From Georgenia subflava (GTDB taxonomy: Bacteria > Actinomycetota > Actinomycetes > Actinomycetales > Actinomycetaceae), in the NCBI RefSeq assembly GCF_009193155.1, contig NZ_VUKD01000004.1:496001-560000 (forward strand): 64,000 nucleotides of DNA, given 5' to 3'. The position numbers and the translations under genes are program-made. This document shows positions 1-64,000 of the stretch, piece after piece; position 1 is the first letter of the stretch, and every line of letters starts with the position of its first letter. The notes below the pieces were generated by a model. It was not told where the DNA came from. It made no database searches and worked only from the letters and a program-made list of their open reading frames with translations.

Positions 1-32
1 TCTCTCCCGCTCCCGCTGCCACAAGAGGCAGG

Positions 33-1088
33 TCAGGGGACGCGGTCGACCTCGTGGAGCAGGGCGGAGACGTGCAGGTCGCGCGGGGTGACGAAGTTGG
101 CGTTCGTGGAGAACAGCGACCGCAGCGCGCCGACCGGGTCGATCGCCGACTCCATCACGGCCCCGCCGGGCTGCCTCGCCCGCGCGGCGGCCGCACCGAG
201 GGCGGCCGCGGCCGCGGCGATCTCCTCGTCGGTGACCTCCGGGAGCACCGCCTCGACCTCGAGCACCGCGCCGGCAGGGGCGACGGCGGAGCCCTCCTCC
301 GCCACGAAGTACCGGGCGAGGAGCTCGTCCACCTCGTACTCGGCGCGCTCGGCGACCGCGGCGGGGTCGGCGGTGGCGCCCGCCACCGGGGCCGACTCGG
401 GCAGCGGCCTGGTCTCGAGCCACTCCATCAGCACCACCCCGTCGCCCGGCCCGGCGGGGACAGCCGCTGCCTCCGGGACGGCCCCGGGCGCAGTCGTCGC
501 CTCCGGAACCGCACCTCCCGGCAAGGCCGCCGCCTCTGGCGCAGCCCCGGGCGCGGCGGCGGCCTCGGGTACGGCAGCTCCCGGCACGGCCGCCGCCCCG
601 GGTACTCCGGGGACGAGGTCGAGCCCTGCCTCGCGGTAGCACCGGTAGACGTACTCCGAGCAGATCATCAGGTCGGTGCCCCGGTCCACGAGGGCGTTGA
701 GCAGCTCCGCGGCGGCCTCGAGGATGCGCCGCAGCGCCCGGCGGAACAGGGCGTTGTCGATCGGGACGCGCCGGGTCAGGCACAGGCCCGCGAGCAGGAG
801 GATCTGCTGGTAGGCGTACGGGACGCCGTCGTCGAGGTAGGCGCGGGCGCGGGCGACGGCGGCACCGGTGTCCGCGTCCTCGGCCCGCATGACGATCACC
901 GCCTGCGCGCCCTCGGCGGCCCTCGCGATCAGCGACACGTCGAGCCCGTGCGCCGCCGCCTCGGCCTGGTCGGTCGCGCTCAGCGCGATGGCCGCGTGGT
1001 TGACCTCGCCGCCGTCCAGGAACCGGATCGCCCGCGAGAGGAACCCGTGGCCCCGGTAGAGCAGCACGTCACCAGCAGTTACGTCCAT
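33..1088 (-). CDS. YiiX/YebB-like permuted papain-fold (NlpC/P60) hydrolase
   Basis: Predicted 351-aa cysteine hydrolase of the permuted NlpC/P60 (YiiX-like, DUF830) group. The N-terminus MDVTAGDVLLYRG starts the typical 'GD-hLh' strand; the probable catalytic His is H31 in VNHAAIAL and the nucleophile C143 in MICSEYVYRCY, which is the circularly permuted order. The family C-terminal signature is also present (FVTPRDLHVS). Between them, residues about 160-217 form an Ala/Pro/Gly-rich, quasi-repetitive insert that looks unstructured. No signal peptide is evident, so it is probably cytoplasmic. I chose the ATG at 1088 because it has a GGTGAGGT-like RBS and begins the conserved domain; an in-frame extension to 1289 only reads through a tandem repeat. 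It is divergent from a trypsin-like protease. Substrate unknown (peptide amide or lipid ester). Confidence 0.8.
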   Translation of the reverse strand: MDVTAGDVLLYRGHGFLSRAIRFLDGGEVNHAAIALSATDQAEAAAHGLDVSLIARAAEGAQAVIVMRAEDADTGAAVARARAYLDDGVPYAYQQILLLAGLCLTRRVPIDNALFRRALRRILEAAAELLNALVDRGTDLMICSEYVYRCYREAGLDLVPGVPGAAAVPGAAVPEAAAAPGAAPEAAALPGGAVPEATTAPGAVPEAAAVPAGPGDGVVLMEWLETRPLPESAPVAGATADPAAVAERAEYEVDELLARYFVAEEGSAVAPAGAVLEVEAVLPEVTDEEIAAAAAALGAAAARARQPGGAVMESAIDPVGALRSLFSTNANFVTPRDLHVSALLHEVDRVP

Positions 1089-1402
1089 GACGACCTCACC
1101 AGTCCCCAGTTGCGCCGACGCGGCGAACGTTAGTCCTCCGCCCCCGGGGGCGAAAGGGTTCGTCCGGTCGGTACCGGAAGGGTTCGTCCGGTCGGTACCG
1201 AAAGGGTTCGTCCGGTCGGTACCGGAAGGGTTCGTCCGGTCGGTACCGGAAAATACCGGCCTGGTCACGGCGAGCGTTCCTGAGGACACTGGTGGCCGGG
1301 ACCCCCGACGGCGGAGGCGGCCATGGTCCGGAACGCGCGACGGCTCAGCCGCCGGTGCGCTCGTGCGACCGGCGACGGGATCCGGAGCGCGGGGCGCCGG
1401 CG
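1089..1402. other. 314-bp divergent intergenic region
   Basis: Spacer between the start codons of the YiiX-like hydrolase (leftward) and the trypsin-like protease (rightward). It holds the four-copy 24-bp tandem repeat at 1156-1251 and must contain both promoters. A GTG-initiated extension of the protease to 1292 is open but does not look like conserved protein. No RNA gene was recognised. Confidence 0.7.
1156..1251. repeat. 24-bp tandem repeat, four copies
   Basis: Four head-to-tail copies of a 24-bp unit starting GGGTTCGTCCGGTCGG. Copy 2 differs by one base near its end; the others are identical. Each unit carries the 8-bp palindrome CGGTACCG. The period is eight codons, so the reverse strand stays open and encodes an eight-residue repeat (GTDRTNP plus S/F), but this lies upstream of the likely start of the YiiX-like gene. 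It could be an array of protein-binding sites spaced just over two helical turns apart. Confidence 0.95.
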
Positions 1403-2989
1403 ATGAGGGCGCCCGAGGAGCTCAGCCGGTCGTGGCCGGAGACCGCCCGCGCGCTGGAGGTGGCGCTGGAGGAGCGTGACGAGGACGGCGCGGCCCGGCT
1501 GGTCGGCGCGCTGGTCGCCCGCCTCGACGGCGCCGAGGACGCGGGGACCGCCCCCGAGGCTCTCGACCTGCTCGAGCTGCTGCGCCGCCACCGGCGCCTC
1601 GCGCTCGTCGAGCGGCTGGCCGAGGCGCTGCTGCGCACCGACGCGCCGCCGCCGGCCGTGCACCGTCACTACGCGCAGGCCCTCATCGAGCGCGGTGCGC
1701 TCTCCGCCGCCGTCGCCGTGCTCGACGAGCTCGTCCGGGGGAGCGACCCGGCCGAGGTGGCGGAGGCGCGCGGCCTCCTCGGTCGTGCGCACAAGGAGAT
1801 CTTCCTGACGCTGGCCTCGCCGCTGCGGCGGCGGGCGGCGCTGGAGCGGGCGCTCGAGGCGTACGGGTCGGTCTACCGGGCGGACCCCACGCGACTGTGG
1901 CACGGGACCAACACCGCCGCCCTCCTTCTCCGGGCCGCCCGCGAGGCCTGCCCGGTCGCCGGGGTCGACGACCCGCAGGCCGCCGGTCTGGCCATCGCCG
2001 CGGACGTCGCCGGGCGCGTGGCCGCGGGCGGGGGCGGCAGCTGGGCCTGGGCCATCGGCATCGAGTCCGCCGTCGCCCTCGGGCGCATCGACGACGCGCT
2101 GGCCCTGCTGAGGGACCAGGCGCAGGACGCCGGCGCCTTCGCCCTCGCGAGCCTGCGCCGCCAGCTCGTCAGAGTCTGGGAGCTGCGGCCCGACAGCCCG
2201 CCGGGCTCGCTGCTGCTGCCCCCGCTGGAGGCGCTGCTGCTGACCAAGCAGGGCGCCGAGCTCAGCCTCACGGCCGCTGCGCCGACCTCCGGCGCCGGGT
2301 TCGAGAAGGTCTTCGGAGCCGAGGGCGCCCAGACGCAGGCCTGGTTCGAGGACCTGCTGCGCCGCTGCCGGGCCGTCGCGCGCATCGACGGGCCGTACGC
2401 GCGCCCGGTCGGCACCGGGTTCCTGCTGCGCGGCGCCGACCTGCACCCGGCGCTGCCCGCGGTCGTGCTCGTGACCAACGCGCACGTGGTGCCCGACGCC
2501 GTCGCCCCCGAGGACGCCGTCGTGACCTTCCTCGGGCTCGGCACGCCGCTGCCCGGACTGGTCGTGCGCCGGCTGCTCTGGAGCTCGCCGGCCGGGAAGC
2601 TCGACACGGCGGTGCTCGAGATCGACCCGCCGTCCGGCGTGGACGTGAACCCCGTCGCCACCCGTATGCCTCCGCTGGGGGCCAGCCCACCGAGCCGGGT
2701 CTACGTGGTCGGCCACCCGATGGGATCCGGCGCCGTCCGGGTCACGATCCGCGACAACGACCTCCTCGACCACGACGACACCATGGTCCACTACCGCGCG
2801 CCGACGGAGCCGGGCAGCTCCGGCAGCCCGGTCTTCGACGACCGCTGGCGTGTGCTCGCCGTGCACCACCGTGGTCTGGACGCCATGCCCCGGCTGCACG
2901 GGTCCGGCGTGTATCCCGCCAACGAGGGGGTCCAGCTCGGCCGGATCCGGGCCGACATGGCGGCCGAGCTGCCGCGCGGCGAGGGGTGA
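1403..2989 (+). CDS. Trypsin-like serine protease with N-terminal helical-repeat (TRAFs-binding-like) region
   Basis: Predicted 528-aa cytoplasmic protease. Residues about 1-330 are all-helical and TPR-like, including a segment (YRADPTRLWHGTNTAALLL...WAWAIGIESA) resembling the MAP3K TRAFs-binding/DUF4071 solenoid. Residues about 335-515 form a chymotrypsin-fold peptidase with His361 (TNAHVV), Asp401 (KLDTAVLEID) and Ser473 (GSSGSP). There is no signal peptide or membrane segment, so it probably acts on an intracellular target, with the solenoid as a sensor or partner-binding part. I chose ATG 1403 because homology-like sequence starts there; upstream GTG codons are in frame. The last codons fall in a 57-bp imperfect tandem duplication. 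Confidence 0.85.
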   Translation: MRAPEELSRSWPETARALEVALEERDEDGAARLVGALVARLDGAEDAGTAPEALDLLELLRRHRRLALVERLAEALLRTDAPPPAVHRHYAQALIERGALSAAVAVLDELVRGSDPAEVAEARGLLGRAHKEIFLTLASPLRRRAALERALEAYGSVYRADPTRLWHGTNTAALLLRAAREACPVAGVDDPQAAGLAIAADVAGRVAAGGGGSWAWAIGIESAVALGRIDDALALLRDQAQDAGAFALASLRRQLVRVWELRPDSPPGSLLLPPLEALLLTKQGAELSLTAAAPTSGAGFEKVFGAEGAQTQAWFEDLLRRCRAVARIDGPYARPVGTGFLLRGADLHPALPAVVLVTNAHVVPDAVAPEDAVVTFLGLGTPLPGLVVRRLLWSSPAGKLDTAVLEIDPPSGVDVNPVATRMPPLGASPPSRVYVVGHPMGSGAVRVTIRDNDLLDHDDTMVHYRAPTEPGSSGSPVFDDRWRVLAVHHRGLDAMPRLHGSGVYPANEGVQLGRIRADMAAELPRGEG

Positions 2990-3070
2990 GCGGCACCGGT
3001 CGCAGCCGGCGGCCTGGCCGCCGAGCTGCCGGGCGGCGAGGGGGGAACGCGAACCGGTCGCAGCCGACGG
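2961..3070. repeat. Imperfect 57-bp tandem duplication across the protease stop codon
   Basis: Bases 2961-3012 recur at 3016-3070 with an offset of 57-58 bp and a handful of mismatches (shared blocks CCGAGCTGCCG, GGCGAGGGG and ACCGGTCGCAGCC). The first copy contains the last codons and stop (2987-2989) of the protease gene; the second is non-coding. It is one of several stop-spanning duplications in this window. Confidence 0.85.
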
Positions 3071-3187
3071 GCCGCGGGGCTGGGGCGGCGTCAGTCGGTC
3101 CTGACGATCGGCGGCCCTCCTGCCGGAGGGCGTCCTCGCGACGAGCAGGTGGACGGGGGTGCTCGCTCGGCACCCGACCGGCTCGCC

Positions 3188-3622
3188 TCAGGATGGTGGC
3201 TGGGTGGCCATGTCGGGGAAGAGGCGCCGGGCCGCCTCGGCGTGCCGGCGGCGCACCTCGTCCTCCTGGCCCGGCGCGGGCAGGGCCTCGAGTCCTGCGG
3301 TGTCCCGGGGTGCGTCGTCGGCCATGGTCATCGCCGCCAGTGCCCGACCGTTCGTGGCTGCCGTGGCGTTCTTCTTGGCACTGGCCTCGGCCTTCTTGAC
3401 CCGCTCGCTCTGCACGCTCACCCCGAAGATCGCGCCGGCACCGGCGAACGCGACCGCCTGCACCGAGGCGAACACGAACGTCAGCCGTGTCCAGCGCGCC
3501 TCCTCGGCGCCGAGATTGAGCAGCAGGACGATCACGAAGACGACCCAGGCGATGACGACGACCACCGCGACGGCCATCGGGACACCGGCCAGGCCGCTGC
3601 GCGTCTGCTTCTCGTCGGCCAT
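3188..3622 (-). CDS. Small two-helix membrane protein
   Basis: 144-aa protein of unknown function. Two hydrophobic segments are clear: about residues 14-36 (PMAVAVVVVIAWVVFVIVLL) and 50-70 (VFASVQAVAFAGAGAIFGVS). They are followed by a charged C-terminal tail (SERVKKAEASAKKN...) that should be cytoplasmic. Start ATG 3622 has a GGAGGGCAG RBS; a longer frame upstream is not protein-like. It is convergent with the protease gene and divergent from the PRC-barrel gene. No domain recognised. Confidence 0.75.
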   Translation of the reverse strand: MADEKQTRSGLAGVPMAVAVVVVIAWVVFVIVLLLNLGAEEARWTRLTFVFASVQAVAFAGAGAIFGVSVQSERVKKAEASAKKNATAATNGRALAAMTMADDAPRDTAGLEALPAPGQEDEVRRRHAEAARRLFPDMATQPPS

Positions 3623-3824
3623 CGCACTGCCCTCCGGGCTCGTCGGCTCTTGCCAGCGCATCCTGCTCGCACCGTCCGGCGCGGTCAACGGCTCGCAGCG
3701 CGCTCGGACCGTCGCGCCGGCCCCGGCACAGCTCCGGGGCCACCGCGATTGCGCCGTCGCCGGACCGGGCGGATGGTGGGTGGACGAGCGGTGCACCCGC
3801 CCGAGCCGAACCGAGGAGGGCACG

Positions 3825-4214
3825 ATGAGCGCCACGTGGGACGCCTGGCAGTACCGGGAAGACCTGACCGACAGCTCCGCCGGCGAGTCGGTCGTCGGGT
3901 ACACCGTGCACGCCACCGACGGCGAGATCGGGAAGGTGGACGAGGAGACCGGCGACGTCGGCGCGGCCGGCGTCGTCGTCGACACCGGGCCGTGGATCTT
4001 CGGCCGCCGGGTGCTGCTCCCGGCCGGCACGGTGCAGCGTGTCGACCGCGACGCGGAGGAGCTCTACGTCGATCTCACCAAGGACCAGGTCAAGGGCTCG
4101 CCCGAGCTGCCCGAAGGGATCGACCACACCGACACCGCGTACCGCGAGCGGCTCGGCGGCTACTACGGCGGCGTGTACGGACTGCCGCCGGGCACCGTCA
4201 ACCCCGCTGTCTGA
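3825..4214 (+). CDS. PRC-barrel domain protein
   Basis: 129-aa soluble protein dominated by one PRC-barrel. Residues 22-80 carry the typical pattern VVGYTVHATDGEIGKV...VVVDTGPWIFGRRVLLPAG, then acidic residues and a Tyr/Gly-rich tail (GGYYGGVYG). Stand-alone PRC-barrel proteins are common in actinobacteria and often linked to stress or RNA metabolism, but the role of this one is unknown. ATG 3825 has a GAGGAGGG RBS. The C-terminal codons NPAV and stop lie in a 19-bp tandem repeat that continues downstream. Confidence 0.85.
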   Translation: MSATWDAWQYREDLTDSSAGESVVGYTVHATDGEIGKVDEETGDVGAAGVVVDTGPWIFGRRVLLPAGTVQRVDRDAEELYVDLTKDQVKGSPELPEGIDHTDTAYRERLGGYYGGVYGLPPGTVNPAV

Positions 4215-4261
4215 GAGCCAACCCGCTGTCTGAGAGCCAACCCCCGCTGTCTGAAAGCCGA
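4203..4261. repeat. 19-21-bp tandem repeat across the PRC-barrel stop codon
   Basis: Three consecutive units (4203-4221, 4222-4240, 4241-4261), each containing CCCGCTGTCTGA followed by GAGAGCC or AAAGCC. The TGA of the first unit (4212-4214) is the stop codon of the PRC-barrel gene, so the stop and its context are copied downstream. Confidence 0.95.
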
Positions 4262-4279
4262 CCCGCTGACCGCCAGCAT

Positions 4280-4295
4280 TCGAACGGCTGTACGA
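4280..4295 (+). promoter_or_regulatory. Probable LexA (SOS) box with embedded -10
   Basis: The 16-bp sequence TCGAACGGCTGTACGA matches the actinobacterial LexA palindrome TCGAAC-N4-GTTYGA at 11 of 12 half-site positions (one T-to-A change). The hexamer TACGAT (4291-4296) overlaps its right half and sits 6 bp before the GTG start of the next gene, as expected for a leaderless, LexA-repressed promoter. Confidence 0.65.
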
Positions 4296-4302
4296 TGCTG
4301 AT

Positions 4303-4566
4303 GTGGTTCTCGGAGCGGACGGGGTGGCCCCGTGGTGGGCCGGGCGGCAGCGCATTCTCAACGCGCGCGGCGTCCCGCCGCGCTTCACGCGGGGTGCCGC
4401 GCCGATCCCGGTGACCGCGCGGGTCTGCTGGTCCGACGACGGCGAGGAACGGCTCCAGGCCACGGCGACGGCGTGGACCGTGCCGCTGGTCCTGGTGGAG
4501 ATCGCCGACCCGCGCTCGGCGTTCCGCGGCGTCTGGCTGCCGGCCGGGGACGTCCGACGGCGGTAG
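4303..4566 (+). CDS. 87-aa hypothetical protein, probably SOS-induced
   Basis: Small soluble protein of unknown function (VLGADGVAPWWAGRQRILN...VWLPAGDVRRR). It is basic at both ends and has a central beta-rich stretch (PVTARVCWSDDGEERLQATATAW). Start is GTG 4303; no Shine-Dalgarno precedes it, fitting a leaderless transcript from the TACGAT hexamer 6 bp upstream. A near-consensus LexA box overlaps that hexamer, so induction by DNA damage is likely. I recognise no domain. Its composition matches neighbouring genes, giving no sign of recent transfer. Confidence 0.65.
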   Translation: MVLGADGVAPWWAGRQRILNARGVPPRFTRGAAPIPVTARVCWSDDGEERLQATATAWTVPLVLVEIADPRSAFRGVWLPAGDVRRR

Positions 4567-4637
4567 GGCGGCCGGCGTCGGCGGAGCGGCAGTGCCGCCA
4601 GGCCGCGGCGAGCGATCGACGACGCGGCGGCGGAGCG

Positions 4638-5558
4638 TCAGAGCTCGGCGAGCCGGGGGAGCAGGGTGGCCATGTCGTCGAGCATGTCGGCGGCGCGCAC
4701 CACGTAGCGGGTGATGCCCCAGCGTCGCTTGTGCTCGGTCACGGCGGCGACGATCTCGTCCTCGGTGCCGGCGAGCACGTACGGCACGGTCAGCAGGTCC
4801 GCCTCGCTGAGCCCGATCTCCGTGGCGAGGTCGCGCACGGCCGCGCCGGCGTCGTCGGTGACGACGAGGAGCTGGACGAGCGCCTCGAGCTCCGGCCCGT
4901 GGTCCCGGCCGGCGGCCCCCTCGGCGACGAGCCCCACCTGGGCGTCGACGTCCTCGGGCCGCCAGCGCACCGTGTGGTTGTGGCCGTCGGGCAGGGTGCG
5001 GCCCAGGCCCGAGAGACCTACGACGTCGGCCCGGGCACCGGCGAAGCGAAGCAGCCTCGAGTTGGAGGTGCCGATCGTCAGCGGGATGCGGTCCTGCACC
5101 GGCCGCGGCGCGGCGAGCGTCGCACCGCGGGCGACCACCGGACCGTCCGCGTCCACGCTCTCCCCGGCGAGCAGCGCCTGCACCGCCTCGACCACCGCGA
5201 TGCAACGCTCGACCCGCCCGGCGACGTCCGGGCGTTCGCGCCCGACCGCCCGCCACTCCGCCGGGGTGTGGCCCGCGCCCAGGCCCAGCCGGGCGCGGCC
5301 GCCGGAGACGACGTCGAGGGTGGCGACGTCGGCGGCGATGTGCGCGGGCTCGCGGACCCCGCCGTTGGTGACGTAGGAGCCGAGCCCGATGCGCTCGGTG
5401 ACGGCGCCGGCCGCGGCGAGGGCGACGAACGGGGCCGCCGACGCCCCGGGATGGTCCGCGGCCGTGAGGGCGTCGAAGCCGAGCTGCTCGGCGCGGCGGG
5501 CCAGGTCGAGCCAGGTGGCGGAGTCGGTGGTGCGTGCCTGCAGCGAGACGGAGACCAT
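4638..5558 (-). CDS. LLM-class F420-dependent oxidoreductase (TIGR03621-like)
   Basis: 306-aa TIM-barrel flavin/F420 oxidoreductase of the luciferase-like monooxygenase superfamily. It starts directly with the first strand (MVSVSLQARTTDSATWLDLARRAEQLGFDAL). It has the 'AADHPG' segment, ITERIGLGSYV-type second strand (VTERIGLGSYVTNGG), DVVSGGRARLGLGAGHTPAEW and the IPLTIGTSNSRLLRFAG segment near residue 160. Substrate is not predictable. Start ATG 5558; a TAGGGT -10-like hexamer lies at 5603-5608 upstream. It reads in the same direction as the M1 peptidase but with a 99-bp gap, so it may be a separate unit. Confidence 0.88.
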   Translation of the reverse strand: MVSVSLQARTTDSATWLDLARRAEQLGFDALTAADHPGASAAPFVALAAAGAVTERIGLGSYVTNGGVREPAHIAADVATLDVVSGGRARLGLGAGHTPAEWRAVGRERPDVAGRVERCIAVVEAVQALLAGESVDADGPVVARGATLAAPRPVQDRIPLTIGTSNSRLLRFAGARADVVGLSGLGRTLPDGHNHTVRWRPEDVDAQVGLVAEGAAGRDHGPELEALVQLLVVTDDAGAAVRDLATEIGLSEADLLTVPYVLAGTEDEIVAAVTEHKRRWGITRYVVRAADMLDDMATLLPRLAEL

Positions 5559-5657
5559 GCCTCACCCTGGCCCACGGGTGGCAGCGGGCGCAGGATCTTT
5601 TCACCCTAGAGCGGCCGTACCGCTCAGTACCGGCGCATCCGCCTCGACCCGGTGCGT

Positions 5658-7796
5658 TCAGCGACGGGCGCCCGTGAGGCTTTCCGGAGTGCGTGGTTCC
5701 TGGAGCTGGAGCACGGCCGCCCCTTCCGGTGACTCGGGCGGCACCGGCTCCACCTCCGGCAGTCCCGCGGGCTTGGCGGCGGTGAACAACCACTGCTCGA
5801 AGAGCTCGTCGAGCTGCTGCCCGGAGACCCGCTCGGCGTGCGCGATGAAGTCGTCGACCGAGACGTGCCCGCCGGCGTGGCTCCTTATCCACGTGCGCAG
5901 GGTGGTGAAGAAGGCCTCGTCGCCGACCTGCAGCCGCAGCGCGTGCAGCGTGCCGGCGCCGCGGAAGTAGACAGCGCCGTCGAACATGGCCTCGGGCCCG
6001 GGGTCACCGATGGTGACCTGCCAGAACGGGTCGTCGGCGGGGATGGCCACGAGCCCGTCGTAGATCTCCTGGGCGGTGATGACCCCCTCCTCCTCGGCCC
6101 ACAGCCACTCGGTGTAGGTCGCGAAGCCCTCGTTCAACCAGATGTGCTGCCACCGCTCGACGGTCAGGAGGTCCCCGACCCACTGGTGGGCCAGCTCGTG
6201 GACCACCACCGAGGTCCCGGAGAACTCGTCGGTGAAGAAGTCGCGCGCGTAGATCGGTCGGGTCTGGGTCTCCAGGGCGAACCCGAGCTCGGGGTAGTCG
6301 TCGACGATCGCGCCGGACGCCCGGAACGGGTACGGCCCGAAGAGCTCGCTCAGGAACGAGGTGACCTCGGGCTGCCGCGCGAGCGCCAGGTCGACGATCT
6401 CGCCGGGTGACGGCGGGAACAGGTCTGCGGGCCCGAAGGTCCAGTCGTTCGCGTTGCCCGGGCTGCCGGCGGGCGCGCCCAGGACCGACCAGCCGTCCGT
6501 CGTGTCGCCGTCCTCCTCGAAGGACGTCGTCCCCTCACCGGTGGAGACCTCGACGTCATCGACGAACAGACCGGGATAGGCCACGGTCTCGTCGCCGACG
6601 GTGCTGATCGCGACCTGGACGTCGCTCCCGGCGTACGCGCTCAGGTCGAGGGTCCACTGCTCGTACCCCGCGCTCTCCCCGGTCGCCGCCCACCACTGGC
6701 CTGTGGTGCCTGTGGGGTCGCACCCCTCGGCCGTGGGTGTGAGGTAGTGCTCGAGGAAGGGGTGGATCATCACCAGGTTCTGGCAGCTGAAGCCCACGTC
6801 CTGCCCGGCGTGCCCCTCGGCCGGGGGCAGGGTGGTCCAGTCGTCGGTGCCGGCCGGCGCCGCCTCCACCATCATGAAGTCCCAGCCGGGCTCCACCCGG
6901 CGGTCCACCCAGAAGCTGAGCGTCGCTCCGTCGGCGGGGACCGTCAGGGTCCGGCCCAGCCGTTTGTAGGCCAGGTCCGCACTCTGCGACAGCGCCGCCT
7001 GGTCCCCGGTCCGCGGGCCCGCCTGGACGTAGAGGTCGGGGTCGACGGCGTCCCAGTACCTGATGCCGTCCGCCCGGTACGCGCGAACGTCGAGCTCCCC
7101 GATCGCGAGGACGGTGAGGTAGGACGCCATCGGCTCCTTCGCGTGCCACTCCCAGGTGGTCCACCCGCGGCGGGTGTCCGTGTCCTCGAGCACGCCGTTG
7201 GACACAGCCTCCAGGCCCTCCGGGACCGTGACGCGGACGGTGTAGGACGCCTTGTCGATGGGGTGGTCGTTGACCGGGAACCAGGTCGCCGCCGCGTGCG
7301 GCTGGCCGACGGCGAGCGCGCCGTCGTCGGTGTGGATGAACCCGCTGACTCCGAGCGGGTCGGCACCTGCCATCTCCGGCACACCCGCGTACGTGACGAC
7401 GACGGCGAACCTCCGGTCGTCGCGCAGCGGGTGCCGGGGCGAGACGGTGAGCTCGTTGCCGTCCCGCTCCCAGGTGGCTCTCGAGCCGTTCACGCGGACC
7501 GACTCGACTTCCATGCCCTGGAGGTCCAGGTTGAAGCTGCGGAGGTCCTCGGTCGCCCGCGCCACGATCTTGGCCCGCCCGCGCAGGACGTCGGACGCCG
7601 GGTCGTAGCGCAGCCGGAGGTCGTAGTGGTCGACGTCGTAACCGCCGTTGCCGTCGAGCGGGAAGTAGGGATCCCCGATCCCCGGCGCACCCCGCTCGGG
7701 GTGGGACCTGTCACCGTGGGCCACCGCCGCCGGGGTGCCCAGAGCAAGTGTGAGCGTCGCGACGAGCGAGACGAGGGCAGCCTTCATTCGGTACAT
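5658..7796 (-). CDS. Secreted M1-family zinc metallopeptidase with inserted beta-sandwich domain
   Basis: 712-aa exported aminopeptidase-like enzyme. Signal peptide residues 1-26 (MYRMKAALVSLVATLTLALG...AVAHG). The N-terminal M1 beta domain covers about 45-240. The gluzincin core has HELAHQWVGD (H533, H537) and the third ligand E556 in WLNEGFATYTEW, with an LETQTRPIY stretch in the exopeptidase-motif position. Unusually, residues about 285-455 are an insertion resembling a MAM/immune-inhibitor-A-type beta-sandwich (WWAATGESAGYEQWTLDLSAY...FVDDVEVSTG) between the N domain and the catalytic domain. ATG 7796 has an AAGGGAG RBS. Likely role: extracellular peptide degradation. Confidence 0.9.
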   Translation of the reverse strand: MYRMKAALVSLVATLTLALGTPAAVAHGDRSHPERGAPGIGDPYFPLDGNGGYDVDHYDLRLRYDPASDVLRGRAKIVARATEDLRSFNLDLQGMEVESVRVNGSRATWERDGNELTVSPRHPLRDDRRFAVVVTYAGVPEMAGADPLGVSGFIHTDDGALAVGQPHAAATWFPVNDHPIDKASYTVRVTVPEGLEAVSNGVLEDTDTRRGWTTWEWHAKEPMASYLTVLAIGELDVRAYRADGIRYWDAVDPDLYVQAGPRTGDQAALSQSADLAYKRLGRTLTVPADGATLSFWVDRRVEPGWDFMMVEAAPAGTDDWTTLPPAEGHAGQDVGFSCQNLVMIHPFLEHYLTPTAEGCDPTGTTGQWWAATGESAGYEQWTLDLSAYAGSDVQVAISTVGDETVAYPGLFVDDVEVSTGEGTTSFEEDGDTTDGWSVLGAPAGSPGNANDWTFGPADLFPPSPGEIVDLALARQPEVTSFLSELFGPYPFRASGAIVDDYPELGFALETQTRPIYARDFFTDEFSGTSVVVHELAHQWVGDLLTVERWQHIWLNEGFATYTEWLWAEEEGVITAQEIYDGLVAIPADDPFWQVTIGDPGPEAMFDGAVYFRGAGTLHALRLQVGDEAFFTTLRTWIRSHAGGHVSVDDFIAHAERVSGQQLDELFEQWLFTAAKPAGLPEVEPVPPESPEGAAVLQLQEPRTPESLTGARR

Positions 7797-7851
7797 CGGT
7801 CGCTCCCTTGCGCCGGCGCCCCAGAACTTCTCAGCTGGTCCAACGGTAGAA

Positions 7852-7890
7852 CCGGGTCCCGGGCAGCCGCAAGGGTTGCCTGGGACCCGG
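7852..7890 (-). terminator. Hairpin terminator of the ABC-2 operon
   Basis: Inverted repeat with 14-bp arms, CCGGGTCCCGGGCA (7852-7865) and TGCCTGGGACCCGG (7877-7890), one G-T wobble and an 11-nt loop. It lies 22 bp past the permease stop (leftward operon) and before the M1 gene start. There is no U-tract, as is usual for high-GC actinobacteria. Confidence 0.65.
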
Positions 7891-7911
7891 CAGGCCGAGG
7901 TTCTCGGCCGA

Positions 7912-8769
7912 CTAGCCGCGCCGGGTCACCGCCTCCCGGCGGGCCGCCAGCAGAGCGAGCCCGGCGAGGACGACGGCGGACCCGAGCACCCAGGTCAGGT
8001 GCACCCAGGTCGCACCCGTGGCTGCCCCGGTCCAGGCCTCGACGTCGCCGTCGGGCATGACCACCCGGTAGGCGAGCTGGCCGAAGTGGAACGTCGGCAG
8101 GAACTGCGCGACGTCCCGCAGGACCTGCGGCAGCTCGCCGAGCGGGACGAAGAACCCGGACGCGAAGGCGAGCGGCAGGAAGATCAGGTTGGCGATCACC
8201 GCCGCCGTGCGGGGTCGCGCCAGGAACGCGATCGCGAACCCGAGCGTGCTGAAGATCAGCAGACCGGCGACCATCGTCGCGCCGAGCGCGAGCCAGGACC
8301 CCGGCGGCAGGCTCACCCCGCCGGCGGTGGCCGCCAGGGCGAACATCACCGCCACGATCAGGACGGCGAGCAGCACCCCGTTCGCCACCTTGCCGACCAG
8401 GTGCACCCAGGTGGGGAACGGCGTCGCCCCCAGGGTGCGGGTCCACCCGCGACCGCGCTCCTTGGCGAGGTTGTCGCCGAAGGTGAAGATCGCGAGCGAG
8501 ACGACGCCGTAGGCGGACATCGACACCAGCATCGCCAGACCGACGCGGGTGCCGCCGTCGAGGACGGACGAGGCGTTGGGCAGGCCGAACATCGCGTAGA
8601 GCAGCACGGGAACCGCGATGGCGCCGACGGCGAAGTCCGCGGTGCGGAAGCTCGACCGGATCTCGGTCCACACGCTCACGGCGAGCAGACCCAGCCGGCC
8701 CCCGTTCGGCGTCGGCCGCCGACGTGGGGCGCTGCGGGTCGGGGCGGGTGTCGTGGCACGGACGCTCAT
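7912..8769 (-). CDS. ABC-2 type transporter permease
   Basis: 285-aa integral membrane subunit. After a 35-residue hydrophilic N-terminus there are about six hydrophobic segments (DFAVGAIAVPVLLYAMFG, VSMSAYGVVSLAIF, LLAVLIVAVMFALAA, MVAGLLIFSTLGFAIAF, ANLIFLPLAFASGFFVPLG, LGSAVVLAGLALLAA). The GFFVPLGELP motif is typical of ABC-2 exporters of the daunorubicin/YvfS type. The start overlaps the ATPase stop (TGATG), so translation is coupled. With the ATPase it probably forms an exporter controlled by the two-component system at 12.2-13.9 kb. Confidence 0.9.
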   Translation of the reverse strand: MSVRATTPAPTRSAPRRRPTPNGGRLGLLAVSVWTEIRSSFRTADFAVGAIAVPVLLYAMFGLPNASSVLDGGTRVGLAMLVSMSAYGVVSLAIFTFGDNLAKERGRGWTRTLGATPFPTWVHLVGKVANGVLLAVLIVAVMFALAATAGGVSLPPGSWLALGATMVAGLLIFSTLGFAIAFLARPRTAAVIANLIFLPLAFASGFFVPLGELPQVLRDVAQFLPTFHFGQLAYRVVMPDGDVEAWTGAATGATWVHLTWVLGSAVVLAGLALLAARREAVTRRG

Positions 8770-9491
8770 CAGTCGTCTCCTTCGTCGAAGGCGGAGGATC
8801 GCTCCGCGGTGAGGGCGAGGAAGACCTCCTCGAGGTCGTCGTCGCCTTGGTGTGTCAGCTCGTCCGCCGTGGTGTCGGCGACCAGCCGGCCGGCCGAGAC
8901 CACCAGCACCCGGTCCGCGACGGCCGCGGCCTCGGCGAGGTCGTGGGTGGCGAACAGGACCGTCGCGCCGTCCTCCACGCTGGCGCGCGCCTGGTCCCAG
9001 AAGGACCGGCGGGAGGCGACGTCCATCGCGGCGGTGGGCTCGTCCAGGAGCAGCACCTCCGGGGCGCCGACCAGGGCGAGGGCCAGCAGCAGACGCTGCC
9101 GCTCGCCGCCGGACAGGTTCGTCACCGTCCGGGCGGCGCGCTTGGTCAGCGACGTGCGGGCGAGCACGTCGTCGACCTCCAGCGCCTGGGGATAGCTGCG
9201 CCCGACGAGGCGGACCAGCTCACGCACGGTCACCTGCTCCGGCAGCCCGGCCGACTGCAGCATCGCGCCGACCCGGCCGCGCACCCGGCCGGGTGCGTGC
9301 CCGAGCACCTCGACCGTGCCCGCGGTGGGGCGGACCAGGCCGAGCAGCAGCTCGAAGGCGGTGGACTTGCCCGCGCCGTTGGGACCGAGCACGGCGACGA
9401 TCTCGCCGCGTTCGACCGCCAGGTCCAGCCCGTCCAGGGCCTCGACGCCGGGGTAGCTCTTGCGCACGCCGCGCATCTCAAGAACGGTCAT
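8769..9491 (-). CDS. ABC transporter ATP-binding protein
   Basis: 240-aa ABC ATPase: Walker A GPNGAGKS, signature LSGGERQR, Walker B VLLLDEPT, and H-loop ATHDLAEA. It belongs to the drug/bacitracin/lantibiotic-type exporter ATPases. Start ATG 9491 follows a GGAAGGAGAA RBS; much longer upstream frame is non-coding. It is the first gene of a two-gene operon with the permease. A 28-bp element about 77 bp upstream (9567-9594) recurs upstream of the sensor kinase gene, suggesting the operon is a target of that kinase/regulator pair. Confidence 0.92.
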   Translation of the reverse strand: MTVLEMRGVRKSYPGVEALDGLDLAVERGEIVAVLGPNGAGKSTAFELLLGLVRPTAGTVEVLGHAPGRVRGRVGAMLQSAGLPEQVTVRELVRLVGRSYPQALEVDDVLARTSLTKRAARTVTNLSGGERQRLLLALALVGAPEVLLLDEPTAAMDVASRRSFWDQARASVEDGATVLFATHDLAEAAAVADRVLVVSAGRLVADTTADELTHQGDDDLEEVFLALTAERSSAFDEGDD

Positions 9492-9566
9492 GATGGTTCT
9501 CCTTCCCGTCGACACCAACGCTAGGAATCGCGCGGTGACGGCGGATGTGCCGGTCGGCACCAGTTG

Positions 9567-9594
9567 GACCCATGACCAATGGCAGGTCCGTCGG
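9567..9594 (+). promoter_or_regulatory. Candidate operator, copy 1 of a 28-bp identical pair
   Basis: Begins GACCCATGACCAATGG and ends GGTCCGTCGG; all 28 bases recur at 12124-12151. Internal dyads: CCAT-GACCA-ATGG and GACC...GGTC. It lies upstream of the ABC-transporter operon, in inverted orientation relative to that gene, just above the expected -35 region. Confidence 0.65.
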
Positions 9595-9769
9595 CGCCGT
9601 CCGGACACGGGCCCCGCGACCCTCGTCGCGATTGCGACTGCCGGTCCGCGGTGGGAGACTCGCCGTGATCCGGGCGCCCCGACTGCTGGGCGCGGCGGAG
9701 TCTGCACATCTCCTGGCCGCCGAGGTCGTCGGTCGACGCCCGGCCGGCCCTTCGGGACCGTTCCATCAC

Positions 9770-9821
9770 GGGGTCGAGGACGACCCGGGAGACGAGGGGT
9801 CAAGGACGACCCCGGAGACGA
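9770..9821. repeat. 26-bp tandem duplication
   Basis: Two adjacent 26-bp units (9770-9795, 9796-9821), both beginning GGGGTC and containing AAGGACGAC or GAGGACGAC; they differ at two positions. Intergenic, about 110 bp upstream of the PQQ-type dehydrogenase. Confidence 0.85.
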
Positions 9822-9933
9822 CAACTGAACAGTCATCGCGGTGCGCACCCGAGCAACGCGATCGCTGTGCGCACGGCGCCTCGCGCCGAGCCGCACACGC
9901 ATGACACGCACCTGCAAGGTTCCGGAGGAACCG

Positions 9934-11991
9934 ATGCGCAGATCGACGATCGTGACGTCTTCTTCATTCACGCTCGCCCTCGTGGCGAGCGCACTCGTCC
10001 TGGGGCCCGCGCACTCCCAAGAGGCTCCGCCGCCCCCGCAAGAGTCGGTCCCGGCAGAGGACGACATGCCCGGCGACCGCCACTGGATCCGGCCCGAGGA
10101 CCTGCCGGCGCCGGTCAACGAGGGCGACCCGGAGGCGCCCGACTTCGAGAACAACCCCGTGCTGGTCGACGCACCGGCGGGGAGGATGCCGGATGTGCCC
10201 GATGGCTTCGAGGTCGAGGTGTTCGCCAGCGGCTTCACCCAGCCCCGCGTCATGCGGACCGCCCCGAACGGCGACATCTTCCTGGCGGAGAGCGGGACCG
10301 GACGCGTCCTGACCTTCGACGCCGACGCGGCCCTGCCGGCGGAGCCCGAGGTCTTTGCCGAGGGGCTGGACCGGCCCTTCGGTATCGCCTTCTACCCGGT
10401 CAGCGAACCGCGGTACGTCTACGTGGCGGCGGCCGACCGGGTCGTGCGTTACCCGTACGACGACGGCGACCGCGAGGCGACGGGCCCGGGCGAGGTCATC
10501 ATCTCGAACATCCCCACCGAGCGGCACTGGACGCGCGACCTGGCGGTATCCCCGGACGGGGAGCACCTCTTCGTCTCGATCGGCTCGGCCTCCAACGTCG
10601 CCGGTGCCATGTCGGAGACGCCGCCGGGAGGGATCGAGGCCTGGGAAGCGACGCACGGGCTCGGCGCCGCCTGGGACGACGAGACGAACCGGGCCGTCGT
10701 GCGCGTGTTCGACCCCGAGGGTCTGAACGTGCGCAACTATGCGACGGGCCTGCGCAACTGCTCCGGCATGACGATCCAGCCGGAGACCGACCAGCTCTGG
10801 TGCACGGTCAACGAGCGTGACCACCTCGGCGCCGACGTCGTGCCCGACATGCTGACCACCGTGGAGGGTGGGGCGTTCTACGGCTGGCCCTGGTACTACG
10901 CCGGGGGCTTCGAGGACCCGGCCCACGCCGGTGAGCGTCCGGACCTCGCGGACCAGGTCACCGCGCCCGACGTGCTGATCCAGGCGCACTCGTCCACCAT
11001 GCAGCTTCTCTTCTACGACGCTCAGGCGTTCCCGGCCGAGTACCACGGCGACGCGTTCGCCACGCTCCGCGGCTCCTGGAACCGCGAGCACAGGACCGGG
11101 TACAAGGTGGTCCGCGCCATCATGGAGGACGGTGTGGCCACCGGTGAGTACGTGGACTTCATGACCGGTTTCGTTCTGGACGCGGAAAGGGTCTGGGGCC
11201 GCCCCGTCGGCATCACGCTCACCCACGACGGCGCTCTGCTCGTCGGCGACGACGCCAACGGCACCATCTTCCGGGTCTCCGCGACCGAGCCGGAAGCACC
11301 GGAGGAGCCGCCGTACGGGTTCTTCCTCAACGATGCGTGGGACACCACGGCGAACCATGTGTTCATGTACGGCCGGTTCGCTGACGAGGTCCTCATCGGT
11401 GACTGGGACGGTGACGGCACGGACTCCATCACGGTCCGGCGCGGGAACACGTACTACGTCAACAACACTCTCGGCGGCGGGGAGGCCGAGCACGTGTTCG
11501 TCTACGGCCGCCCCGACGACACGGTCCTCGTGGGCGACTGGGACGGCGACGGCGTGGACACGCTCGCGGTTCGTCGCGGCGCCGAGTACCACGTGAAGAA
11601 CGACCTGGCGGGCGGTCCCGCCGACCAGGTGGTGGTCTACGGCCGCTCCGGCGACCAGGTGGTCGTGGGCGACTGGGACGGTGACGAGCTGGACACCTTC
11701 GCGGTGCGTCGTGGTGCGACGTACTTCGTCAAGAACACCATCGCCGCCGGTGAGGCCGACCAGGTCGTGGTCTACGGCCGGGCCGGTGACATCACCCTCG
11801 CCGGTGACTGGGACGGCGACGGCGACGACACCTTCGCGGTGCGTCGTGGTGCGACGTACTACGTGAAGAACACGATCGCTCCGGGAGAGGCGGACATCGT
11901 GCTCGTCTACGGCCGCGCCGGTGACGAGATCTACGTCGGTGACTGGAACGGTGACGGCGAGGACACCCTCGGCGTTCGCCGCGCACCCTGA
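9934..11991 (+). CDS. Secreted PQQ-type sugar dehydrogenase with five C-terminal repeats
   Basis: 685-aa exported protein. A signal peptide precedes a cut near AHSQEA. Residues about 85-460 form a six-bladed beta-propeller of the soluble aldose sugar dehydrogenase/glucose-sorbosone (PQQ) family (FASGFTQPRVMRTAPNGDIF, FPFGIAF-like LDRPFGIAFYP, NVRNYATGLRNCSGM, GAFYGWPWYYAGG, RPVGITLTHDGALLVGDD). Residues about 475-685 are five 45-residue repeats (YGR..D...GDWDGDG.DT..VRRG..Y.VKNT) with Ca-binding-like DxDGDG loops, probably a cell-surface or carbohydrate-binding region. ATG 9934 follows a strong GGAGGAA RBS. It is flanked by, but not obviously co-transcribed with, the ABC and two-component genes. 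Confidence 0.85.
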   Translation: MRRSTIVTSSSFTLALVASALVLGPAHSQEAPPPPQESVPAEDDMPGDRHWIRPEDLPAPVNEGDPEAPDFENNPVLVDAPAGRMPDVPDGFEVEVFASGFTQPRVMRTAPNGDIFLAESGTGRVLTFDADAALPAEPEVFAEGLDRPFGIAFYPVSEPRYVYVAAADRVVRYPYDDGDREATGPGEVIISNIPTERHWTRDLAVSPDGEHLFVSIGSASNVAGAMSETPPGGIEAWEATHGLGAAWDDETNRAVVRVFDPEGLNVRNYATGLRNCSGMTIQPETDQLWCTVNERDHLGADVVPDMLTTVEGGAFYGWPWYYAGGFEDPAHAGERPDLADQVTAPDVLIQAHSSTMQLLFYDAQAFPAEYHGDAFATLRGSWNREHRTGYKVVRAIMEDGVATGEYVDFMTGFVLDAERVWGRPVGITLTHDGALLVGDDANGTIFRVSATEPEAPEEPPYGFFLNDAWDTTANHVFMYGRFADEVLIGDWDGDGTDSITVRRGNTYYVNNTLGGGEAEHVFVYGRPDDTVLVGDWDGDGVDTLAVRRGAEYHVKNDLAGGPADQVVVYGRSGDQVVVGDWDGDELDTFAVRRGATYFVKNTIAAGEADQVVVYGRAGDITLAGDWDGDGDDTFAVRRGATYYVKNTIAPGEADIVLVYGRAGDEIYVGDWNGDGEDTLGVRRAP
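11359..11991 (+). repeat. 135-bp coding repeats (45-residue FG-GAP/VCBS-like units)
   Basis: Five in-frame units starting near 11359, 11494, 11629, 11764 and 11899, the last truncated. Each encodes a YGR motif, a GDWDGDG loop and VRRG..Y. Units 3-5 are most alike at the DNA level, implying recent duplication or gene conversion. Confidence 0.9.
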
Positions 11992-12004
11992 TCCGACATC
12001 CGAC

Positions 12005-12042
12005 GGTGCGGTGCCCGACCGGGAGGAGGCGGGCACCGCACC
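12005..12042 (+). terminator. Strong hairpin terminator after the PQQ-type dehydrogenase
   Basis: Perfect 13-bp arms GGTGCGGTGCCCG (12005-12017) and CGGGCACCGCACC (12030-12042) with a 12-nt loop, 14 bp past the stop codon. No U-tract follows. Confidence 0.75.
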
Positions 12043-12123
12043 ACCAGCAGAGCAGAACCGGCGGGGCTCGCGTCCGAGGGCGCGGGCCCCGCCGCGCTGC
12101 GCGCCTCCGCCAGCCGGCGCGTC

Positions 12124-12151
12124 GACCCATGACCAATGGCAGGTCCGTCGG
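12124..12151 (+). promoter_or_regulatory. Candidate operator, copy 2 of a 28-bp identical pair
   Basis: Same 28 bases as 9567-9594. It ends 26 bp before the sensor-kinase start and overlaps the place where the -35 should be; a TACAGT -10-like hexamer follows at 12166-12171, giving a leaderless or very short leader. This fits autoregulation by the encoded NarL-type regulator. Confidence 0.65.
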
Positions 12152-12177
12152 ACCCGGTGCGCTCGTACAGTTCAGGC

Positions 12178-13302
12178 ATGGCGAGTCGCGCGCAGGAGCG
12201 GCTGAGTGCCGGGGCGGGGCTGGCCGCCGTCCTGGTCGTCGGCCTCTCCGTCCTCCTCTACGGCGTCCCGGTCGGTGACTCCGCGGCCGCCGTCGCGCTG
12301 TGGTGGGTCGGGTTCGCCGTCTACGTGCTGACCTTCGCCGCCGACTCGGAGATCTTCGGCCTCCGCACGCCCTGGCCGGACGCCGTCACGGTCGCCGTCC
12401 TCACGGTCAGCGGCCTGACGCTCTGGCTGCTCGCCCCGCACCTGGGCTGGACGGCGCTCCTCTTCGTCGTCACCACTGCCGCTGCGGCGTACGTCCTCGT
12501 GCCCCGCGTGGTCGGCGCCCTCGTCGTGCTGCAGACGGTGGCGGTCGCGGTCGGTGGGGCGATGGCGGGCCTCACCACCGACAACGTCGTCTTCGCCACG
12601 CTCGCCTACCTCGCGTTCCAGGTCTTCGCCGCCCTGGTCGTGGTCGGCACCCGGCGCGAGGCGGAGGCCCGCGCCGCGCTCGCCGTCGCCCATGCCGACC
12701 TACGCGCGGCGACGGCCCTGCTGGCCACGTCCAGCCGCAACGACGAGCGGGTACGGATCGCCCGCGACCTGCACGACGTGGTCGGCCACCAGCTCACCGC
12801 GCTGGCCCTCGAGCTGGAGGTCGCCGCCCACCGCGCGACCGGCGACGGCGCGGAGCACGTCGCCCGGGCACGCGGGATCGCGAAGGACCTGCTCGCCGAC
12901 GTGCGCGCGACCGTCGGGGAGCTGCGCGACGCCCCCGCCGGCCTGGAACCAACGCTGCGCGGCATCGTCGAGCACGTCCCGGGTCTCGCCGTCGAGCTCG
13001 AGGTCGACGAGCGGCGGCCGCTCGACGACGCCGCCACGATCGCCGTCGTGCGCTGCGTCCAGGAGATCGTCACCAACACCGTCCGGCACGCCGGTGCCGC
13101 GCACCTGCAGGTGGCCGTGGTCTCCGACGACGACGGCCTGCGGCTACGGGCGCACGACGACGGCGTCGGCGTGCGCGCCGTCGAGCCCGGCAACGGTCTG
13201 ACCGGCATGGCGGAGCGGTTCGAGGAGCTCGGCGGCGAGCTGTCGCTCGACTCCGTCCCCGGCAGGGGCTTCACCGTGAGGGCGCGGGTGCCCGCGCGAT
13301 GA
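12178..13302 (+). CDS. Sensor histidine kinase (HisKA_3, NarL-type partner)
   Basis: 374-aa membrane kinase. The N-terminal part (about 12-155) has five or six hydrophobic segments with short loops and no extracytoplasmic domain, as in intramembrane-sensing kinases. The dimerisation/phosphoacceptor motif [16 protein letters not shown] has His199. A C-terminal HATPase region ([34 protein letters not shown]) follows. ATG 12178 is six bases after a TACAGT hexamer. It overlaps the response regulator by ATGA. The shared upstream operator points to the ABC operon at 7.9-9.5 kb as a target, similar in logic to LiaSR- or DesKR-type envelope systems. Confidence 0.92.
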
Positions 13303-13946
13303 GGGTGGCCATCGTCGACGACCAGACCCTGGTGCGCCAGGGCATCCGCAGTCTGCTCGCGCTCAGCGACGAGATCGAGGTGGTGGGGGAGGGCGAGGAC
13401 GGCGACGACGCCCTGCGGCTGCTCGCCGGCAACGATGTCGACGTGCTGCTGCTGGACCTGCGGATGCCGCGCCGGGACGGGATCGCCACTCTCGAGGCGC
13501 TCGCCGAGCGGGGGTCGAGCGTGCCGGTGCTGGTGCTGACCACCTTCGACGACGACGAGCTGGTCCTCGGTGCACTGCGGGCCGGCGCCAGGGGGTACCT
13601 GCTCAAGGACGTGACGCTCGAGCAGCTGGTCGGTGCGATCCGCACCCTGGCCGGCGGTGGCACGCTGCTCCAGCCTGGGCTGACGGAGCGGCTCTTTCGG
13701 GCGGTGTCGCAGAGGCCGGGCACGGTGACGGGGTTCGACCGGCCGGAGCCGCTCACCGCGCGCGAGCTCGATGTGCTGCGGCTCGCGGCGTCCGGGTACT
13801 CCAACGGCGAGATCGCCGCCGCCCTGCACCTGGCGCCCGGGACGGTGAAGAACCACCTCTCCAGCGTCTTCCTCAAACTCGGCGTGCGGGACCGCACGCG
13901 GGCGGTGCTGCGGGCGCTCGACCTCGGGATCCTCGAGGGGAGCTGA
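13299..13946 (+). CDS. Response regulator, NarL/FixJ (LuxR-HTH) family
   Basis: 215-aa two-domain regulator. The receiver domain (1-120) has acidic pocket D7/D8, phospho-acceptor D53 (LLLDLRMP), T81-type Thr (VLTTFDDD) and Lys (GYLLKD). The C-terminal LuxR HTH ([20 protein letters not shown]...[13 protein letters not shown]) spans about 150-210. The start overlaps the kinase stop (ATGA). Predicted to bind the 28-bp element in front of its own operon and of the ABC operon. Confidence 0.94.
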
Positions 13947-13947
13947 C

Positions 13948-13978
13948 TGCTAGCTCGCTGTGTTGCCAGTTGCTAGCA
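13948..13978 (+). promoter_or_regulatory. Candidate toxin-antitoxin autoregulatory operator
   Basis: Two TGCTAGC elements (13948-13954 and 13971-13977) exactly 23 bp apart, directly before the antitoxin gene. The second is part of the palindrome TGCTAGCA and overlaps a TAGCAT -10-like hexamer 8 bp upstream of the ATG. This is the expected layout for RHH antitoxin/toxin-complex binding. Confidence 0.5.
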
Positions 13979-13987
13979 TTGTGCGAC

Positions 13988-14209
13988 ATGAGGACTTTAT
14001 ACCTGCGTAACGTGCCGGACGAGGTCCTCGCCCGGCTGGAGTCGCTGGCGAAGCGGGAGCAGATGTCCGTCTCCGCATTCGCGGTCCGCGAGCTCAGCGC
14101 CGCCAGTCGACGGGCCGACAACGCCCGTCTGCTCGCAGAGCTTCCGGTCCTCGAGCTGTCGACGACCGACGTGCTCGCAGCGATCGACGAGGGCCGAGCA
14201 GGGCGGTGA
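13988..14209 (+). CDS. vapB: RHH-type antitoxin (FitA/VapB-like)
   Basis: 73-aa antitoxin. The N-terminus [31 protein letters not shown] is a ribbon-helix-helix DNA-binding fold of the FitA/VapB class. The C-terminal tail ([23 protein letters not shown]) should wrap around and inhibit the PIN toxin. ATG 13988 was chosen because it starts the RHH strand. It overlaps the toxin start by GTGA. It lies 41 bp after the response regulator stop but has its own promoter-like repeats. Confidence 0.85.
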
Positions 14210-14589
14210 TCGTTCTCGACTCCTCTGCAGCCATCAAGGCGCTCGCCGGTGACGACGACGCGCGGCACGCGATCCGGTCCGCGCCCGTCTTCGCCCCGCA
14301 CCTCATCGACACGGAGGTCACCAGCGCGCTGCGCGGCCTGGTCCTCGGGCGCAAGATCTCGGCAACCGAGGCGGAAGCCATGATGGACACCTGGCCCCGG
14401 CTCGGGGTGGTGCGGTTCGCGGCGCACCCGCTGATGCGGCGGATCTGGGAGCTGCGAGACAACCTCACGGCGTACGACGCCACGTACGTCGCCCTTGCCG
14501 AAGAGCTCGGCTGCCTGCTCCTCACGGCGGACGCGCGGATACCCGCAGCGCCCGGGGTGCGTTGCGCGGTCACCGTGCTGCGCGCGTAG
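14206..14589 (+). CDS. vapC: PIN-domain toxin (VapC-like ribonuclease)
   Basis: 127-aa PIN domain with the full acidic set: D5 (VLDSSA), E37 (IDTEV), D91 ([12 protein letters not shown]) and D109 (LTADARI). These coordinate Mg/Mn for RNA cleavage, commonly of tRNA or rRNA in VapC families. Start is GTG 14206, overlapping the antitoxin stop, so translation is coupled. All catalytic residues are present, so it should be active when free of antitoxin. Confidence 0.9.
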
Positions 14590-14709
14590 GCGTCACGCTC
14601 CCGGCGCCGGTGGCCCGAGGCCAGCGGGAGTCCGGACGATCATGCCCGCGCAGTTGGTCGAGCTCGGGCCGCCTCGAGCGTCCGCGCCGTCCGCTCCTAC
14701 GCTGGTGGC

Positions 14710-15492
14710 ATGGCCCTGGGCAGCGCCACCACGGCAGCCACCGCTGAACCCGTCGAGGGTGGGCGGGGTCCTGGGGTGGCGGATGCCCGGGCATGGCCGC
14801 GGCGGGCGCTTCTCGGCGGCCTCCTCGGCAGTCTCACGCTGCCGGTCCTCCTGACCGCCGCGGGGCACGGCGGGCCGGTGCTCGTGGTCGGGTCGTTGGC
14901 GTACGTCGTCGGGGCCGCTCTCGTCGCGCTGTGCTGGCCGAGCCGGGCGCTGGGAGCAGCGAACCAGCTCACCCTGGCGCGGCTGGTGTTGACCTCGTGG
15001 GTCCTGGCAGCCCTGGCACCGGCCCACCACGACTCCTGGGCCGTGCCCGTCCAGCTCGGCATCGTGGTCGCCGGCGTCACCTGCCTGGTGCTCGACGGGA
15101 TCGACGGTCGGGTGGCGCGCGCCCGCGGCAGCGCCAGCGCCTTCGGTGCCCGATTCGACGTCGAGGTCGACGCCGCCCTCGTCCTCGTGCTCAGTGCGGC
15201 CGTCCCGCTGCTCGGGGTCGCGGGCTGGTGGGTGCTCGGAATCGGTATCGTCCGCTACGCCTACGTGGCGGCCTCGCTGCGCTGGCGGTGGCTGCGCGGC
15301 GCGGTGTTCCCGAGCACGGCACGCAAGGTCGTCGGAGTCTGCCAGGTGGTGGCGCTGCTCGTCGCCCTGCTGTGCCCGCTCCTGCCGGAGATGCCCGTCC
15401 GCGCGCCGAGCGTGATCCTCGGCCTCGCGCTCGCAGGCCTGTGCTGGTCGTTCGGCCGGGATGCCCGGTGGCAGCACGCCCGGAGGTTCTAG
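14710..15492 (+). CDS. CDP-alcohol phosphatidyltransferase family membrane protein
   Basis: 260-aa polytopic enzyme. It carries the complete family signature D129-x2-DG-x2-AR-x8-G-x3-D150-x3-D154 (LDGIDGRVARARG...GARFDVEVD). About six hydrophobic helices surround it, and a 30-residue soluble N-terminus precedes them. It should transfer a phosphatidyl or CDP-alcohol-derived group in phospholipid or polyol-phosphate synthesis; the acceptor cannot be assigned. The stop codon shares the bases CTAG with the stop of the convergent FkbM gene. Confidence 0.88.
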   Translation: MALGSATTAATAEPVEGGRGPGVADARAWPRRALLGGLLGSLTLPVLLTAAGHGGPVLVVGSLAYVVGAALVALCWPSRALGAANQLTLARLVLTSWVLAALAPAHHDSWAVPVQLGIVVAGVTCLVLDGIDGRVARARGSASAFGARFDVEVDAALVLVLSAAVPLLGVAGWWVLGIGIVRYAYVAASLRWRWLRGAVFPSTARKVVGVCQVVALLVALLCPLLPEMPVRAPSVILGLALAGLCWSFGRDARWQHARRF

Positions 15493-16292
15493 CCGCCGCG
15501 CCGGCCCGTCACCTCGACGAGGCGGTCGGCGCGCACGGCGTAGATGTCCCCGGAGCGCCCTCCCGGCGGCAGCGAGCGCAGCGCCGCCACGATCTCGCCG
15601 GTGTCCAGCCAGCCCGACGTCGTCCAGCGCAGGGTCTCCAGCCGGGAGCGCCGGAACCGGTAGTCCCCGAGCTCGGCCAGGCGCTCCACGCACGCCACGG
15701 CGCGCTCGACCACCACCGGGATGTACTCGAAGGACAGCGCCGCGAGCGGTCGGCTCAGGCCGGTGAGGACCGCGAGCTCGAGCCCCTCGACGTCGATCTT
15801 GCAGAACCGCGGCTCGCCGTGCCGGGCGATCAGCTCGTCCAGCGTGGTCACCGCTACGGTGACCTCCGCGTCCCAACGGGTCGAGGCGAACCGCCGGTCG
15901 GCGGCGACCTCACGCATCCACGACGGTGCGAGCGAGGAGACGGTGGGATGCCGGCTGCTGACGTGGAGGAGAGCCCGCCCCGCCTCCGCCCCGACTGCAC
16001 AGGCCTCGATCCGCACGCCCCGGTCGCGTCCGTAGAGCCACCTCAGCACCGTCACCAGCTCGGGCTGCGGCTCGACGGCCACCACCTTCGCCCCGATGCG
16101 GCGGAAGACCCGGACCCGGTTGCCCGCGTGCGAGCCGACGTCGAACGCGAGATCCCCGGGGTCGACGAACTGCCGGTAGAACGCCACCATCGGTCGCCGT
16201 CGCCACACGGTGGCGTAGGACTCCGCCGTGGACCTGGCAAGGCCGGCTAGCCGGACGATGGCCCACGCGCGAGTGCGGCGCCGCTCTGTCAC
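15489..16292 (-). CDS. FkbM-family SAM-dependent methyltransferase
   Basis: 267-aa methyltransferase. Motif I is DLAFDVGSHAGNRVRVFRRIG, followed by VVAVEPQPELVTVL, the FkbM hallmark FCKIDVEGLELAVLTGLS and LSFEYIPV. FkbM enzymes typically O-methylate sugars or polyketides. The start is uncertain: GTG 16292 begins MTERRRTRAW; an in-frame ATG at 16319 adds nine residues, and neither has a clear RBS. It is convergent with the phosphatidyltransferase gene, with a 4-bp overlap. Confidence 0.82.
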   Translation of the reverse strand: MTERRRTRAWAIVRLAGLARSTAESYATVWRRRPMVAFYRQFVDPGDLAFDVGSHAGNRVRVFRRIGAKVVAVEPQPELVTVLRWLYGRDRGVRIEACAVGAEAGRALLHVSSRHPTVSSLAPSWMREVAADRRFASTRWDAEVTVAVTTLDELIARHGEPRFCKIDVEGLELAVLTGLSRPLAALSFEYIPVVVERAVACVERLAELGDYRFRRSRLETLRWTTSGWLDTGEIVAALRSLPPGGRSGDIYAVRADRLVEVTGRRGG

Positions 16293-16427
16293 GGGCGCAT
16301 CGTGGCACAGGCCGGACATGGCTGGACGGTCATCCGAACAGCGGTCAAGCACCCTGAGCTGAACCTGGGAGTCGGGTCGAGGTGGGCGTGCTAGCGTGCC
16401 CGGCTTCGCAACGGGAGGAGTTCGATC

Positions 16428-17222
16428 ATGCTCAAGAAGACCTTGCTGGGTGTCGGCCTGGCACTCTCGCTCTTCGGCGTCGCTGCCTGTGGGAGCGCCG
16501 ACCAGGAGGCGAGCCGAGGTGCGACGTCGAGCGCCACGGAGCAGCAGTCCCCCGGCGCAGCGGGGCAGGCGCCGGGCGCGGGGGAGCAGCCCGAGATGCC
16601 CGAGCCGGATCTCGCGGGCATCCCCGAGGTCGTGGCCGAGGTGAACGGTGAGCAGATCGGCAAGGAGGACTTCGTCGCGGCCTACGAGGGGCAGTTCCAG
16701 CAGATGGCCATGCAGGCTCAGATGGCTGGTGAGGACCTCGACCAGGATCAGCTCAAGAAGCAGACAGCCGAAAACCTCGTGGGCACCGAGCTGCTCGTCC
16801 AGGAGGCCGACCGGCGTGAGCTCACCGCCACGCAGGAGCAGATGGACAGCACGCTCGACGAGCTGGCGCAGCAGAACGGTCTGGGCTCGGCCGAGGAGTT
16901 CCTCAACGCCCTCGGGGAGCAAGGTATGCCCGAGGACGAGGTCAGGGCCCAGCTGGAGATGCAGGTCAAGCTCGACCAGCTGGTCGCCGAAGAGGCCGGC
17001 GACACGGCTCCCACCGAGGACGAGCTACGCGCGCTGTACGACCAGATGGTGGGTCAGCAGGAGCAGCTGGCTCCGGAAGGCGGCGAGGGTGCAGAGACGC
17101 CACCGTTCGAGGAGATGAGGCCGCAGCTCGAGCAGCAGCTGCGGTCGCAGAAGGAGGGCGAGGCCGCGCAGGCCTTGGTCGGTGAGCTTCGCGAGGGTGC
17201 AGACGTCACCATCCACGTGTGA
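16428..17222 (+). CDS. SurA-N domain lipoprotein (putative chaperone)
   Basis: 264-aa lipoprotein. The signal peptide ends in lipobox GVAAC (Cys21), followed by a Gln/Pro/Gly-rich linker (22-65). A SurA-N-like helical domain follows (VVAEVNGEQIGKEDFVAAYEGQFQQMA...). No PpiC/parvulin domain follows, so it resembles the chaperone half of PrsA/SurA only. Residues about 190-264 are acidic and Gln-rich. ATG 16428 has a GGGAGGAG RBS; a TAGCGT -10-like hexamer is at 16392-16397. Probable extracytoplasmic folding factor. The stop codon lies within a 17-bp tandem duplication. Confidence 0.85.
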   Translation: MLKKTLLGVGLALSLFGVAACGSADQEASRGATSSATEQQSPGAAGQAPGAGEQPEMPEPDLAGIPEVVAEVNGEQIGKEDFVAAYEGQFQQMAMQAQMAGEDLDQDQLKKQTAENLVGTELLVQEADRRELTATQEQMDSTLDELAQQNGLGSAEEFLNALGEQGMPEDEVRAQLEMQVKLDQLVAEEAGDTAPTEDELRALYDQMVGQQEQLAPEGGEGAETPPFEEMRPQLEQQLRSQKEGEAAQALVGELREGADVTIHV

Positions 17223-17250
17223 CGCAGGCCGTCGTGTGACGCAGGCCGTC
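17217..17250. repeat. 17-bp tandem duplication across the lipoprotein stop codon
   Basis: GTGTGACGCAGGCCGTC occurs twice back to back (17217-17233, 17234-17250). The TGA of the first copy is the lipoprotein stop codon; the second copy repeats it exactly. Confidence 0.97.
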
Positions 17251-17288
17251 CCCGCTACCTGAGGGGTGATGGATCAGCCGACCCGCCG

Positions 17289-18080
17289 CTACTGCAGCAG
17301 CGTCCGGTCGTCCAGGGCCGCGCCCTTGATCTTCTCGAACGCGCCGAGCAGGTCGGCGACGGTCGCGCGCTTCTTGCGCTCGGCGTCGAGGTCCAGGACG
17401 ACTTGTCCCTCGTGCATCATGATCAGCCGGCTCCCGAGCCGCAGCGCCTGCTCCATGTTGTGGGTGACCATCAGCGTGGACAGGTGGTGCCGCTCCACGA
17501 GCTCCGCGGTCAGCCGGGAGACGAGCTCAGCGCGCTGCGGGTCAAGGGCGGCGGTGTGCTCGTCGAGCAGGAGGATGTCCGGCTCGCTGAAGGTGGCCAT
17601 GAGCAGCGACAGCGCCTGCCGCTGCCCGCCCGAGAGCATGCCGACCTTGGCGCCCAGCCGGTTCTCCAGGCCGAGCTCGAGGGTGGCCAGCTCCTCGCGG
17701 AATCTCGCGCGCTTGGCGTTGGTGACGCCGCGCCGCAGACCACGGAACCGGCCCCGCTCGAGCGCGATCGCCAGGTTCTCCTCGATCGTCATGTGCGGGG
17801 CGGTGCCGGCCATCGGGTCCTGGAAGACACGGCCGAGATACTTGGCCCGCTGATGGTCGGCGAGACGGGTGACGTCCTTGTCGTCGATGCGCACCGTGCC
17901 GGTGTCCGGGCGCAGCTTGCCCGACGTGATGTTGAGCAGCGTGGACTTGCCGGCACCGTTGGAACCGATGACGGTGACGAACTCGCCGGCGCCCAGGCGG
18001 ACCGAGATGTCGTGCAGCGCGACGCGCTCGTTCACCGTGTTCGTGAAGAACGTCTTGGACACGCCATCGATCTGCAGCAT
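17289..18080 (-). CDS. ABC transporter ATP-binding protein (TrpXYZ-type)
   Basis: 263-aa ATPase: Walker A GSNGAGKS, signature LSGGQRQA, Walker B ILLLDEHTAALDP (His replaces the usual Pro after Glu, as in this subfamily), H-loop VTHNMEQA. Third gene of the operon; its ATG overlaps the permease stop (TGATG). Together with the LivH-like permease and the PF04392-type binding protein it matches uptake systems of the TrpXYZ/YckK-like family. Confidence 0.92.
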   Translation of the reverse strand: MLQIDGVSKTFFTNTVNERVALHDISVRLGAGEFVTVIGSNGAGKSTLLNITSGKLRPDTGTVRIDDKDVTRLADHQRAKYLGRVFQDPMAGTAPHMTIEENLAIALERGRFRGLRRGVTNAKRARFREELATLELGLENRLGAKVGMLSGGQRQALSLLMATFSEPDILLLDEHTAALDPQRAELVSRLTAELVERHHLSTLMVTHNMEQALRLGSRLIMMHEGQVVLDLDAERKKRATVADLLGAFEKIKGAALDDRTLLQ

Positions 18081-18994
18081 CAGCCCTCCACCGCCGCAGG
18101 CTCACGGGTGGTGCCCGAGGTCCGCACGCCCCGGACCCGGCGGAACCGGCGCAGCACCGACCAGCGGGGGAGCACCAGCGCGGCGACGACGAGGACGGCC
18201 GAGATCAGCTTCATGTCGTTGGGGTCCAGATCGGCGTACAGCGCGAGCTGGATGAAGCCGCGGTAGGCGACCGAGCCCAGCACTGCAGCCAGCGCCGCCA
18301 CGAAGATGGTGCGCTGACCGAGGATCGCCTGGCCGATGATGACCGAGGCGAGCCCGGCGACGATCAGGCCGATGCCCATGCCGATGTCCGCGAACCCCTG
18401 GTACTGGGTGATCAGCGCCCCGCAGCCGGCGACGAGCCCGTTCGACAGCGCCAGGCCGAGAACCTTCATCCGGTTCGTCGAGACGCCGAACGAGCGAATC
18501 ATCTCGCCGTTGTCGCCGGTGGCCTGCAGCGCGAGGCCCATGTCGGTGTGCAGGAAACACACGAGCAGCGCCAGGACGACGACGACGACGGCCGCGAAGA
18601 TGCCGATCGAGGTCGCCGTGCCCATGAGGTCGTTCTCCCGCAGCGGCGTCATGAGGGTGTCCTCGCGCAGCAGCGGGAGGTTCGCCTTGCCCATGATGCG
18701 CAGGTTGACCGAGTACAGGGCGATCTGCGTGAGGATGCCGGCGAGCAGGCCGTTGATGCCGCCCTTGGTGTGCAGGAGCCCGGTGATGACGCCGGCGGCC
18801 AACCCGGCGGCGACGGCCGCGGCCGTCGCCACCAGGGGGTCGGTGCCGGAGATGATCAGCGCCGCCGCGGTCGCGCCCCCGGTGGTGAAGGAGCCGTCCA
18901 CCGTCAGGTCCGGGAAGTCCAGGATCCGGAACGTCAGGTAGACCCCCAGCGCCATGACGGCGTAGAGGATGCCCAGCTCGAGCGCGACGGTCAT
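18080..18994 (-). CDS. ABC transporter permease (TrpY/LivH-like)
   Basis: 304-aa permease with about eight hydrophobic segments. It contains the family signature DFPDLTVDGSFTTGGA near residue 30 and the EAA-like loop NLRIMGKANLPLL. It forms the membrane channel of the uptake system with the ATPase (overlap) and the binding protein (7-bp gap). Homologues carry aromatic amino acids or similar solutes; the substrate here is not determined. Confidence 0.9.
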   Translation of the reverse strand: MTVALELGILYAVMALGVYLTFRILDFPDLTVDGSFTTGGATAAALIISGTDPLVATAAAVAAGLAAGVITGLLHTKGGINGLLAGILTQIALYSVNLRIMGKANLPLLREDTLMTPLRENDLMGTATSIGIFAAVVVVVLALLVCFLHTDMGLALQATGDNGEMIRSFGVSTNRMKVLGLALSNGLVAGCGALITQYQGFADIGMGIGLIVAGLASVIIGQAILGQRTIFVAALAAVLGSVAYRGFIQLALYADLDPNDMKLISAVLVVAALVLPRWSVLRRFRRVRGVRTSGTTREPAAVEG

Positions 18995-19001
18995 GACGGT
19001 G

Positions 19002-20012
19002 CTACTCGATGACCGTGTCTGCGCTGTCGATGAGGTCCGCGGGGATCTCGACGCCCATGCGCTCGGCTGCGGCGGGGTTCACAACCAGGCTGAGCTCCTG
19101 GATCGTCTGGATCGGCATGGTGGCCGGGTCCGTGCCCTCCTGCAGGATCTCCACGGCCATCAGGCCAGTCTGGTAGCCGAGCTTCTCGTAGTCGATGCCC
19201 CACGTCGCGACGCCGCCGCGGGCCACGGAGTCGCCCTCGCCCACGATCAGCGGGATCTGCTTGTCCTCGGCGACGGCGATGACGGACTCCAGCGCGGAGA
19301 CAACGATGTTGTCGGTCGGGACGTAGAGGGCGTCGACGTCAAGGGACTGCGCGGCCTGCTGCACCTCGCCCGAGGCGGTGACGGTGGCCAGCTCGAGCTC
19401 GATCCCGAGCTCGTCCGCGGCCTCCTGGGCGATCTCCACCTGCACCTCGGAGTTGACCTCGCCGGAGCTGTAGACCACGCCGACGGTCTGCGCGTCGGGC
19501 GCGATCTGGGTGAGGAGCTCGAGCTGGTCGGCCACCGGGTTGAGGTCGGAGGTTCCCGTCAGGTTGCCGCCCGGCTCCTCCCAGCTGTCCACCAGGCCCG
19601 CCTCGGCCGGCTCGGTGACCGCCGTGATGAGGATCGGGACGTCGGTGATGGACTGGGCGGCCGCCTGCGCCGTGGGGGTGGCGATCGCGAGGACCAGGTC
19701 GACGCCGTCGGTCGCGAACTTCGTCGCGATGGACGTGGCGGTGCTCTGGTCACCCTGTGCGTTCTGCTCGTCGTAGGTGACGTTCTCGCCCTCGGTGTAC
19801 CCGTTCTCCTCCAGCGCCCGCTTGAAGCCGTCCCGGGCGGCGTCCAGGGACGGGTGCGAGACGATCTGCGAGATGCCGATGGTGACCGGCTCGGCGGCGC
19901 CGCCGGCCGCGCCGGCGGTGTCGCCGTCGCCCGCGGTGTCGTTGCCGCCGCCGCAGGCGGCGAGGAGGAGGGCGAGCCCTGCGGCCGCGGTCAGGATCTT
20001 CGTTCGCTTCAT
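19002..20012 (-). CDS. ABC substrate-binding lipoprotein (PF04392, TrpX-like)
   Basis: 336-aa periplasmic-binding-fold lipoprotein with lipobox LLAAC (Cys20), then a Gly/Asp-rich linker. The mature domain has the ABC_sub_bind signature (VTIGISQIVSHPSLDAARDGF, VDLVLAIATPTAQAAAQ, VPILITAVTEPAEAGLV, ALYVPTDNIVVSAL, GIDYEKLGYQTGLMAVEIL). First gene of the operon. A TAAGAT -10-like hexamer at 20107-20112 gives a roughly 90-nt leader with no T-box or riboswitch that I can recognise. Confidence 0.92.
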   Translation of the reverse strand: MKRTKILTAAAGLALLLAACGGGNDTAGDGDTAGAAGGAAEPVTIGISQIVSHPSLDAARDGFKRALEENGYTEGENVTYDEQNAQGDQSTATSIATKFATDGVDLVLAIATPTAQAAAQSITDVPILITAVTEPAEAGLVDSWEEPGGNLTGTSDLNPVADQLELLTQIAPDAQTVGVVYSSGEVNSEVQVEIAQEAADELGIELELATVTASGEVQQAAQSLDVDALYVPTDNIVVSALESVIAVAEDKQIPLIVGEGDSVARGGVATWGIDYEKLGYQTGLMAVEILQEGTDPATMPIQTIQELSLVVNPAAAERMGVEIPADLIDSADTVIE

Positions 20013-20439
20013 GGGGAGGGACCCCTCCGGGGATCCGGGGCGGGGGCGGCCGGGTGCCGCCCGACGCTGCGCAACGTACGCAGTCTGTCTGCGCTTCGGT
20101 CGTTCGATCTTACGATGTGGTCAGCACAGAGCAGCCACCTCCTGGGTGACGGGCCCGATCCGCGCGCTGTTCTCCGCAAAGGGCGGAGGGGCTCGCGACG
20201 ACCCTTGGACCGGGTCGACGATCGTCTGGACCGGGTCAACGATCGTCGCGCAGCCGAGCACCGGCAGGGGTGGTCTCCCTGGTGTACGCAGTGAGCAGGA
20301 CCGACACGCGCCTTAGCCGGTTGGTGGCGCGGACGGCGACCTCTGCGCGTACGGGTAAGGCACCTTAGGGCGGTGCGACGCGGCCAGAACTGGGCGAACT
20401 CCCGATGTTCTCGCGGCCGCGAACGAGCAGGCTCGAGTC
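20013..20439. other. 427-bp divergent intergenic region
   Basis: Between the TrpX-like gene (leftward) and the 52-aa gene (rightward). It holds the leftward promoter (TAAGAT on the minus strand, 20107-20112), a 21-bp tandem duplication (20206-20247) and a TAAGG-CA-CCTTA palindrome (20356-20367) about 75 bp before the 52-aa gene. No convincing additional gene. Confidence 0.6.
20206..20247. repeat. 21-bp tandem duplication
   Basis: Two adjacent units (20206-20226, 20227-20247) starting TGGACCGGGTC and ending ACGATCGTC, with a single mismatch. Intergenic. Confidence 0.92.
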
Positions 20440-20598
20440 ATGAGCTACTACAGCGACACCACCCACCACGTCCTGCACCAGATCCACGAGAGCGAGCTCG
20501 CCCGGCGTACCGGCGAGATCCGGATGCTCGCCGAGCTGCGCGGCACCGACCGCAGGTCCCGCCGTCGCGCACGCTCCGCCAGGGAGAACCTCGCGTGA
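20440..20598 (+). CDS. 52-aa basic small protein
   Basis: Short protein MSYYSDTTHHVLHQIHESEL... with an Arg-rich C-terminus (DRRSRRRARSARENLA). The His/Glu-rich amphipathic N-terminal helix and basic tail suggest a small nucleic-acid- or protein-binding factor; similar small proteins are common in actinobacteria, but no function is known. It has good actinobacterial codon bias. The stop TGA (20596-20598) falls in the first unit of the palindrome array that fills the gap to the LAL regulator, so the two genes may be co-transcribed. Confidence 0.65.
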   Translation: MSYYSDTTHHVLHQIHESELARRTGEIRMLAELRGTDRRSRRRARSARENLA

Positions 20599-20739
20599 CC
20601 CGGTGACGTCACCGGCGCGTGTCCCGGTGAGGTCACTGGTGCGTGCCCGGTGAGGTCACCGGTGCGTGCCCGGTGAGGCCACCGGTGCGTGCCCGGTGAG
20701 GCCACCGGTGCGTGTCCCGGTGACGTCACCCCTGCGTGG
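20595..20739 (+). repeat. Six-unit 23/24-bp array of GGTGANNTCACC-type palindromes
   Basis: Units start near 20599, 20623, 20646, 20669, 20692 and 20716. Each begins CCCGGTGA and holds a 12-bp dyad: GGTGACGTCACC (first; last unit imperfect at one end), GGTGAGGTCACT, GGTGAGGTCACC, or GGTGAGGCCACC twice. Units are joined by GCGTG or GCGTGT. The array fills the whole gap between the 52-aa gene stop and the LAL regulator start (20744). Confidence 0.95.
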
Positions 20740-20743
20740 CACG

Positions 20744-23626
20744 ATGGCAGATGTGACGCAGAGACAGCCCGCGCTCGTCGTCGGGCGGTCGGCGGAGCTC
20801 CACGAGCTGGCCGAGACCTGGACCGCCGCCCTTCGCGACGGCGCCCGGGTAACCCTCGTCGGCGGCTCCGCCGGCATGGGCAAGACGACGCTGGTCAACG
20901 CCTTCGCCGGCTCGATGGCCGACGACGCCGAGGTTCTCGTGGGCCAGTGCGTGGCCTTCGGCGGGGAGGGGATGCCCTACGCCGCCGTCGCCCAGATCCT
21001 GCGCGAGCTGGTGCGCAGCCGCGGCCAGGACCAGGTGATCGCCTGGGCCGGCGCCGGCTGGGAGTCCCTGGGCGCCGTCCTGCCGGGGATCGGCTCCTCG
21101 CCCGGACCCTCCAACGTCGAGCGGCTGCGCCTGTACGAGGCGGTCACGCTCGTGCTGGAGGAGGCCGCCCGGGAGCTGCCGCTGCTCCTCGTGATCGAGG
21201 ACCTGCACTGGGGCGACCCCTCCACCTGGCACCTGCTGCGCTTTCTCGCCGCCGCGCTGACCGACGCCCCGCTGATGGTCCTCACGACCTACCGCGACGA
21301 CGAGCTCCACCGCCGTCACCCGCTGCGGGCCGTCCTCGCCGAGCTGGTGCGGCAGCGGGGGACGAGCCGGCTCTCCCTCGGGCCGCTCGACGACGGAAGC
21401 ACCTCCGAGCTGGTCACGGCGGTCACCGGCGAGCCGCCCTCGTCGGCCGTGACGGCCACGGTGTACCGACGCAGCGAGGGTGTGCCGTACTTCGCGGAGG
21501 AGCTGGCCCGCGCGGCCGCGGAGGGCGTGGACATGCCCTGGACGCTGCGCGACGCGCTGCTCGCCCGCGTGCGCCAGCTGAGCGAGGCGACCCAGCAGCT
21601 GCTGCGGACCGCCTCGGCGGCCGGCACCCAGTTCGACCACGACCTGCTCGCCGCCGTCGTCGACACCGCCCCGGAGTCCTTGGACGCCGCGCTGCGCGAG
21701 GCCGTCGACGCAGCCATCCTGGTCCCGGACGACACCGGCTACCGCTTCCGGCACGCCCTGCTGTACGAGGCGGTGCACGACGAGCTGCTGCCCGGAGAGC
21801 ACACCCGCGTCCACGGGCGGTTCGCCGACGTCCTCGGTCAGCGGCCCGAGCTCTCGGCCGCACGGGGCCACGACCTGATCCACCATCTCTTCGCCGCCCA
21901 TCGCATGGACGAGGCGTTCCGTGCCGCCCTCGGCAAGGCGTCCGACCGGTCGGTGGCGCACCACGTGGCGCTGTCGCTGTACGAGCGCGCGCTGGAGGTC
22001 TGGGACCTCGTCGAGGAGCCGGAGTCGGTGCTCGGGGACCATCCGGTCGTGCTGCAGATGGCCGCCGGCGCCGCCGTCTGGGCCGGCGAGCCCGAGCGGG
22101 CGCTCGCGCTCATCGAGGCCTCGCTGCGCGAGACGCCTAGCGACGGCGACCCGGAGCTGCTGGCCAAGCGCCTCATCATCAAGGCCCGTGCCCTCGGCCC
22201 GCTGATGCGCCCAGGGGCCCTCGAGGCGCTGGAGGAGGCGGTCGCGCTGACGTCCTCCGAGGAACCGACCCTGGTGCGGGCCTTGGCGCTGGACTTCCTC
22301 GGCTCGCAACTGATGCTGGCCGGTCGCTTCGCAGACTCCAAGGTCGTCGCCGAGGAGGCCATCGAGGTGGCGACGGCGACCGGTGGCGCGGCGTACCGCG
22401 GCAGCGCCCGCAACACGCGGGCCATCGCGCTGTGCGCGCTCGGCGAGGAGGAGCAGGGGCTGGCCGAGATGGCCGCCGCCCGGGAGGACTCCGAGGCCCG
22501 ACCGCGCACCGCCTCGCGCTTCTGGGTCAACTGGTCGAACCAGCTGATGCTCGCCGGCAGGTACCAGCAGGCCAAGGACGCGGCGCTCGAGGGCGTCGAG
22601 CTTGCCCGCGCCAAGGGGCTCGAGCGCTCGAGCGGGGCGATGCTCCTGGGCAACGCGGCGGACCCCATGATCGCCCTCGGTGAGCTCGCGGAGGCCGGGC
22701 GGCTTGTCGACCGGGCGCTGGACCTGGCGCCGCCGCGCAACCACATGATCCAGCTCCGGACCCTGCAGGCGGTGCTGGCCCTGTGGGGCGACCGGCCCGA
22801 GGAGGCGGAGCGGATCCTCGTCGACTTCACCGCCGCGCTGGAGGGGCGGACCGAGCAGGTGCAGTTCCAGAGCGAGCTGGCGATCGCCTACGGCTGGCTC
22901 AAGCTGCTCGGTCCCGAGCCCGATCCCGCGGCGGCGTGGACGGCGGCGCAGCGCGTGCTCCGCGGGCCGCTGCCGCACAGCCCGAGCCGGTCCTGGCAGC
23001 TGGGGTTCCTGGCGGCGTCGGCACTCGGGGCGGGGGCGGGCACGCGAACCGACCGAGACCTGCTGGCAGAGCAGCTCGCCGGACTGGCGCCCTGCCTGAA
23101 CCGGCCCGTCTGGGAGGCGATGGTGGTCGCCGAGCTCACGGACGACGTCGAGACCTGGCGCGCGACCGTCGACAGCCCCACCGTCGCGGCCGGGCCCGCC
23201 GTGCTCCTTCCGTATGCGGGCATCCGGCTCGGCCGGGCCCTGATCGAGCAGCAGGACCGGGCGGCGGCGCAGCCGGTGCTCGCCCGGGCCGCGGAGCGAG
23301 CCGCACGGATCGGTGCCCGGCTGCTCGTCCGCCGCGCCGAGGACCTGCAGCACCGCGCCGGGCTCGGTGCGCCACGCCGCCGGTCGGCCGACCCCACCGC
23401 GCTCACGGTCCGGGAGCGCGAGGTGCTCGCCCTCGTGGCCGCCGGGCACTCGAACGGCGAGATCGCCGCGAAGCTGTTCATCAGCACGAAGACCGCCAGC
23501 GTGCACGTGTCCAACATCCTGGCGAAGCTCGGGGTCGCCAGCCGGGGCGCCGCTGCCGCCCGGGCCCACGAGGAGCCCGAGCTGGTCGGCGGTGGCGCCG
23601 GCGGCCGGTCCGCCGGCACTGCCTGA
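20744..23626 (+). CDS. Large LuxR-type (LAL/MalT-like) transcriptional regulator
   Basis: 960-aa regulator. The N-terminal AAA ATPase has Walker A GGSAGMGKTT (about 40-50) and Walker B LLLVIEDLHWGD. A long TPR-like helical middle follows (about 370-860). The C-terminal LuxR HTH spans about 880-940 (LTVREREVLALVAAGHSNGE...KTASVHVSNILAKLG). LAL regulators integrate ATP and a small inducer to activate catabolic or secondary-metabolic genes; the targets are unknown. ATG 20744 lies four bases after the palindrome array, which probably controls its expression. It is convergent with the AraC gene through a hairpin at 23688-23726. Confidence 0.9.
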   Translation: MADVTQRQPALVVGRSAELHELAETWTAALRDGARVTLVGGSAGMGKTTLVNAFAGSMADDAEVLVGQCVAFGGEGMPYAAVAQILRELVRSRGQDQVIAWAGAGWESLGAVLPGIGSSPGPSNVERLRLYEAVTLVLEEAARELPLLLVIEDLHWGDPSTWHLLRFLAAALTDAPLMVLTTYRDDELHRRHPLRAVLAELVRQRGTSRLSLGPLDDGSTSELVTAVTGEPPSSAVTATVYRRSEGVPYFAEELARAAAEGVDMPWTLRDALLARVRQLSEATQQLLRTASAAGTQFDHDLLAAVVDTAPESLDAALREAVDAAILVPDDTGYRFRHALLYEAVHDELLPGEHTRVHGRFADVLGQRPELSAARGHDLIHHLFAAHRMDEAFRAALGKASDRSVAHHVALSLYERALEVWDLVEEPESVLGDHPVVLQMAAGAAVWAGEPERALALIEASLRETPSDGDPELLAKRLIIKARALGPLMRPGALEALEEAVALTSSEEPTLVRALALDFLGSQLMLAGRFADSKVVAEEAIEVATATGGAAYRGSARNTRAIALCALGEEEQGLAEMAAAREDSEARPRTASRFWVNWSNQLMLAGRYQQAKDAALEGVELARAKGLERSSGAMLLGNAADPMIALGELAEAGRLVDRALDLAPPRNHMIQLRTLQAVLALWGDRPEEAERILVDFTAALEGRTEQVQFQSELAIAYGWLKLLGPEPDPAAAWTAAQRVLRGPLPHSPSRSWQLGFLAASALGAGAGTRTDRDLLAEQLAGLAPCLNRPVWEAMVVAELTDDVETWRATVDSPTVAAGPAVLLPYAGIRLGRALIEQQDRAAAQPVLARAAERAARIGARLLVRRAEDLQHRAGLGAPRRRSADPTALTVREREVLALVAAGHSNGEIAAKLFISTKTASVHVSNILAKLGVASRGAAAARAHEEPELVGGGAGGRSAGTA

Positions 23627-23687
23627 GCGACACCGCACGGCCGGTTGCGCGGGTCGGCTCTCGGCTGGGAAGGGCGGAAACGTCAGC

Positions 23688-23726
23688 GGTGAGGATTCGG
23701 TGCGGAATCCGCACCGTTCTCTCACC
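23688..23726. terminator. Bidirectional nested hairpin between convergent genes
   Basis: Inner perfect dyad GGTGCGGA-A-TCCGCACC (23699-23715) within outer arms GGTGAG (23688-23693) and CTCACC (23721-23726), with a 5/5 internal loop. It is centred between the stop codons of the LAL and AraC genes. The tight inner loop could also be a protein-binding palindrome, but position favours a shared terminator. Confidence 0.6.
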
Positions 23727-23854
23727 ACAACGAGCGGGGAGGTCGCGGTCGGTCGGAGACCCGGGTCCGGTCTGGGCCGAGCTGCAGTGCCTGATCTCGG
23801 CTGACGGCGGCGGACGACCGGGCGGGATCGGGAGCGATACGGCCCGATGTCCGC

Positions 23855-24847
23855 TCACCGGCTCTCTGGCGCCGTCGCTGTCGCCCCCGCCGTCGCCGTG
23901 GACAGTGTTCTCGATGTGGTCGTGCCGCTACGGTGCTGCTGCGGGCTGACGCCCCGGACCCGCTTGAACGCCGCGCTCAGGGCGAACGGGCTCGAGTAGC
24001 CGACCTGGCTCGCGACGGAGGCCACCGTCATCGCCGGGTCGGTCAGGAGGTCCGCGGCGAGGTCGAGGCGCCAGGTGGTCAGGAACGCCATCGGTGGCTG
24101 ACCGGCCAGCTCCACGAATCGTCGGGCGAACGCCGCGCGGGAGACCCCGGTCTCGGCGGCGAGGTTCGCCACGGTCCACGGTCGGGCGGGGGCGTTCTGC
24201 ATGAGTCGCAGCGCCCGGCCGACGACTGGGTCGCTGGTGGCGCGATACCAACCGGGCTCATCGGCCCGGTGGTCGAACCAGGCACGCAGCGCGGCGACGA
24301 GGAGCAGGTCGAGGAGGCGGTCGAGCACCGCCTCCTGCCCGGGGCGGTCCAGCATCGCCTCACGGGCGATCAGGGTGACGAGAGGCTGGTCCCACTCGTC
24401 CGCGCGGAGCGTCAGCAGGGGCGGCAGCGCGGCGACGAGGTGACGACCGAGCTCGTGGTGCTGCTGGTAGGTGCCGGTGAGCATCACGACGGGCCCGGAG
24501 GGATCGTTGCCCCACGTGCGCACACCCAGGGCCGCGATGTCCGTGAGCTCCTCGCCGTCCACCGTCGTGCACCGCTGGCCCGGGTGGATGACAGCCTGCG
24601 GGCTCGTGGCAGGACTGTCGGCGATCGTGTAGGCGTCCGGGCCGCGCAGCACGGCGACGTCTCCGGGATGCAGCACGACGGCTGGGCCGGAGTCGGGCTG
24701 CAGGTGCGCGGTGCCGTCCACCATCGCCACGACGGTGAGCGGTGCTCGGTCCTGGATCCGGAGCGACCACGGTGGCCGCATGACAGAGCGCAGCACGAAC
24801 GCACCTCGGGCGTGCGGGCCGTCCAGCATGCCAACGACGGAGTCCAC
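23855..24847 (-). CDS. AraC-family regulator with cupin_6 sensor domain
   Basis: 330-aa regulator. Residues 1-190 form an AraC-binding cupin_6 domain (VVGMLDGPHARGAFVLRSVMRPPWSLRI, HPGDVAVLRGPDAYTIAD). Residues about 200-300 hold two HTHs (WTVANLAAETGVSRAAFARRF; MTVASVASQVGYSSPFALSAAFKR). I chose GTG 24847 (MDSVVGMLDG), which matches family N-termini and follows TACGTT, a likely -10 of a leaderless transcript; a TTG at 24856 is also in frame. It is divergent from the NmrA/DUF1772 pair, which it probably regulates. Confidence 0.9.
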   Translation of the reverse strand: MDSVVGMLDGPHARGAFVLRSVMRPPWSLRIQDRAPLTVVAMVDGTAHLQPDSGPAVVLHPGDVAVLRGPDAYTIADSPATSPQAVIHPGQRCTTVDGEELTDIAALGVRTWGNDPSGPVVMLTGTYQQHHELGRHLVAALPPLLTLRADEWDQPLVTLIAREAMLDRPGQEAVLDRLLDLLLVAALRAWFDHRADEPGWYRATSDPVVGRALRLMQNAPARPWTVANLAAETGVSRAAFARRFVELAGQPPMAFLTTWRLDLAADLLTDPAMTVASVASQVGYSSPFALSAAFKRVRGVSPQQHRSGTTTSRTLSTATAGATATAPESR

Positions 24848-24928
24848 GACACCCAACGTAGACGATCGCGTATGTATCCGAGCGTCTCAACCATGGAGCG
24901 TCTCGCCCGGCACCGCTGGAATGGTCAC

Positions 24929-25789
24929 ATGGACACCACCACAGACTCCTTACCCACGCTGGTCCTCGGCGGGACGGGCCACACCGGTCGCCGCGTCATG
25001 GACCGCCTCACCGCGCGCGGCGTGCCCGCTCGGGTCGGTTCCCGCTCAGGCGAGCCGCCGTTCGACTGGAATGACAGCAGGACCTGGGATCCGGTGCTCG
25101 ACGGCGTCAGGGCGGTCTACCTCTGCTGTCACCCAGATCTCGCGGTGCCAGGTGCCGCGGCGACCGTCGCTGCTGTGGCCGCCGCCGCCGTGTCGGCAGG
25201 AGCCGAGCGTCTGGTGCTGCTCTCTGGCCGCGGGGAGGCCGAGGCCGAGCACGCCGAGACCCTCGTCCGGCAGGCCGGTGCGGGAGCCGCCGTCACGGTG
25301 GTGCGGGCCAGCTGGTTCGCGCAGAACTTCAGCGAGAGCTTCCTCCTCGACGCAGTCCTGGCCGGCGAGCTGGCTCTGCCGGTCGGGAACGTGCGCGAGC
25401 CGTTCGTGGACATCGAGGACATCGCGGACGTCGTCGTGGCGGCCCTGACCGAGGACGGACATGCGGGGGAGCTCTACGACGTCACGGGTCCCCGGCTGCT
25501 CAGCTTCGCCGATGCGGCCGACGAGATCGCGCAGGCGGCCGGAATCGAGGTGCGTGCTCGCACCGTCCCGCTCGAGGAGTACGTGGCCGGGGCGACCGCC
25601 GCAGGCGCCTCGGTCGAGGAGACCGAGCTGATGGCTTACCTGTTCACCGAGGTGCTCGACGGACGCAACGAGAGCGTGACCGACGGGGTCGAGCAGGCAC
25701 TGGGGCGCCCGGCCACCGACTTCGCCGTCTTCGCCGCACGGGCCGCGGCCGAGGGAACGTGGACGCGGCGAGCGGCGGTCGTGCGATGA
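24929..25789 (+). CDS. NmrA-family NAD(P)-binding protein
   Basis: 286-aa atypical SDR of the NmrA/HSCARG type. Rossmann motif LVLGGTGHTGRRVMDRL near the N-terminus; GAERLVLLSGRGE strand; VVRASWFAQNFSESF and PFVDIEDIADVVVAAL as in NAD(P)H-binding redox sensors and quinone reductases of this family. It starts 82 bp from the divergent AraC gene and overlaps the DUF1772 gene by ATGA, so the two form an operon. Confidence 0.88.
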   Translation: MDTTTDSLPTLVLGGTGHTGRRVMDRLTARGVPARVGSRSGEPPFDWNDSRTWDPVLDGVRAVYLCCHPDLAVPGAAATVAAVAAAAVSAGAERLVLLSGRGEAEAEHAETLVRQAGAGAAVTVVRASWFAQNFSESFLLDAVLAGELALPVGNVREPFVDIEDIADVVVAALTEDGHAGELYDVTGPRLLSFADAADEIAQAAGIEVRARTVPLEEYVAGATAAGASVEETELMAYLFTEVLDGRNESVTDGVEQALGRPATDFAVFAARAAAEGTWTRRAAVVR

Positions 25790-26247
25790 CCGGGGAGAGC
25801 GTGCTCGTCGCAGCGACGGCGATCGGGAGCGCGACGGTCGGCGGGGTGTTCTTCGCCTTCGACGCCTTCGTCCTGCACGGGCTCGCCGCGCTGCCGGCGG
25901 GCCGAGGCGCGGAGGCCATGCGCTCGGTCAACGTCTCGGCCGTGCGGCCCGGCCTCATGATCGCGCTGTTCGGCACGGCGGCGCTGTCCGCCGGAGTCGT
26001 CGTCCTCGCCGCACGGTCGGACGACGGCGTCCGGGCAGCACTCCTCGCCGGCGGCGCCGGTGCGTACCTCCTCGGCACGGTGGGAACGACGATCGTGCGC
26101 GACGTGCCGCTCAACGACGCCCTGGGCGCGCAGCGTGACGCGAGCGTGTGGGCGGACTACGTCAGCCGGTGGGGGCGGGCCAACCGCGTACGCACGGTTG
26201 CTGCGCTGGTCGCGGCCACAGCGCTCACCGCCGCTCTCGGCCGGTGA
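25786..26247 (+). CDS. DUF1772 (anthrone-oxygenase-like) membrane protein
   Basis: 153-aa protein with four hydrophobic helices. Family marks: GGVFFAFDAFVLHGLAALP near the start and VPLNDALGA...WADYVSRWGRANRVRT in the C-terminal half, where DUF1772/anthrone oxygenase members carry the conserved N-x-x-L and W-x-x-x-N. It is translationally coupled to the NmrA-like gene, suggesting joint work in quinone or aromatic detoxification under the AraC regulator. Confidence 0.82.
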   Translation: MTGESVLVAATAIGSATVGGVFFAFDAFVLHGLAALPAGRGAEAMRSVNVSAVRPGLMIALFGTAALSAGVVVLAARSDDGVRAALLAGGAGAYLLGTVGTTIVRDVPLNDALGAQRDASVWADYVSRWGRANRVRTVAALVAATALTAALGR

Positions 26248-26320
26248 ACGGCCTTGCGCACCGGCCGGGACTACGGCGTCGGAGACGCGCTCGACGCGGC
26301 GCCCCGGGATGTGGTCGTGC

Positions 26321-27931
26321 TCAGGCGCCGGCCAGGGAGCGCACAGTCTCGACCGTGTCGGCCTCGGCCGCCGACTTGTCGTCCCGGTAGCGCAGCACCC
26401 GGGCGAAGCGCAGCGCCATCCCGCCCGGGTAGCGGGTGGAGCGCTGGATGCCGCCGAACGCGATCTCGACCACCTGCTCGGGGCGGACGTGGACGACGTG
26501 CCCCTCTCGCCCGGTCTCGAGCTCGAGGAACCGGTCGGTCTGCCAGGTGAGCATCTCGTCGGTCATACCCTTGAACGTCTTGCCCAGCATGACGAAGCCG
26601 TCGCCGTCGCGGGCGCCGAGGTGGATGTTCGACAGCAGGCCCTGCCGGCGGCCGCTGCCCCACTCGACCGCGAGGACCACCAGGTCGAGGGTGTGGCGCG
26701 GCTTGACCTTGACCCACGCCGAGCCGCGCCGGCCGGCGTCGTAGGGGCTCTCCAGGTTCTTCAGCACGAGGCCCTCGTGGCCTGCGGCAAGCATCTCGGC
26801 GAAGAAGGTCTGCACCTCGGCCGGGTCCGCCGTGATCCGGCGGGGCACCAGCGACGCCATGGGTACGACCCCCTCGAGCGCGGCGAACCGGTCGGTGGCG
26901 GGGGAGTCGATCAGATCCCGTCCGTCGAGGTGCAGGAGGTCGAAGAAGTACGCCGTCAGCGGCACCGCCTCGCGCAGTGACGCACCGTCGCGGCTCATGG
27001 TGCGCGACCCCGTCTCCTGGAAGGGGCGCGGGCGTCCGTCCGGCCCGAGCGCGATCGCCTCGCCGTCGAGCACCAGATCGTCCGGCCCGAGCGTGCGGAC
27101 CGTCTCGACGACCTCGGGCACCCGGCCGGTGATGTCGTCCAGCGATCTGGTGAACACGGTGACGTCGTCGCCGGAGCGGTGCACCTGGATGCGGATCCCG
27201 TCGATCTTGCCGTCCGCGGCAACGTGAGAGCCGACCTTCTCCAGGGCGGCGTCGACGTCCGGGGCCGTCGCGGCGAGCATCGGGCGGACGGGGCGGCCGA
27301 CCTCCAGGCGGAAGTGCTCCAGCGCCTCGACACCTCCGGTCAGCGCCGCGCGGGCGATGGGGCCGGTCAGGGCGCTGAACATCGCTGCCCGGCGCACGGC
27401 CTTGACCGGCACCTGCGCGGCCTCGGCGATCGCGTCGAGCAGGAGCGAGTCGAGCGCGCCCTGCCGTAGCTCGCCGAGGATGAGGGCGCGCAGGAAGTGC
27501 TGCTCGTCGGTCGTTGCGGCGCCGAAGAGTGCTGCGACGGCAGACGCGCGCGCCGCCTGCGAGCCGGAACCGGCGAGCGTCCCGAGCTCCTCGAGGGCGG
27601 CGTCGACCGCCGTCGGTGTCAGGACCGGCGACGGGGCGGCTTGCGGAAGCTGGGCGAGACTGCGCCAGCCCACACCCGTCCTGCGCTGACGTGGCCGTCC
27701 GGAGAGGTAGGAGGCGACGACCTCGACCTCCTCGGATCCCGTGTCTGCCTCCGCGGGTCGGTCCGCATCTTCCGTCGGGGCGCCCGCCGCATCCGTCGGG
27801 CTGGCTCCCGCCTCCGTGGGGCCGCCGCCCGCAGCAGCGCGGAGGGCGTCGGCGAGGAGGGCGCGCTTGGTCAGGCGCGAGCGGGTGGCCGCCACGGCGG
27901 CGGAGGTCGCGACGACGTCGGCGAGGAGCAC
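26321..27931 (-). CDS. ATP-dependent DNA ligase (mycobacterial LigB-like)
   Basis: 536-aa ligase. The helical DNA-binding domain (1-215) starts with the typical LLADVVATSAAVAATRSRLTK. The nucleotidyltransferase motif I KIDGIRIQ has adenylated Lys242; later come LVLDGEAIAL (motif III/IIIa region), EGLVLKNLESPYDAGRRG and WVKVKPRH (motifs IV-V), then an OB-fold. Residues about 35-70 are an Ala/Pro/Glu-rich insertion not usual in the family. It seals nicks with ATP alongside the essential NAD-dependent LigA. GTG start at 27931. It diverges from an AlkA-like glycosylase gene, forming a repair pair. Confidence 0.92.
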   Translation of the reverse strand: MLLADVVATSAAVAATRSRLTKRALLADALRAAAGGGPTEAGASPTDAAGAPTEDADRPAEADTGSEEVEVVASYLSGRPRQRRTGVGWRSLAQLPQAAPSPVLTPTAVDAALEELGTLAGSGSQAARASAVAALFGAATTDEQHFLRALILGELRQGALDSLLLDAIAEAAQVPVKAVRRAAMFSALTGPIARAALTGGVEALEHFRLEVGRPVRPMLAATAPDVDAALEKVGSHVAADGKIDGIRIQVHRSGDDVTVFTRSLDDITGRVPEVVETVRTLGPDDLVLDGEAIALGPDGRPRPFQETGSRTMSRDGASLREAVPLTAYFFDLLHLDGRDLIDSPATDRFAALEGVVPMASLVPRRITADPAEVQTFFAEMLAAGHEGLVLKNLESPYDAGRRGSAWVKVKPRHTLDLVVLAVEWGSGRRQGLLSNIHLGARDGDGFVMLGKTFKGMTDEMLTWQTDRFLELETGREGHVVHVRPEQVVEIAFGGIQRSTRYPGGMALRFARVLRYRDDKSAAEADTVETVRSLAGA

Positions 27932-28002
27932 GGCACGATTGTGCAGGCGTCACCGGGCGGGCGCCTCAGGAGTGGTGACGCTCCGGCACCTACCCTGATG
28001 AG

Positions 28003-28923
28003 GTGAAGGCAGCCGAGCGGACGTGGCGGCCGGGCTGGCCGTGCCCCGTCGACCAGGTGCTCTCCGTGGTGCGCAAGGGCCCGGGCGACCCGACCTACCG
28101 GCGCGATCCCGACGGCGTCCTGTGGCGCGGTGTCCGCACCCCGGTCGGGCCGGCGACCCTGCGGCTCGAGAGCCGTCCGACCGCCGGCGAGGTGCACGCG
28201 ACCGCCTGGGGCGACGGCGCCGACTGGGTCCTCGACTCGGTGCCGGCCATGCTGGGTGCCGACGACGACCCCACCGGCTTCGCCGCCGAGCGCCACCCGG
28301 TGGTCGAGCGGCTGCACCGGCGGCACCCGCACTGGCGCGTGGCACGCACGGGGCTGGTCATGGAGGCGCTGGTACCGGCGATCATCGAGCAGAAGGTCAC
28401 CGGTGCCGAGGCCTACCTAGGGTTCCGGCGTCTCGTGCACCGCTTCGGCGAACGTGCGCCCGGGGCCGGCCTCGAGCGTGGTGTCTGGGTGCAGCCGGCC
28501 TCTGAGGTGCTGGCCCAGATCCCCTCGTGGGAGTGGCTGCACCTGCCCGTGACACCCGCGCGCTCGCGCACGCTGATCCAGGCGGCGCGCGTCGCCCCGG
28601 CGCTCGAACGCACTATGACGGTCGACCACGACGAGGCGGACCGCCGGCTGCGCTCCCTTCCCGGCATCGGGGTCTGGACCAGCGCCGAGGTGCGGGCCCG
28701 CGCGCACGGCGACGCGGACGCCGTGAGCTTCGGCGACTACCACGTCGCCAAGGACATCGGCTGGGTGCTGACCGGCACGCCCGTCGACGACGCCGGCCTC
28801 GCCGAGCTGCTCGAGCCGTTCCGTCCGCACCGCTACCGGGTGCAGCGCCTGGTGGTCCTCGCCGGGCTGGGCCGACCACGCCGCGGGCCGCGGATGCCGG
28901 TGCGCGCACACCTGCCCGCCTGA
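28003..28923 (+). CDS. DNA-3-methyladenine glycosylase-like HhH-GPD protein (AlkA-like)
   Basis: 306-aa base-excision glycosylase. The HhH motif and catalytic region LRSLPGIGVWTSAEVRARAHGDADAVSFGDYHVAKD contain the expected catalytic Asp (GDYH). The N-terminal AlkA-like beta domain covers about 1-110, and LVPAIIEQKVTGAEAY begins the helical core. GTG 28003 is preceded by TACCCT (27990-27995), suggesting a leaderless message. It shares a 71-bp divergent promoter region with the DNA ligase gene. Confidence 0.9.
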   Translation: MKAAERTWRPGWPCPVDQVLSVVRKGPGDPTYRRDPDGVLWRGVRTPVGPATLRLESRPTAGEVHATAWGDGADWVLDSVPAMLGADDDPTGFAAERHPVVERLHRRHPHWRVARTGLVMEALVPAIIEQKVTGAEAYLGFRRLVHRFGERAPGAGLERGVWVQPASEVLAQIPSWEWLHLPVTPARSRTLIQAARVAPALERTMTVDHDEADRRLRSLPGIGVWTSAEVRARAHGDADAVSFGDYHVAKDIGWVLTGTPVDDAGLAELLEPFRPHRYRVQRLVVLAGLGRPRRGPRMPVRAHLPA

Positions 28924-28975
28924 GTGTTCGACACCCGCTGGCCGCCCCCTCCTGTTCTCGACGGTAGATGGCGAA

Positions 28976-29016
28976 CACGCATGCGGTGGATGAGGACGCA
29001 TGCCGCAGGATGCGTG
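28976..29016 (+). terminator. Bulged hairpin, probable terminator of the AlkA-like gene
   Basis: Arm CACGCATGCGG (28976-28986) pairs with CCGC (29003-29006) plus ATGCGTG (29010-29016), leaving a 3-nt bulge and a 16-nt loop. It is 53 bp past the stop codon. Confidence 0.4.
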
Positions 29017-29102
29017 CTCGTCCACGGTGTGCGGTCTGGGTGCGGCGTCCGGCCGCGCCCAGACGGTGGACTCGGAATTCGCACGGTGAGCGGCCTATCG
29101 AA

Positions 29103-29117
29103 CTCCGCCATGCGGAA
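29103..29117. promoter_or_regulatory. Candidate operator of the purine-catabolic operon
   Basis: CTCCGCCATGCGGAA is a near-perfect dyad (reverse strand TTCCGC-ATG-GCGGAG). A second TTCCGAAG half-site-like motif follows at about 29124. The form TTCCGC-N3-GCGGAA resembles operators of IclR-type regulators of purine/allantoin use, but no regulator gene is adjacent. Confidence 0.4.
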
Positions 29118-29305
29118 ACACACTTCCGAAGAGGTGGATTCCACGTACCCGAGCCGAGTATGGTCGGGGTCACAGCGGAGCTGCTGTTCGCATGGATAAC
29201 CAGCGGCCCGTTCCAGTCCTTGAACCATGCACCCGCGGCACCGGTCTGCGCAGCGCGCGGGGACGGTCTGATGCAGCGGGGCAGACGGGTTGAGGAGCGT
29301 GAGCG

Positions 29306-30811
29306 ATGGACCCCATCGAGATGACGGTCAACGGCAAGGTCCGCACCGGGACCGGCGCCGGTCCCCACACCAGCCTCCTGGACTGGTTGCGCGGTGAGGG
29401 CCTGACCGGAGCCAAGGAGGGCTGCGCCGAGGGGGAGTGCGGCGCCTGCGCCGTCCTGGTGGCCCGCCCCGACGGCCCCGACCGCACCCGGTGGACCTCG
29501 GTCAACGCCTGCCTGCCGCCGGCCCTGGCCTTCGACGGCCAGGAGATCGTCACCGCGGAGGGACTCGGCACCGCCCCCGGCGCGTGCGCCGTCGAGGACC
29601 TCCACCCGGTCCAGCGGCAGATGGCGGACCGCGGCGGGTCGCAGTGCGGCTACTGCACGCCCGGCTTCGTCTGCTCCATGGCGGCCGAGTACTACCGGCC
29701 GGAGCGCCGCCCCGCCGAGTCCAGCGCACCGGACGCCACCGGCACCTCCGCCGTCGGGGAGGAGCACGCGGCCGACCACGAGACCGGGCCCAACGGGTTC
29801 GACCTGCACGCCCTCAGCGGGAACCTGTGCCGCTGCACGGGCTACCGCCCCATCCGCGACGCCGCCTACGCCCTCGGCAGCCCCGCCGGCGACGACGCCC
29901 TCGCCCGCCGGCAGGACCAGCCCGCCCCCGCCCCGCGGCACACCCGCCTCAGCGCCGACGGTGGCGAGTTCGTCCGCCCGGGCAGCCTCGAGGAGCTCTT
30001 CGAGCTGCTGGAGCAGACCCCCGACGCCGTGCTGGTCGCCGGCGCCACCGACGCCGGCGTGGAACGGAACATCCGCCACGCGCGCCCGCCGCTCGTCGTC
30101 GCGATCGACCGGCTGGCACCGCTGCGCCACCTGGAGACCACCGAGGACCGCATCGAGCTCGGCGCGGCGCTGACCCTGACCGAGATCGAGCGCGCCCTCG
30201 ACGGCCGGGTGCCGCTCCTCGCCCAGCTGTTCCCGCAGTTCGCCTCCCGACTCATCCGCAACGGCGCCACCCTCGGCGGCAACCTCGCGACCGGGTCCCC
30301 GATCGGCGACGCAGCCCCCGTCCTCCTCGCCCTGGACGCGTCCCTCGTCCTCGCCTCGGCCGGCGGGGAGCGCGAGGTGCCCCTGGCGGAGTACTTCACC
30401 GGTTACCGGGAGAGCGTCCGGGCGGCGGGCGAGATCATCCGTGCGGTCCGCATCCCGCTGCCGCTGGCCGAGACCGCCGCGTTCTACAAGATCGCCAAGC
30501 GCCGCTTCGACGACATCTCCTCGGTCGCCGTCGCCGTCGCGCTGCGCCTCGACGGCGACACCGTCACCCAGGCCCGGATCGGCGTCGGCGGGGTGGCCGC
30601 CACCCCGATCCGTGCCCGCGCCACCGAGGAGCTGCTGACCGGCAGGCCCTGGACCCGCGAGAGCGCCGAGGCAGCGGCCGCCGCGCTGGCCCACGAGGGC
30701 ACGCCGATCGACGACCACCGGGCCAGCGCCCGCTACCGCAGCGCCATGCTCGGCCAGGCGCTGCTGAAGCTCTACGCCGAGAACACGCCCGCTCTGGAGG
30801 TGGCCCGATGA
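29306..30811 (+). CDS. xdhA: Xanthine dehydrogenase small subunit (2Fe-2S plus FAD)
   Basis: 501-aa fusion of the iron-sulphur and FAD modules. Plant-type [2Fe-2S] cysteines C40, C45, C48 and C69 (EGCAEGECGAC...NAC), and a second cluster QCGYCTPGF...CRCTGYRPI. CO-dehydrogenase-type FAD domain with RLIRNGATLGGNLATGSPIGDAAP. It passes electrons from the molybdenum subunit to NAD. A roughly 35-residue polar insert (RPAESSAPDATGTSAVGEE...) lies between the second cluster's halves. ATG 29306; its end overlaps xdhB by ATGA. First gene of the purine-degradation operon. Confidence 0.93.
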   Translation: MDPIEMTVNGKVRTGTGAGPHTSLLDWLRGEGLTGAKEGCAEGECGACAVLVARPDGPDRTRWTSVNACLPPALAFDGQEIVTAEGLGTAPGACAVEDLHPVQRQMADRGGSQCGYCTPGFVCSMAAEYYRPERRPAESSAPDATGTSAVGEEHAADHETGPNGFDLHALSGNLCRCTGYRPIRDAAYALGSPAGDDALARRQDQPAPAPRHTRLSADGGEFVRPGSLEELFELLEQTPDAVLVAGATDAGVERNIRHARPPLVVAIDRLAPLRHLETTEDRIELGAALTLTEIERALDGRVPLLAQLFPQFASRLIRNGATLGGNLATGSPIGDAAPVLLALDASLVLASAGGEREVPLAEYFTGYRESVRAAGEIIRAVRIPLPLAETAAFYKIAKRRFDDISSVAVAVALRLDGDTVTQARIGVGGVAATPIRARATEELLTGRPWTRESAEAAAAALAHEGTPIDDHRASARYRSAMLGQALLKLYAENTPALEVAR

Positions 30812-33216
30812 GATTCCTGTCCGAGCGCCCCGTCAACCCCTCCGTGGGGACGACGGTCTCCCACGAGAGCGCCGCCCTGCACGCCACGGGCACCGCGCTG
30901 TACACCGACGACCTCGTCGGGCGCAGCCAGAACGTGCTGCACGCCTGGCCCGTCCAGGCCACGCACGCCCACGCAGAGGTCACCGCCCTGTGCACCGAGC
31001 CCGCCCTGCAGGTGCCCGGCGTGGTGCGCGTGCTCACGGCCGCCGACGTCCCGGGCGTGAACGACGCCGGGATCAAGCACGACGAGCCGCTCTTCCCCAG
31101 CGAGGTCATGTTCTACGGCCACGCCGTGTGCTGGGTGCTCGGCGAGACCCTCGACGCGGCCCGCCGGGGCGCCGAGGCCGTCGAGGTCGAGTACGCCGAG
31201 CTGCCCTCGCTGCTCACCCTCACCGAGGCCATCGAGGCGGAGAGCTTCCAGGGCAACCGGCCCACCATCAGCCGGGGCGACGTCGACGCCGGCCTCGCGC
31301 GCTCGGCCCACCGCTTCTCGGGCGAGATCGAGTTCGGCGGCCAGGAGCACTTCTACATCGAGACGCACGCCGCCCTGGCGCACGTGGACGAGTCCGGCCA
31401 GGTCTTCGTGCAGTCCAGCACGCAGCACCCCTCGGAGACCCAGGAGATCATCGCCCACGTCCTCGGCCTGCACAGCCACGAGGTCACCGTGCAGTGCCTG
31501 CGCATGGGCGGCGGGTTCGGCGGCAAGGAGATGCAGCCCCACGGGCTCGCCGCCGTCGCCGCCCTCGGCGCGGTCCTGACCGGCCGCCCGGTGCGGCTGC
31601 GCCTGAACCGCACGCAGGACATCACCATGACCGGCAAGCGCCACCCCTTCCACGCCACCTGGGAGGTCGGCTTCGACGACGACGGGCGCCTGCACGCCCT
31701 GCGGACCACCATCACGTCCGACGGCGGCTGGAGCCTCGACCTGTCGGAGCCGGTCCTGACCCGGGCCATGTGCCACATCGACAACTCCTACTTCGTGCCC
31801 GACGTCGAGGTGCACGGCCAGATCGCCAAGACCAACAAGACGTCCCAGACGGCGTTCCGCGGCTTCGGCGGGCCCCAGGGCATGCTCGTCATCGAGGACA
31901 TCCTCGGCCGGTGCGCACCGCTGCTCGGGATCGATCCCGGCGAGCTGCGCCGTCGCAACCTCTACACCGACGGGCAGAGCACCCACTACGGCCAGCCCGT
32001 CCGCCACGCCGAGCGTCTCCACGCCATCTGGGGCCAGCTCCACGAGCGGGCCGAGGTCGACGCCCGCCGCGCGGAGGTCGACGCCTTCAACGCCGCCCAC
32101 CCGCACACCAAGCGCGGCCTGGCGATGACGCCGGTGAAGTTCGGCATCTCCTTCAACCTCACCGCCTTCAACCAGGCCGGTGCGCTCGTCCACGTCTACA
32201 AGGACGGTTCGGTCCTGATCAACCACGGCGGCACCGAGATGGGGCAGGGCCTGCACACCAAGATGCGCCAGGTCGCCGCCACCGCCCTGGGCGTGCCGCT
32301 GCACTACGTCCGCCTCGCCCCGACCCGCACCGACAAGGTCCCGAACACCTCCGCCACGGCAGCGAGCTCTGGCGCCGACCTCAACGGCGGTGCGGTGAAG
32401 AACGCCTGCGACCAGATCCGCGACCGGCTCGCCGAGGTCGCGGCCGGCAAGCTCAACATCCACCCCGACGACGTGCGCTTCGTCGACGGCGTGATCACCG
32501 GCATCGGCTTCCACGACGACGGCATCGCCTGGTCCGACCTGGTCAACGACGCCTACTTCCAGCGCGTCTCGCTCTTCGCCGCCGGGTACTACCGCACCGA
32601 GGGCATCCATTGGGACGGGAAGAGGATGCAGGGCGAGCCGTTCAAGTACTTCGCGTACGGCGCCGCGGTCTCCGAGGTCGAGGTCGACGGCTTCACCGGT
32701 GCCTACCGGTTCCTGCGCACCGACATCATCCACGACGTCGGCGACAGCCTCTCTCCGCTGGTCGACCTCGGGCAGATTGAGGGCGGCTTCGTCCAGGGCG
32801 CCGGCTGGCTCACCCTCGAGGACCTGCGCTGGGACACCAGCGACGGCCCGAACCGGGGTCGGCTGGCCACGCAGGCCGCCAGCACCTACAAGCTGCCGAG
32901 CTTCTCGGAGATGCCGGAGGAGCTCAACGTCCACCTCTTCGAGCACGCCACGGAGGACGGGGTGGTCTACGGCTCCAAGGCCGTCGGCGAGCCGCCTCTC
33001 ATGCTCGCCTTCAGCGTCCGGGAGGCCCTGCGCGACGCCGTCGCTGCCTTCGGTCCGGCAGGCCGTGCGGTGGAGCTGGCGAGCCCGGCCACCCCCGAGG
33101 CGGTCTTCTGGGCGGTCGAGACGTCCCGGCAGGCCGCCGCGGCGGCGCCGGCGCCGGTGGGCGCGACGGCGGGCGACGGGCAGGCTCGACCGGCGCCCGC
33201 ACCCGTGGGGAGCTGA
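30808..33216 (+). CDS. xdhB: Xanthine dehydrogenase molybdenum-binding subunit
   Basis: 802-aa molybdopterin subunit. Motifs: FGGQEHFYIETHAALA, LRMGGGFGGKEMQ, TAFRGFGGPQGM (with the substrate-orienting Arg), LINHGGTEMGQGLHTKM, and the terminal KAVGEPPLMLAF with the catalytic Glu. It hydroxylates hypoxanthine and xanthine to urate. The C-terminal 35 residues are Ala/Pro-rich and probably disordered. It is translationally coupled to xdhA and separated by one base from xdhC. Confidence 0.95.
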   Translation: MRFLSERPVNPSVGTTVSHESAALHATGTALYTDDLVGRSQNVLHAWPVQATHAHAEVTALCTEPALQVPGVVRVLTAADVPGVNDAGIKHDEPLFPSEVMFYGHAVCWVLGETLDAARRGAEAVEVEYAELPSLLTLTEAIEAESFQGNRPTISRGDVDAGLARSAHRFSGEIEFGGQEHFYIETHAALAHVDESGQVFVQSSTQHPSETQEIIAHVLGLHSHEVTVQCLRMGGGFGGKEMQPHGLAAVAALGAVLTGRPVRLRLNRTQDITMTGKRHPFHATWEVGFDDDGRLHALRTTITSDGGWSLDLSEPVLTRAMCHIDNSYFVPDVEVHGQIAKTNKTSQTAFRGFGGPQGMLVIEDILGRCAPLLGIDPGELRRRNLYTDGQSTHYGQPVRHAERLHAIWGQLHERAEVDARRAEVDAFNAAHPHTKRGLAMTPVKFGISFNLTAFNQAGALVHVYKDGSVLINHGGTEMGQGLHTKMRQVAATALGVPLHYVRLAPTRTDKVPNTSATAASSGADLNGGAVKNACDQIRDRLAEVAAGKLNIHPDDVRFVDGVITGIGFHDDGIAWSDLVNDAYFQRVSLFAAGYYRTEGIHWDGKRMQGEPFKYFAYGAAVSEVEVDGFTGAYRFLRTDIIHDVGDSLSPLVDLGQIEGGFVQGAGWLTLEDLRWDTSDGPNRGRLATQAASTYKLPSFSEMPEELNVHLFEHATEDGVVYGSKAVGEPPLMLAFSVREALRDAVAAFGPAGRAVELASPATPEAVFWAVETSRQAAAAAPAPVGATAGDGQARPAPAPVGS

Positions 33217-33217
33217 C

Positions 33218-34129
33218 ATGGACTGGCTCGACGCCCTCCACCACCTGCGGGCCGACGGCGTGCCGGGTGTGCTCGTCACCGTCACCGCCGTGCGCGGGCA
33301 CGCCCCCCGGGAGGCCGGGGCGAAGATGGTCGTCGGTACCTACGACGTCTGGGACACCATCGGCGGCGGCAACCTCGAGGCCACGGTGATCGACCGGGCC
33401 CGGGCGATCCTCGCCGGCGGCCAGGCCGTGCCGGAGGAGCTTCAGATGGCGCTCAACGAGCACGCCGACAACCGGCACGGGCGCCAGTGCTGCGGCGGCG
33501 AGGTGTCGGTGCTGCTCGAGCCGGTGCGCACCCGCGCCACGGTCGCCGTGTTCGGCGTCGGGCACGTCGGGTACGAGCTCGCCCGGATCCTCTCGCGGCT
33601 GCCGCTGCGGGTGCACCTGGTGGACTCCCGGGGCGACCAGCTCGACACCGGCCGCCTCGCGGACGTCACGAGCGGCTCCGCGGACGTCGAGGTCCACCAC
33701 GCGCCGGCCCCGGAGGTCGTGCTGCGGACCCTCCCGGCCGGCGCCCACGTCTTCGTCATGACGCACGACCACGCCGAGGACATGGTGCTGTGCGACGCCG
33801 CCCTCAACCGCGGCGACCTCGGCTCCGTCGGCCTCATCGGCTCCCGGGCCAAGTGGCTCCGCTTCCGCAAGCGGCTGCTCGAGGGCGGCCACGAGGAGGC
33901 GGCCGTCGAGACGATCACCTGCCCGATCGGGCTGCCCGAGATCACGGGCAAGGCGCCCGCCGTGATCGCCGTCAGCGTCGCGGCAGACCTGCTGCGCACC
34001 CTCGAGCGCACGGCCGCGACCTCGGCCATCCGGACGAGCACGCCCGCCGACGGTCGCGCGACGACCGCACCGACCCCAGGCACAGCCACGACCGCGCCGC
34101 ACGGACAGACGCCGGCGGGTCTGCGTTGA
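33218..34129 (+). CDS. xdhC: XdhC, molybdenum cofactor insertion/sulfurylation chaperone
   Basis: 303-aa accessory protein. The N-terminal XdhC domain (DALHHLRADGVPGVLVTVTAVRGHAPREAGAKM...WDTIGGGNLEATVI...QCCGGEVSVLLE) contains the cysteine pair. The C-terminal Rossmann half (VAVFGVGHVGYELARIL...VMTHDHAEDMVLCDAAL...GLIGSRAKW) binds the dinucleotide part of the cofactor. It loads sulfurated Moco into XdhB. The last 45 residues are Thr/Ala-rich. The stop overlaps the TTG candidate start of the next gene (TTGA). Confidence 0.94.
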   Translation: MDWLDALHHLRADGVPGVLVTVTAVRGHAPREAGAKMVVGTYDVWDTIGGGNLEATVIDRARAILAGGQAVPEELQMALNEHADNRHGRQCCGGEVSVLLEPVRTRATVAVFGVGHVGYELARILSRLPLRVHLVDSRGDQLDTGRLADVTSGSADVEVHHAPAPEVVLRTLPAGAHVFVMTHDHAEDMVLCDAALNRGDLGSVGLIGSRAKWLRFRKRLLEGGHEEAAVETITCPIGLPEITGKAPAVIAVSVAADLLRTLERTAATSAIRTSTPADGRATTAPTPGTATTAPHGQTPAGLR

Positions 34130-35517
34130 GCGCGCCGGAAACGGCAGGTGTGAGCGCACCGGGGGACAGCACCCGGCTCTGGATCAAGAACCCGCTGGCG
34201 GTCCTCACGCCTGACGGCGTCGACGCTGCGGGCGGCATCGTCGCTCAGAACGGCGTCATCACCGAGGTCCTCGGCGCGGGCGAGGAGCCGGCCACACCGT
34301 GCGAGGAGGTCTACGACGCACGCGAGCACGTGGTGATCCCGGGCCTGATCAACACCCATCACCACTTCTACCAGACCCTCACCCGGGCCTGGTCGCCGGT
34401 GGTCAGCGTCGAGCTCTTCCCCTGGCTGGTCAACCTCTACCCGGTCTGGGCGCGGCTGCGGCCGCGGGACCTCGAGCTCGCCACCACCGTCGCGCTCGCC
34501 GAGCTGCTGCTCTCGGGCTGCACCACCGCCGCCGACCACCACTACCTCTTCCCCGGCGGCCTGGACGACGCGATCGACATCCAGGTCGAGGCCACCCGGC
34601 GTCTGGGCATGCGGGCCGTGCTCACCCGCGGGTCGATGACGCTGGGCCAGGACGACGGCGGGCTCCCGCCGCAGGAGGTGGTCCAGGACGCCGAGACGAT
34701 CCTGGCCGACAGCCAGCGACTCATCGACACCCACCACCAGCGCGGCCCCGGCGCGCAGATCCAGATCGCCCTGGCACCCTGCTCACCGTTCTCGGTGACC
34801 CGGGAGATCATGCGCGAGAGCGCAGAGCTCGCCGAGCGCAACGACGTGCGCCTGCACACCCACCTCGCCGAGACGCTCGACGAGGAGGACTTCTGCCTCG
34901 AGCGGTTCGGCATGCGCACCGTCGACTACCTGGAGTCCGTCGGCTGGCTGAGCCCGCGCACCTGGCTGGCGCACGGCATCCACTTCGACGACGGCGAGAT
35001 CGCCCGCCTCGGCGCGGCCGGCGTGGGGGTGGCGCACTGCCCGTCGTCGAACATGCGGCTGGCGTCCGGCACGTGCCGCGCCGTCGAGCTCGAGGACGCA
35101 GGGGCCGCCGTCGGGCTCGGCGTGGACGGGTCCGCCTCCAACGACGGGTCGAACCTGATCCTCGAGGCCCGGCAGGCGCTGTACGTCCAACGGCTGCGCT
35201 ACGGCGCGGAGATCTCCCCGGAACGGGCGCTGCGGTGGGGGAGCGCGGGCTCGGCCCGCGCGCTCGGGCGCGACGACCTCGGCGAGATCGCCGTCGGGAA
35301 GCAGGCCGATCTCGCGCTCTTCCGCCTCGACGACCTGCGCTTCTCCGGCAGCCACGACCCGCTGGCCGCGCTCCTGCTCTGCGGGGCCGACCGGGCGGAC
35401 CGGGTCATGGTGGCGGGGAGCTGGCGCGTCGTCGACGGTGCTGTCGAGGGGCTCGACGTGCCCGCGCTGGTCGCCGAGCACTCGGCCGCCGCCCGCCGGA
35501 TGGTCGCCGGCGCCTGA
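34126..35517 (+). CDS. 8-oxoguanine deaminase-like amidohydrolase
   Basis: Up to 463-aa metal-dependent amidohydrolase of the cog0402 deaminase group. Metal ligands NTHHH (HxH), later HTHLAE and the terminal VDGSASNDGSN Asp; the segment HHHFYQTLTRAWSPVVSVELFPWLVNLYPVWARL is characteristic of 8-oxoguanine deaminases. It would convert 8-oxoguanine to urate, feeding the same pool as xanthine dehydrogenase. The start is uncertain: TTG 34126 overlaps the xdhC stop (TTGA) and allows coupling, while GTG 34150 is an alternative eight codons later. Last gene of the operon. Confidence 0.88.
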   Translation: MSAPETAGVSAPGDSTRLWIKNPLAVLTPDGVDAAGGIVAQNGVITEVLGAGEEPATPCEEVYDAREHVVIPGLINTHHHFYQTLTRAWSPVVSVELFPWLVNLYPVWARLRPRDLELATTVALAELLLSGCTTAADHHYLFPGGLDDAIDIQVEATRRLGMRAVLTRGSMTLGQDDGGLPPQEVVQDAETILADSQRLIDTHHQRGPGAQIQIALAPCSPFSVTREIMRESAELAERNDVRLHTHLAETLDEEDFCLERFGMRTVDYLESVGWLSPRTWLAHGIHFDDGEIARLGAAGVGVAHCPSSNMRLASGTCRAVELEDAGAAVGLGVDGSASNDGSNLILEARQALYVQRLRYGAEISPERALRWGSAGSARALGRDDLGEIAVGKQADLALFRLDDLRFSGSHDPLAALLLCGADRADRVMVAGSWRVVDGAVEGLDVPALVAEHSAAARRMVAGA

Positions 35518-35575
35518 CGGGCCCCCATCCCCGCCCGGGTCGAGAGCCGCCGGACCGGTGCGCCCCTGCTACCGG

Positions 35576-35603
35576 TTGCACATCTTTGGCGCTCCGGTAG
35601 CGT
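35576..35603 (+). promoter_or_regulatory. Promoter of the M14 carboxypeptidase gene
   Basis: TTGCAC (35576-35581), a 16-bp spacer and TAGCGT (35598-35603) match the actinobacterial SigA consensus well. The RBS and ATG of the peptidase follow about 45 bp later. Confidence 0.55.
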
Positions 35604-35649
35604 GCGCCGCGCGTGCTCATCCAGACGAAGGACAATCCGGAGGTTTGGC

Positions 35650-36762
35650 ATGAAACGAAGGCTCATCGCCCTGGCGGCCGCGGTCGTCATGGTTCCGCTC
35701 GGGATCGCGTCGACGGCGACGGCTGACCCGCAGAGCAAGCCCAACGGCCCATGGGGTGACTCCAACCTGGCGGCGATCCACAGCTACGAGGAGCTGTGGT
35801 CGACGCTGGAGAGCATCGAGAACCGCGCCAAGGGCGCGTTCGAGCTCGAGGCGGCACCCCAGACGAGCAACACGGGCCGGGAGATCCCGGTGGTCACCAT
35901 CGGGGACGGACCGACGCAGGTCATGTACATCGCGAACCAGCACGGCAACGAGTTCGTGGTGAGCGAGGCCATGATCAGCATCGTCCGCAACCTCAGCGGC
36001 AACAACCCGACGGCGCGGGCCGTCCGGGACGCCCTCACGGTCACGATCGTGCCCCGTGTCAACGTCGACGGCTTCGACGCCGACGTCGTCGACAGCGACG
36101 GGGACACCACACCGTGGCGGCAGAACTACGACCCGACCTGCACGCTGGCGTGTGAGTTCTACGCCGACGGCCGCGGGTACGACATCAACCGCTACCACTC
36201 CTACAGCGACAACCCGTTCGACCACCCGTACCTCGAGGGCGACGACGACCTCAATCCGGTGCCGGAGGCCATCGCGATGCGCCAGCTCTGGGAGGAGCGC
36301 CGGCCGGAGCTAGTGATGGACTTCCACCACCAGGGCTCCTACGTCGACGAGGACGGTGGGCTGATCACCGGCTCGACCATGTGGCCGAACGCCGAGGACG
36401 AGGCCGCCGTGCTCGGGATCTCGGAGGAGTTCGCCGAGACCGTGACACTGTCCCAGCGGGTCGTCGGCATCATGCTGACCGAGCTGGACCAGTACGGCTA
36501 CGCCAACATCACGCGCTACCCCAGCACCGAGACGCCGGGGATCGCGCGCAACGCCTACGGCCTCCTCGGCTCCGCCTCCGTGCTCTTCGAGATGCGCGGC
36601 GACATCGGTGCCAAGTCCAACGGCTACATCGCCAAGACCGCCGAGAACGCCGGCATGGCGGTGCTCGAGGCCGTGGCCGACGGCTCGTGGACGACCGCCA
36701 GCCTCGAACCGGTCGAGAACATCCGCGAACGGGGGGATTTCATCACCGACCCGCACGAGTGA
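35650..36762 (+). CDS. Secreted M14-family zinc carboxypeptidase
   Basis: 370-aa exported metallocarboxypeptidase. Signal peptide residues 1-25 (MKRRLIALAAAVVMVPLGIASTATA). Zinc ligands lie in NQHGNEF (HxxE) and VMDFHHQG; the catalytic Glu is in SASVLFEMRGD; the substrate-binding NINRYH-like segment is GYDINRYH. ATG 35650 has a CCGGAGG RBS and a recognisable upstream promoter. It probably trims peptides outside the cell. A strong hairpin follows. Confidence 0.92.
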   Translation: MKRRLIALAAAVVMVPLGIASTATADPQSKPNGPWGDSNLAAIHSYEELWSTLESIENRAKGAFELEAAPQTSNTGREIPVVTIGDGPTQVMYIANQHGNEFVVSEAMISIVRNLSGNNPTARAVRDALTVTIVPRVNVDGFDADVVDSDGDTTPWRQNYDPTCTLACEFYADGRGYDINRYHSYSDNPFDHPYLEGDDDLNPVPEAIAMRQLWEERRPELVMDFHHQGSYVDEDGGLITGSTMWPNAEDEAAVLGISEEFAETVTLSQRVVGIMLTELDQYGYANITRYPSTETPGIARNAYGLLGSASVLFEMRGDIGAKSNGYIAKTAENAGMAVLEAVADGSWTTASLEPVENIRERGDFITDPHE

Positions 36763-36787
36763 GACATCGGTGAGCACGCACTCACCC

Positions 36788-36821
36788 GGACCCCGTGGCG
36801 CTCCCTCCCGCCGCGGGGTCC
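36788..36821 (+). terminator. Strong hairpin terminator after the M14 gene
   Basis: Arms GGACCCCGTGGC (36788-36799) and GCCGCGGGGTCC (36810-36821) pair over 12 bp with one G-T wobble and a 10-nt loop. A smaller dyad GGTGAG-CACGCA-CTCACC precedes it around 36769-36786. Confidence 0.7.
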
Positions 36822-36854
36822 ACCCGTCTGGTCACCCGGCGTCCGCAGGTCGAC

Positions 36855-36942
36855 GCCGAGGGGTGCGGAACGACGTCGCCGCCCGTGCGTGCTTCCCGCC
36901 CTGCTTGGCGCCGAGGGGTGCGGAACGACGTCGCCGCCCGTG
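36855..36942. repeat. 33-bp direct repeat, two copies 55 bp apart
   Basis: A 33-bp block (GCCGAGGGGTGCGGAACGAC... to GCCCGTG) occurs identically at 36855-36887 and 36910-36942. A degenerate third copy, with GGGGTAGGGAATAACC, follows near 36968. Non-coding, upstream of the HelD-like gene. Confidence 0.9.
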
Positions 36943-37047
36943 GGTGTCTCCGCAGCTCGACGCCGCGGGGTAGGGAATAACCTCCGCACCCCGGGGTGTT
37001 CTCGCCCGCCGGACCGGCGAGCACCCGCCGGGCGGTGAGAGGGGCGC

Positions 37048-39372
37048 ATGAACGAGGAAATCGACCGCGAGCAGGACCATCTCGACGGGCTGTACGCCAG
37101 GGTGGACGAGCTGCGCCGCGAGGTCGCCGACCGGCTCGACGCGGCCCTCGCCCCGGCCGGCAGGCGCGGCCAGGACCTCGTCGAGCGCGACGCCCAGGTG
37201 ACGCGCCTGACCGCTCGGCGCACCGCGCTGGACCACGCCGAGGAGGGCCTGTGCTTCGGCCGGGTCGACCGGACCGACGGCTCGCACCTGTACGTCGGGC
37301 GCCTCGGCCTGCGCTCCGCCCCGCCCGAGCGGGCCCCGCTGCTGCTGGACTGGCGTGCGCCCGGTGCGCGCCCGTTCTACACCGCGACGGCCGCCAGCAA
37401 CCAGGGAGTGCTCCGCCGTCGGCACCTGCGCACGCAGGGACGCCGCGTCGTCGGCCTCAACGACGAGCTGCTCGACCTCGACACCGACCGGGGCGGCGAC
37501 GGCCTCGTGGGTGAGGGCGCCCTCATGGAGAGCCTCACCGCGCACCGCACCGGCCGGATGCACGACATCGTCGCCACCCTCCAGGCCGAGCAGGACGAGA
37601 TCGTCCGGGACCGCCCCGACGGCGTGCTCGTCGTCCAGGGCGGACCGGGGACGGGCAAGACCGCGGTGGCGCTGCACCGTGCCGCCTACCTGCTGTACTC
37701 GCACCCGACGATCGCCGAGCGCGGCGTCCTCGTCGTCGGCCCGAGCGAGACCTTCCTTCGCTACATCGGCCAGGTGCTGCCATCCCTCGGCGAGACCCAC
37801 GTGGTCCTCACGACGGCGGACGGACTGTTCCCGGGCGTCGTCGCCGACCGCACCGACACCGACGCGGTGGCGCGTCTCAAGGGCGACGCACGCACGGCCG
37901 CCGTCCTCGCGCTGGCCGTACGCGCCCGGCAGGGCGCCCCGGGCGCCGTCGAGGTCTCGTTCGAGGGCGACACCTACCGCCTCGACGCCGACCGGCTCGG
38001 CGCCATAGTCGAGCGCGCCCGGGCGAACGGGCTGCCCCACAACCTCGCCCGGCGCACCTTCCGCCGCGAGCTCCTCGGCGCGCTCGTGCAGGACGTCGTC
38101 GAGCACGACCGCCGCCTGCTCGTCGACGTCGAGGAGGGCCTCGACGAGGACCTGGCGCGGTTCGACGCGTCGCTCGCCCGGACGCTCGACTCCGTTCCCG
38201 CGACGGTCGGGGGCACGGGCACCGAGGTGGACGGCGCCGTCGCCCCGCACGAGCTCGACCGGGTCCGCCGCGAGCTCCTGCTGGACCCGGGCGTCGCCCG
38301 GGTCGTGGAGGAGCTCTGGCCCCTGCTCGCACCGGAACAGCTGGTCGAGGACCTGCTCACCGACCCCGAGCGCCTCGCGGCCGCGGCGCCCGGGCTGGCC
38401 GACGCGGACCGCCGGTCGTTGCTGCGCGAGCGCAACGCCGGATGGTCGAGCGCGGACGTGCCGCTGCTCGACGAGGCCGCCGAGCTCCTCGGCGAGGACA
38501 ACACCGAGCAGCGAGCGCGCGAGCGGCAGCGACGCCGAGAGGCCGTGGCGTACGCGCGCCAGGTTCTCGGTGCGACGACGACCGACCTCGTCGAGGAGTT
38601 CCTGCCCGCCGTAGAGGCGGAGGACCTCGCCGAGCGCCACCGCGACCGGGACCACCGCACCCTCGCCGAGCGCGCCGCCGCCGACCGCACATGGGCATAC
38701 GGCCACGTGATCGTCGACGAGGCCCAGGAGCTCTCGCCCATGGCCTGGCGCGCGGTGCTGCGCCGCTGCCCGGCCGTCTCGTTGACCGTCGTCGGTGACG
38801 TCCACCAGACGTCCGGCGCCGCCGGGACGGACTCGTGGGAGACCGTGTTCGGCGATGACCGACGGTGGCGACGGCGCGAGCTCAGCGTGAACTACCGCAC
38901 CCCGAGCGAGGTGATGGCTGCTGCCGCACCGGTGCTCGCCGCGCTCGACGCCGATGCCCGGCCGCCGCAGTCCGTGCGGTCCACCGGCGAGCGACCGTGG
39001 CGGCGCCGGGTCGGGGAGGAGGGCCTGGCCGGCGCCGTGGTGGCAGCCGTGCACGAGGAGCTCCGGGCGCTCGACGGCGGGAAGCTCGCCGTGGTCGCGC
39101 CGGTCGTACGGGTGGCCGCGCTCGCCCGTGCCCTCGACCTCGCTGCACCCGCCGGCAAGGTCGACCTCGACGCCGACGTGGTGGTGATGACGCCGGAGCA
39201 GGCCAAGGGGCTCGAGTTCGACGGCGTCGTCGTCGTCGACCCGGACGCGATCCTCGCCGGCTCCAGGGGCCTGAACGCCCTGTACGTGGCGCTGACCCGA
39301 CCGACCCGCCGGCTCGGCGTGCTGCACCTCGGAACGGCGCCGGCGGTGCTGGCCGACGTGCCCGAGGTCTGA
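37048..39372 (+). CDS. HelD-like UvrD/Rep-type ATPase (RNA-polymerase-associated helicase family)
   Basis: 774-aa superfamily-1 ATPase. The N-terminal coiled coil (EIDREQDHLDGLYARVDELRREVADRLD) is the arm that HelD inserts into RNA polymerase. Walker A is GGPGTGKT (198-205), Walker B HVIVDEAQELSPMAW, with later motifs GDVHQTSGA, NYRTPSEV, MTPEQAKGLEFDGVVVVD and LYVALTRPTRRL. HelD proteins recycle stalled polymerase; in some actinobacteria (HelR) they give rifamycin tolerance. I see no rifamycin-associated element upstream, so the role is probably housekeeping. ATG 37048. Confidence 0.9.
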   Translation: MNEEIDREQDHLDGLYARVDELRREVADRLDAALAPAGRRGQDLVERDAQVTRLTARRTALDHAEEGLCFGRVDRTDGSHLYVGRLGLRSAPPERAPLLLDWRAPGARPFYTATAASNQGVLRRRHLRTQGRRVVGLNDELLDLDTDRGGDGLVGEGALMESLTAHRTGRMHDIVATLQAEQDEIVRDRPDGVLVVQGGPGTGKTAVALHRAAYLLYSHPTIAERGVLVVGPSETFLRYIGQVLPSLGETHVVLTTADGLFPGVVADRTDTDAVARLKGDARTAAVLALAVRARQGAPGAVEVSFEGDTYRLDADRLGAIVERARANGLPHNLARRTFRRELLGALVQDVVEHDRRLLVDVEEGLDEDLARFDASLARTLDSVPATVGGTGTEVDGAVAPHELDRVRRELLLDPGVARVVEELWPLLAPEQLVEDLLTDPERLAAAAPGLADADRRSLLRERNAGWSSADVPLLDEAAELLGEDNTEQRARERQRRREAVAYARQVLGATTTDLVEEFLPAVEAEDLAERHRDRDHRTLAERAAADRTWAYGHVIVDEAQELSPMAWRAVLRRCPAVSLTVVGDVHQTSGAAGTDSWETVFGDDRRWRRRELSVNYRTPSEVMAAAAPVLAALDADARPPQSVRSTGERPWRRRVGEEGLAGAVVAAVHEELRALDGGKLAVVAPVVRVAALARALDLAAPAGKVDLDADVVVMTPEQAKGLEFDGVVVVDPDAILAGSRGLNALYVALTRPTRRLGVLHLGTAPAVLADVPEV

Positions 39373-39391
39373 CGGCATCGACGGCGGACCC

Positions 39392-39405
39392 GGGACCTCG
39401 GTCCC
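39392..39405 (+). terminator. Short hairpin with T-rich tail after the HelD-like gene
   Basis: GGGAC-CTCG-GTCCC (39392-39405) with a tetraloop, followed by TTTCTTCT; 20 bp past the stop codon. The stem is short but the T-rich tail is rare in this window. Confidence 0.5.
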
Positions 39406-39450
39406 TTTCTTCTCGACTGGCGGCTTGTTGTCGTAGAAGGGAGCCCCCAG

Positions 39451-39777
39451 ATGGGAGAGACCACCATGACTGCACGCACGACACTGACACCCGCCGCCCG
39501 CGCGTCCGCGGCCGCCACGCCGGAGGGCGGACCGGCTACCGAGGTCCCGCCGGTGCCCGGGGTCCTGGACCTGACCGGCCGGGACCACGAGGAGTGCCGC
39601 CGGATCCTACGGGCGACCCTGCGGTCCCTGGGGCCAGGGGACGACGTCGACATCATCAGCGGGCCGGAGCTCACGGCGCTGCGGTACGAGATCGACGCCG
39701 TGCTACCTCCGGTCTACCGCTGGTCGCTGCCCAGCGGCACGCGGGCGCGCTCCACCACGGTTGTCACGCGGCTGTAG
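39451..39777 (+). CDS. Small DUF2249-like protein
   Basis: 108-aa soluble protein. After a 38-residue disordered N-terminus, LDLTGRDHEECRRILRATLRSLGPGDDVDIISGPELTALRYEI...YRWSLP follows the beta-alpha-beta pattern of DUF2249/TusA-like domains, often found with redox or sulphur-related proteins. The first start, ATG 39451, has an AAGGGAG RBS; a second ATG at 39466 also has GGGAGAG ahead of it. The similarity is by eye only. Confidence 0.65.
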   Translation: MGETTMTARTTLTPAARASAAATPEGGPATEVPPVPGVLDLTGRDHEECRRILRATLRSLGPGDDVDIISGPELTALRYEIDAVLPPVYRWSLPSGTRARSTTVVTRL

Positions 39778-39893
39778 CGGCCCGAGCCCGATTGCGGGCC
39801 GGTGCGGTTGCCGCCGGCAGCACCCTCCCGGCATCCCGACCCCGCCGGTACCGGCCACGTGCCCGGGCTGCAGCCTGGCTACTCACCTGCTGG

Positions 39894-41819
39894 TCACGCG
39901 GCCGCGCGGAGGAAGTTCTCGAGCAGCGGCCCGGCGGTCGCGGCACCGGAGTGGCCGTCCTCGACGAGCACGGCGACGGCGAGGTCGCCCTGGAAGCCGA
40001 TCATCCACGCATGGGCGCCGCCGGCGTCCTCCGCGCCGAACTCCGCGGTGCCGGTCTTGGCGAAGACCTCGCCGCCAGGCACGTCGGCCAGGAAGGTGGC
40101 GGTGCCGTCGGTCACGACCGAGCGCATCATCTGCCGCAGCGCGGCAGCCTCCTCCTCGCTCAGCGGCGAGGCACTGGCGGCCGACGCGTCGGTCGCCGCC
40201 TGCGTCGGCGGCTCACCACCGACCGCCGTGACCAGCACCGGAGTGACGCGCGACCCTGCCGCGACGCTCGCCGCCACCGTGGCCATCGTCAGGGGCGACG
40301 CCACGACGCGGCCCTGACCGATCAGCGAGGCCGCGTGCTCCGTGCCGGCGGCGTCGGTGGGCACCTCGCCGGCGACGACGGGGACACCCACCTCGGCCGC
40401 GACGCCAAGGCTGAGGGAGGCTGCAGCGTCGGCGACGTCCTGGGCGCCGATCCGGTCACGGGCAGCGATGAGGGCGGTGTTGCAGGAGGTGGCGATGACG
40501 CCCTCGAGGGTCGTCGCCCCGACCGCCTCCGCCGGGAAGCCCGGGTAGTTCGAGAACTCGCGACCGTCGGCGGTCGCGCTCGGGGTGCAGTCCATGGGGG
40601 AGTCGACGCTCAGCCCCGAGCGCAGCAGGGCCAGTGCGGTCGCGACCTTGAACGTCGACCCCGGCGCGTAGCTGCCGAGGGTGGCGGTGCTGAACCCCGC
40701 CGAGCCCGGCCCGGACGCGGCGGCGAGCACCTCACCGGTGGACGGGCGCACGGCGACGACGGCAGCGGGCGACTCGACCGGCGCCAGCAGGTCCTCCGCC
40801 GCGAGCTGGAGCCGCGTGTCCAGGGTGATGGTCACGTCCGCGCCCGGTCGCGGCTCGGTCGAGAAGATCTCGGTCTCCTCGCCGCGGGTCGTGAGCAGGA
40901 CGGTGGTCCCCGGCTCGCCGCGGAGCGCCTCGTCGTACTGGCGCTGCAGCCCGGACAGCCCGGCCAGGTCACCGGGCTGGACGGCACCGTCGGACTCCTC
41001 GACGAGCTCCGCAGTCGCCGCGCCGACGGTGCCGAGGACCGGGCGGGCGAACGCGGCGGTCGGGGCCAGCGGGAGCTCGTCCTCGACGAGCAGGACGCCG
41101 GGCAGTGCACGCGCTCCCTCGACGTCGATGTCGCCGTGGTCGTGACGACGGACGACGATCGCCTCGACGAAGGCGCGCGGCCCGGCCGCCACCGCGCGGT
41201 CGGCGAACGCCTTCGGGTCGCCGAACCCGAGGGTCTCGGCGAGCGCCGTCGCGGCGCCGGCGACGTCGGCCTCGGGCACGTTGGCCTTGTCGATGCCGAT
41301 GCGGAGCACCTCGCGCGAGGTGACGATCGCCGTGCCGTCGGCCCCGAGGACGTCGCCGCGCTCGGCCGGGGTGCGGCGCGAGGACAGGGTGGAGCCCGCG
41401 GCGGCGTCGGGGTGCATGACCGTCTGCGTCCAGTGCGCCGTCCAGGTGTCGTCGTCGAGGCTCAGCTCGGTGGACGTGGTCCAGGTCAGGTCGTTCTCGG
41501 AGGAGTCGACGTCGACGGTCCAGGTCAGCTCGACGGGTGCCGTGAGAACCTCGCCGGACTCGTCCACCTCGCCGACCTGGGCGACGACCTCACGCGGGAG
41601 GTCTGCCAGCGGGCCGAACAGCGCCGCGAGGTCGGTCGCGGCCAGTGCCCGGTCCGCCTCGCTCAGCGGCGCCTCGGCGAGCGTGCCGGAGGCGAGAGCA
41701 GCGGCGAGGTCGGTGGCTGCGGGACCGGGTTCCGGGGTGGTGGCGGTGCACGCCGAGATCCCGCCGACGCCGAGCAGTGCCAGGGCGGCCACCAGCGCTG
41801 GCCGGGTGTGGGTGGGCAT
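39894..41819 (-). CDS. Penicillin-binding lipoprotein (class B, PBP transpeptidase)
   Basis: 641-aa lipoprotein transpeptidase similar in layout to mycobacterial penicillin-binding lipoproteins. Lipobox GISAC (Cys24); an NTF2-like MecA-N domain (about 35-140); a PBP-dimer domain with SRRTPAERGDVLG (147-159); and a transpeptidase domain with S388-TFK391, SCN (445-447) and KTG (588-590). It cross-links peptidoglycan D,D-peptides and is a beta-lactam target. Start ATG 41819 begins the signal peptide; a second ATG three codons upstream is possible. Monocistronic; convergent with the DUF2249-like gene. Confidence 0.92.
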   Translation of the reverse strand: MPTHTRPALVAALALLGVGGISACTATTPEPGPAATDLAAALASGTLAEAPLSEADRALAATDLAALFGPLADLPREVVAQVGEVDESGEVLTAPVELTWTVDVDSSENDLTWTTSTELSLDDDTWTAHWTQTVMHPDAAAGSTLSSRRTPAERGDVLGADGTAIVTSREVLRIGIDKANVPEADVAGAATALAETLGFGDPKAFADRAVAAGPRAFVEAIVVRRHDHGDIDVEGARALPGVLLVEDELPLAPTAAFARPVLGTVGAATAELVEESDGAVQPGDLAGLSGLQRQYDEALRGEPGTTVLLTTRGEETEIFSTEPRPGADVTITLDTRLQLAAEDLLAPVESPAAVVAVRPSTGEVLAAASGPGSAGFSTATLGSYAPGSTFKVATALALLRSGLSVDSPMDCTPSATADGREFSNYPGFPAEAVGATTLEGVIATSCNTALIAARDRIGAQDVADAAASLSLGVAAEVGVPVVAGEVPTDAAGTEHAASLIGQGRVVASPLTMATVAASVAAGSRVTPVLVTAVGGEPPTQAATDASAASASPLSEEEAAALRQMMRSVVTDGTATFLADVPGGEVFAKTGTAEFGAEDAGGAHAWMIGFQGDLAVAVLVEDGHSGAATAGPLLENFLRAAA

Positions 41820-42006
41820 GGGAGTCATCCTGGCAGCACCCGCCCACACCGCGGAACAGATTTAGGACGGCTTCCGCCCGCTCAGACGGCTGGACCGGGG
41901 GGGGACAAGGGACCGAGCCGCAGGATCCAGGTAGCGTGTCGGGCGTGCTGCTCGCCGACGAACATGCTCTCCTCCGGGACCGGGCCGGCCTGCCCGGGCC
42001 GACGCC

Positions 42007-42780
42007 ATGACGACCGTGCTGGTGACCGGCGCGAGCGGACAGGTCGGCCGGGCGCTGGTTCCCCTGCTCCTCGCCTCCGGCTACGAGGTGCGGGCGATGA
42101 GCCGCGACGAGCGGCCTGGCGGCGACGGTCTGCAATGGGTGAGCGGGGACCTGGCGACCGGCGCCGGACTGGCCGAGGCGGTGGACGGCGTCTCCGCCGT
42201 CGTACATCTCGCGTCCGCGCCGTACCGGCGCGGGTACACCCGCAAGGTCGACGTCGATGGCACGGCGCGCCTCGTGCGGTTGGCCAGGTCGGCCGGCGTG
42301 GCGCACGTCGTGTTCCTGTCGATCGTCGGCGTGGAGGACGTGCCGTGGGGCTTCTACCGCACCAAGCTGGCCGCCGAGGAGATCGTCCGGACCGCCGGGG
42401 TGGGCTGGACGGTGCTCCGCTCGACCCAGTTCCACACGTTCACCGACCGTGTGCTGACGAGGAGCGCCCGGCTGGGTGCGCTCGTCGTCGACCCGGGCAT
42501 CCGCAGCCAGACCGTCGACCTCCGGGACGTCGCGGCGCGGCTCGTAGGAGTGGTCGGCTCCGGACCGGCCGGCCGGGTGCTCGAGCTGGGCGGTCCAGAG
42601 GTCCTGGACGCCGAGCAGGCGGCCCGGGAGTGGCTCGCCGTCCGGGGCCGACGGCGCCCCGTCGTCCGACTACGTGTCCCCGGCCGGCTCGGGGCAGCGT
42701 TCCGCGGCGACCACCTCATCACCGACGCCGAGCCCCAGGGCCGCACCACGTGGCGCGCTTATCTCGAAGCGAGCGGATGA
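42007..42780 (+). CDS. NAD(P)-binding SDR-like (NmrA-type) protein
   Basis: 257-aa atypical short-chain dehydrogenase. TVLVTGASGQVGRALVPLLL is the dinucleotide-binding loop; AVVHLASAPYRRG and VAHVVFLSIVGVEDVPWGFYRTKLAAEEIVR follow, with YRTK in the Tyr-x-x-x-Lys region. TVLRSTQFH matches NmrA-type redox sensors. Substrate unknown. ATG 42007; no tight operon partner. Confidence 0.85.
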   Translation: MTTVLVTGASGQVGRALVPLLLASGYEVRAMSRDERPGGDGLQWVSGDLATGAGLAEAVDGVSAVVHLASAPYRRGYTRKVDVDGTARLVRLARSAGVAHVVFLSIVGVEDVPWGFYRTKLAAEEIVRTAGVGWTVLRSTQFHTFTDRVLTRSARLGALVVDPGIRSQTVDLRDVAARLVGVVGSGPAGRVLELGGPEVLDAEQAAREWLAVRGRRRPVVRLRVPGRLGAAFRGDHLITDAEPQGRTTWRAYLEASG

Positions 42781-42924
42781 GGGCTGTCCGACCGGCCCCC
42801 GCTTGATGCGCGGGTTCACCCACGGCGTGTCGCTGGGGAGTGCGACGAGACGTTGGGCCGCTGAGCGCGCAGGCTCGGCGTCATTCCCTGGCGCACGCAC
42901 GCCTTCAGGGACCACCATGCGGAG

Positions 42925-43371
42925 ATGGCAGAACTCTCCGGCGAGGCGCGGGACCGGGTGCGGGCCCTGGGGCTGTGGCTCGTCGGCGGGATCCTGCTCG
43001 CCGGTGTGCTCGTCGGCCTCTACGCGACCCTCGTCGGCTTCGACCGGGTGAGCCCCGCGGCGGTGGACGCGGTGGCACGCACCGCCGAGGGACGGGACCT
43101 GCTCGTCCGGTACATCGGTGGCTCACCCGGCTGCGGCGATCCGCACCGCATCGACGTCACCGAGGACGACGAGACGGTGGTGATCTCCGCCTACACCGTC
43201 GCGCCGCACGGCACCCGGGCCGGCTTCGGGTGCGACGACCGAGGTGTCGTCATGCTCCAGACCGTCCGGCTCGGCGAGCCGTTGGGGGAGCGGCAGGTGC
43301 GTGATGGCGCGCGCGACAGTGCCGTCGTCGTGCACGACTCGCCCGCGGCGCTGCTCGACGGCGCGGGCTGA
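42925..43371 (+). CDS. Single-pass membrane protein of unknown function
   Basis: 148-aa protein with one N-terminal transmembrane helix (ALGLWLVGGILLAGVLVGLYATLVGF). The roughly 110-residue extracytoplasmic domain contains two Cys (PGCGDPHRI and GFGCDD) that could form a disulfide. No domain recognised. Its final codons and stop sit in a repeat array that runs 100 bp downstream. Confidence 0.7.
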   Translation: MAELSGEARDRVRALGLWLVGGILLAGVLVGLYATLVGFDRVSPAAVDAVARTAEGRDLLVRYIGGSPGCGDPHRIDVTEDDETVVISAYTVAPHGTRAGFGCDDRGVVMLQTVRLGEPLGERQVRDGARDSAVVVHDSPAALLDGAG

Positions 43372-43477
43372 CCCACAAGGCGGGGGACCATAAGGTGCGG
43401 GACCCCCGAGGTGCGGGCTGGCCCATAAGGCGCGAGATCCCCGAGGCGCGGGCTGGCCCATAAGGCGTTGATCGTCC
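43360..43477. repeat. 35/50-bp tandem repeat across the stop codon
   Basis: Units containing GCGGGCTGRCCCAYAAGG begin near 43360 (with the gene's stop TGA inside), 43408 and 43443. A partial CCATAAGGTGCGGGA lies between the first two. The last two units are 35 bp each and nearly identical. Confidence 0.9.
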
Positions 43478-43590
43478 GGCGGCGCCTCGGGATGCTTGTC
43501 ACCGGCACTGTCGATCCCGGCGGTGCCCGTTCGACGTGAGTGCACAGGGGTGCGTCAGTGTGCCCCGGACCGACGACGAAGGAGCAGTCC

Positions 43591-44196
43591 ATGCGCAAGC
43601 TCGTGATGGGGACGTTCGTGTCCCTCGATGGCGTCATGCAGGCACCCGGCGGGCCGGAGGAGGACCCCGAGGGCGGCTTCCCGTACGGGGGTTGGCAGTT
43701 CCCGTTCGGCGACGAGGAGCTGGGCGAGATCGTCACCGAGCTGTTCACGAGGACCGGAGCGTTCCTCCTGGGCCGCAAGACCTACGACATCTTCGCCGGC
43801 TACTGGCCGAACCAGGCGGGCGACGACCCCGTGACCCGTGGGCTCAACGAGCTGCCGAAGTACGTCGTCTCCACGACCCTCGGCGAGCCGACCTGGAACA
43901 ACACCACGGTCATCCGGTCCGACGTGCCCGCGGCCGTGCGGCGACTCAAGGAGCAGGACGGTGGTGACATCCTGATCCAGGGCAGCGCCGCCCTGCTGCC
44001 GACGCTCTACGAGCACGATCTGGTCGACGAGTTCCTGGTCGGCATCTACCCGGTGGTGCTCGGGCAGGGCAAGCGGCTCTTCGCCGAGGGTCTGCCGGGG
44101 CGGACGTTGCGGCTGACCGACTCCCGACGCACCAACAAGGGAGCGGTCTTCAACACCTACGAGCCGGTCGGAGAGGTGCAGACCGGTTCCTTCTGA
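43591..44196 (+). CDS. Dihydrofolate-reductase-like (RibD C-terminal) protein
   Basis: 201-aa stand-alone RibD-C/DHFR-fold reductase (MRKLVMGTFVSLDGVMQAPGG, FLLGRKTYDIFAGYWPNQ, YVVSTTLGEPTWNN, GDILIQGSAALLPTLYEHDLVDEF, YPVVLGQGKRLF). Such proteins bind NADPH but are rarely involved in folate or riboflavin synthesis; function unassigned. ATG 43591 has a GAAGGAG RBS. Confidence 0.9.
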   Translation: MRKLVMGTFVSLDGVMQAPGGPEEDPEGGFPYGGWQFPFGDEELGEIVTELFTRTGAFLLGRKTYDIFAGYWPNQAGDDPVTRGLNELPKYVVSTTLGEPTWNNTTVIRSDVPAAVRRLKEQDGGDILIQGSAALLPTLYEHDLVDEFLVGIYPVVLGQGKRLFAEGLPGRTLRLTDSRRTNKGAVFNTYEPVGEVQTGSF

Positions 44197-44282
44197 TCCG
44201 ATGCCGGGGCGGTGTCGGCGCGGCGGGTCCAGGCTAGGCGCCGGTCGGGCAGGGCCCGGCCGAGGGCGCTAGCGTCGTGCGG

Positions 44283-45299
44283 ATGGACCCGGTCTCGGCT
44301 CTGAAGCGCGTGGCGTACCTCCTCGAGCGCGAGCTCGCCGAGCCGCACCGCGTCAGGGCGTTCCGCAAGGCTGCCTGGCGGCTGGAGTCGCTGCCCGAGG
44401 CCGAGATCATGGAGCGGATCGCCGCCGGGACGCTCACGACGCTCGCCGATGTCGGCCCGAAGACTGCCAAAGTCGCTGCGCAGGCGGCTAACGGCGGGGT
44501 GCCCGACTACCTGGCCGACCTCGAGGCCCGGGCGAGCGTGCCCCTGGTCGACGGCGGCCAGGAGGTGCGCAGCTGGCTCCGCGGTGACCTGCACGCCCAC
44601 TCGGACTGGTCCGACGGCGGCAGCCCGATCGCGGAGATGGCGCACGCCGCGATCGACGCCGGACACGCCTACCTCGCGCTGACCGACCACTCGCCGCGGC
44701 TCACCGTCGCCCGCGGGCTCAGCCCCGACCGGCTGCGCGAGCAGCTCGACGTCGTCGGCCGGCTGAACTCCGAGCTGGCCCCGTTCCGGATCCTCACCGG
44801 CATCGAGGTCGACATCCTCGACGACGGCGAGCTCGACCAGGAGGACGAGCTGCTCGACCAGCTCGACGTCGTGGTGGCCAGCGTGCACTCGAAGCTGCGG
44901 ATGGACGCCCGTGCGATGACCCGACGCATGGTCCGAGCCGTGTCCGACCCCCGCGTCGACGTCCTCGGCCACTGCACCGGGCGGCTCATCACCGGTGGAC
45001 GCGGCACCCGGCCCGAGTCGGTGTTCGACGCCGACGCGGTCTTCGCGGCCTGCCGCGACCACGACGTCGCCGTCGAGATCAACTCCAGGCCGGAGCGGAG
45101 GGACCCTCCCACCCGGCTGCTCGCCAAGGCCGTCGACATGGGGTGCCGCTTCTCCATCGACACCGACGCCCACGCGCCCGGCCAGCTGGACTTCCTCGAC
45201 CACGGCTGCGCCCGCGCCCAGGCACAGGGGATCCAGCGCGAGCGCATCGTCAACGCCATGGAGCTCGAGGAGCTGCTCGCCTGGACGCGCGCGTCCTGA
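44283..45299 (+). CDS. HhH-PHP phosphoesterase (PolX-like without polymerase domain)
   Basis: 338-aa protein. Residues 1-85 form a helix-hairpin-helix DNA-binding region like that of DNA polymerase X (RVAYLLERELAEPHRVRAFRKAA...TLADVGPKTAKVAAQ). Residues 95-330 are a PHP metallo-phosphoesterase domain (GDLHAHSDWSDG, ALTDHSPR, GIEVDIL, VASVHSKL, GHCTGR, EINSRPERRDPP, SIDTDAHAPG). The nucleotidyltransferase palm of PolX is absent. Probable role: nuclease or 3'-end processing in repair. ATG 44283; a GTG two codons upstream is possible, and TAGCGT at 44270-44275 suggests a near-leaderless transcript. Confidence 0.88.
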   Translation: MDPVSALKRVAYLLERELAEPHRVRAFRKAAWRLESLPEAEIMERIAAGTLTTLADVGPKTAKVAAQAANGGVPDYLADLEARASVPLVDGGQEVRSWLRGDLHAHSDWSDGGSPIAEMAHAAIDAGHAYLALTDHSPRLTVARGLSPDRLREQLDVVGRLNSELAPFRILTGIEVDILDDGELDQEDELLDQLDVVVASVHSKLRMDARAMTRRMVRAVSDPRVDVLGHCTGRLITGGRGTRPESVFDADAVFAACRDHDVAVEINSRPERRDPPTRLLAKAVDMGCRFSIDTDAHAPGQLDFLDHGCARAQAQGIQRERIVNAMELEELLAWTRAS

Positions 45300-45426
45300 C
45301 GTCGATGTGGCCTATCCGGTCGTGAGCGTGTGAGGATCGGGCAGGTCGACCCGTCCGGGTCGACGGCAGCCGGACCGGGTGCACGACGGCGCCGCTCGCG
45401 AGGTGGCGGTCGGACAGGGGAGCGAC

Positions 45427-46416
45427 GTGGCGCAGAGCGTGCTGTTCATCGGCGGGTCCGGGGTAATCAGCGCGGCCTGCACCCGGCTGGCCGTCGAGTC
45501 CGGGCTCGACGTGACGGTCCTCAACCGTGGGAGGTCGACGCTGCGGCCCCCGCCGCCGGAGGTCCGGGAGGTGCACGCCGACGTGCGTGACACGGCCGCG
45601 GTGCGCAACGTCCTCGGCGCTGCTGAGCACGACGTCGTCGTCGACTTCGTGGCCTTCACGGCCGAGCACGCCAGGGCCGACGTCGAGCTCTTCGCCGGGC
45701 GCACCGGCCAGTACGTGTTCATCAGCTCCGCCTCCGCGTACGAGAAGCCGCCCAGGCACGTGCCGATCGTGGAGTCGACCCCGCTGCACAACCCGTACTG
45801 GCAGTACGCACGCGACAAGATCGCCGCCGAGCACGTGCTGATGCGTGAGCACGGCGAGGCCGGGTTCCCGGTGACCGTCGTGCGGCCGTCGCACACGTAC
45901 GACGCCACCAAGGTCCCGATCTTCGGCGGCTGGACGGCCGTCGAGCGGATGCGCCGCGGGCAGCCGGTCGTCGTCCCGGGGGAGGGGACGACCCTCTGGA
46001 CGCTGACCCACAGCAGCGACTTCGCCGTCGGGCTCGTCGGCCTGCTCGGCCGGCACGAGGCGATCGGCGAGGCGTTCACCATCACCGGAGACGAGACGCT
46101 CTCGTGGAACGAGATCTTCGAGACCCTGGCCGCGGCGGCCGGCGCCGAGCCGGACCTGGTGCACGTACCCGGCCCGGCCATCGCCGCCCTCGACGCCGAG
46201 CTCGGGGCGTCGCAGCTGGGCGACAAGCTGCACCCCGGGGTCTTCGACACCAGCAAGCTGCGTGCGCTGGTCCCGGGCTTCGCACCGCGCGTGCCGTTCG
46301 CCGACGGCGCCCGCGAGATGGTGGCCTGGCACGACGCCGACCCCGCCCGGCGCGCGGTCGATCCTCGCATCGACGGCATCCTCGACACGCTCGTGGCGGC
46401 CCACGGACCGCGCTGA
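45427..46416 (+). CDS. NAD-dependent epimerase/dehydratase family protein
   Basis: 329-aa extended SDR (SVLFIGGSGVISAACTRLAVE, DVTVLNRGRST, VVVDFVAFTAEHARADVELF, YVFISSASAYEKP...NPYWQYARDKIAAE). GGSGVISA replaces the usual GGTGFIG, as in the Ser/Gly-type reductases near isoflavone-reductase-like or mRNA-binding-like epimerases. GTG start at 45427 with a GGGGAGCG RBS. Followed 25 bp later by an LLM oxidoreductase gene, probably as an operon. Confidence 0.85.
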   Translation: MAQSVLFIGGSGVISAACTRLAVESGLDVTVLNRGRSTLRPPPPEVREVHADVRDTAAVRNVLGAAEHDVVVDFVAFTAEHARADVELFAGRTGQYVFISSASAYEKPPRHVPIVESTPLHNPYWQYARDKIAAEHVLMREHGEAGFPVTVVRPSHTYDATKVPIFGGWTAVERMRRGQPVVVPGEGTTLWTLTHSSDFAVGLVGLLGRHEAIGEAFTITGDETLSWNEIFETLAAAAGAEPDLVHVPGPAIAALDAELGASQLGDKLHPGVFDTSKLRALVPGFAPRVPFADGAREMVAWHDADPARRAVDPRIDGILDTLVAAHGPR

Positions 46417-46441
46417 GCGCTCGAGGGAGGATGATCGGGCC

Positions 46442-47338
46442 ATGGACGTCGGCTTCGCCCTCCCGGTCTCCGGGTCCTGGGCGACGCCGGGCAACGTCCT
46501 CGAGGTCGCCCGGCGTGCGGAGTCGCTCGGGTACGCGTCGTTGTGGACGTTCCAGCGGCTGCTCGTCCCGGTGGGACGGCCGACGGCGGCCGTGTACACC
46601 AGCGTGCTCGACCCGGTCGTGGTGCTCGGCCACGCCGCCGCGGTGACCGAGCGGGTCCGCCTGGGCACGGCAATCGTCAACGTCCCCTACGTCGCCCCGG
46701 CCGTCCTCGCGAAGCAGCTCGTCACCCTCGACGTCCTCAGCTCGGGCCGCCTCGACGTAGGGCTCGGGCTGGGGTGGTCCCGGCCGGAGTTCGAGGCGAC
46801 CGGTGCCCCGTTCGAACGGCGCGGCGCGCGTGCGGAGGAGTACCTCGCCTGCCTGCGGGCGCTGTGGGGTCCCGACCCGGTGGCGTTCAGCGGCAGGTTC
46901 TACCAGGTGCCGCCGTCGGTCGTGGCCCCGAAGCCGGTCCAGCGGCCCGGCCCGCCGATCCTGCTCGGCGGCGACGCGCCGCGGGCGCTGGAGCGGATCG
47001 GCAGGTTCGCGGACGGGTGGATCAGCAGCAGCCGCGCCGACCCGGCCGCCCTGCGCGGACCGGTGGACACGGTGCGCGAGGCGGCCGTCAGGGCCGGGCG
47101 TGATCCCGACCGGATGAGGTTCGTCTGCCGGGGCGTGGTGCGGGACGTCCCGCGGTCCGGGCCGCTGACCGGGACGCTCGAGGAGGTCCGGGCGGACCTG
47201 CCCCGGCTGGCGGCACAGGGAGTCACCGAGGTCTTCGTGGACCTCAACTTCGACCCGTCGGTCGGCGACCCGGACGCCGACGCCGCCGCGTCGATGCGCC
47301 GGGCGCACGAGGTGCTCGAGGCGCTGGCGCCGCGCTGA
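46442..47338 (+). CDS. LLM-class F420-dependent oxidoreductase
   Basis: 298-aa luciferase-like TIM-barrel oxidoreductase (MDVGFALPVSGSWATPGNVLEVARRAESLGYASLWTF; VTERVRLGTAIVNVPY; LDVLSSGRLDVGLGLGWSRPEFEATG; PPILLGGDAPRALERIGRFADGW). The pattern is of the TIGR03619-like F420 group. It lies 25 bp behind the epimerase-like gene. Substrate unknown. Confidence 0.9.
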   Translation: MDVGFALPVSGSWATPGNVLEVARRAESLGYASLWTFQRLLVPVGRPTAAVYTSVLDPVVVLGHAAAVTERVRLGTAIVNVPYVAPAVLAKQLVTLDVLSSGRLDVGLGLGWSRPEFEATGAPFERRGARAEEYLACLRALWGPDPVAFSGRFYQVPPSVVAPKPVQRPGPPILLGGDAPRALERIGRFADGWISSSRADPAALRGPVDTVREAAVRAGRDPDRMRFVCRGVVRDVPRSGPLTGTLEEVRADLPRLAAQGVTEVFVDLNFDPSVGDPDADAAASMRRAHEVLEALAPR

Positions 47339-47422
47339 CGGCTGGTCGTCGTAGGTGGTCATCGATCGCGGCCGGGGCGGTCGTGACGGGTGGTGGTCGG
47401 GGCGGGCCCGTGACCGGTGGTC

Positions 47423-47513
47423 GGTCGCGGCCGCGCCGACAGGTCGGGGTCGGTGGCCGGTCGCGGCCGGGCCGACAGCTCGGGGTCGGTGGCCGGTCAT
47501 GGCGCGCTCAGGC
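47423..47513. repeat. 36-bp tandem repeat reaching the AlkD stop codon
   Basis: Two 36-bp units (47423-47458, 47459-47494) starting GGTCGCGGCCG and ending GGGGTCGGTGGCC. A third, degenerate partial unit (from 47495) covers the stop codon (47508-47510) of the leftward AlkD-like gene. More diverged GGTCG/GGTGG-rich sequence extends back to about 47340. Confidence 0.8.
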
Positions 47514-48230
47514 CTTCGCCGCCAGGTGCTTCAGTGCCTCGCGTCGCGAGAGCGGCGACAGCCGGTCGCCCCGGTCAGCCACGAGATCTTTGACCCAGTC
47601 CGAGTCCGTCTTCGCGTAATCGCGCAGCGCCCAACCGATGGCCTTGCGGATGAAGAACTCGTTGCCGTGGCGGCTGCCCTGGAGGTTGGCGTCGAGGCAG
47701 TCGGTGAGCAGGGCGGTGTCCGTCGCTGCCTTGGCACCGAGCTGGCTGAGGATCGCCGCACGGCGGACCCAGAGGTGCTCGTCCTGCGCCCAGCGGCGCA
47801 CGACGTCCGCCGTCTCGGCGTGGTGCGCCCGCAGCACGGGCGCGAGCAGGTGGGCGGCGACGTCGTCCACGTAGTCCCACCACGCGCCGGTCTCGACGAG
47901 GTGCCGGTACAGCGGGACGGCCCCGTGCCCGGTGCTCCAGGTGCGGTAGCGACGGTCCTTGGCGATCGCCAGGGCGGCGTAGCGCTCCTCCCGGTACTCG
48001 GCTCCGTCCCAGAGCCGTCGGACGGTGTCGTCCCAGGACCGCTCGTCCGCGAGCCGGAACCGCTCGTCGGTCAGCAGGGCGCGCATGCGAACCTTGAGGT
48101 CGGCGCTGGTGAGACCGCGGTACGGCATGGCGGACTTCATGTAGCGCTGCTGGGCGGCGGCGCGGACGGGGTCGGCAGCGTCGGCGAGAGTGCGGCGCAC
48201 CGCCGTGATCAGCTCCGCGTGGACCGGCAT
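47508..48230 (-). CDS. AlkD-type DNA alkylation repair glycosylase
   Basis: 240-aa all-helical HEAT-like protein of the DNA alkylation repair (PF08713) family. Characteristic segments are YMKSAMPYRGL near the N-terminus, WDGAEYREERYAALAIA, YRHLVETGAWWDYVDDVAAHLL (Trp/Asp region) and SRHGNEFFIRKAIGWALRDYAKTD (RKAIGW-LR core). It excises N3/N7-alkylated purines without base flipping. It starts 24 bp downstream of the LLM gene's stop, so the two may be co-transcribed. Confidence 0.93.
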   Translation of the reverse strand: MPVHAELITAVRRTLADAADPVRAAAQQRYMKSAMPYRGLTSADLKVRMRALLTDERFRLADERSWDDTVRRLWDGAEYREERYAALAIAKDRRYRTWSTGHGAVPLYRHLVETGAWWDYVDDVAAHLLAPVLRAHHAETADVVRRWAQDEHLWVRRAAILSQLGAKAATDTALLTDCLDANLQGSRHGNEFFIRKAIGWALRDYAKTDSDWVKDLVADRGDRLSPLSRREALKHLAAKA

Positions 48231-48254
48231 CGGTTCGTCGGGCTCCCTCCGTCG

Positions 48255-49286
48255 TCAGGCAAGCATCTCGCGAACCATCGGAGCCACCTGCGTGCCGTAC
48301 AGCTCGATGCTGGACATCAGCTTGTCGTGCGCCAGCGTCCCGTTGGAGTACTTCAGGTCGAACCGTGAGAGCCCGAGCGTCCGGACCGTGCCGGCGATCT
48401 TGGTCGCCACCGTCTGCGGCGAGCCGACGTACAGGGCGCCGTCGGGTCCGGCCTGGTGGGTGTACTGGTCCCTCGTCATCGGCGCCCAGCCCCGCTCACG
48501 ACCGATCCGCGCCTGGACGGCCGCGTAGTGGGGCCACAGCTCCTCCATGGCCTGCTCGTCGGTGGCGGCGACGTGCCCGGGCGAGTGCGCGCCGACCGGC
48601 TGGTCCGGCTGCTCGAACTGGGCGAGCGCGCGGCGGTACAGGTCGGCCAGCGGTGCGAACTGGGCCGGGGAGCCCCCGATGATCGCGAGCATCAGCGGCA
48701 GGCCGTAGTGCGCGGCACGCACCACCGACTGCGGGTGCCCGCCCACGCCGACCCAGGTCGTCAGCGCCCCGGAGTCGGTCGTGGGGTAGACGGCCTGGTT
48801 CGCGAGGCCCGCTCGGGTGCTGCCCGACCAGGTGACGGGCTTCTCGGCCCGTAGCGCGGCGAACAGGTTGAGCTTCTCGTCGAAGAGCTGCTCGTAGTCC
48901 TCGAGGCTGTAGCCGAAGAGGGGGAAGGACTCGGTGAAGGATCCGCGCCCGAGGATGGCCTCCGCACGGCCGGAGGAGACGGCGTCGAGGGTCGCGAAGC
49001 GCTGGAACACCCGGATCGGGTCGTCCGAGCTCAGGACGGTGACGGCGGAGCCCAGGTGGATCCGCTCGGTGCGGCCGGCGATGGCGGCCAGGACCACCTC
49101 GGGGGCGGAGACGGCGAAGTCCTCGCGGTGGTGCTCGCCGATCCCGATGAAGTCGAGCCCCACCTGGTCGGCGAGGACGCCCTGCGCGACGACGTCACGC
49201 AGCACCTGCGGGTGCGACTTCGGCCCGTCGGTGCCGGCCGTGACGTCGCCGAAGGTGTCGAGCCCGAGCTCCAGCTGCTTGTCCAA
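48255..49286 (-). CDS. LLM-class flavin-dependent oxidoreductase
   Basis: 343-aa luciferase-like monooxygenase with features of the Atu2307/SP_0267-type group: LELGLDTFGDVTAG, GLDFIGIGEHHREDFAVSAPEVVLAAIA, DAVSSGRAEAILGRGSFTESFPLFGY. The start is TTG 49286: a GGAGG RBS lies 7 bases ahead and the conserved domain begins at once (LDKQLELGL), while no ATG or GTG fits. It precedes the AlkD-like gene on the same strand. Confidence 0.9.
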   Translation of the reverse strand: MDKQLELGLDTFGDVTAGTDGPKSHPQVLRDVVAQGVLADQVGLDFIGIGEHHREDFAVSAPEVVLAAIAGRTERIHLGSAVTVLSSDDPIRVFQRFATLDAVSSGRAEAILGRGSFTESFPLFGYSLEDYEQLFDEKLNLFAALRAEKPVTWSGSTRAGLANQAVYPTTDSGALTTWVGVGGHPQSVVRAAHYGLPLMLAIIGGSPAQFAPLADLYRRALAQFEQPDQPVGAHSPGHVAATDEQAMEELWPHYAAVQARIGRERGWAPMTRDQYTHQAGPDGALYVGSPQTVATKIAGTVRTLGLSRFDLKYSNGTLAHDKLMSSIELYGTQVAPMVREMLA

Positions 49287-49352
49287 GGTGCGGCCTCCAG
49301 GTAGATGCAAAGGTATCGACTGCGGCAACCGCAGGGCTGGTCGGACTATTCC

Positions 49353-49408
49353 GCCGCACGCCGCACGCCGCGCGCCGCGCGCCGCGCGCCGCACGCCGCA
49401 CGCCGCAG
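49353..49408. repeat. Heptanucleotide repeat, eight copies
   Basis: Eight consecutive 7-bp units (GCCGCAC x2, GCCGCGC x3, GCCGCAC x2, GCCGCAG) in the promoter region between the leftward LLM gene and the rightward membrane-protein gene. A simple repeat of this kind is prone to slippage and length variation. Confidence 0.95.
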
Positions 49409-49530
49409 GCAGGTGGCGGGTTGAGCAGCCGGTTTGTGGATGCACGGCCGTTCTCGGGACGGGCGGCCGGACTGGTGCTTGACTGCGCGTACCGCGGGCC
49501 ATGGACGTCCTGCCGCAGGAGGGTGGAGAG

Positions 49531-50283
49531 ATGCCGACACGTGCCGAGCCTGCCGCGCGAGGTCTGGTCGTCGTCGCCCTGCTGGTCAGTGCGTTCTACG
49601 GTGCCCGGGCGGGCTGGGCGCGTTGGCACGTGTGCGTCGACGGCTTCGACACAGCGGAGTGCCTGCGGGTGCAGGACCACCTGTACGACTACTGGGTGCC
49701 GACCGCGCCATGGACCCCGATCGAGGGGGCGGCTCTGAACGAGGGCATCAGCCTGCTCGCTCTCGGGCTGGCCATCGTGCTGCTCGGGTGGTGGGCAGGT
49801 GGCGCACTGACCGTGCGTGACGGCGCCTGGATCGGCAGGAAACGGCTCGGCGTCCGGCTGATCGGGCTGCCGGCGGCGGCGAGCTGGATATGGGCCGGCG
49901 TGCTGACCGCACGCTCCGGCGTCACCGGTGAGGTCAACGAGCTCGGGAGTCTGGTCGGCGTCGGGGTGTCGGCCTTCGGCACGGCGATCTCGCTGGTGCT
50001 GGCGGGCCTGGCCTGGGGGGTGGAGCAGGTCGGCAGCGCTCGGGTCGCCGCACGGCGGATGGTGGTCGCGTGCGTGCTGCTCACGCTGGCGCACCCGCTG
50101 CCGGAGCTGGTGCTGACTGGCCTTGTCTATTCCTCGCACGACGCCAATCCCGGTGACGGACTGGTCCGCTCGGCGATGCTGGCACTGTGCGCGATCGCGC
50201 TGGCCCTGCCTGCCCGGACATGGCGGGTGAGTCCGCGCGTCACCGTCGGGGCGGTGCCGTCCGCCGCCGACGACGCCCGATGA
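49531..50283 (+). CDS. Multi-pass membrane protein of unknown function
   Basis: 250-aa protein with about five hydrophobic segments (GLVVVALLVSAFYGARA, ISLLALGLAIVLLGWW, LIGLPAAASWIWAGVL, LGSLVGVGVSAFGTAISLVLAGLAW, RMVVACVLLTLAHPLPELVLTG, SAMLALCAIALALPA). Loop 1 has two Cys (HVCVDGFDTAECLRV) and is Trp/Tyr-rich. ATG 49531 is preceded by GGAGGGTGGAGAG. No family recognised. Confidence 0.72.
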   Translation: MPTRAEPAARGLVVVALLVSAFYGARAGWARWHVCVDGFDTAECLRVQDHLYDYWVPTAPWTPIEGAALNEGISLLALGLAIVLLGWWAGGALTVRDGAWIGRKRLGVRLIGLPAAASWIWAGVLTARSGVTGEVNELGSLVGVGVSAFGTAISLVLAGLAWGVEQVGSARVAARRMVVACVLLTLAHPLPELVLTGLVYSSHDANPGDGLVRSAMLALCAIALALPARTWRVSPRVTVGAVPSAADDAR

Positions 50284-50352
50284 CCACAGGCGGCAGCCTT
50301 CGCACTCGGCCTCGCCCGCGCGCTCGCGACTGCCTCGTCCTCGCCGCGGGCC

Positions 50353-51423
50353 TCAGGCGTCCACGAGCACCCGCTCCAGCGTCTCCCACACGGTCTGGTC
50401 GAGGGTCGCGAAGTCACCGTTGACCGTACGCAGCATGTTGCGCTGCACCCGGGACCTCCCGCGCACCGGACTGACGTGGTGCTCGTAGGTGTTGACCGCC
50501 TGCAGCACGGCGTGCGCGGTGCCGGCCCAGGGCTCGACCCGCCGGTCGTGGACGTAGAGCGAGCTGATCGCCTCACGCTTCTGCTCGGCGAACCGTGCCG
50601 CCCGGGGCGGTAGGCGCTCGCCGTCCCGACCCGTCATCGGGACCCACGAGTCCAGGAACCGGCTCCAGGTGCGCCGGTCGACGTCGACCTCGCACAGCCG
50701 GCTCACCTGGGCGGCGAAGATCTCCGCCGTGGTGTGGACGAGCGCGAGTGCCCGCCGCGCCGGTTCCAGCTGGAGCCTGGAGTTGCGCGAGTGCCGGATC
50801 TTCAGGTCCTGCCCCGGCTCCCGCAGGGCGACCATGCGGGTGTTGTCGCAGACGACGTCGGTCACGGTGCGCTTGTAGGTGGTGGCCAGCGAGCCGTCCA
50901 GCGTGGTCGTCGCGAGCAGGTTCGGCCGGAACTGCACCCCCTCGGGCGTGGTGATGGACTTCGGGACGCTCACCTCCACCCAGGCGATGGCGCCGTCCTT
51001 GAGCAGCCCGGCCGAGCTGATGGACAGGCTGTCGTCGAGGATGTTCGCCAACGAACTCAGCAGGTACTCGGTGTACTGGTGCGGGATGTAGGAGTCGGTG
51101 AAGACGCCGAGCACGCCGCCGTCGTCGCGGTCGGAGCGCACGATGGCCTGCCTGCCCTTCACCGGTACCCACCGCATGGGCTCGCCCCGCTCGTTCAGGT
51201 GGGTCATGGTCATGGCGTCGGCCGGACGCTCCACGGCGAGCGGCCGGGACTCGGCCTGCCAGTCGAAGAGCCGCCGTGCGACGTCCTCCACCGGGATCGG
51301 TCCTGGGTAGTGGTTCGGTTCCTCGCCCTGGAGCTCGCGCCTGTAGTGCCAGGCCGTGCCGCGGTGCTCGGTGTTGCCGATGAGGGTGTTCGTGTTCAGG
51401 GACTGCAGTGTCTCGCTGGTCAT
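50353..51423 (-). CDS. DUF932 phage/plasmid-like protein
   Basis: 356-aa soluble protein of the DUF932 (TIGR03299, phage/plasmid-like) family. Matches: N-terminal GTAWHY, IPVEDVARRLFDWQ; the central FTDSYIPHQYTEYLLSSLANILDD, WVEVSVP and TVTDVVCDNTRMVAL...IRHSRNS; and the C-terminal WAGTAHAVLQAVNTYEHHV. The family is carried mainly by phages, plasmids and islands and is of unknown function, though proposed to act in DNA transactions. ATG 51423 has an AAGGAGGAG RBS. No other mobile gene is adjacent. Confidence 0.88.
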   Translation of the reverse strand: MTSETLQSLNTNTLIGNTEHRGTAWHYRRELQGEEPNHYPGPIPVEDVARRLFDWQAESRPLAVERPADAMTMTHLNERGEPMRWVPVKGRQAIVRSDRDDGGVLGVFTDSYIPHQYTEYLLSSLANILDDSLSISSAGLLKDGAIAWVEVSVPKSITTPEGVQFRPNLLATTTLDGSLATTYKRTVTDVVCDNTRMVALREPGQDLKIRHSRNSRLQLEPARRALALVHTTAEIFAAQVSRLCEVDVDRRTWSRFLDSWVPMTGRDGERLPPRAARFAEQKREAISSLYVHDRRVEPWAGTAHAVLQAVNTYEHHVSPVRGRSRVQRNMLRTVNGDFATLDQTVWETLERVLVDA

Positions 51424-51755
51424 TGGGATCTCCTCCTTGGCCGTACTCAAGCGGGCCCCACCCACACCGCGCCGGCGTCCTCCACAGATGTGCGCGGGGC
51501 CTGGACCGCGACCGCCTGTGGACGAGGGCGGTCCCGACGTCGGGCGGCCGGGTCTTGGGCGGTGTGCCGGCCGGGACAGGCGCACGGCGCTGGGACGTCG
51601 GCGGCCGGGCGGGCTGGGACGTCGGCAACGGAGTGAGCTGGGACTCCGTCGACCGGCAGGGGCCCGTTCGGGGCCGGGACCTTCGTGCCAGGTGGGACGG
51701 CAGGCCGTGCCGGAGGATGGAGCCACCACCAACACCAGCGGAGAGGATGACGGCG
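51424..51755. other. 332-bp divergent intergenic region
   Basis: Between the DUF932 gene (leftward) and the SDR gene (rightward). It contains a three-unit 24-bp repeat at 51589-51660. No convincing gene or RNA was seen. Confidence 0.6.
51589..51660. repeat. 24-bp tandem repeat, three copies
   Basis: Units 51589-51612, 51613-51636 and 51637-51660 each start GCTGGGAC; the first two continue GTCGGC and the third diverges. Same 24-bp period as the array at 1156-1251, but unrelated sequence. Confidence 0.8.
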
Positions 51756-52511
51756 ATGTCGACATTCGAGGGAAAGGTCGCGATCGTGACCGGCGGCGGT
51801 TCGGGTCTGGGCGAGGCGATCGCCAAGGACCTGGCCGTCCGGGGCGCGAAGGTGGTGGTCACGGACATCAACCTCGACGGCGCCAGGCGGGTCGCGGACG
51901 AGATCGCTGCCGCGGGCGGGACCGCGGACGCCGTCGTCCACGACACCGCTCTGCCGGAGGACGCCGAGAGGGTGGTCGCCCACGCCGTCGAGACGTACGG
52001 CGCCCTGCACCTGGCGGTCAACAACGCCGGTATCGGGGGCGCGCCGGCACCGGCCGGAGAGGTCGACCTGGCCGACTGGGACAAGGTCATCGCCATCAAC
52101 CTGAGCGGCGTGCTCTACGGGATGCGCTACCAGATCCCCGAGATGCTCAAGGCCGGTGCGGAGAGCTGCGCGATCGTGAACATGGCGTCGATCCACGGCA
52201 GCGTCGCCGCGCTCGGTAACGGCGCCTACACGGCCGCCAAGCACGGCGTCGTCGGCCTCACGAAGAACGCTGCCGCCGAGTACGGTCCGCAGGGGCTGCG
52301 CATCAACTCCGTCGGCCCTGGTTACATCCGCACCCCGCTCCTGGAGAACCTGCCGCAGGACGCCTTCGACGCGCTCACCGGCAAGCACCCGCTGGGCCGG
52401 CTCGGCCGGCCGGAGGAGGTCGCGTACCTGGTGAGCTTCCTGCTCTCCGAGGAGGCGTCGTTCATCACCGGCGCCTACTACCTCGTCGACGGTGGCTACA
52501 CGGCTGTCTGA
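51756..52511 (+). CDS. Short-chain dehydrogenase/reductase
   Basis: 251-aa classical SDR. Cofactor loop TGGGSGLG, D in VVVTDINLDGA (NAD preference), NNAG, catalytic Ser in NMASIHGS, Y-x-x-x-K in AYTAAKHG, and C-terminal SFITGAYYLVDGGYTAV. Substrate unknown. ATG 51756 has GGAGAGG nine bases upstream; an ATG three codons earlier is in frame. Confidence 0.93.
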   Translation: MSTFEGKVAIVTGGGSGLGEAIAKDLAVRGAKVVVTDINLDGARRVADEIAAAGGTADAVVHDTALPEDAERVVAHAVETYGALHLAVNNAGIGGAPAPAGEVDLADWDKVIAINLSGVLYGMRYQIPEMLKAGAESCAIVNMASIHGSVAALGNGAYTAAKHGVVGLTKNAAAEYGPQGLRINSVGPGYIRTPLLENLPQDAFDALTGKHPLGRLGRPEEVAYLVSFLLSEEASFITGAYYLVDGGYTAV

Positions 52512-52584
52512 CCGCCTCGATAGGCTGGGCCCAGGCAGCGGCGCCGCCGGTGCCTGGGCACCGATGAACGGGCAGGAGCCGAGG

Positions 52585-52986
52585 ATGGCCGAGGGCACGA
52601 AGGACGACCCCTGGGAGCTGAGGACCGCCCCCGGCTCCTCCTCGTACACGATGTACCGGGACCCCGGCGCGGACCCGCCGGCTCTGGTGTGCCAGGTGGG
52701 CTCGACGGCGCTGCGCTACCACCTCAGCGCCGTCGAGGACCTCCACGCCTGGCTGAAGGAGCGCGGGGACTGGGTGCCGCTCGGCGCCGCGGACGAGAGC
52801 AAGCCGGCCGCCGAGGGCAGCGTCGAGGCCTGGGGCAGAGCCGAGGACAACCCCGTGGGCGGCTGGTACGGGTTGCGCAAGGGCTACCGGGGGCGGTTCG
52901 GCATGTACCTCCCGCCGCTGCTGGAGGAGCTGGGCCTGGTAGAGCTCACGCACGACAAGCGCAACAACCAGGTGCGGGCGCGCTGA
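52585..52986 (+). CDS. Conserved hypothetical protein (DUF6855-like)
   Basis: 133-aa soluble protein (AEGTKDDPWELRTAPGSSSYTMYRD...PALVCQVGSTALRYH...LHAWLKERGDWVPLGAADESKPA...GGWYGLRKGYRGRFGMYLPPLLEELGLVELTH). The sequence is very typical of a widespread, highly conserved bacterial family of unknown function. I recall it as DUF6855, but that assignment is from memory. ATG 52585 has an AGGAG RBS. Confidence 0.82.
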   Translation: MAEGTKDDPWELRTAPGSSSYTMYRDPGADPPALVCQVGSTALRYHLSAVEDLHAWLKERGDWVPLGAADESKPAAEGSVEAWGRAEDNPVGGWYGLRKGYRGRFGMYLPPLLEELGLVELTHDKRNNQVRAR

Positions 52987-53085
52987 GGGAGCACGGCCGC
53001 CGGCAGCCGACCACCGGAAAATGCGTCGGGTCCGCCGTCGGGCCTGTGGCAGCATGGCCGCGCGAGCACCGGAGAAGGGCGGGCG

Positions 53086-54072
53086 ATGACGACCAACACG
53101 GTCACCGAGCAGGTGCACGAACGGGACGGCGCGCGGCCGGACGTGCTCGTCGTCGAGGGGCTGGTGCACCGCTTCGGCGATCTGACCGCCGTCGACGGCG
53201 TCTCGTTCCGGATCGCGTCCGGCGAGACCTACGGGCTGCTCGGTCCCAACGGCGCCGGCAAGACCACCACGATCTCCATGGTCGCGGGCCTCCTTCCCGC
53301 CCACGCGGGAGTCGTCACGGTGGCCGGCGAGCCGATGGGGCCGAGCAAGGTCGACCCCAAGCGGCACATCGGTCTCGTCCCGCAGGACCTGGCGATCTAC
53401 CCCGAGCTCTCCGCGCGCGAGAACCTCACCTTCTTCGGCCGGCTGCAGGGGCTGCGCGGCAAGGACCTCGCCGGGCGGATCGACGAGGTCCTCGACCTCA
53501 TCGGCCTGGCCGACCGCGCCAAGGACGCCACGAAGGAGTTCTCCGGCGGGATGAAGCGACGGCTGAACATCGGCATCGGGCTGCTCCACCGGCCCACGCT
53601 GCTGATTCTGGACGAGCCCACCGTCGGCGTGGACCCCCAGTCGCGCAACGCCATCCTGGAGTCCGTCGAGGCGCTGTCGGGCGAGGGCATGGCGGTGCTC
53701 TACACGACGCACTACATGGAGGAGGCCGAGCGGCTGTGCGACCGGATCGCGATCGTCGACTCCGGTCGCATCCAGGCCGAGGGCACGCGTGACGAGCTCA
53801 TCCGCCTGACCGGCGGGGTCGACCACATCCGTGTCGTCGGCTCGGGCGACACTGACGCGGCCGCCGAGGCGCTGCGCGCTCTGCCTGCCGTCGAGCAGGT
53901 CGACGCCGACCGGCACTCGCTGGTGCTGACCGTCCACGACGCGCCGACCGCCGTCGCCCAGATCGTCACCGGTGCGACAGGTGCCGGGATGTCGCTCAGC
54001 GACGTCGAGATCACCCGTCCGAACCTCGAGTCGGTCTTCCTGCACCTGACCGGGAAGGCCCTGCGGGACTGA
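53086..54072 (+). CDS. ABC-2 exporter ATP-binding protein (DrrA-like)
   Basis: 328-aa ATPase: Walker A GPNGAGKTT, Q-loop VPQDLAIYPELSARENL, signature FSGGMKRRL, Walker B LLILDEPTVGVDP, H-loop TTHYMEEAERLCDRI. The C-terminal DrrA-type extension (about 245-328) is present. First gene of a three-gene export operon; the next gene begins after one base. Likely drug, lipid or glycolipid export. Confidence 0.93.
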   Translation: MTTNTVTEQVHERDGARPDVLVVEGLVHRFGDLTAVDGVSFRIASGETYGLLGPNGAGKTTTISMVAGLLPAHAGVVTVAGEPMGPSKVDPKRHIGLVPQDLAIYPELSARENLTFFGRLQGLRGKDLAGRIDEVLDLIGLADRAKDATKEFSGGMKRRLNIGIGLLHRPTLLILDEPTVGVDPQSRNAILESVEALSGEGMAVLYTTHYMEEAERLCDRIAIVDSGRIQAEGTRDELIRLTGGVDHIRVVGSGDTDAAAEALRALPAVEQVDADRHSLVLTVHDAPTAVAQIVTGATGAGMSLSDVEITRPNLESVFLHLTGKALRD

Positions 54073-54073
54073 C

Positions 54074-55240
54074 GTGAACCAGCTCTGGACCATGACGGCG
54101 TCCGACCTGCGTCAGCGGGTGCGCGACAAGTCCGTCATCATCTTCGCGCTCGTCGTCCCGCTGGCGCTGATGTTCGTCTTCAACCTGGTCTTCGGCGGCG
54201 CCCAGGACCTCGAGCTCGAGCCCGTCACCGTGGCGGCCTCCGCGCCCGACGGCGACCAGCTCGCCGGCGTCGTCGTCGACGCCCTGGGCGAGCTGGAGTT
54301 TCTCGACGTGACGGTCGAGGAGGTGGCGGCCGACGAGGTCCGCCCGATGGCCGAGGCCGGCGACGCCCAGCTGGGGATCGTGGTTCCCGAAGGCTTCGGC
54401 GCGGCGGTCTCCGGCGGTGAGGGCACGGTCGTCGAGATCGTCGAGGGCGACGGCGCCGGCATCGAGACCGACATCCTCCTCTCCGTTGTCCAGGGCGTGC
54501 TCGACCAGCTCGCCGCCGGCACCGTCGCGGCGGCGGCCGGCGCGGAGCTGGGGCTACCGGGCGAGGAGCTCGGCCGGATCGCGCAGGAGGCCGCCGACGC
54601 CGGCCCTGCCATCGCCCTGGCGGAGGGCGAGTCGTCCGACGAGCAGCTCGGGGGCGCCGCGACGCTCGTGGCCGGCCAGGCGGGCCTGTTCCTGATGTTC
54701 ACTGTCGGGTTCGGAGTGCTGGGCCTGCTCTACGAGCGCGAGTACGGCACTCTGGCGAGACTGCGGTCGATGCCCATGCGGCCCGGCCTGATCGTGGCCG
54801 CCAAGGGCCTCGTGAGCTTCATCCTCGGGGTGGTCGCGACCAGCGTGCTGCTGACCGTGGGCTCCCTGTTCTTCGGCGTCTCGTTCGGGTCGACCATCGC
54901 CGTGGCGGTGCTCATCGTGTGCGTGGTGGCCGCCGCGACGTCGCTGATGTTCATCATCGCCCGGGTGGCGAAGACTGCGGAGCAGGCCAGCATCGCGCAG
55001 TCCATCCTCGCTCTCGTGCTCGGCATGACCGGCGGTGCGTTCTTCCCGATCACAGCCACTGGCGGCCTCGCCCAGGTGCTCGACCTCAACCCGATCGCCG
55101 CCTTCACGCGCGGACTGGGGATCACCTCCGGCGGAGGCGGGCTGGCCGACGTCGGCGTACCCGTGCTGATCATGCTGGGGTTCGGCGCCGTGTGCGCCGT
55201 CCTGTCCCGTGTCGTTCCCGACCGGGGGTCGGCGCTGTGA
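54074..55240 (+). CDS. ABC-2 exporter permease, first subunit
   Basis: 388-aa permease. One N-terminal helix (VIIFALVVPLALMFVFNLVF), a roughly 170-residue extracytoplasmic domain (about 45-215, Asp/Glu-rich), then five C-terminal helices. This is the YhgE/NatB-like ABC-2 layout. GTG start at 54074, one base past the ATPase stop; overlaps the second permease by GTGA. Confidence 0.92.
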   Translation: MNQLWTMTASDLRQRVRDKSVIIFALVVPLALMFVFNLVFGGAQDLELEPVTVAASAPDGDQLAGVVVDALGELEFLDVTVEEVAADEVRPMAEAGDAQLGIVVPEGFGAAVSGGEGTVVEIVEGDGAGIETDILLSVVQGVLDQLAAGTVAAAAGAELGLPGEELGRIAQEAADAGPAIALAEGESSDEQLGGAATLVAGQAGLFLMFTVGFGVLGLLYEREYGTLARLRSMPMRPGLIVAAKGLVSFILGVVATSVLLTVGSLFFGVSFGSTIAVAVLIVCVVAAATSLMFIIARVAKTAEQASIAQSILALVLGMTGGAFFPITATGGLAQVLDLNPIAAFTRGLGITSGGGGLADVGVPVLIMLGFGAVCAVLSRVVPDRGSAL

Positions 55241-56400
55241 GATCCATGGTCGCCATCACCGCCGTCGAGCTGCGCCGCTTCCTGCGCGATCGCTCCAACA
55301 TCTTCTTCGTCTTCATCTTCCCGCTGCTGCTGGTGCTGGTCATCGGCTCGCAGTTCGGCGGCGACGGCTCTGCGGGGCGCATCACCGTGGCCGGCGAGGC
55401 CGGCGAGCTGCGCACCGCCCTGGTCACCGAGCTCGAGGACGACGGCGTCGCCGTCACCTTCGCCGACCGGGACGGCATGCTCGAGCAGGTGGCGCGCGGG
55501 CGCACCGACGTCGGGCTCATCGTCGACGGCGAGGCGGCGGCAGCGTTCGAGTCCGGCGACGACGTCAGTCTCGAGATGATCGCCGGCTCCGGCACCGGTG
55601 CGCCGGCGACCGTCCAGCGCGCGCGCACCGCCGTCCAGGCGGTGACGGCGCAGGAGGGCCAGCTCGCCGCCCTGACCGGCGCCGGGCTCGGGGAGGACGA
55701 GGCGCGCGAGGCACTGGCCGCGGCCGGGGAGTCGGTGACGCCGCCGACCATGGAGGTCGTCGACGTCGACGAGATCGCCCAGGAGTTCTCCGGGCTCGGG
55801 CAGTTCGACCTGGGCGCCGGCTCGCAGGTGCTGCTCTTCGTGTTCCTGACGTCCCTCGCGGGCTCGGCCACGCTCATCCAGGCCCGCCGCCACGGCGTGA
55901 TGGGACGGACCCTCGCGGCCCCGGTGTCCACCACCCAGGCGCTCGGCGGTCAGGCGCTGGGCCGCCTGGCCATTGCGGTCTTCCAGGGCGGCTACATCAT
56001 GGCGGCGACCGCCCTGCTGTTCGATGTCGACTGGGGCAACCTCGGCCTGTCGCTGCTGGTGCTGCTCTTCTTCAGCGCCGTCTCCGCCGGGGCTGCCATG
56101 GTGATCGGCGCGCTGGTCGACAACGACGGCGCTGCGACGGGTCTCGGGGTCGGCTTCGGGCTGGTCCTCGGCGCCATGGGTGGCTGCATGTTCCCGCTCG
56201 AGCTGTTCCCGGACACCCTGCAGACGATCGCCCACGTCACCCCGCACGCCTGGGCGTACGAGGCGTTCGCGGAGATCCAGCGGCACGAGGGCACGCTCGT
56301 CGACGTCCTGCCGCAGCTCGGCGTGCTGGCTGCGATGGCGGCGGTCCTGCTCGGCCTCGGCTCGTGGGCGTTGCGGCGGAGCCTGGCTCGCGCGATGTAG
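55237..56400 (+). CDS. ABC-2 exporter permease, second subunit
   Basis: 387-aa permease with the same layout as the preceding one: an N-terminal helix (NIFFVFIFPLLLVLVIGSQF), a large external domain (about 45-205) and five C-terminal helices including GAAMVIGALVDNDGAATGLGVGFGLVLGAMGG. GTG 55237 overlaps the upstream stop (GTGA). The two permeases probably form a heterodimer with the DrrA-like ATPase. Confidence 0.9.
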   Translation: MRSMVAITAVELRRFLRDRSNIFFVFIFPLLLVLVIGSQFGGDGSAGRITVAGEAGELRTALVTELEDDGVAVTFADRDGMLEQVARGRTDVGLIVDGEAAAAFESGDDVSLEMIAGSGTGAPATVQRARTAVQAVTAQEGQLAALTGAGLGEDEAREALAAAGESVTPPTMEVVDVDEIAQEFSGLGQFDLGAGSQVLLFVFLTSLAGSATLIQARRHGVMGRTLAAPVSTTQALGGQALGRLAIAVFQGGYIMAATALLFDVDWGNLGLSLLVLLFFSAVSAGAAMVIGALVDNDGAATGLGVGFGLVLGAMGGCMFPLELFPDTLQTIAHVTPHAWAYEAFAEIQRHEGTLVDVLPQLGVLAAMAAVLLGLGSWALRRSLARAM

Positions 56401-56455
56401 CCGCACGCGGGCGCGCCGGTATCACCGTGACCACGCCGCACGGCATGCTGGGCAC

Positions 56456-57397
56456 ATGAGCCCGACAGGTCCGCTGCTCCTTCTCGACTCCGCCTCGATG
56501 TACTTCCGAGCCTTCTACGGGGTGCCGTCGAGCATCACCGCCGCCGACGGCACGTCGGTCAACGCGGTCCGCGGGTTCCTGGACATGATCGCCCAGCTCG
56601 TCACCGACCGCCGACCGGGGCGGATCGTCGCGTGCTGGGACGACGACTGGCGTCCGGCGTTCCGGGTCGACGCGATCCCGTCGTACAAGGAGCACCGGCT
56701 CGCCGCCGACGGGGGCGAGGAGGTTCCGGAGGCGCTGAAGCCCCAGGTGCCGATCGTCGTCGACGTTCTCGCCGCGCTCGGGATCGCCCGCGTCGGTGCC
56801 CCGGGATTCGAGGCCGACGACGTGATCGGGACGCTCGTGGCGCGCGAGCTCGCCGCCCCCGCAGCCGAGCGGGCCGACGCCGTCGAGGTGGTCACCGGTG
56901 ACCGGGACCTCTTCCAGCTCGTCGACGACGCGGCCGGCGTCTCGGTGCTCTACCCGGCCAAGGGCTTCAAGAACCTGATCGTCGTGGACCAGGCGGTGCT
57001 GGCGGAGAAGTACGGCGTCCCCACCGGTACGGCGTATGCGGACATGGCGACTCTTCGCGGAGACCCGAGCGACGGCCTGCCCGGCGTCGCGGGGATCGGT
57101 GAGAAGACGGCGGCCTCGATGCTCCGGACCTACGGAACCCTCGCGGGAGTGCTGGCCGCGGTCGACGCCGGCGAGCTCAGCGCCACGCAGCGCGCCCGCA
57201 TCGGGGCCGCCCGGGCCTACCTCGACGTCGCACCGACCGTGGTCCAGGTGGCCAGAGACGCTCCGGTCGGTGAGTTCGACGACGCCGTCCCGACCGTTCC
57301 GGCCGACCCGGAGACTGTGGCAGCACTCGCCGAGCAGTGGAACCTCGGCGGCTCGATGACGCGAGTCGTCGAGGCGCTCACGAAGGCAGGTCAGTAA
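56456..57397 (+). CDS. 5'-3' exonuclease (PolA N-terminal-like, FEN family)
   Basis: 313-aa stand-alone 5' nuclease. Acidic metal-ligand motifs are LLLDSASMYFRAFYG, CWDDDWRP, GFEADDVIGTLVA and VTGDRDLFQLVDD; the H3TH DNA-binding motif is RGDPSDGLPGVAGIGEKTAASML. It would remove RNA primers or 5' flaps in replication and repair, acting beside DNA polymerase I. ATG 56456 follows the ABC exporter operon by 55 bp. Confidence 0.93.
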   Translation: MSPTGPLLLLDSASMYFRAFYGVPSSITAADGTSVNAVRGFLDMIAQLVTDRRPGRIVACWDDDWRPAFRVDAIPSYKEHRLAADGGEEVPEALKPQVPIVVDVLAALGIARVGAPGFEADDVIGTLVARELAAPAAERADAVEVVTGDRDLFQLVDDAAGVSVLYPAKGFKNLIVVDQAVLAEKYGVPTGTAYADMATLRGDPSDGLPGVAGIGEKTAASMLRTYGTLAGVLAAVDAGELSATQRARIGAARAYLDVAPTVVQVARDAPVGEFDDAVPTVPADPETVAALAEQWNLGGSMTRVVEALTKAGQ

Positions 57398-57435
57398 GCG
57401 CGCGCCGGCGGCACTGTCTCGGTTGCCGTGTCCGT

Positions 57436-57477
57436 CTGCGTAGTGGCGTAGCTCGGCTGCGAAGTGGCGTAGCTCGG
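57436..57477. repeat. 21-bp tandem duplication
   Basis: Two adjacent units, CTGCGTAGTGGCGTAGCTCGG in the first (57436-57456) with T changed to A at one position in the second (57457-57477). Intergenic, 38 bp past the exonuclease stop. The surrounding 293-bp gap (57398-57690) otherwise holds only the candidate promoter/LexA site of the next gene. Confidence 0.95.
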
Positions 57478-57671
57478 CGCCGACCCGGTTGGCGGCCTCG
57501 GACCTGATCCACCGCGCGGTGAGTGATGGCCCGCGAGGTGAAGAGACCGTCATCGTCGGCGCGTCTCTGAGCACCAGGCATCCGACCTGCGCTCGCGCAG
57601 GAGCTGAGGATTGCGCGGTCATCGCGGGTCTTTCCACGGGATCCACACCCTCTGGGTCGGATGTCGGTGGC

Positions 57672-57687
57672 CCGGACTAGTGTTTGA
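57672..57687 (+). promoter_or_regulatory. Possible weak LexA box before the DUF222/HNH gene
   Basis: CCGGAC-TAGT-GTTTGA matches TCGAAC-N4-GTTYGA at 10 of 12 half-site bases. It overlaps TAGTGT, a -10-like hexamer (57678-57683), and ends three bases before the start codon. Confidence 0.35.
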
Positions 57688-57690
57688 GAC

Positions 57691-59397
57691 ATGCTCGAGG
57701 ACGAGGTGGCGGGGTCGGCCGGTGGTGCACCGGTCGGGCCGGGCGCCGCCATGGAGTTCTCGCCGCTCGAGGCGCGTGTGCGCGGGCGGGTCTCCTCTGT
57801 TCGTCGGGCGGTCGGGGTGGTGTGCGTGGACGACGGTCGTGTGACGGTGACCGGCTGCTCGGCCGGCGGGTCTGGGGTGGACTTCGCTCGGCCGCCGGGG
57901 GTGTGGGAGCTGGAGTCGATGGTCCTGGACCCTGACGAGGTCGATGCACGGAGGTCTCCGCACGGGCTTGTCTCGGTCGCCGCCCGGTTCTTGGAGGACC
58001 AGCCCGGTGGTCCGGTCCTGGCGCACGTGCTGGATGCGCTCGAGCCCGCCGGGGTCGGCGAGCAGGAACTTGTGGAGGCGATCGCGGGGTTCGAGCGTCT
58101 GGCGTCGTGGGCGATGTCGGCCCAGGCCAGGTTCGTCGCGGAGCTGACCGACCGGCGCGGGAGCGGCTCGAACGCGTTGACCGAGGCCGGTGCGGAGATC
58201 GGCGCCCGTCTGGGCACCACGACCAGGGCGGGGGAGGCGAAGGTCCACTTCGCTTCCGGGTTGTGCCTGTTCCCCAGGGTCGCCGACGCGTTGACGACCG
58301 GGACCATCGACACCAAGAAGGCGAGCATCCTGTCCTCGCGGGAGCCGGGGATGAGTATCGAGGACCACCGCAAGGCCGTGGACGAGCTGTTGGACCAGGC
58401 CGGTGCGCTGTCCGGGACGACGCTCAAGGCGAGGTTGCGCAAGGCCGCGCTGACCATCGACCCGGACGCGGGGGCGAAACGTCGGGTGGCGGAGCATGCG
58501 GACCGGCGGGTGGTGTTCGACCCGGTCCCGGACGCGATGGCCTGGATCAGCGCGTACGTGCGCGCGGACGACGCTGCCCGGGTCCGCACCATCCTGGACG
58601 CGGTCGCCAAGGCCGCGAAAGGTGACAAGGACATCGACCCCAGGTCCCTGGACCAGGTGCGGGCGGATGCGTTCGTGGACGTCTTCACCACCCTGGCCGA
58701 CAAGGGCGTCGACCTCACCGGCCAGCCCCTGCCCAACCGCACCGGGTCGGGCGGGGGTGTGGCGGTGCAGGTCACGGTCGGGGCCGGGACGCTGCTGGGT
58801 GTCGATGACGAACCGGGCATGTTGGGTGGGTACGGGCCGATCCCGGCCGACCTGGCCCGGCAGATCGCGCAGGACGGGACGTGGCGGGCGTTGTTCACCG
58901 ACGCCGATGGCCAGTTCCGTGCCCTGGGGAGGAAGAAGTACCGCCCCGGCGCGGACCTGACCCGCACGATCGTCGCGCGGGATGTGACGTGTACTTTCCC
59001 GGGGTGCCGCCAGCCGGCGGTGTGCTGCGACCTGGACCACATCGTCGCTTATGACCCGGCGTGTGCGGCGCGGATCGCGCAGACCACCGAGGTCAACCTC
59101 CACCCGCTGTGCCGGCGCCATCACAACCTCAAGACGAACAAGAAGTGGGGCGCCAGGCGCGCTGCGGACGGGACGATCGTCTGGACCGCACCCACCGGCC
59201 ACACCTACCGACGCCGACCCGAACCCATCCCCGGCACACCCACCAGCCGTGGCGGAGGTGGCGGAGGTGGCGGCGGAGCCGGCGGCCGAGGCAGCGGCGG
59301 CGCCGGGAGCCGCCGGAACGGTGCCGGCGGGACCAGCGGCACCGGCGGCGGAAACAGCGGTGGCGCCAGCCCACCCGACCACCAGGCGCGAGTCTGA
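57691..59397 (+). CDS. DUF222 / HNH endonuclease-domain protein (13E12-repeat family)
   Basis: 568-aa protein. DUF222 helical domain about 110-380 (LVEAIAGFERLASWAMSAQARFVAELTDRR), then a C-terminal HNH nuclease at about 430-490: CTFPGCRQPAVCCDLDHIVAYD...EVNLHPLCRRHHNLKTNKKWG, with Zn-like Cys pairs and catalytic His. The last 60 residues are a Gly/Ser/Arg-rich low-complexity tail. These genes are multicopy in many actinobacteria; function unknown, possibly DNA-damage related or mobile. ATG 57691 is near-leaderless behind TAGTGT. Confidence 0.92.
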   Translation: MLEDEVAGSAGGAPVGPGAAMEFSPLEARVRGRVSSVRRAVGVVCVDDGRVTVTGCSAGGSGVDFARPPGVWELESMVLDPDEVDARRSPHGLVSVAARFLEDQPGGPVLAHVLDALEPAGVGEQELVEAIAGFERLASWAMSAQARFVAELTDRRGSGSNALTEAGAEIGARLGTTTRAGEAKVHFASGLCLFPRVADALTTGTIDTKKASILSSREPGMSIEDHRKAVDELLDQAGALSGTTLKARLRKAALTIDPDAGAKRRVAEHADRRVVFDPVPDAMAWISAYVRADDAARVRTILDAVAKAAKGDKDIDPRSLDQVRADAFVDVFTTLADKGVDLTGQPLPNRTGSGGGVAVQVTVGAGTLLGVDDEPGMLGGYGPIPADLARQIAQDGTWRALFTDADGQFRALGRKKYRPGADLTRTIVARDVTCTFPGCRQPAVCCDLDHIVAYDPACAARIAQTTEVNLHPLCRRHHNLKTNKKWGARRAADGTIVWTAPTGHTYRRRPEPIPGTPTSRGGGGGGGGGAGGRGSGGAGSRRNGAGGTSGTGGGNSGGASPPDHQARV

Positions 59398-59577
59398 CGA
59401 CGACATTCCGTTCTGAGCGTCCTGACGACGTCGGGTGCTAGACGAGGCGGCGGGCCGTGCAGTGCGCATGTCTGGGAGTGAGGCGTGCTTGTTCGCCGTG
59501 CACACCTGCGCCGTTACTGACGGGGAAGCCTGATGACTTGACCCCGTTCTCTTGAGCCCAGCGCCATACTGGCGGAC

Positions 59578-60210
59578 GTGGACGAGCTCGCAATCTTCCG
59601 CGAGGTGCTGACGACCGGTGCCGTCGGTGGCACGGCTGCCGGGACCCAGGTGCGGCTGCGAGAGACCGGTGTGCGCGCCGTCGTCCTGGTCGAGGGCGTC
59701 AGCGACCAGGCGGCCGTCGAGGCGCTGGCCGAGCGACTCGGCCGAGACCTCGCCGCTGAGCGCGTGGCAGTGGTGCCGATGGGAGGTGTCACCAACACCG
59801 ACCGGTTCCTCCGGACGCTCGGTCCGGCCGACGGTGGGCCCAAGGTGGCGGTCCTGTGCGACGCGGGTGAGGTGCGCTTCGTGGAGCGCGGGCTGGAGCT
59901 GGCCGGCATGGGCGGCAGCCGGCCCGGAGGTACCGGTTGCTACGTCTGCGTCCAGGACCTCGAGGACGAGCTGCTCCGGGCTGTCGGCGCGGACGCCGCG
60001 CAGCAGCTCCTGGACGCCCACGGCGACCTCGCCCGGTTCCGCCTCTTCCAGCGCCAGCCCGCCCAGCGCGACCGCACCGTCGAGCGGCAGCTGCGCCGGT
60101 TCCTCGGGACCACGAGCGGGCGCAAGGCCGCCTACGCGCGCCGGCTCGTCGAGCACATGGATCTCGACCGGACCCCGGCGCCGCTGGCCCAGCTGCTCGC
60201 AGACGTGTGA
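59578..60210 (+). CDS. Stand-alone OLD-type TOPRIM domain protein
   Basis: 210-aa protein consisting almost wholly of a TOPRIM fold. It has the conserved Glu in VVLVEGVSDQAAVEALAERLG, a second strand VAVVPMGGVTN and the acidic VAVLCDAGEVRF. It resembles the nuclease half of OLD-family ATP-dependent endonucleases but lacks the N-terminal ABC ATPase. The C-terminal 70 residues are helical and Arg/Gln-rich. GTG start at 59578. It may partner a separate ATPase or act in DNA/RNA cleavage. Confidence 0.82.
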   Translation: MDELAIFREVLTTGAVGGTAAGTQVRLRETGVRAVVLVEGVSDQAAVEALAERLGRDLAAERVAVVPMGGVTNTDRFLRTLGPADGGPKVAVLCDAGEVRFVERGLELAGMGGSRPGGTGCYVCVQDLEDELLRAVGADAAQQLLDAHGDLARFRLFQRQPAQRDRTVERQLRRFLGTTSGRKAAYARRLVEHMDLDRTPAPLAQLLADV

Positions 60211-60235
60211 GGCGCCGAGGCCGGAGCGGCGGGGC

Positions 60236-61318
60236 TCACGTGCTCGTCGACAGCTGCCGGTGCCACGACTGAGTGCTGTACGACGTCGCGAACCCCGTCG
60301 AGGTGTAGAGGCCGACGGCCCCGGTGGGGGAGTCAGCGTCGACCTCGAGCCCTACCCGGTTCCGCCCTCGCGCAGCGGCGTCGGCGATGATCGTGTGCAG
60401 CAGGGACCGGGCTACGCCCCTGCCACGGGCCGCGCGGAGCACGCCGAGGTACTCGACATAGCTGCCCTCGGGCCCACCGCCCGCGCCGGGCGAGACGGCG
60501 CCGAGGAGCGCACCGGCCGGCCGCGGTGCCGCACCCGGCTCGTCCACGATCTCCGCCACCCACCAGTGGTCCCACCGGTGGCCCGGGTCGGCACGGAGCC
60601 GCTTGAGAAACTCGTCGAACGTCTCGGCGTGATAGTTGAAGTGGTCCGTGAACGCCTCCTCGAGGATGTCGTGCACCGTCACCAGGTCGTCCTGGTCGGG
60701 CATGCCGTCGCCCGACCGTCGGACCCGTCGGATGACGACGGTCGGGTGGGGCTCGGGGAACGTCCCGGGATCGCCGTCGGCCTCGGTGACCGGACGGCTC
60801 ATCTGCAGCCAGGTGCGAGCACGGACGAAGCCCGCGCGTTCGAGCCATCGCTGCTGCCGGCCGTCCTCCACGTACGCGCCGCTGTCCAGCTGTGTCACGT
60901 CGAGACCGCGCGCGCGTGCGTGCCCGCCCGCGGCCTTGGCCGCCCAGGTGAACAGGGCGTCGGCGACCGTGTCCGCCGTCGTCGGCTCGAGGTCGTGATC
61001 GACGACGACGGAGAGCACGGTCCGCCCTGCAGCGCGGTCCGTGGCACTCGCCCAGGCGCGTACCTGTGTCGCGTCGTCGCGCACGAGGAGGTGGCTGCTC
61101 GTCGGTCCTGCCGCCGGCGAGATCTCTGCCTCGACGGCAGCCCTGATCGTCGACGCCCGGCCACGGATCGCGATCTCCTGACGGTTGAGCAGCGCATGGA
61201 GCTCGGGAATGTCCACGAGCCGCGCCGCCGTCGGAGACCAGCCGTTCGGCAACGCTGCCGAGATCACCGCGTCGCCGGTCAGGGAGTCATGGGCACGCGG
61301 ACCGGTTCCGGAAGTCAT
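60236..61318 (-). CDS. Two-domain GNAT N-acetyltransferase
   Basis: 360-aa protein with tandem GNAT folds. The N-terminal one (about 40-185) is degenerate. The C-terminal one (about 195-350) has a clear acetyl-CoA motif (YVEYLGVLRAARGRGVARSLLHTII...VGLEVDADSPTGAVGLYTSTGF). Acceptor unknown; related two-domain enzymes include mycothiol-synthase-like and antibiotic acetyltransferases. ATG 61318. A perfect 11-bp hairpin separates it from the upstream GH3 gene. Confidence 0.88.
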   Translation of the reverse strand: MTSGTGPRAHDSLTGDAVISAALPNGWSPTAARLVDIPELHALLNRQEIAIRGRASTIRAAVEAEISPAAGPTSSHLLVRDDATQVRAWASATDRAAGRTVLSVVVDHDLEPTTADTVADALFTWAAKAAGGHARARGLDVTQLDSGAYVEDGRQQRWLERAGFVRARTWLQMSRPVTEADGDPGTFPEPHPTVVIRRVRRSGDGMPDQDDLVTVHDILEEAFTDHFNYHAETFDEFLKRLRADPGHRWDHWWVAEIVDEPGAAPRPAGALLGAVSPGAGGGPEGSYVEYLGVLRAARGRGVARSLLHTIIADAAARGRNRVGLEVDADSPTGAVGLYTSTGFATSYSTQSWHRQLSTST

Positions 61319-61400
61319 CCGGCAATCCTTGCGCACGTCCCCGCCCTCGCGCAGGTTCCCTGTCGGGCGGAGCATGCTCGGCGACCGGCCAGCGGCGGAG

Positions 61401-61426
61401 CGCCGCCCTCCCGCAGGAGGGCGGCG
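61401..61426 (-). terminator. Perfect 11-bp hairpin between GH3 and GNAT genes
   Basis: CGCCGCCCTCC (61401-61411), tetraloop CGCA, GGAGGGCGGCG (61416-61426). It should end leftward GH3 transcripts before the GNAT gene; no U-tract. Confidence 0.65.
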
Positions 61427-61428
61427 CG

Positions 61429-61553
61429 CCGTGCTGTGCGCGTCCACCTAGGACGGCGGACTGTGCTGTGCGGGTCCGCCTAGGGGCGGTCCGTGCTGTG
61501 CGGGCCCGCCGTAGGACGGCGGACCGTGCTGTGCGGGCCCGCTCCCTCGCCTA
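61429..61553. repeat. 30-33-bp repeats across the GH3 stop codon
   Basis: Four units marked by GTGCTGTGCG at 61431, 61463, 61493 and 61526. Read on the minus strand, the unit next to the gene begins with the GH3 stop TAG (61553-61551), and the following units begin TAC, TAG and TAG in the equivalent place, each followed by GGACC/GGGCC and CGCACAGCAC. Confidence 0.9.
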
Positions 61554-63596
61554 GTCCTCGTAGCCGAGGCCGAAGCCGAAGGTGTAGTCATCACCGGCAG
61601 CGTTGGAGTACGCGTAGTCGAAGTCCTCGGCGTACCCGGGAACGTCGGACGCGTTGGCCTCGACCGCGGCCTGGTCGGCGGGGATGGTCAGCGGAAGCTG
61701 ACCGACCGGGTCGAAACGCCCGCGCAGGACGTCCAGCAGAGCCTCGGCCTTGACGTTGAACGTCCCGACCACGGCGGCTGCGCCGGGCTCGATCTCGTTG
61801 ACGACCCACGGGTTGGTGAAGTTGATCGCCACGGCCGTGGGCACGGCTGCCTCGATCTCCTTGACGCGGTCGACGTCGATGCCGGTGAGGTCACCGAGCT
61901 GGATCTCCACCGTGGAGTTGTCCTCGTACTCGAAGGTGCTGGGGCGCACCCACACCAGGGCGGCCTCCGCGTCTGCCAGGTCGTCCACCACGTTGATCGC
62001 CGGGTCCTCCTCAGCGATCAGCTCCTTCAGCGCCGCGGTCTGCTCGGCGCTGTCCTCGCCGTTGAAGACCTCGACGTACACGTCCGTCGCAGCGACCGCC
62101 TCGTCCGTGAGCGGCAGCAGCCCCTCGTCGTTGCGCAGCAGCACCACGGACTTGCGGTGCGCCTCGTCCGCCAGTGCCTGGGAGGCTGGGTCGTCCGCGA
62201 TCTGCTGGGCGAGCTCGGGGTCGGTGTACGGGTCCTCGAAGAGGCCGAGGTCGAAGATCTCGGTCAGCAGCAGGGCGACCGAGGGGTCGAGGTCGGACGG
62301 GTCGACGAGCCCCTGGTCGATGGCCGACAGGAGACCCGACGGGTCGTTGTTGTCCGAGAAGATGTTCGTGCCGGCGTCGATCGCCTTGGCGAACTTCTCC
62401 TCGATCGTGAGGTCCTGGACACCCCAGTCCCGGCTCGTCAGCACGCCCGAGTCGGAGTTGACGTACCCGGTGAAGCCCATCTGACCGCGCAGCAGGTCAG
62501 TCAGGATCGTCTTGTTGTAGGCAGCGGCCACCTCCTCGAACTGCTGGTCCGGCGACTGCCACAGGTCCATCGGGATCTGGTCTGCGCTGAAGGCGTTCGA
62601 CGGCACGTTGTAGTAGGACATGATCGAGCTGGTGCCGGCGTCGATCGCCGCCTGGAACGGCGGCAGCTGGTACGCCTCGAGGCTGCCCGGCGTCGGGTAC
62701 ACGGCCCACTGGCCGGCCTCGTTGTGCGGGTCCAGTCCGCGGAGCACCGCGCCGTCACCGGGGAAGTGCTTGACGGTCTGGGCGACTGACTCCTGGGACA
62801 GCTCCTCGCCCTGGAAGCCGAGGACGAGCTCACGAGCGATCCCGGCGCTCAGGTCCGGGCTCTCGCCGAAGGTCCCGGAGATGCGTCGCCAGCGGGGCTC
62901 GGTGGCGGTCTCGATCTGGTAGCCGTAGATCTTCTGGATGCCGGCCGAGCGCCACTCGTCCTGCGCGATCTCGGCGAAGTCCCGGACGAGGTCCAGGTCG
63001 TTGGTGGCGGCGAGGCCGAGAGTGCCGGGCCAGGTCGAGAACTGGCCGGAGGCCTCGACGATGCCGAACTCGAGGTCCTCGTTGATGTGGTTGCGCGGGT
63101 TCGACGTGAACACGAGCGGGATACCGAGATCGGAAGCCTCCGCGACCTCCTGGTAGCTGTTCGCCCGTTCCGCCAGCTCGGCGGCGGTCGGGTTGTCCCG
63201 GATGATGAGGAACCTGATGTGCCGGTTGTTGATGTAGTCGTCGACGTCGCCGCGCAGCGACGTGATCTGCATGAGACCCGCCTTCTCCTCCGTGCTCATG
63301 CGCGGCAGGAGGTCGGCGACCCGCTCCTCGGTGCTGCGACGCCAGTCCTCGTACGGGTCGAGGCGGCCGTTGTCGTTGAGGTCGCGGAAGTCCCGCTGAC
63401 CGATCGTGATGATGTCCTTCACCCGTGACTCCACCTCCGGGGCGTGGCGTCCGCCGGCGTTCGAGTGGTCCGGAGGGTTGCCACCGGCGCTGGAGTGGCC
63501 CGGCGGCGCGGCCATGGCACCGCCCGCGAGGACCAGGGTGAGGGGGACGGCTAGGGCGAGGCCGGCAAGGCTGTGCCGCGAACGTGACGTGCTCAT
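61551..63596 (-). CDS. Secreted glycoside hydrolase family 3 beta-glycosidase
   Basis: 681-aa exported glycosidase. Signal peptide residues 1-29 (SLAGLALAVPLTLVLAGGAMAAPP), then a His/Gly/Asn-rich linker and an EF-hand-like loop (DLNDNGRLDPYEDW). The TIM-barrel GH3 domain has KHFPGDG and the nucleophile region GYVNSDSGVLTSRDWGV. The C-terminal alpha/beta sandwich (KSVVLLRNDEGLLPL...WVRPSTFEYED) supplies the acid/base region. It probably cleaves terminal beta-glucosides outside the cell. ATG 63596 has an AAGGAGA RBS. Operator-like GTTGCCAT/ATGGCAAC motifs lie upstream. Confidence 0.93.
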   Translation of the reverse strand: MSTSRSRHSLAGLALAVPLTLVLAGGAMAAPPGHSSAGGNPPDHSNAGGRHAPEVESRVKDIITIGQRDFRDLNDNGRLDPYEDWRRSTEERVADLLPRMSTEEKAGLMQITSLRGDVDDYINNRHIRFLIIRDNPTAAELAERANSYQEVAEASDLGIPLVFTSNPRNHINEDLEFGIVEASGQFSTWPGTLGLAATNDLDLVRDFAEIAQDEWRSAGIQKIYGYQIETATEPRWRRISGTFGESPDLSAGIARELVLGFQGEELSQESVAQTVKHFPGDGAVLRGLDPHNEAGQWAVYPTPGSLEAYQLPPFQAAIDAGTSSIMSYYNVPSNAFSADQIPMDLWQSPDQQFEEVAAAYNKTILTDLLRGQMGFTGYVNSDSGVLTSRDWGVQDLTIEEKFAKAIDAGTNIFSDNNDPSGLLSAIDQGLVDPSDLDPSVALLLTEIFDLGLFEDPYTDPELAQQIADDPASQALADEAHRKSVVLLRNDEGLLPLTDEAVAATDVYVEVFNGEDSAEQTAALKELIAEEDPAINVVDDLADAEAALVWVRPSTFEYEDNSTVEIQLGDLTGIDVDRVKEIEAAVPTAVAINFTNPWVVNEIEPGAAAVVGTFNVKAEALLDVLRGRFDPVGQLPLTIPADQAAVEANASDVPGYAEDFDYAYSNAAGDDYTFGFGLGYED

Positions 63597-63730
63597 CTTG
63601 GGTCTCCTTCGACCTGACATGCTGGGTTGGGGTGCGCGGCCGGCCGCGCACCCCGGGGATCTGACGTCGTCGTCGGTACTGCTCCGCGGTAGTCCCCACC
63701 ATTGCCTCGGGTCAGGGCGTTCCCCACCGG

Positions 63731-63771
63731 TTGCCATTTGTTGCCCCGGAGGAGAAGCGGCCATGGCAACT
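63731..63771. promoter_or_regulatory. Candidate operator between GH3 and molybdopterin oxidoreductase genes
   Basis: Inverted 8-mers GTTGCCAT (63731-63738) and ATGGCAAC (63764-63771) flank a second GTTGCC at 63741-63746. The spacing is wide, so it may be two sites. Possible LacI-type control of the glycosidase gene, but no regulator gene is in view. Confidence 0.35.
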
Positions 63772-63839
63772 CCATGCCAACCCGGGCACGGCCGCGGGCG
63801 GTACTGGCTCGCCCGCCACGCCAGGCCTACGCTCGGAGC

Positions 63840-64000
63840 ATGGCCAGCCGCTGGTTCGCGGCGCTCGTCGGCGTCATCGTGACGGGCTGCGCGATCGCGC
63901 TCGCCGAGATCCTCGCCCGCTTCACCGGAAGCGGCCCGGGCCCCGTCGAGGCCGTGGCCGAGGCGTTCATCGACCTGACCCCGGGCTGGCTCAAGGACCT
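63840..64000 (+). CDS. Molybdopterin-dependent oxidoreductase (sulfite-oxidase-like), 5' part only
   Basis: The first 53 codons run off the window edge. MASRWFAALVGVIVTGCAIALAEILARF is a first transmembrane helix, and SPGPVEAVAEAFIDLTPGWLKD-type sequence (residues about 32-53) matches the N-terminal membrane part of actinobacterial sulfite-oxidase-family molybdopterin proteins. ATG 63840; TACGCT (63828-63833) could be the -10 of a near-leaderless transcript. Assignment rests on a short segment. Confidence 0.6.
   Translation, partial: MASRWFAALVGVIVTGCAIALAEILARFTGSGPGPVEAVAEAFIDLTPGWLKD

Follow-up and report, generated by a model that had tools for sequence, protein, structure and literature searches.

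Two copies of one element at an exporter/kinase locus

A stretch of 64,000 nucleotides from the Georgenia subflava genome (GCF_009193155.1, contig NZ_VUKD01000004.1, positions 496,001 to 560,000), referred to here as the window, carries the same 28 bases in front of two operons, one coding for an ABC exporter and the other for a sensor kinase and a response regulator. The question raised by this locus is what the element is and how it came to stand in two places.

The exporter operon is read leftward and contains the genes for an ABC transporter ATPase (8769-9491, minus strand; ABC_tran) and an ABC-2 permease (7912-8769, minus strand; ABC2_membrane_3 and ABC2_membrane); the best NCBIfam matches of the exporter are DrrA (drrA, for the ATPase) and DrrB, both below cut-off. 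The rightward operon, on the plus strand, codes for a sensor histidine kinase (12178-13302; HisKA_3 and HATPase_c, the N-terminal half being hydrophobic by eye) and a NarL-type response regulator (13299-13946; Response_reg and GerE), whose gene overlaps the kinase stop codon (ATGA). The two operons are divergent, but approximately 2.5 kb apart, and the gene for a glucose/sorbosone dehydrogenase-like protein (GSDH; 9934-11991, plus strand), with a start resembling a signal peptide by eye and 45-residue repeats at the C-terminus, is located between them. A toxin-antitoxin-like pair follows right after the regulator gene: a ribbon-helix-helix protein (13988-14209; FitA-like, below cut-off) overlapping a PIN-domain protein (14206-14589).

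The initial annotation had described the 28 bases as identical at 9567-9594 and 12124-12151, with unrelated flanks. The two copies, both on the plus strand and in the same orientation, were found to match with zero mismatches, and the flanking bases agreed at chance level (9/30 identical to the left and 6/30 to the right, where 0.30 per base is expected). As had been stated, the left copy precedes the exporter operon, which is read leftward from an ATPase start at 9491, and the right copy lies 26 bases before the kinase start, for which the fitting codon is the ATG at 12178. Because the two copies are oriented alike, the left one points away from the exporter that it precedes.

Within the window the 28-mer had two matches at up to three mismatches, against none in 100 dinucleotide shuffles. 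A search for further copies, which the annotation had proposed, was run over the whole assembly (98.74% complete) and gave exactly two copies in 4,322,787 bases, again at up to three mismatches, while the reversed control pattern gave 0. A dispersed genomic repeat with no regulatory role is ruled out for this assembly by that count, and as an explanation it can practically be dismissed. The window holds other repeats: a 23-bp unit with GGTGAGGTCACC in it occurs about six times at 20593-20738, a possible multi-site operator array; a 24-bp unit stands four times in tandem, nearly without mismatch (97% matches), at 1154-1251; and a GC-rich 32-bp unit is repeated in tandem about 3.9 times at 61418-61542.

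A predicted two-box operator conserved among relatives

Comparison of orthologous promoters showed that the element is kept between the exporter and kinase operons of relatives. The CCAT-N5-ATGG and GACC...GGTC dyads previously pointed out in the 28-mer are present as letters, and were rejected as the signal, because relatives conserve TGAC-N4-GGCA instead of them. What the relatives conserve is a pair of inverted boxes, box A with TGCC-N4-GTCA (or GGCA) and box B with TGAC-N4-GGCA. In the window, box A (TGCCGGTCGGCA) is found at 9548-9559 (plus strand), 24 nt from a -10-like hexamer of the exporter operon. The exporter-side box B (TGACCAATGGCA) lies 13 bp from it at 9573-9584 (plus strand), and the kinase-side box B is located at 12130-12141 (plus strand), 24 nt before a -10-like hexamer of the kinase operon. 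The predicted operator thus places the 28-mer as one half, box B with its flanks, of a two-box site whose other half is the box A at 9548-9559. No counterpart of box A within two mismatches was found on the kinase side (12001-12190).

A full operator was defined as an exact box B with a box A at one mismatch or fewer and a gap of 13 or 23 bp. It was present in 50/61 loci of the regulator family and in 42/53 of those not chosen by motif, the latter being the fairer count because eight loci had been picked by motif; many family loci are close relatives, and neither count is one of independent observations. In paralogous-regulator loci it occurred in 0/19, these control loci being about 3.6 kb each, a length that may leave some kinase promoters outside. 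Among the matches listed, 3/68 other related regulator loci had the operator, in L085 and L137 near the kinase start and in L130 more than 2 kb away.

An exact box B was located upstream of the kinase in 57/63 loci. The six without one are L048, L077, L120, L154, L081 and L217, the kinase of the last two not having been located by the script; L077 is a co-directional operon with its operator before the ATPase gene. The strict operator is missing in 11/61 family loci. Among these are L217, L214 with its doubled box B and weaker box A, and four loci in which the boxes stand further apart (L226, L227, L230 and L081). Box B is present with box A at two mismatches in L235, L237 and L238, the region is lost in L048, and L120 has no exact box. 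The exporter/kinase locus of L048 (genome G005) seems broken: the ATPase gene and the operator were not found there, and the permease match directly adjoins that of the kinase.

In loci where both boxes are exact, A and B are separated by 13 bp in 43 cases, by 22 bp in three (L226, L227 and L230) and by 33 bp in one (L081). These increments lie close to one turn of the DNA helix.

The predicted operator follows the encoded regulator

When 394 genomes from the class were searched with the strict motif as the starting point, 10 genomes matched, and the control matched 0. All ten loci (10/10) lie beside this kinase/regulator pair. In nine, the ATPase gene was present in the 3-kb stretch, and in the tenth (G613) an NDH-2-like gene occupies the other side. 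A search for the regulator (E <= 1e-68) in 394 class genomes, apparently the same set, found it in 12, which include all 10 motif genomes; the chance of this overlap is about 3e-18 if genomes are assumed to be independent, which they are not.

The two regulator genomes outside the motif set are G000, the genome of the window, and G361. The strict motif misses the former, whose boxes differ from the strict pattern. For the latter, locus L255 carries the regulator and no box in the 3.6 kb examined; only the end of the kinase match falls within that stretch, so the kinase promoter probably lies outside it. When the window's own genome and relatives, 59 genomes in all, were searched, the regulator formed one group at 62-88% identity, separate from others at 52% or less.

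The element could instead be bound by a different transcription factor, the kinase/regulator operon being merely one of its targets, and the genome does encode seven other regulators that match at E <= 1e-40. Against this reading stand the confinement of the 10 motif genomes to the 12 regulator genomes, the 0/19 count in paralogous-regulator loci and the single exact full operator in the genome of the window, and we regard it as highly improbable. By this comparison, the predicted operator tracks the encoded regulator family, in support of the earlier proposal that the element is an operator of the encoded response regulator in an autoregulated kinase/regulator/exporter circuit.

Elsewhere in the genome, weak full-operator matches at up to three mismatches numbered 64 on the forward and 65 on the reverse strand, where the reversed control gave 59 and 52. 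Weak box B matches numbered 18 and 16, against 20 and 15. Both are at chance level, and for this reason no further regulon members are claimed.

Position of the boxes relative to predicted promoters

The positions of -10-like hexamers (TANNNT) were compared for 50 operators from 61 sources. A hexamer was found 24-25 nt outside box A in 49/50, the exception being L077, where the exporter and kinase genes are co-directional and a leftward promoter would not be expected. For box B, a hexamer was found 23-26 nt outside in 47/50. Three operators lack it: that of G613 and, in the window and in G048, the exporter-side one. Each of these loci has another box B before the kinase hexamer, at 24 nt in the window, 25 nt in G048 and 24 nt in G613.

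In the window, the predicted -10 of the exporter operon is TAGCGT (9518-9523, minus strand), at the position conserved in 49/50 operators, and that of the kinase operon is TACAGT (12166-12171, plus strand), which would imply a leaderless or nearly leaderless transcript. A sigma-70 scan of 9400-12300 gave no site; it says little, because the conserved -10s proposed here escape it too.

With the start sites inferred from these hexamers, each box would be centred near -42.5 of its own predicted start. A position of approximately -42.5 is the classic one for a LuxR-type activator. The regulator might also act as a repressor, one of its states shutting off both promoters, and a site next to the -35 is, taken by itself, compatible with repression. 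The boxes are nevertheless upstream of the predicted -35 and -10, near -42.5 of both predicted starts, and in the ChrSA/HrtBA system both divergent promoters are positively autoregulated, according to PMC6850329. Repression is for these reasons considered unlikely, and activation is the preferred reading.

The dehydrogenase gene as an insertion

In the closest orthologous loci (L045, L046, L047, L050 and L208), the exporter operon diverges directly from the kinase operon, a single copy of the element is present, and the distance from ATPase start to kinase start, as measured by the script, is 131-134 bp. If the segment between the 28-bp copies (9595-12123; 2,529 bp), which is missing from the same place in close relatives, is removed from the window, this distance becomes 133 bp by the same measure (129 nt between start codons), and the joined flanks align over their full length with L045, L046, L047 and L208. 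The alignment and the matching distance lead us to conclude that the window has an insertion of 2,529 bp and, with it, the 28-mer for a second time. As judged from these relatives, the dehydrogenase cassette is an insertion that splits a shared divergent promoter. The initial annotation was right to place a dehydrogenase gene between the operons; nothing points to membership of this gene in the circuit, and the 40 nt to the right of the exporter-side box B contain no TANNNT hexamer from which it might be transcribed as a regulated target.

The GSDH domain covers residues 102-376 of the dehydrogenase, and none of the non-self protein matches listed begins before residue 399. The 0.7-0.8 kb at the 3' end of the gene, which encodes the 45-residue repeat tail, has 83-90% DNA identity to nine other places in the genome, with weaker ones beyond. 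One of these matches (C4:139251-140057) extends past the dehydrogenase stop codon to approximately position 12095 of the window, which indicates that the 3' end of the cassette belongs to a gene family in the genome. This end includes a double GC-rich hairpin (12005-12094, plus strand; z -5.1), located 3' of the dehydrogenase gene and a possible terminator or insulator before the kinase promoter; a T-run terminator was sought after the gene, and none was found. The tail itself (11354-11991) is made of 135-bp (45-residue) repeats of a kind that occurs in many proteins of the genome, and many such tails are present in several relatives too. A 26-bp tandem pair was observed at 9770-9821, within the insert and upstream of the dehydrogenase gene.

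Pfam named no transposase in the insert: the dehydrogenase gene gave GSDH only, and six further ORFs gave nothing. The 80-base ends of the insert showed no convincing terminal inverted repeats (the best 14-mer at 86% and the best 18-mer at 78%), and 25/60 pairs matched in the inverted comparison. By these two tests the insert does not qualify as a transposon with target-site duplication.

Other loci with a displaced or doubled box B

A second split locus was found in Occultella glacieicola (G048, L075), where a sulfatase gene lies between the operons and the gap is 2,674 bp. In three genomes of the genus Occultella (L209-L211) the locus is unsplit, at 133-134 bp. The split loci of the window and of Occultella carry different genes, and unsplit relatives exist for both; we therefore take the two splits as independent. 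In G613, box B is doubled over 55 bp and the kinase promoter is displaced off the operator. No good box A was found at the usual spacing beside the second box B copy of the window, G048 or G613. One helical turn further out, the second box B of G048 has a box A candidate with two mismatches; its quality is like that of the weak boxes in L237 and L238, and a relic box A is therefore possible there.

These loci bear on whether the repeat is a mere scar, that is, 28 bp duplicated by chance on insertion and with no selected function, the exact kinase-side copy reflecting a recent event. The exact identity of the copies, their sharp borders and the placement of the insert precisely between them would all be expected of a scar. 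The extra box B recurs, however, at the displaced kinase promoters of G048 and G613, 24-25 nt from the hexamer and with no good box A, and the insert has the composition described above, with no Pfam transposase and no convincing inverted repeat at its ends. A scar is consequently judged to be quite improbable, and a retained kinase-side box B is preferred.

In G838 (L214), box B is duplicated in tandem over 32 bp with no insert, and box A is weaker; this locus may be an intermediate and show the first step towards a second copy. In L135, a Brevibacterium locus, box B stands by the kinase on its own, 25 nt from the hexamer. No exporter ATPase match lies beside the kinase in L243 (G613), L135 and L085; the divergent neighbour in L243 is an NDH-2-like oxidoreductase gene, and L135 and L085 have other neighbours. 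The operator may tolerate such partner swaps.

Model for the split operator

Very probably, the repeat carries box B of the predicted two-box operator of the encoded regulator, which was split by an insertion with duplication of its kinase-side half. In the ancestral layout proposed here, the divergent exporter and kinase/regulator operons would have shared one operator. The kinase would phosphorylate the regulator, dimers of the regulator would bind boxes A and B, and each bound box would aid the polymerase at its own promoter, A at that of the exporter and B at that of the kinase, a role suggested by their positions.

The dehydrogenase cassette would then have entered the shared promoter, the A+B pair remaining with the exporter. 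The second, exact 28-bp copy would provide box B with no box A, spaced from the kinase -10 as in unsplit loci, and insertion and duplication may have been one event or two. As the kinase has a box B of its own, both promoters could still answer the regulator after the split. The exact preservation of the exporter-side box B suggests that A and B act together there, and the kinase-side copy suggests that B alone can suffice at the kinase promoter.

The loci described above raise the possibility that fission of a divergent operator is a recurring route, in which a new gene breaks the promoter, the kinase-side box B is duplicated and kept, and the exporter retains the full pair; we hold the chances for and against this generalization to be even. 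If the route is real, one coupled cooperative circuit would be turned into two that are separately tuned, with a strong exporter response and a weaker autoregulation, and the loci would reveal, like experiments of nature, the half-site that each promoter requires. The split loci would likewise serve as natural mutants that predict the roles of the halves, A for the exporter and B for the kinase.

The operator can be written as a code, box A, 13 bp and box B with 24-25 nt to each -10, and variants longer by about one and two helical turns. A code of this precision makes members of this exporter-linked two-component system identifiable, and testable, from sequence in several actinobacterial families.

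Comparison with known systems

In a literature search of partial coverage, at the level of titles and the opening lines of abstracts, nothing on this system was returned for the motif TGACTTCCGGCA, for divergent NarL/ABC-2 loci, for DesK-type loci or for split divergent promoters; the titles listed for the motif concern goat liver, cholesterol and osteosarcoma. As far as this partial search shows, the operator family and the insertion-split divergent operator are new.

MadRS of Enterococcus faecalis gave the best NCBIfam match to the regulator, and both are NarL-like two-component regulators; MadRS is reported to be linked to antimicrobial-peptide and envelope-stress responses. Membership in MadR was rejected, the score being 158.9 bits against the curated cut-off of 300 for NF047785. 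In having a GerE-type regulator and a short box immediately before the predicted -35, the locus resembles LuxR/NarL-type activator sites. Unlike those sites as generally known, two inverted boxes here serve opposite promoters.

The ChrSA-HrtBA system of Corynebacterium glutamicum and C. diphtheriae responds to haem, and ChrA is a NarL-type regulator. In that system, chrSA and hrtBA are in opposite gene orientation (PMC3353115), and a single central ChrA site serves for the positive autoregulation of P-chrSA and of the divergent P-hrtBA (PMC6850329). The likeness lies in an ABC exporter operon from which a kinase/regulator operon diverges, as seen in the relatives of the window, and the difference in the use of one site for both promoters in ChrSA-HrtBA, whereas here there are two boxes, each at its own promoter. 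In the window, moreover, the shared region is split and has box B twice. The exporter matches the ABC-2 type. We would file the present locus neither as ChrSA/HrtBA nor as MadRS; its nearest known kind appears to be the autoregulated divergent locus of the ChrSA/HrtBA type.
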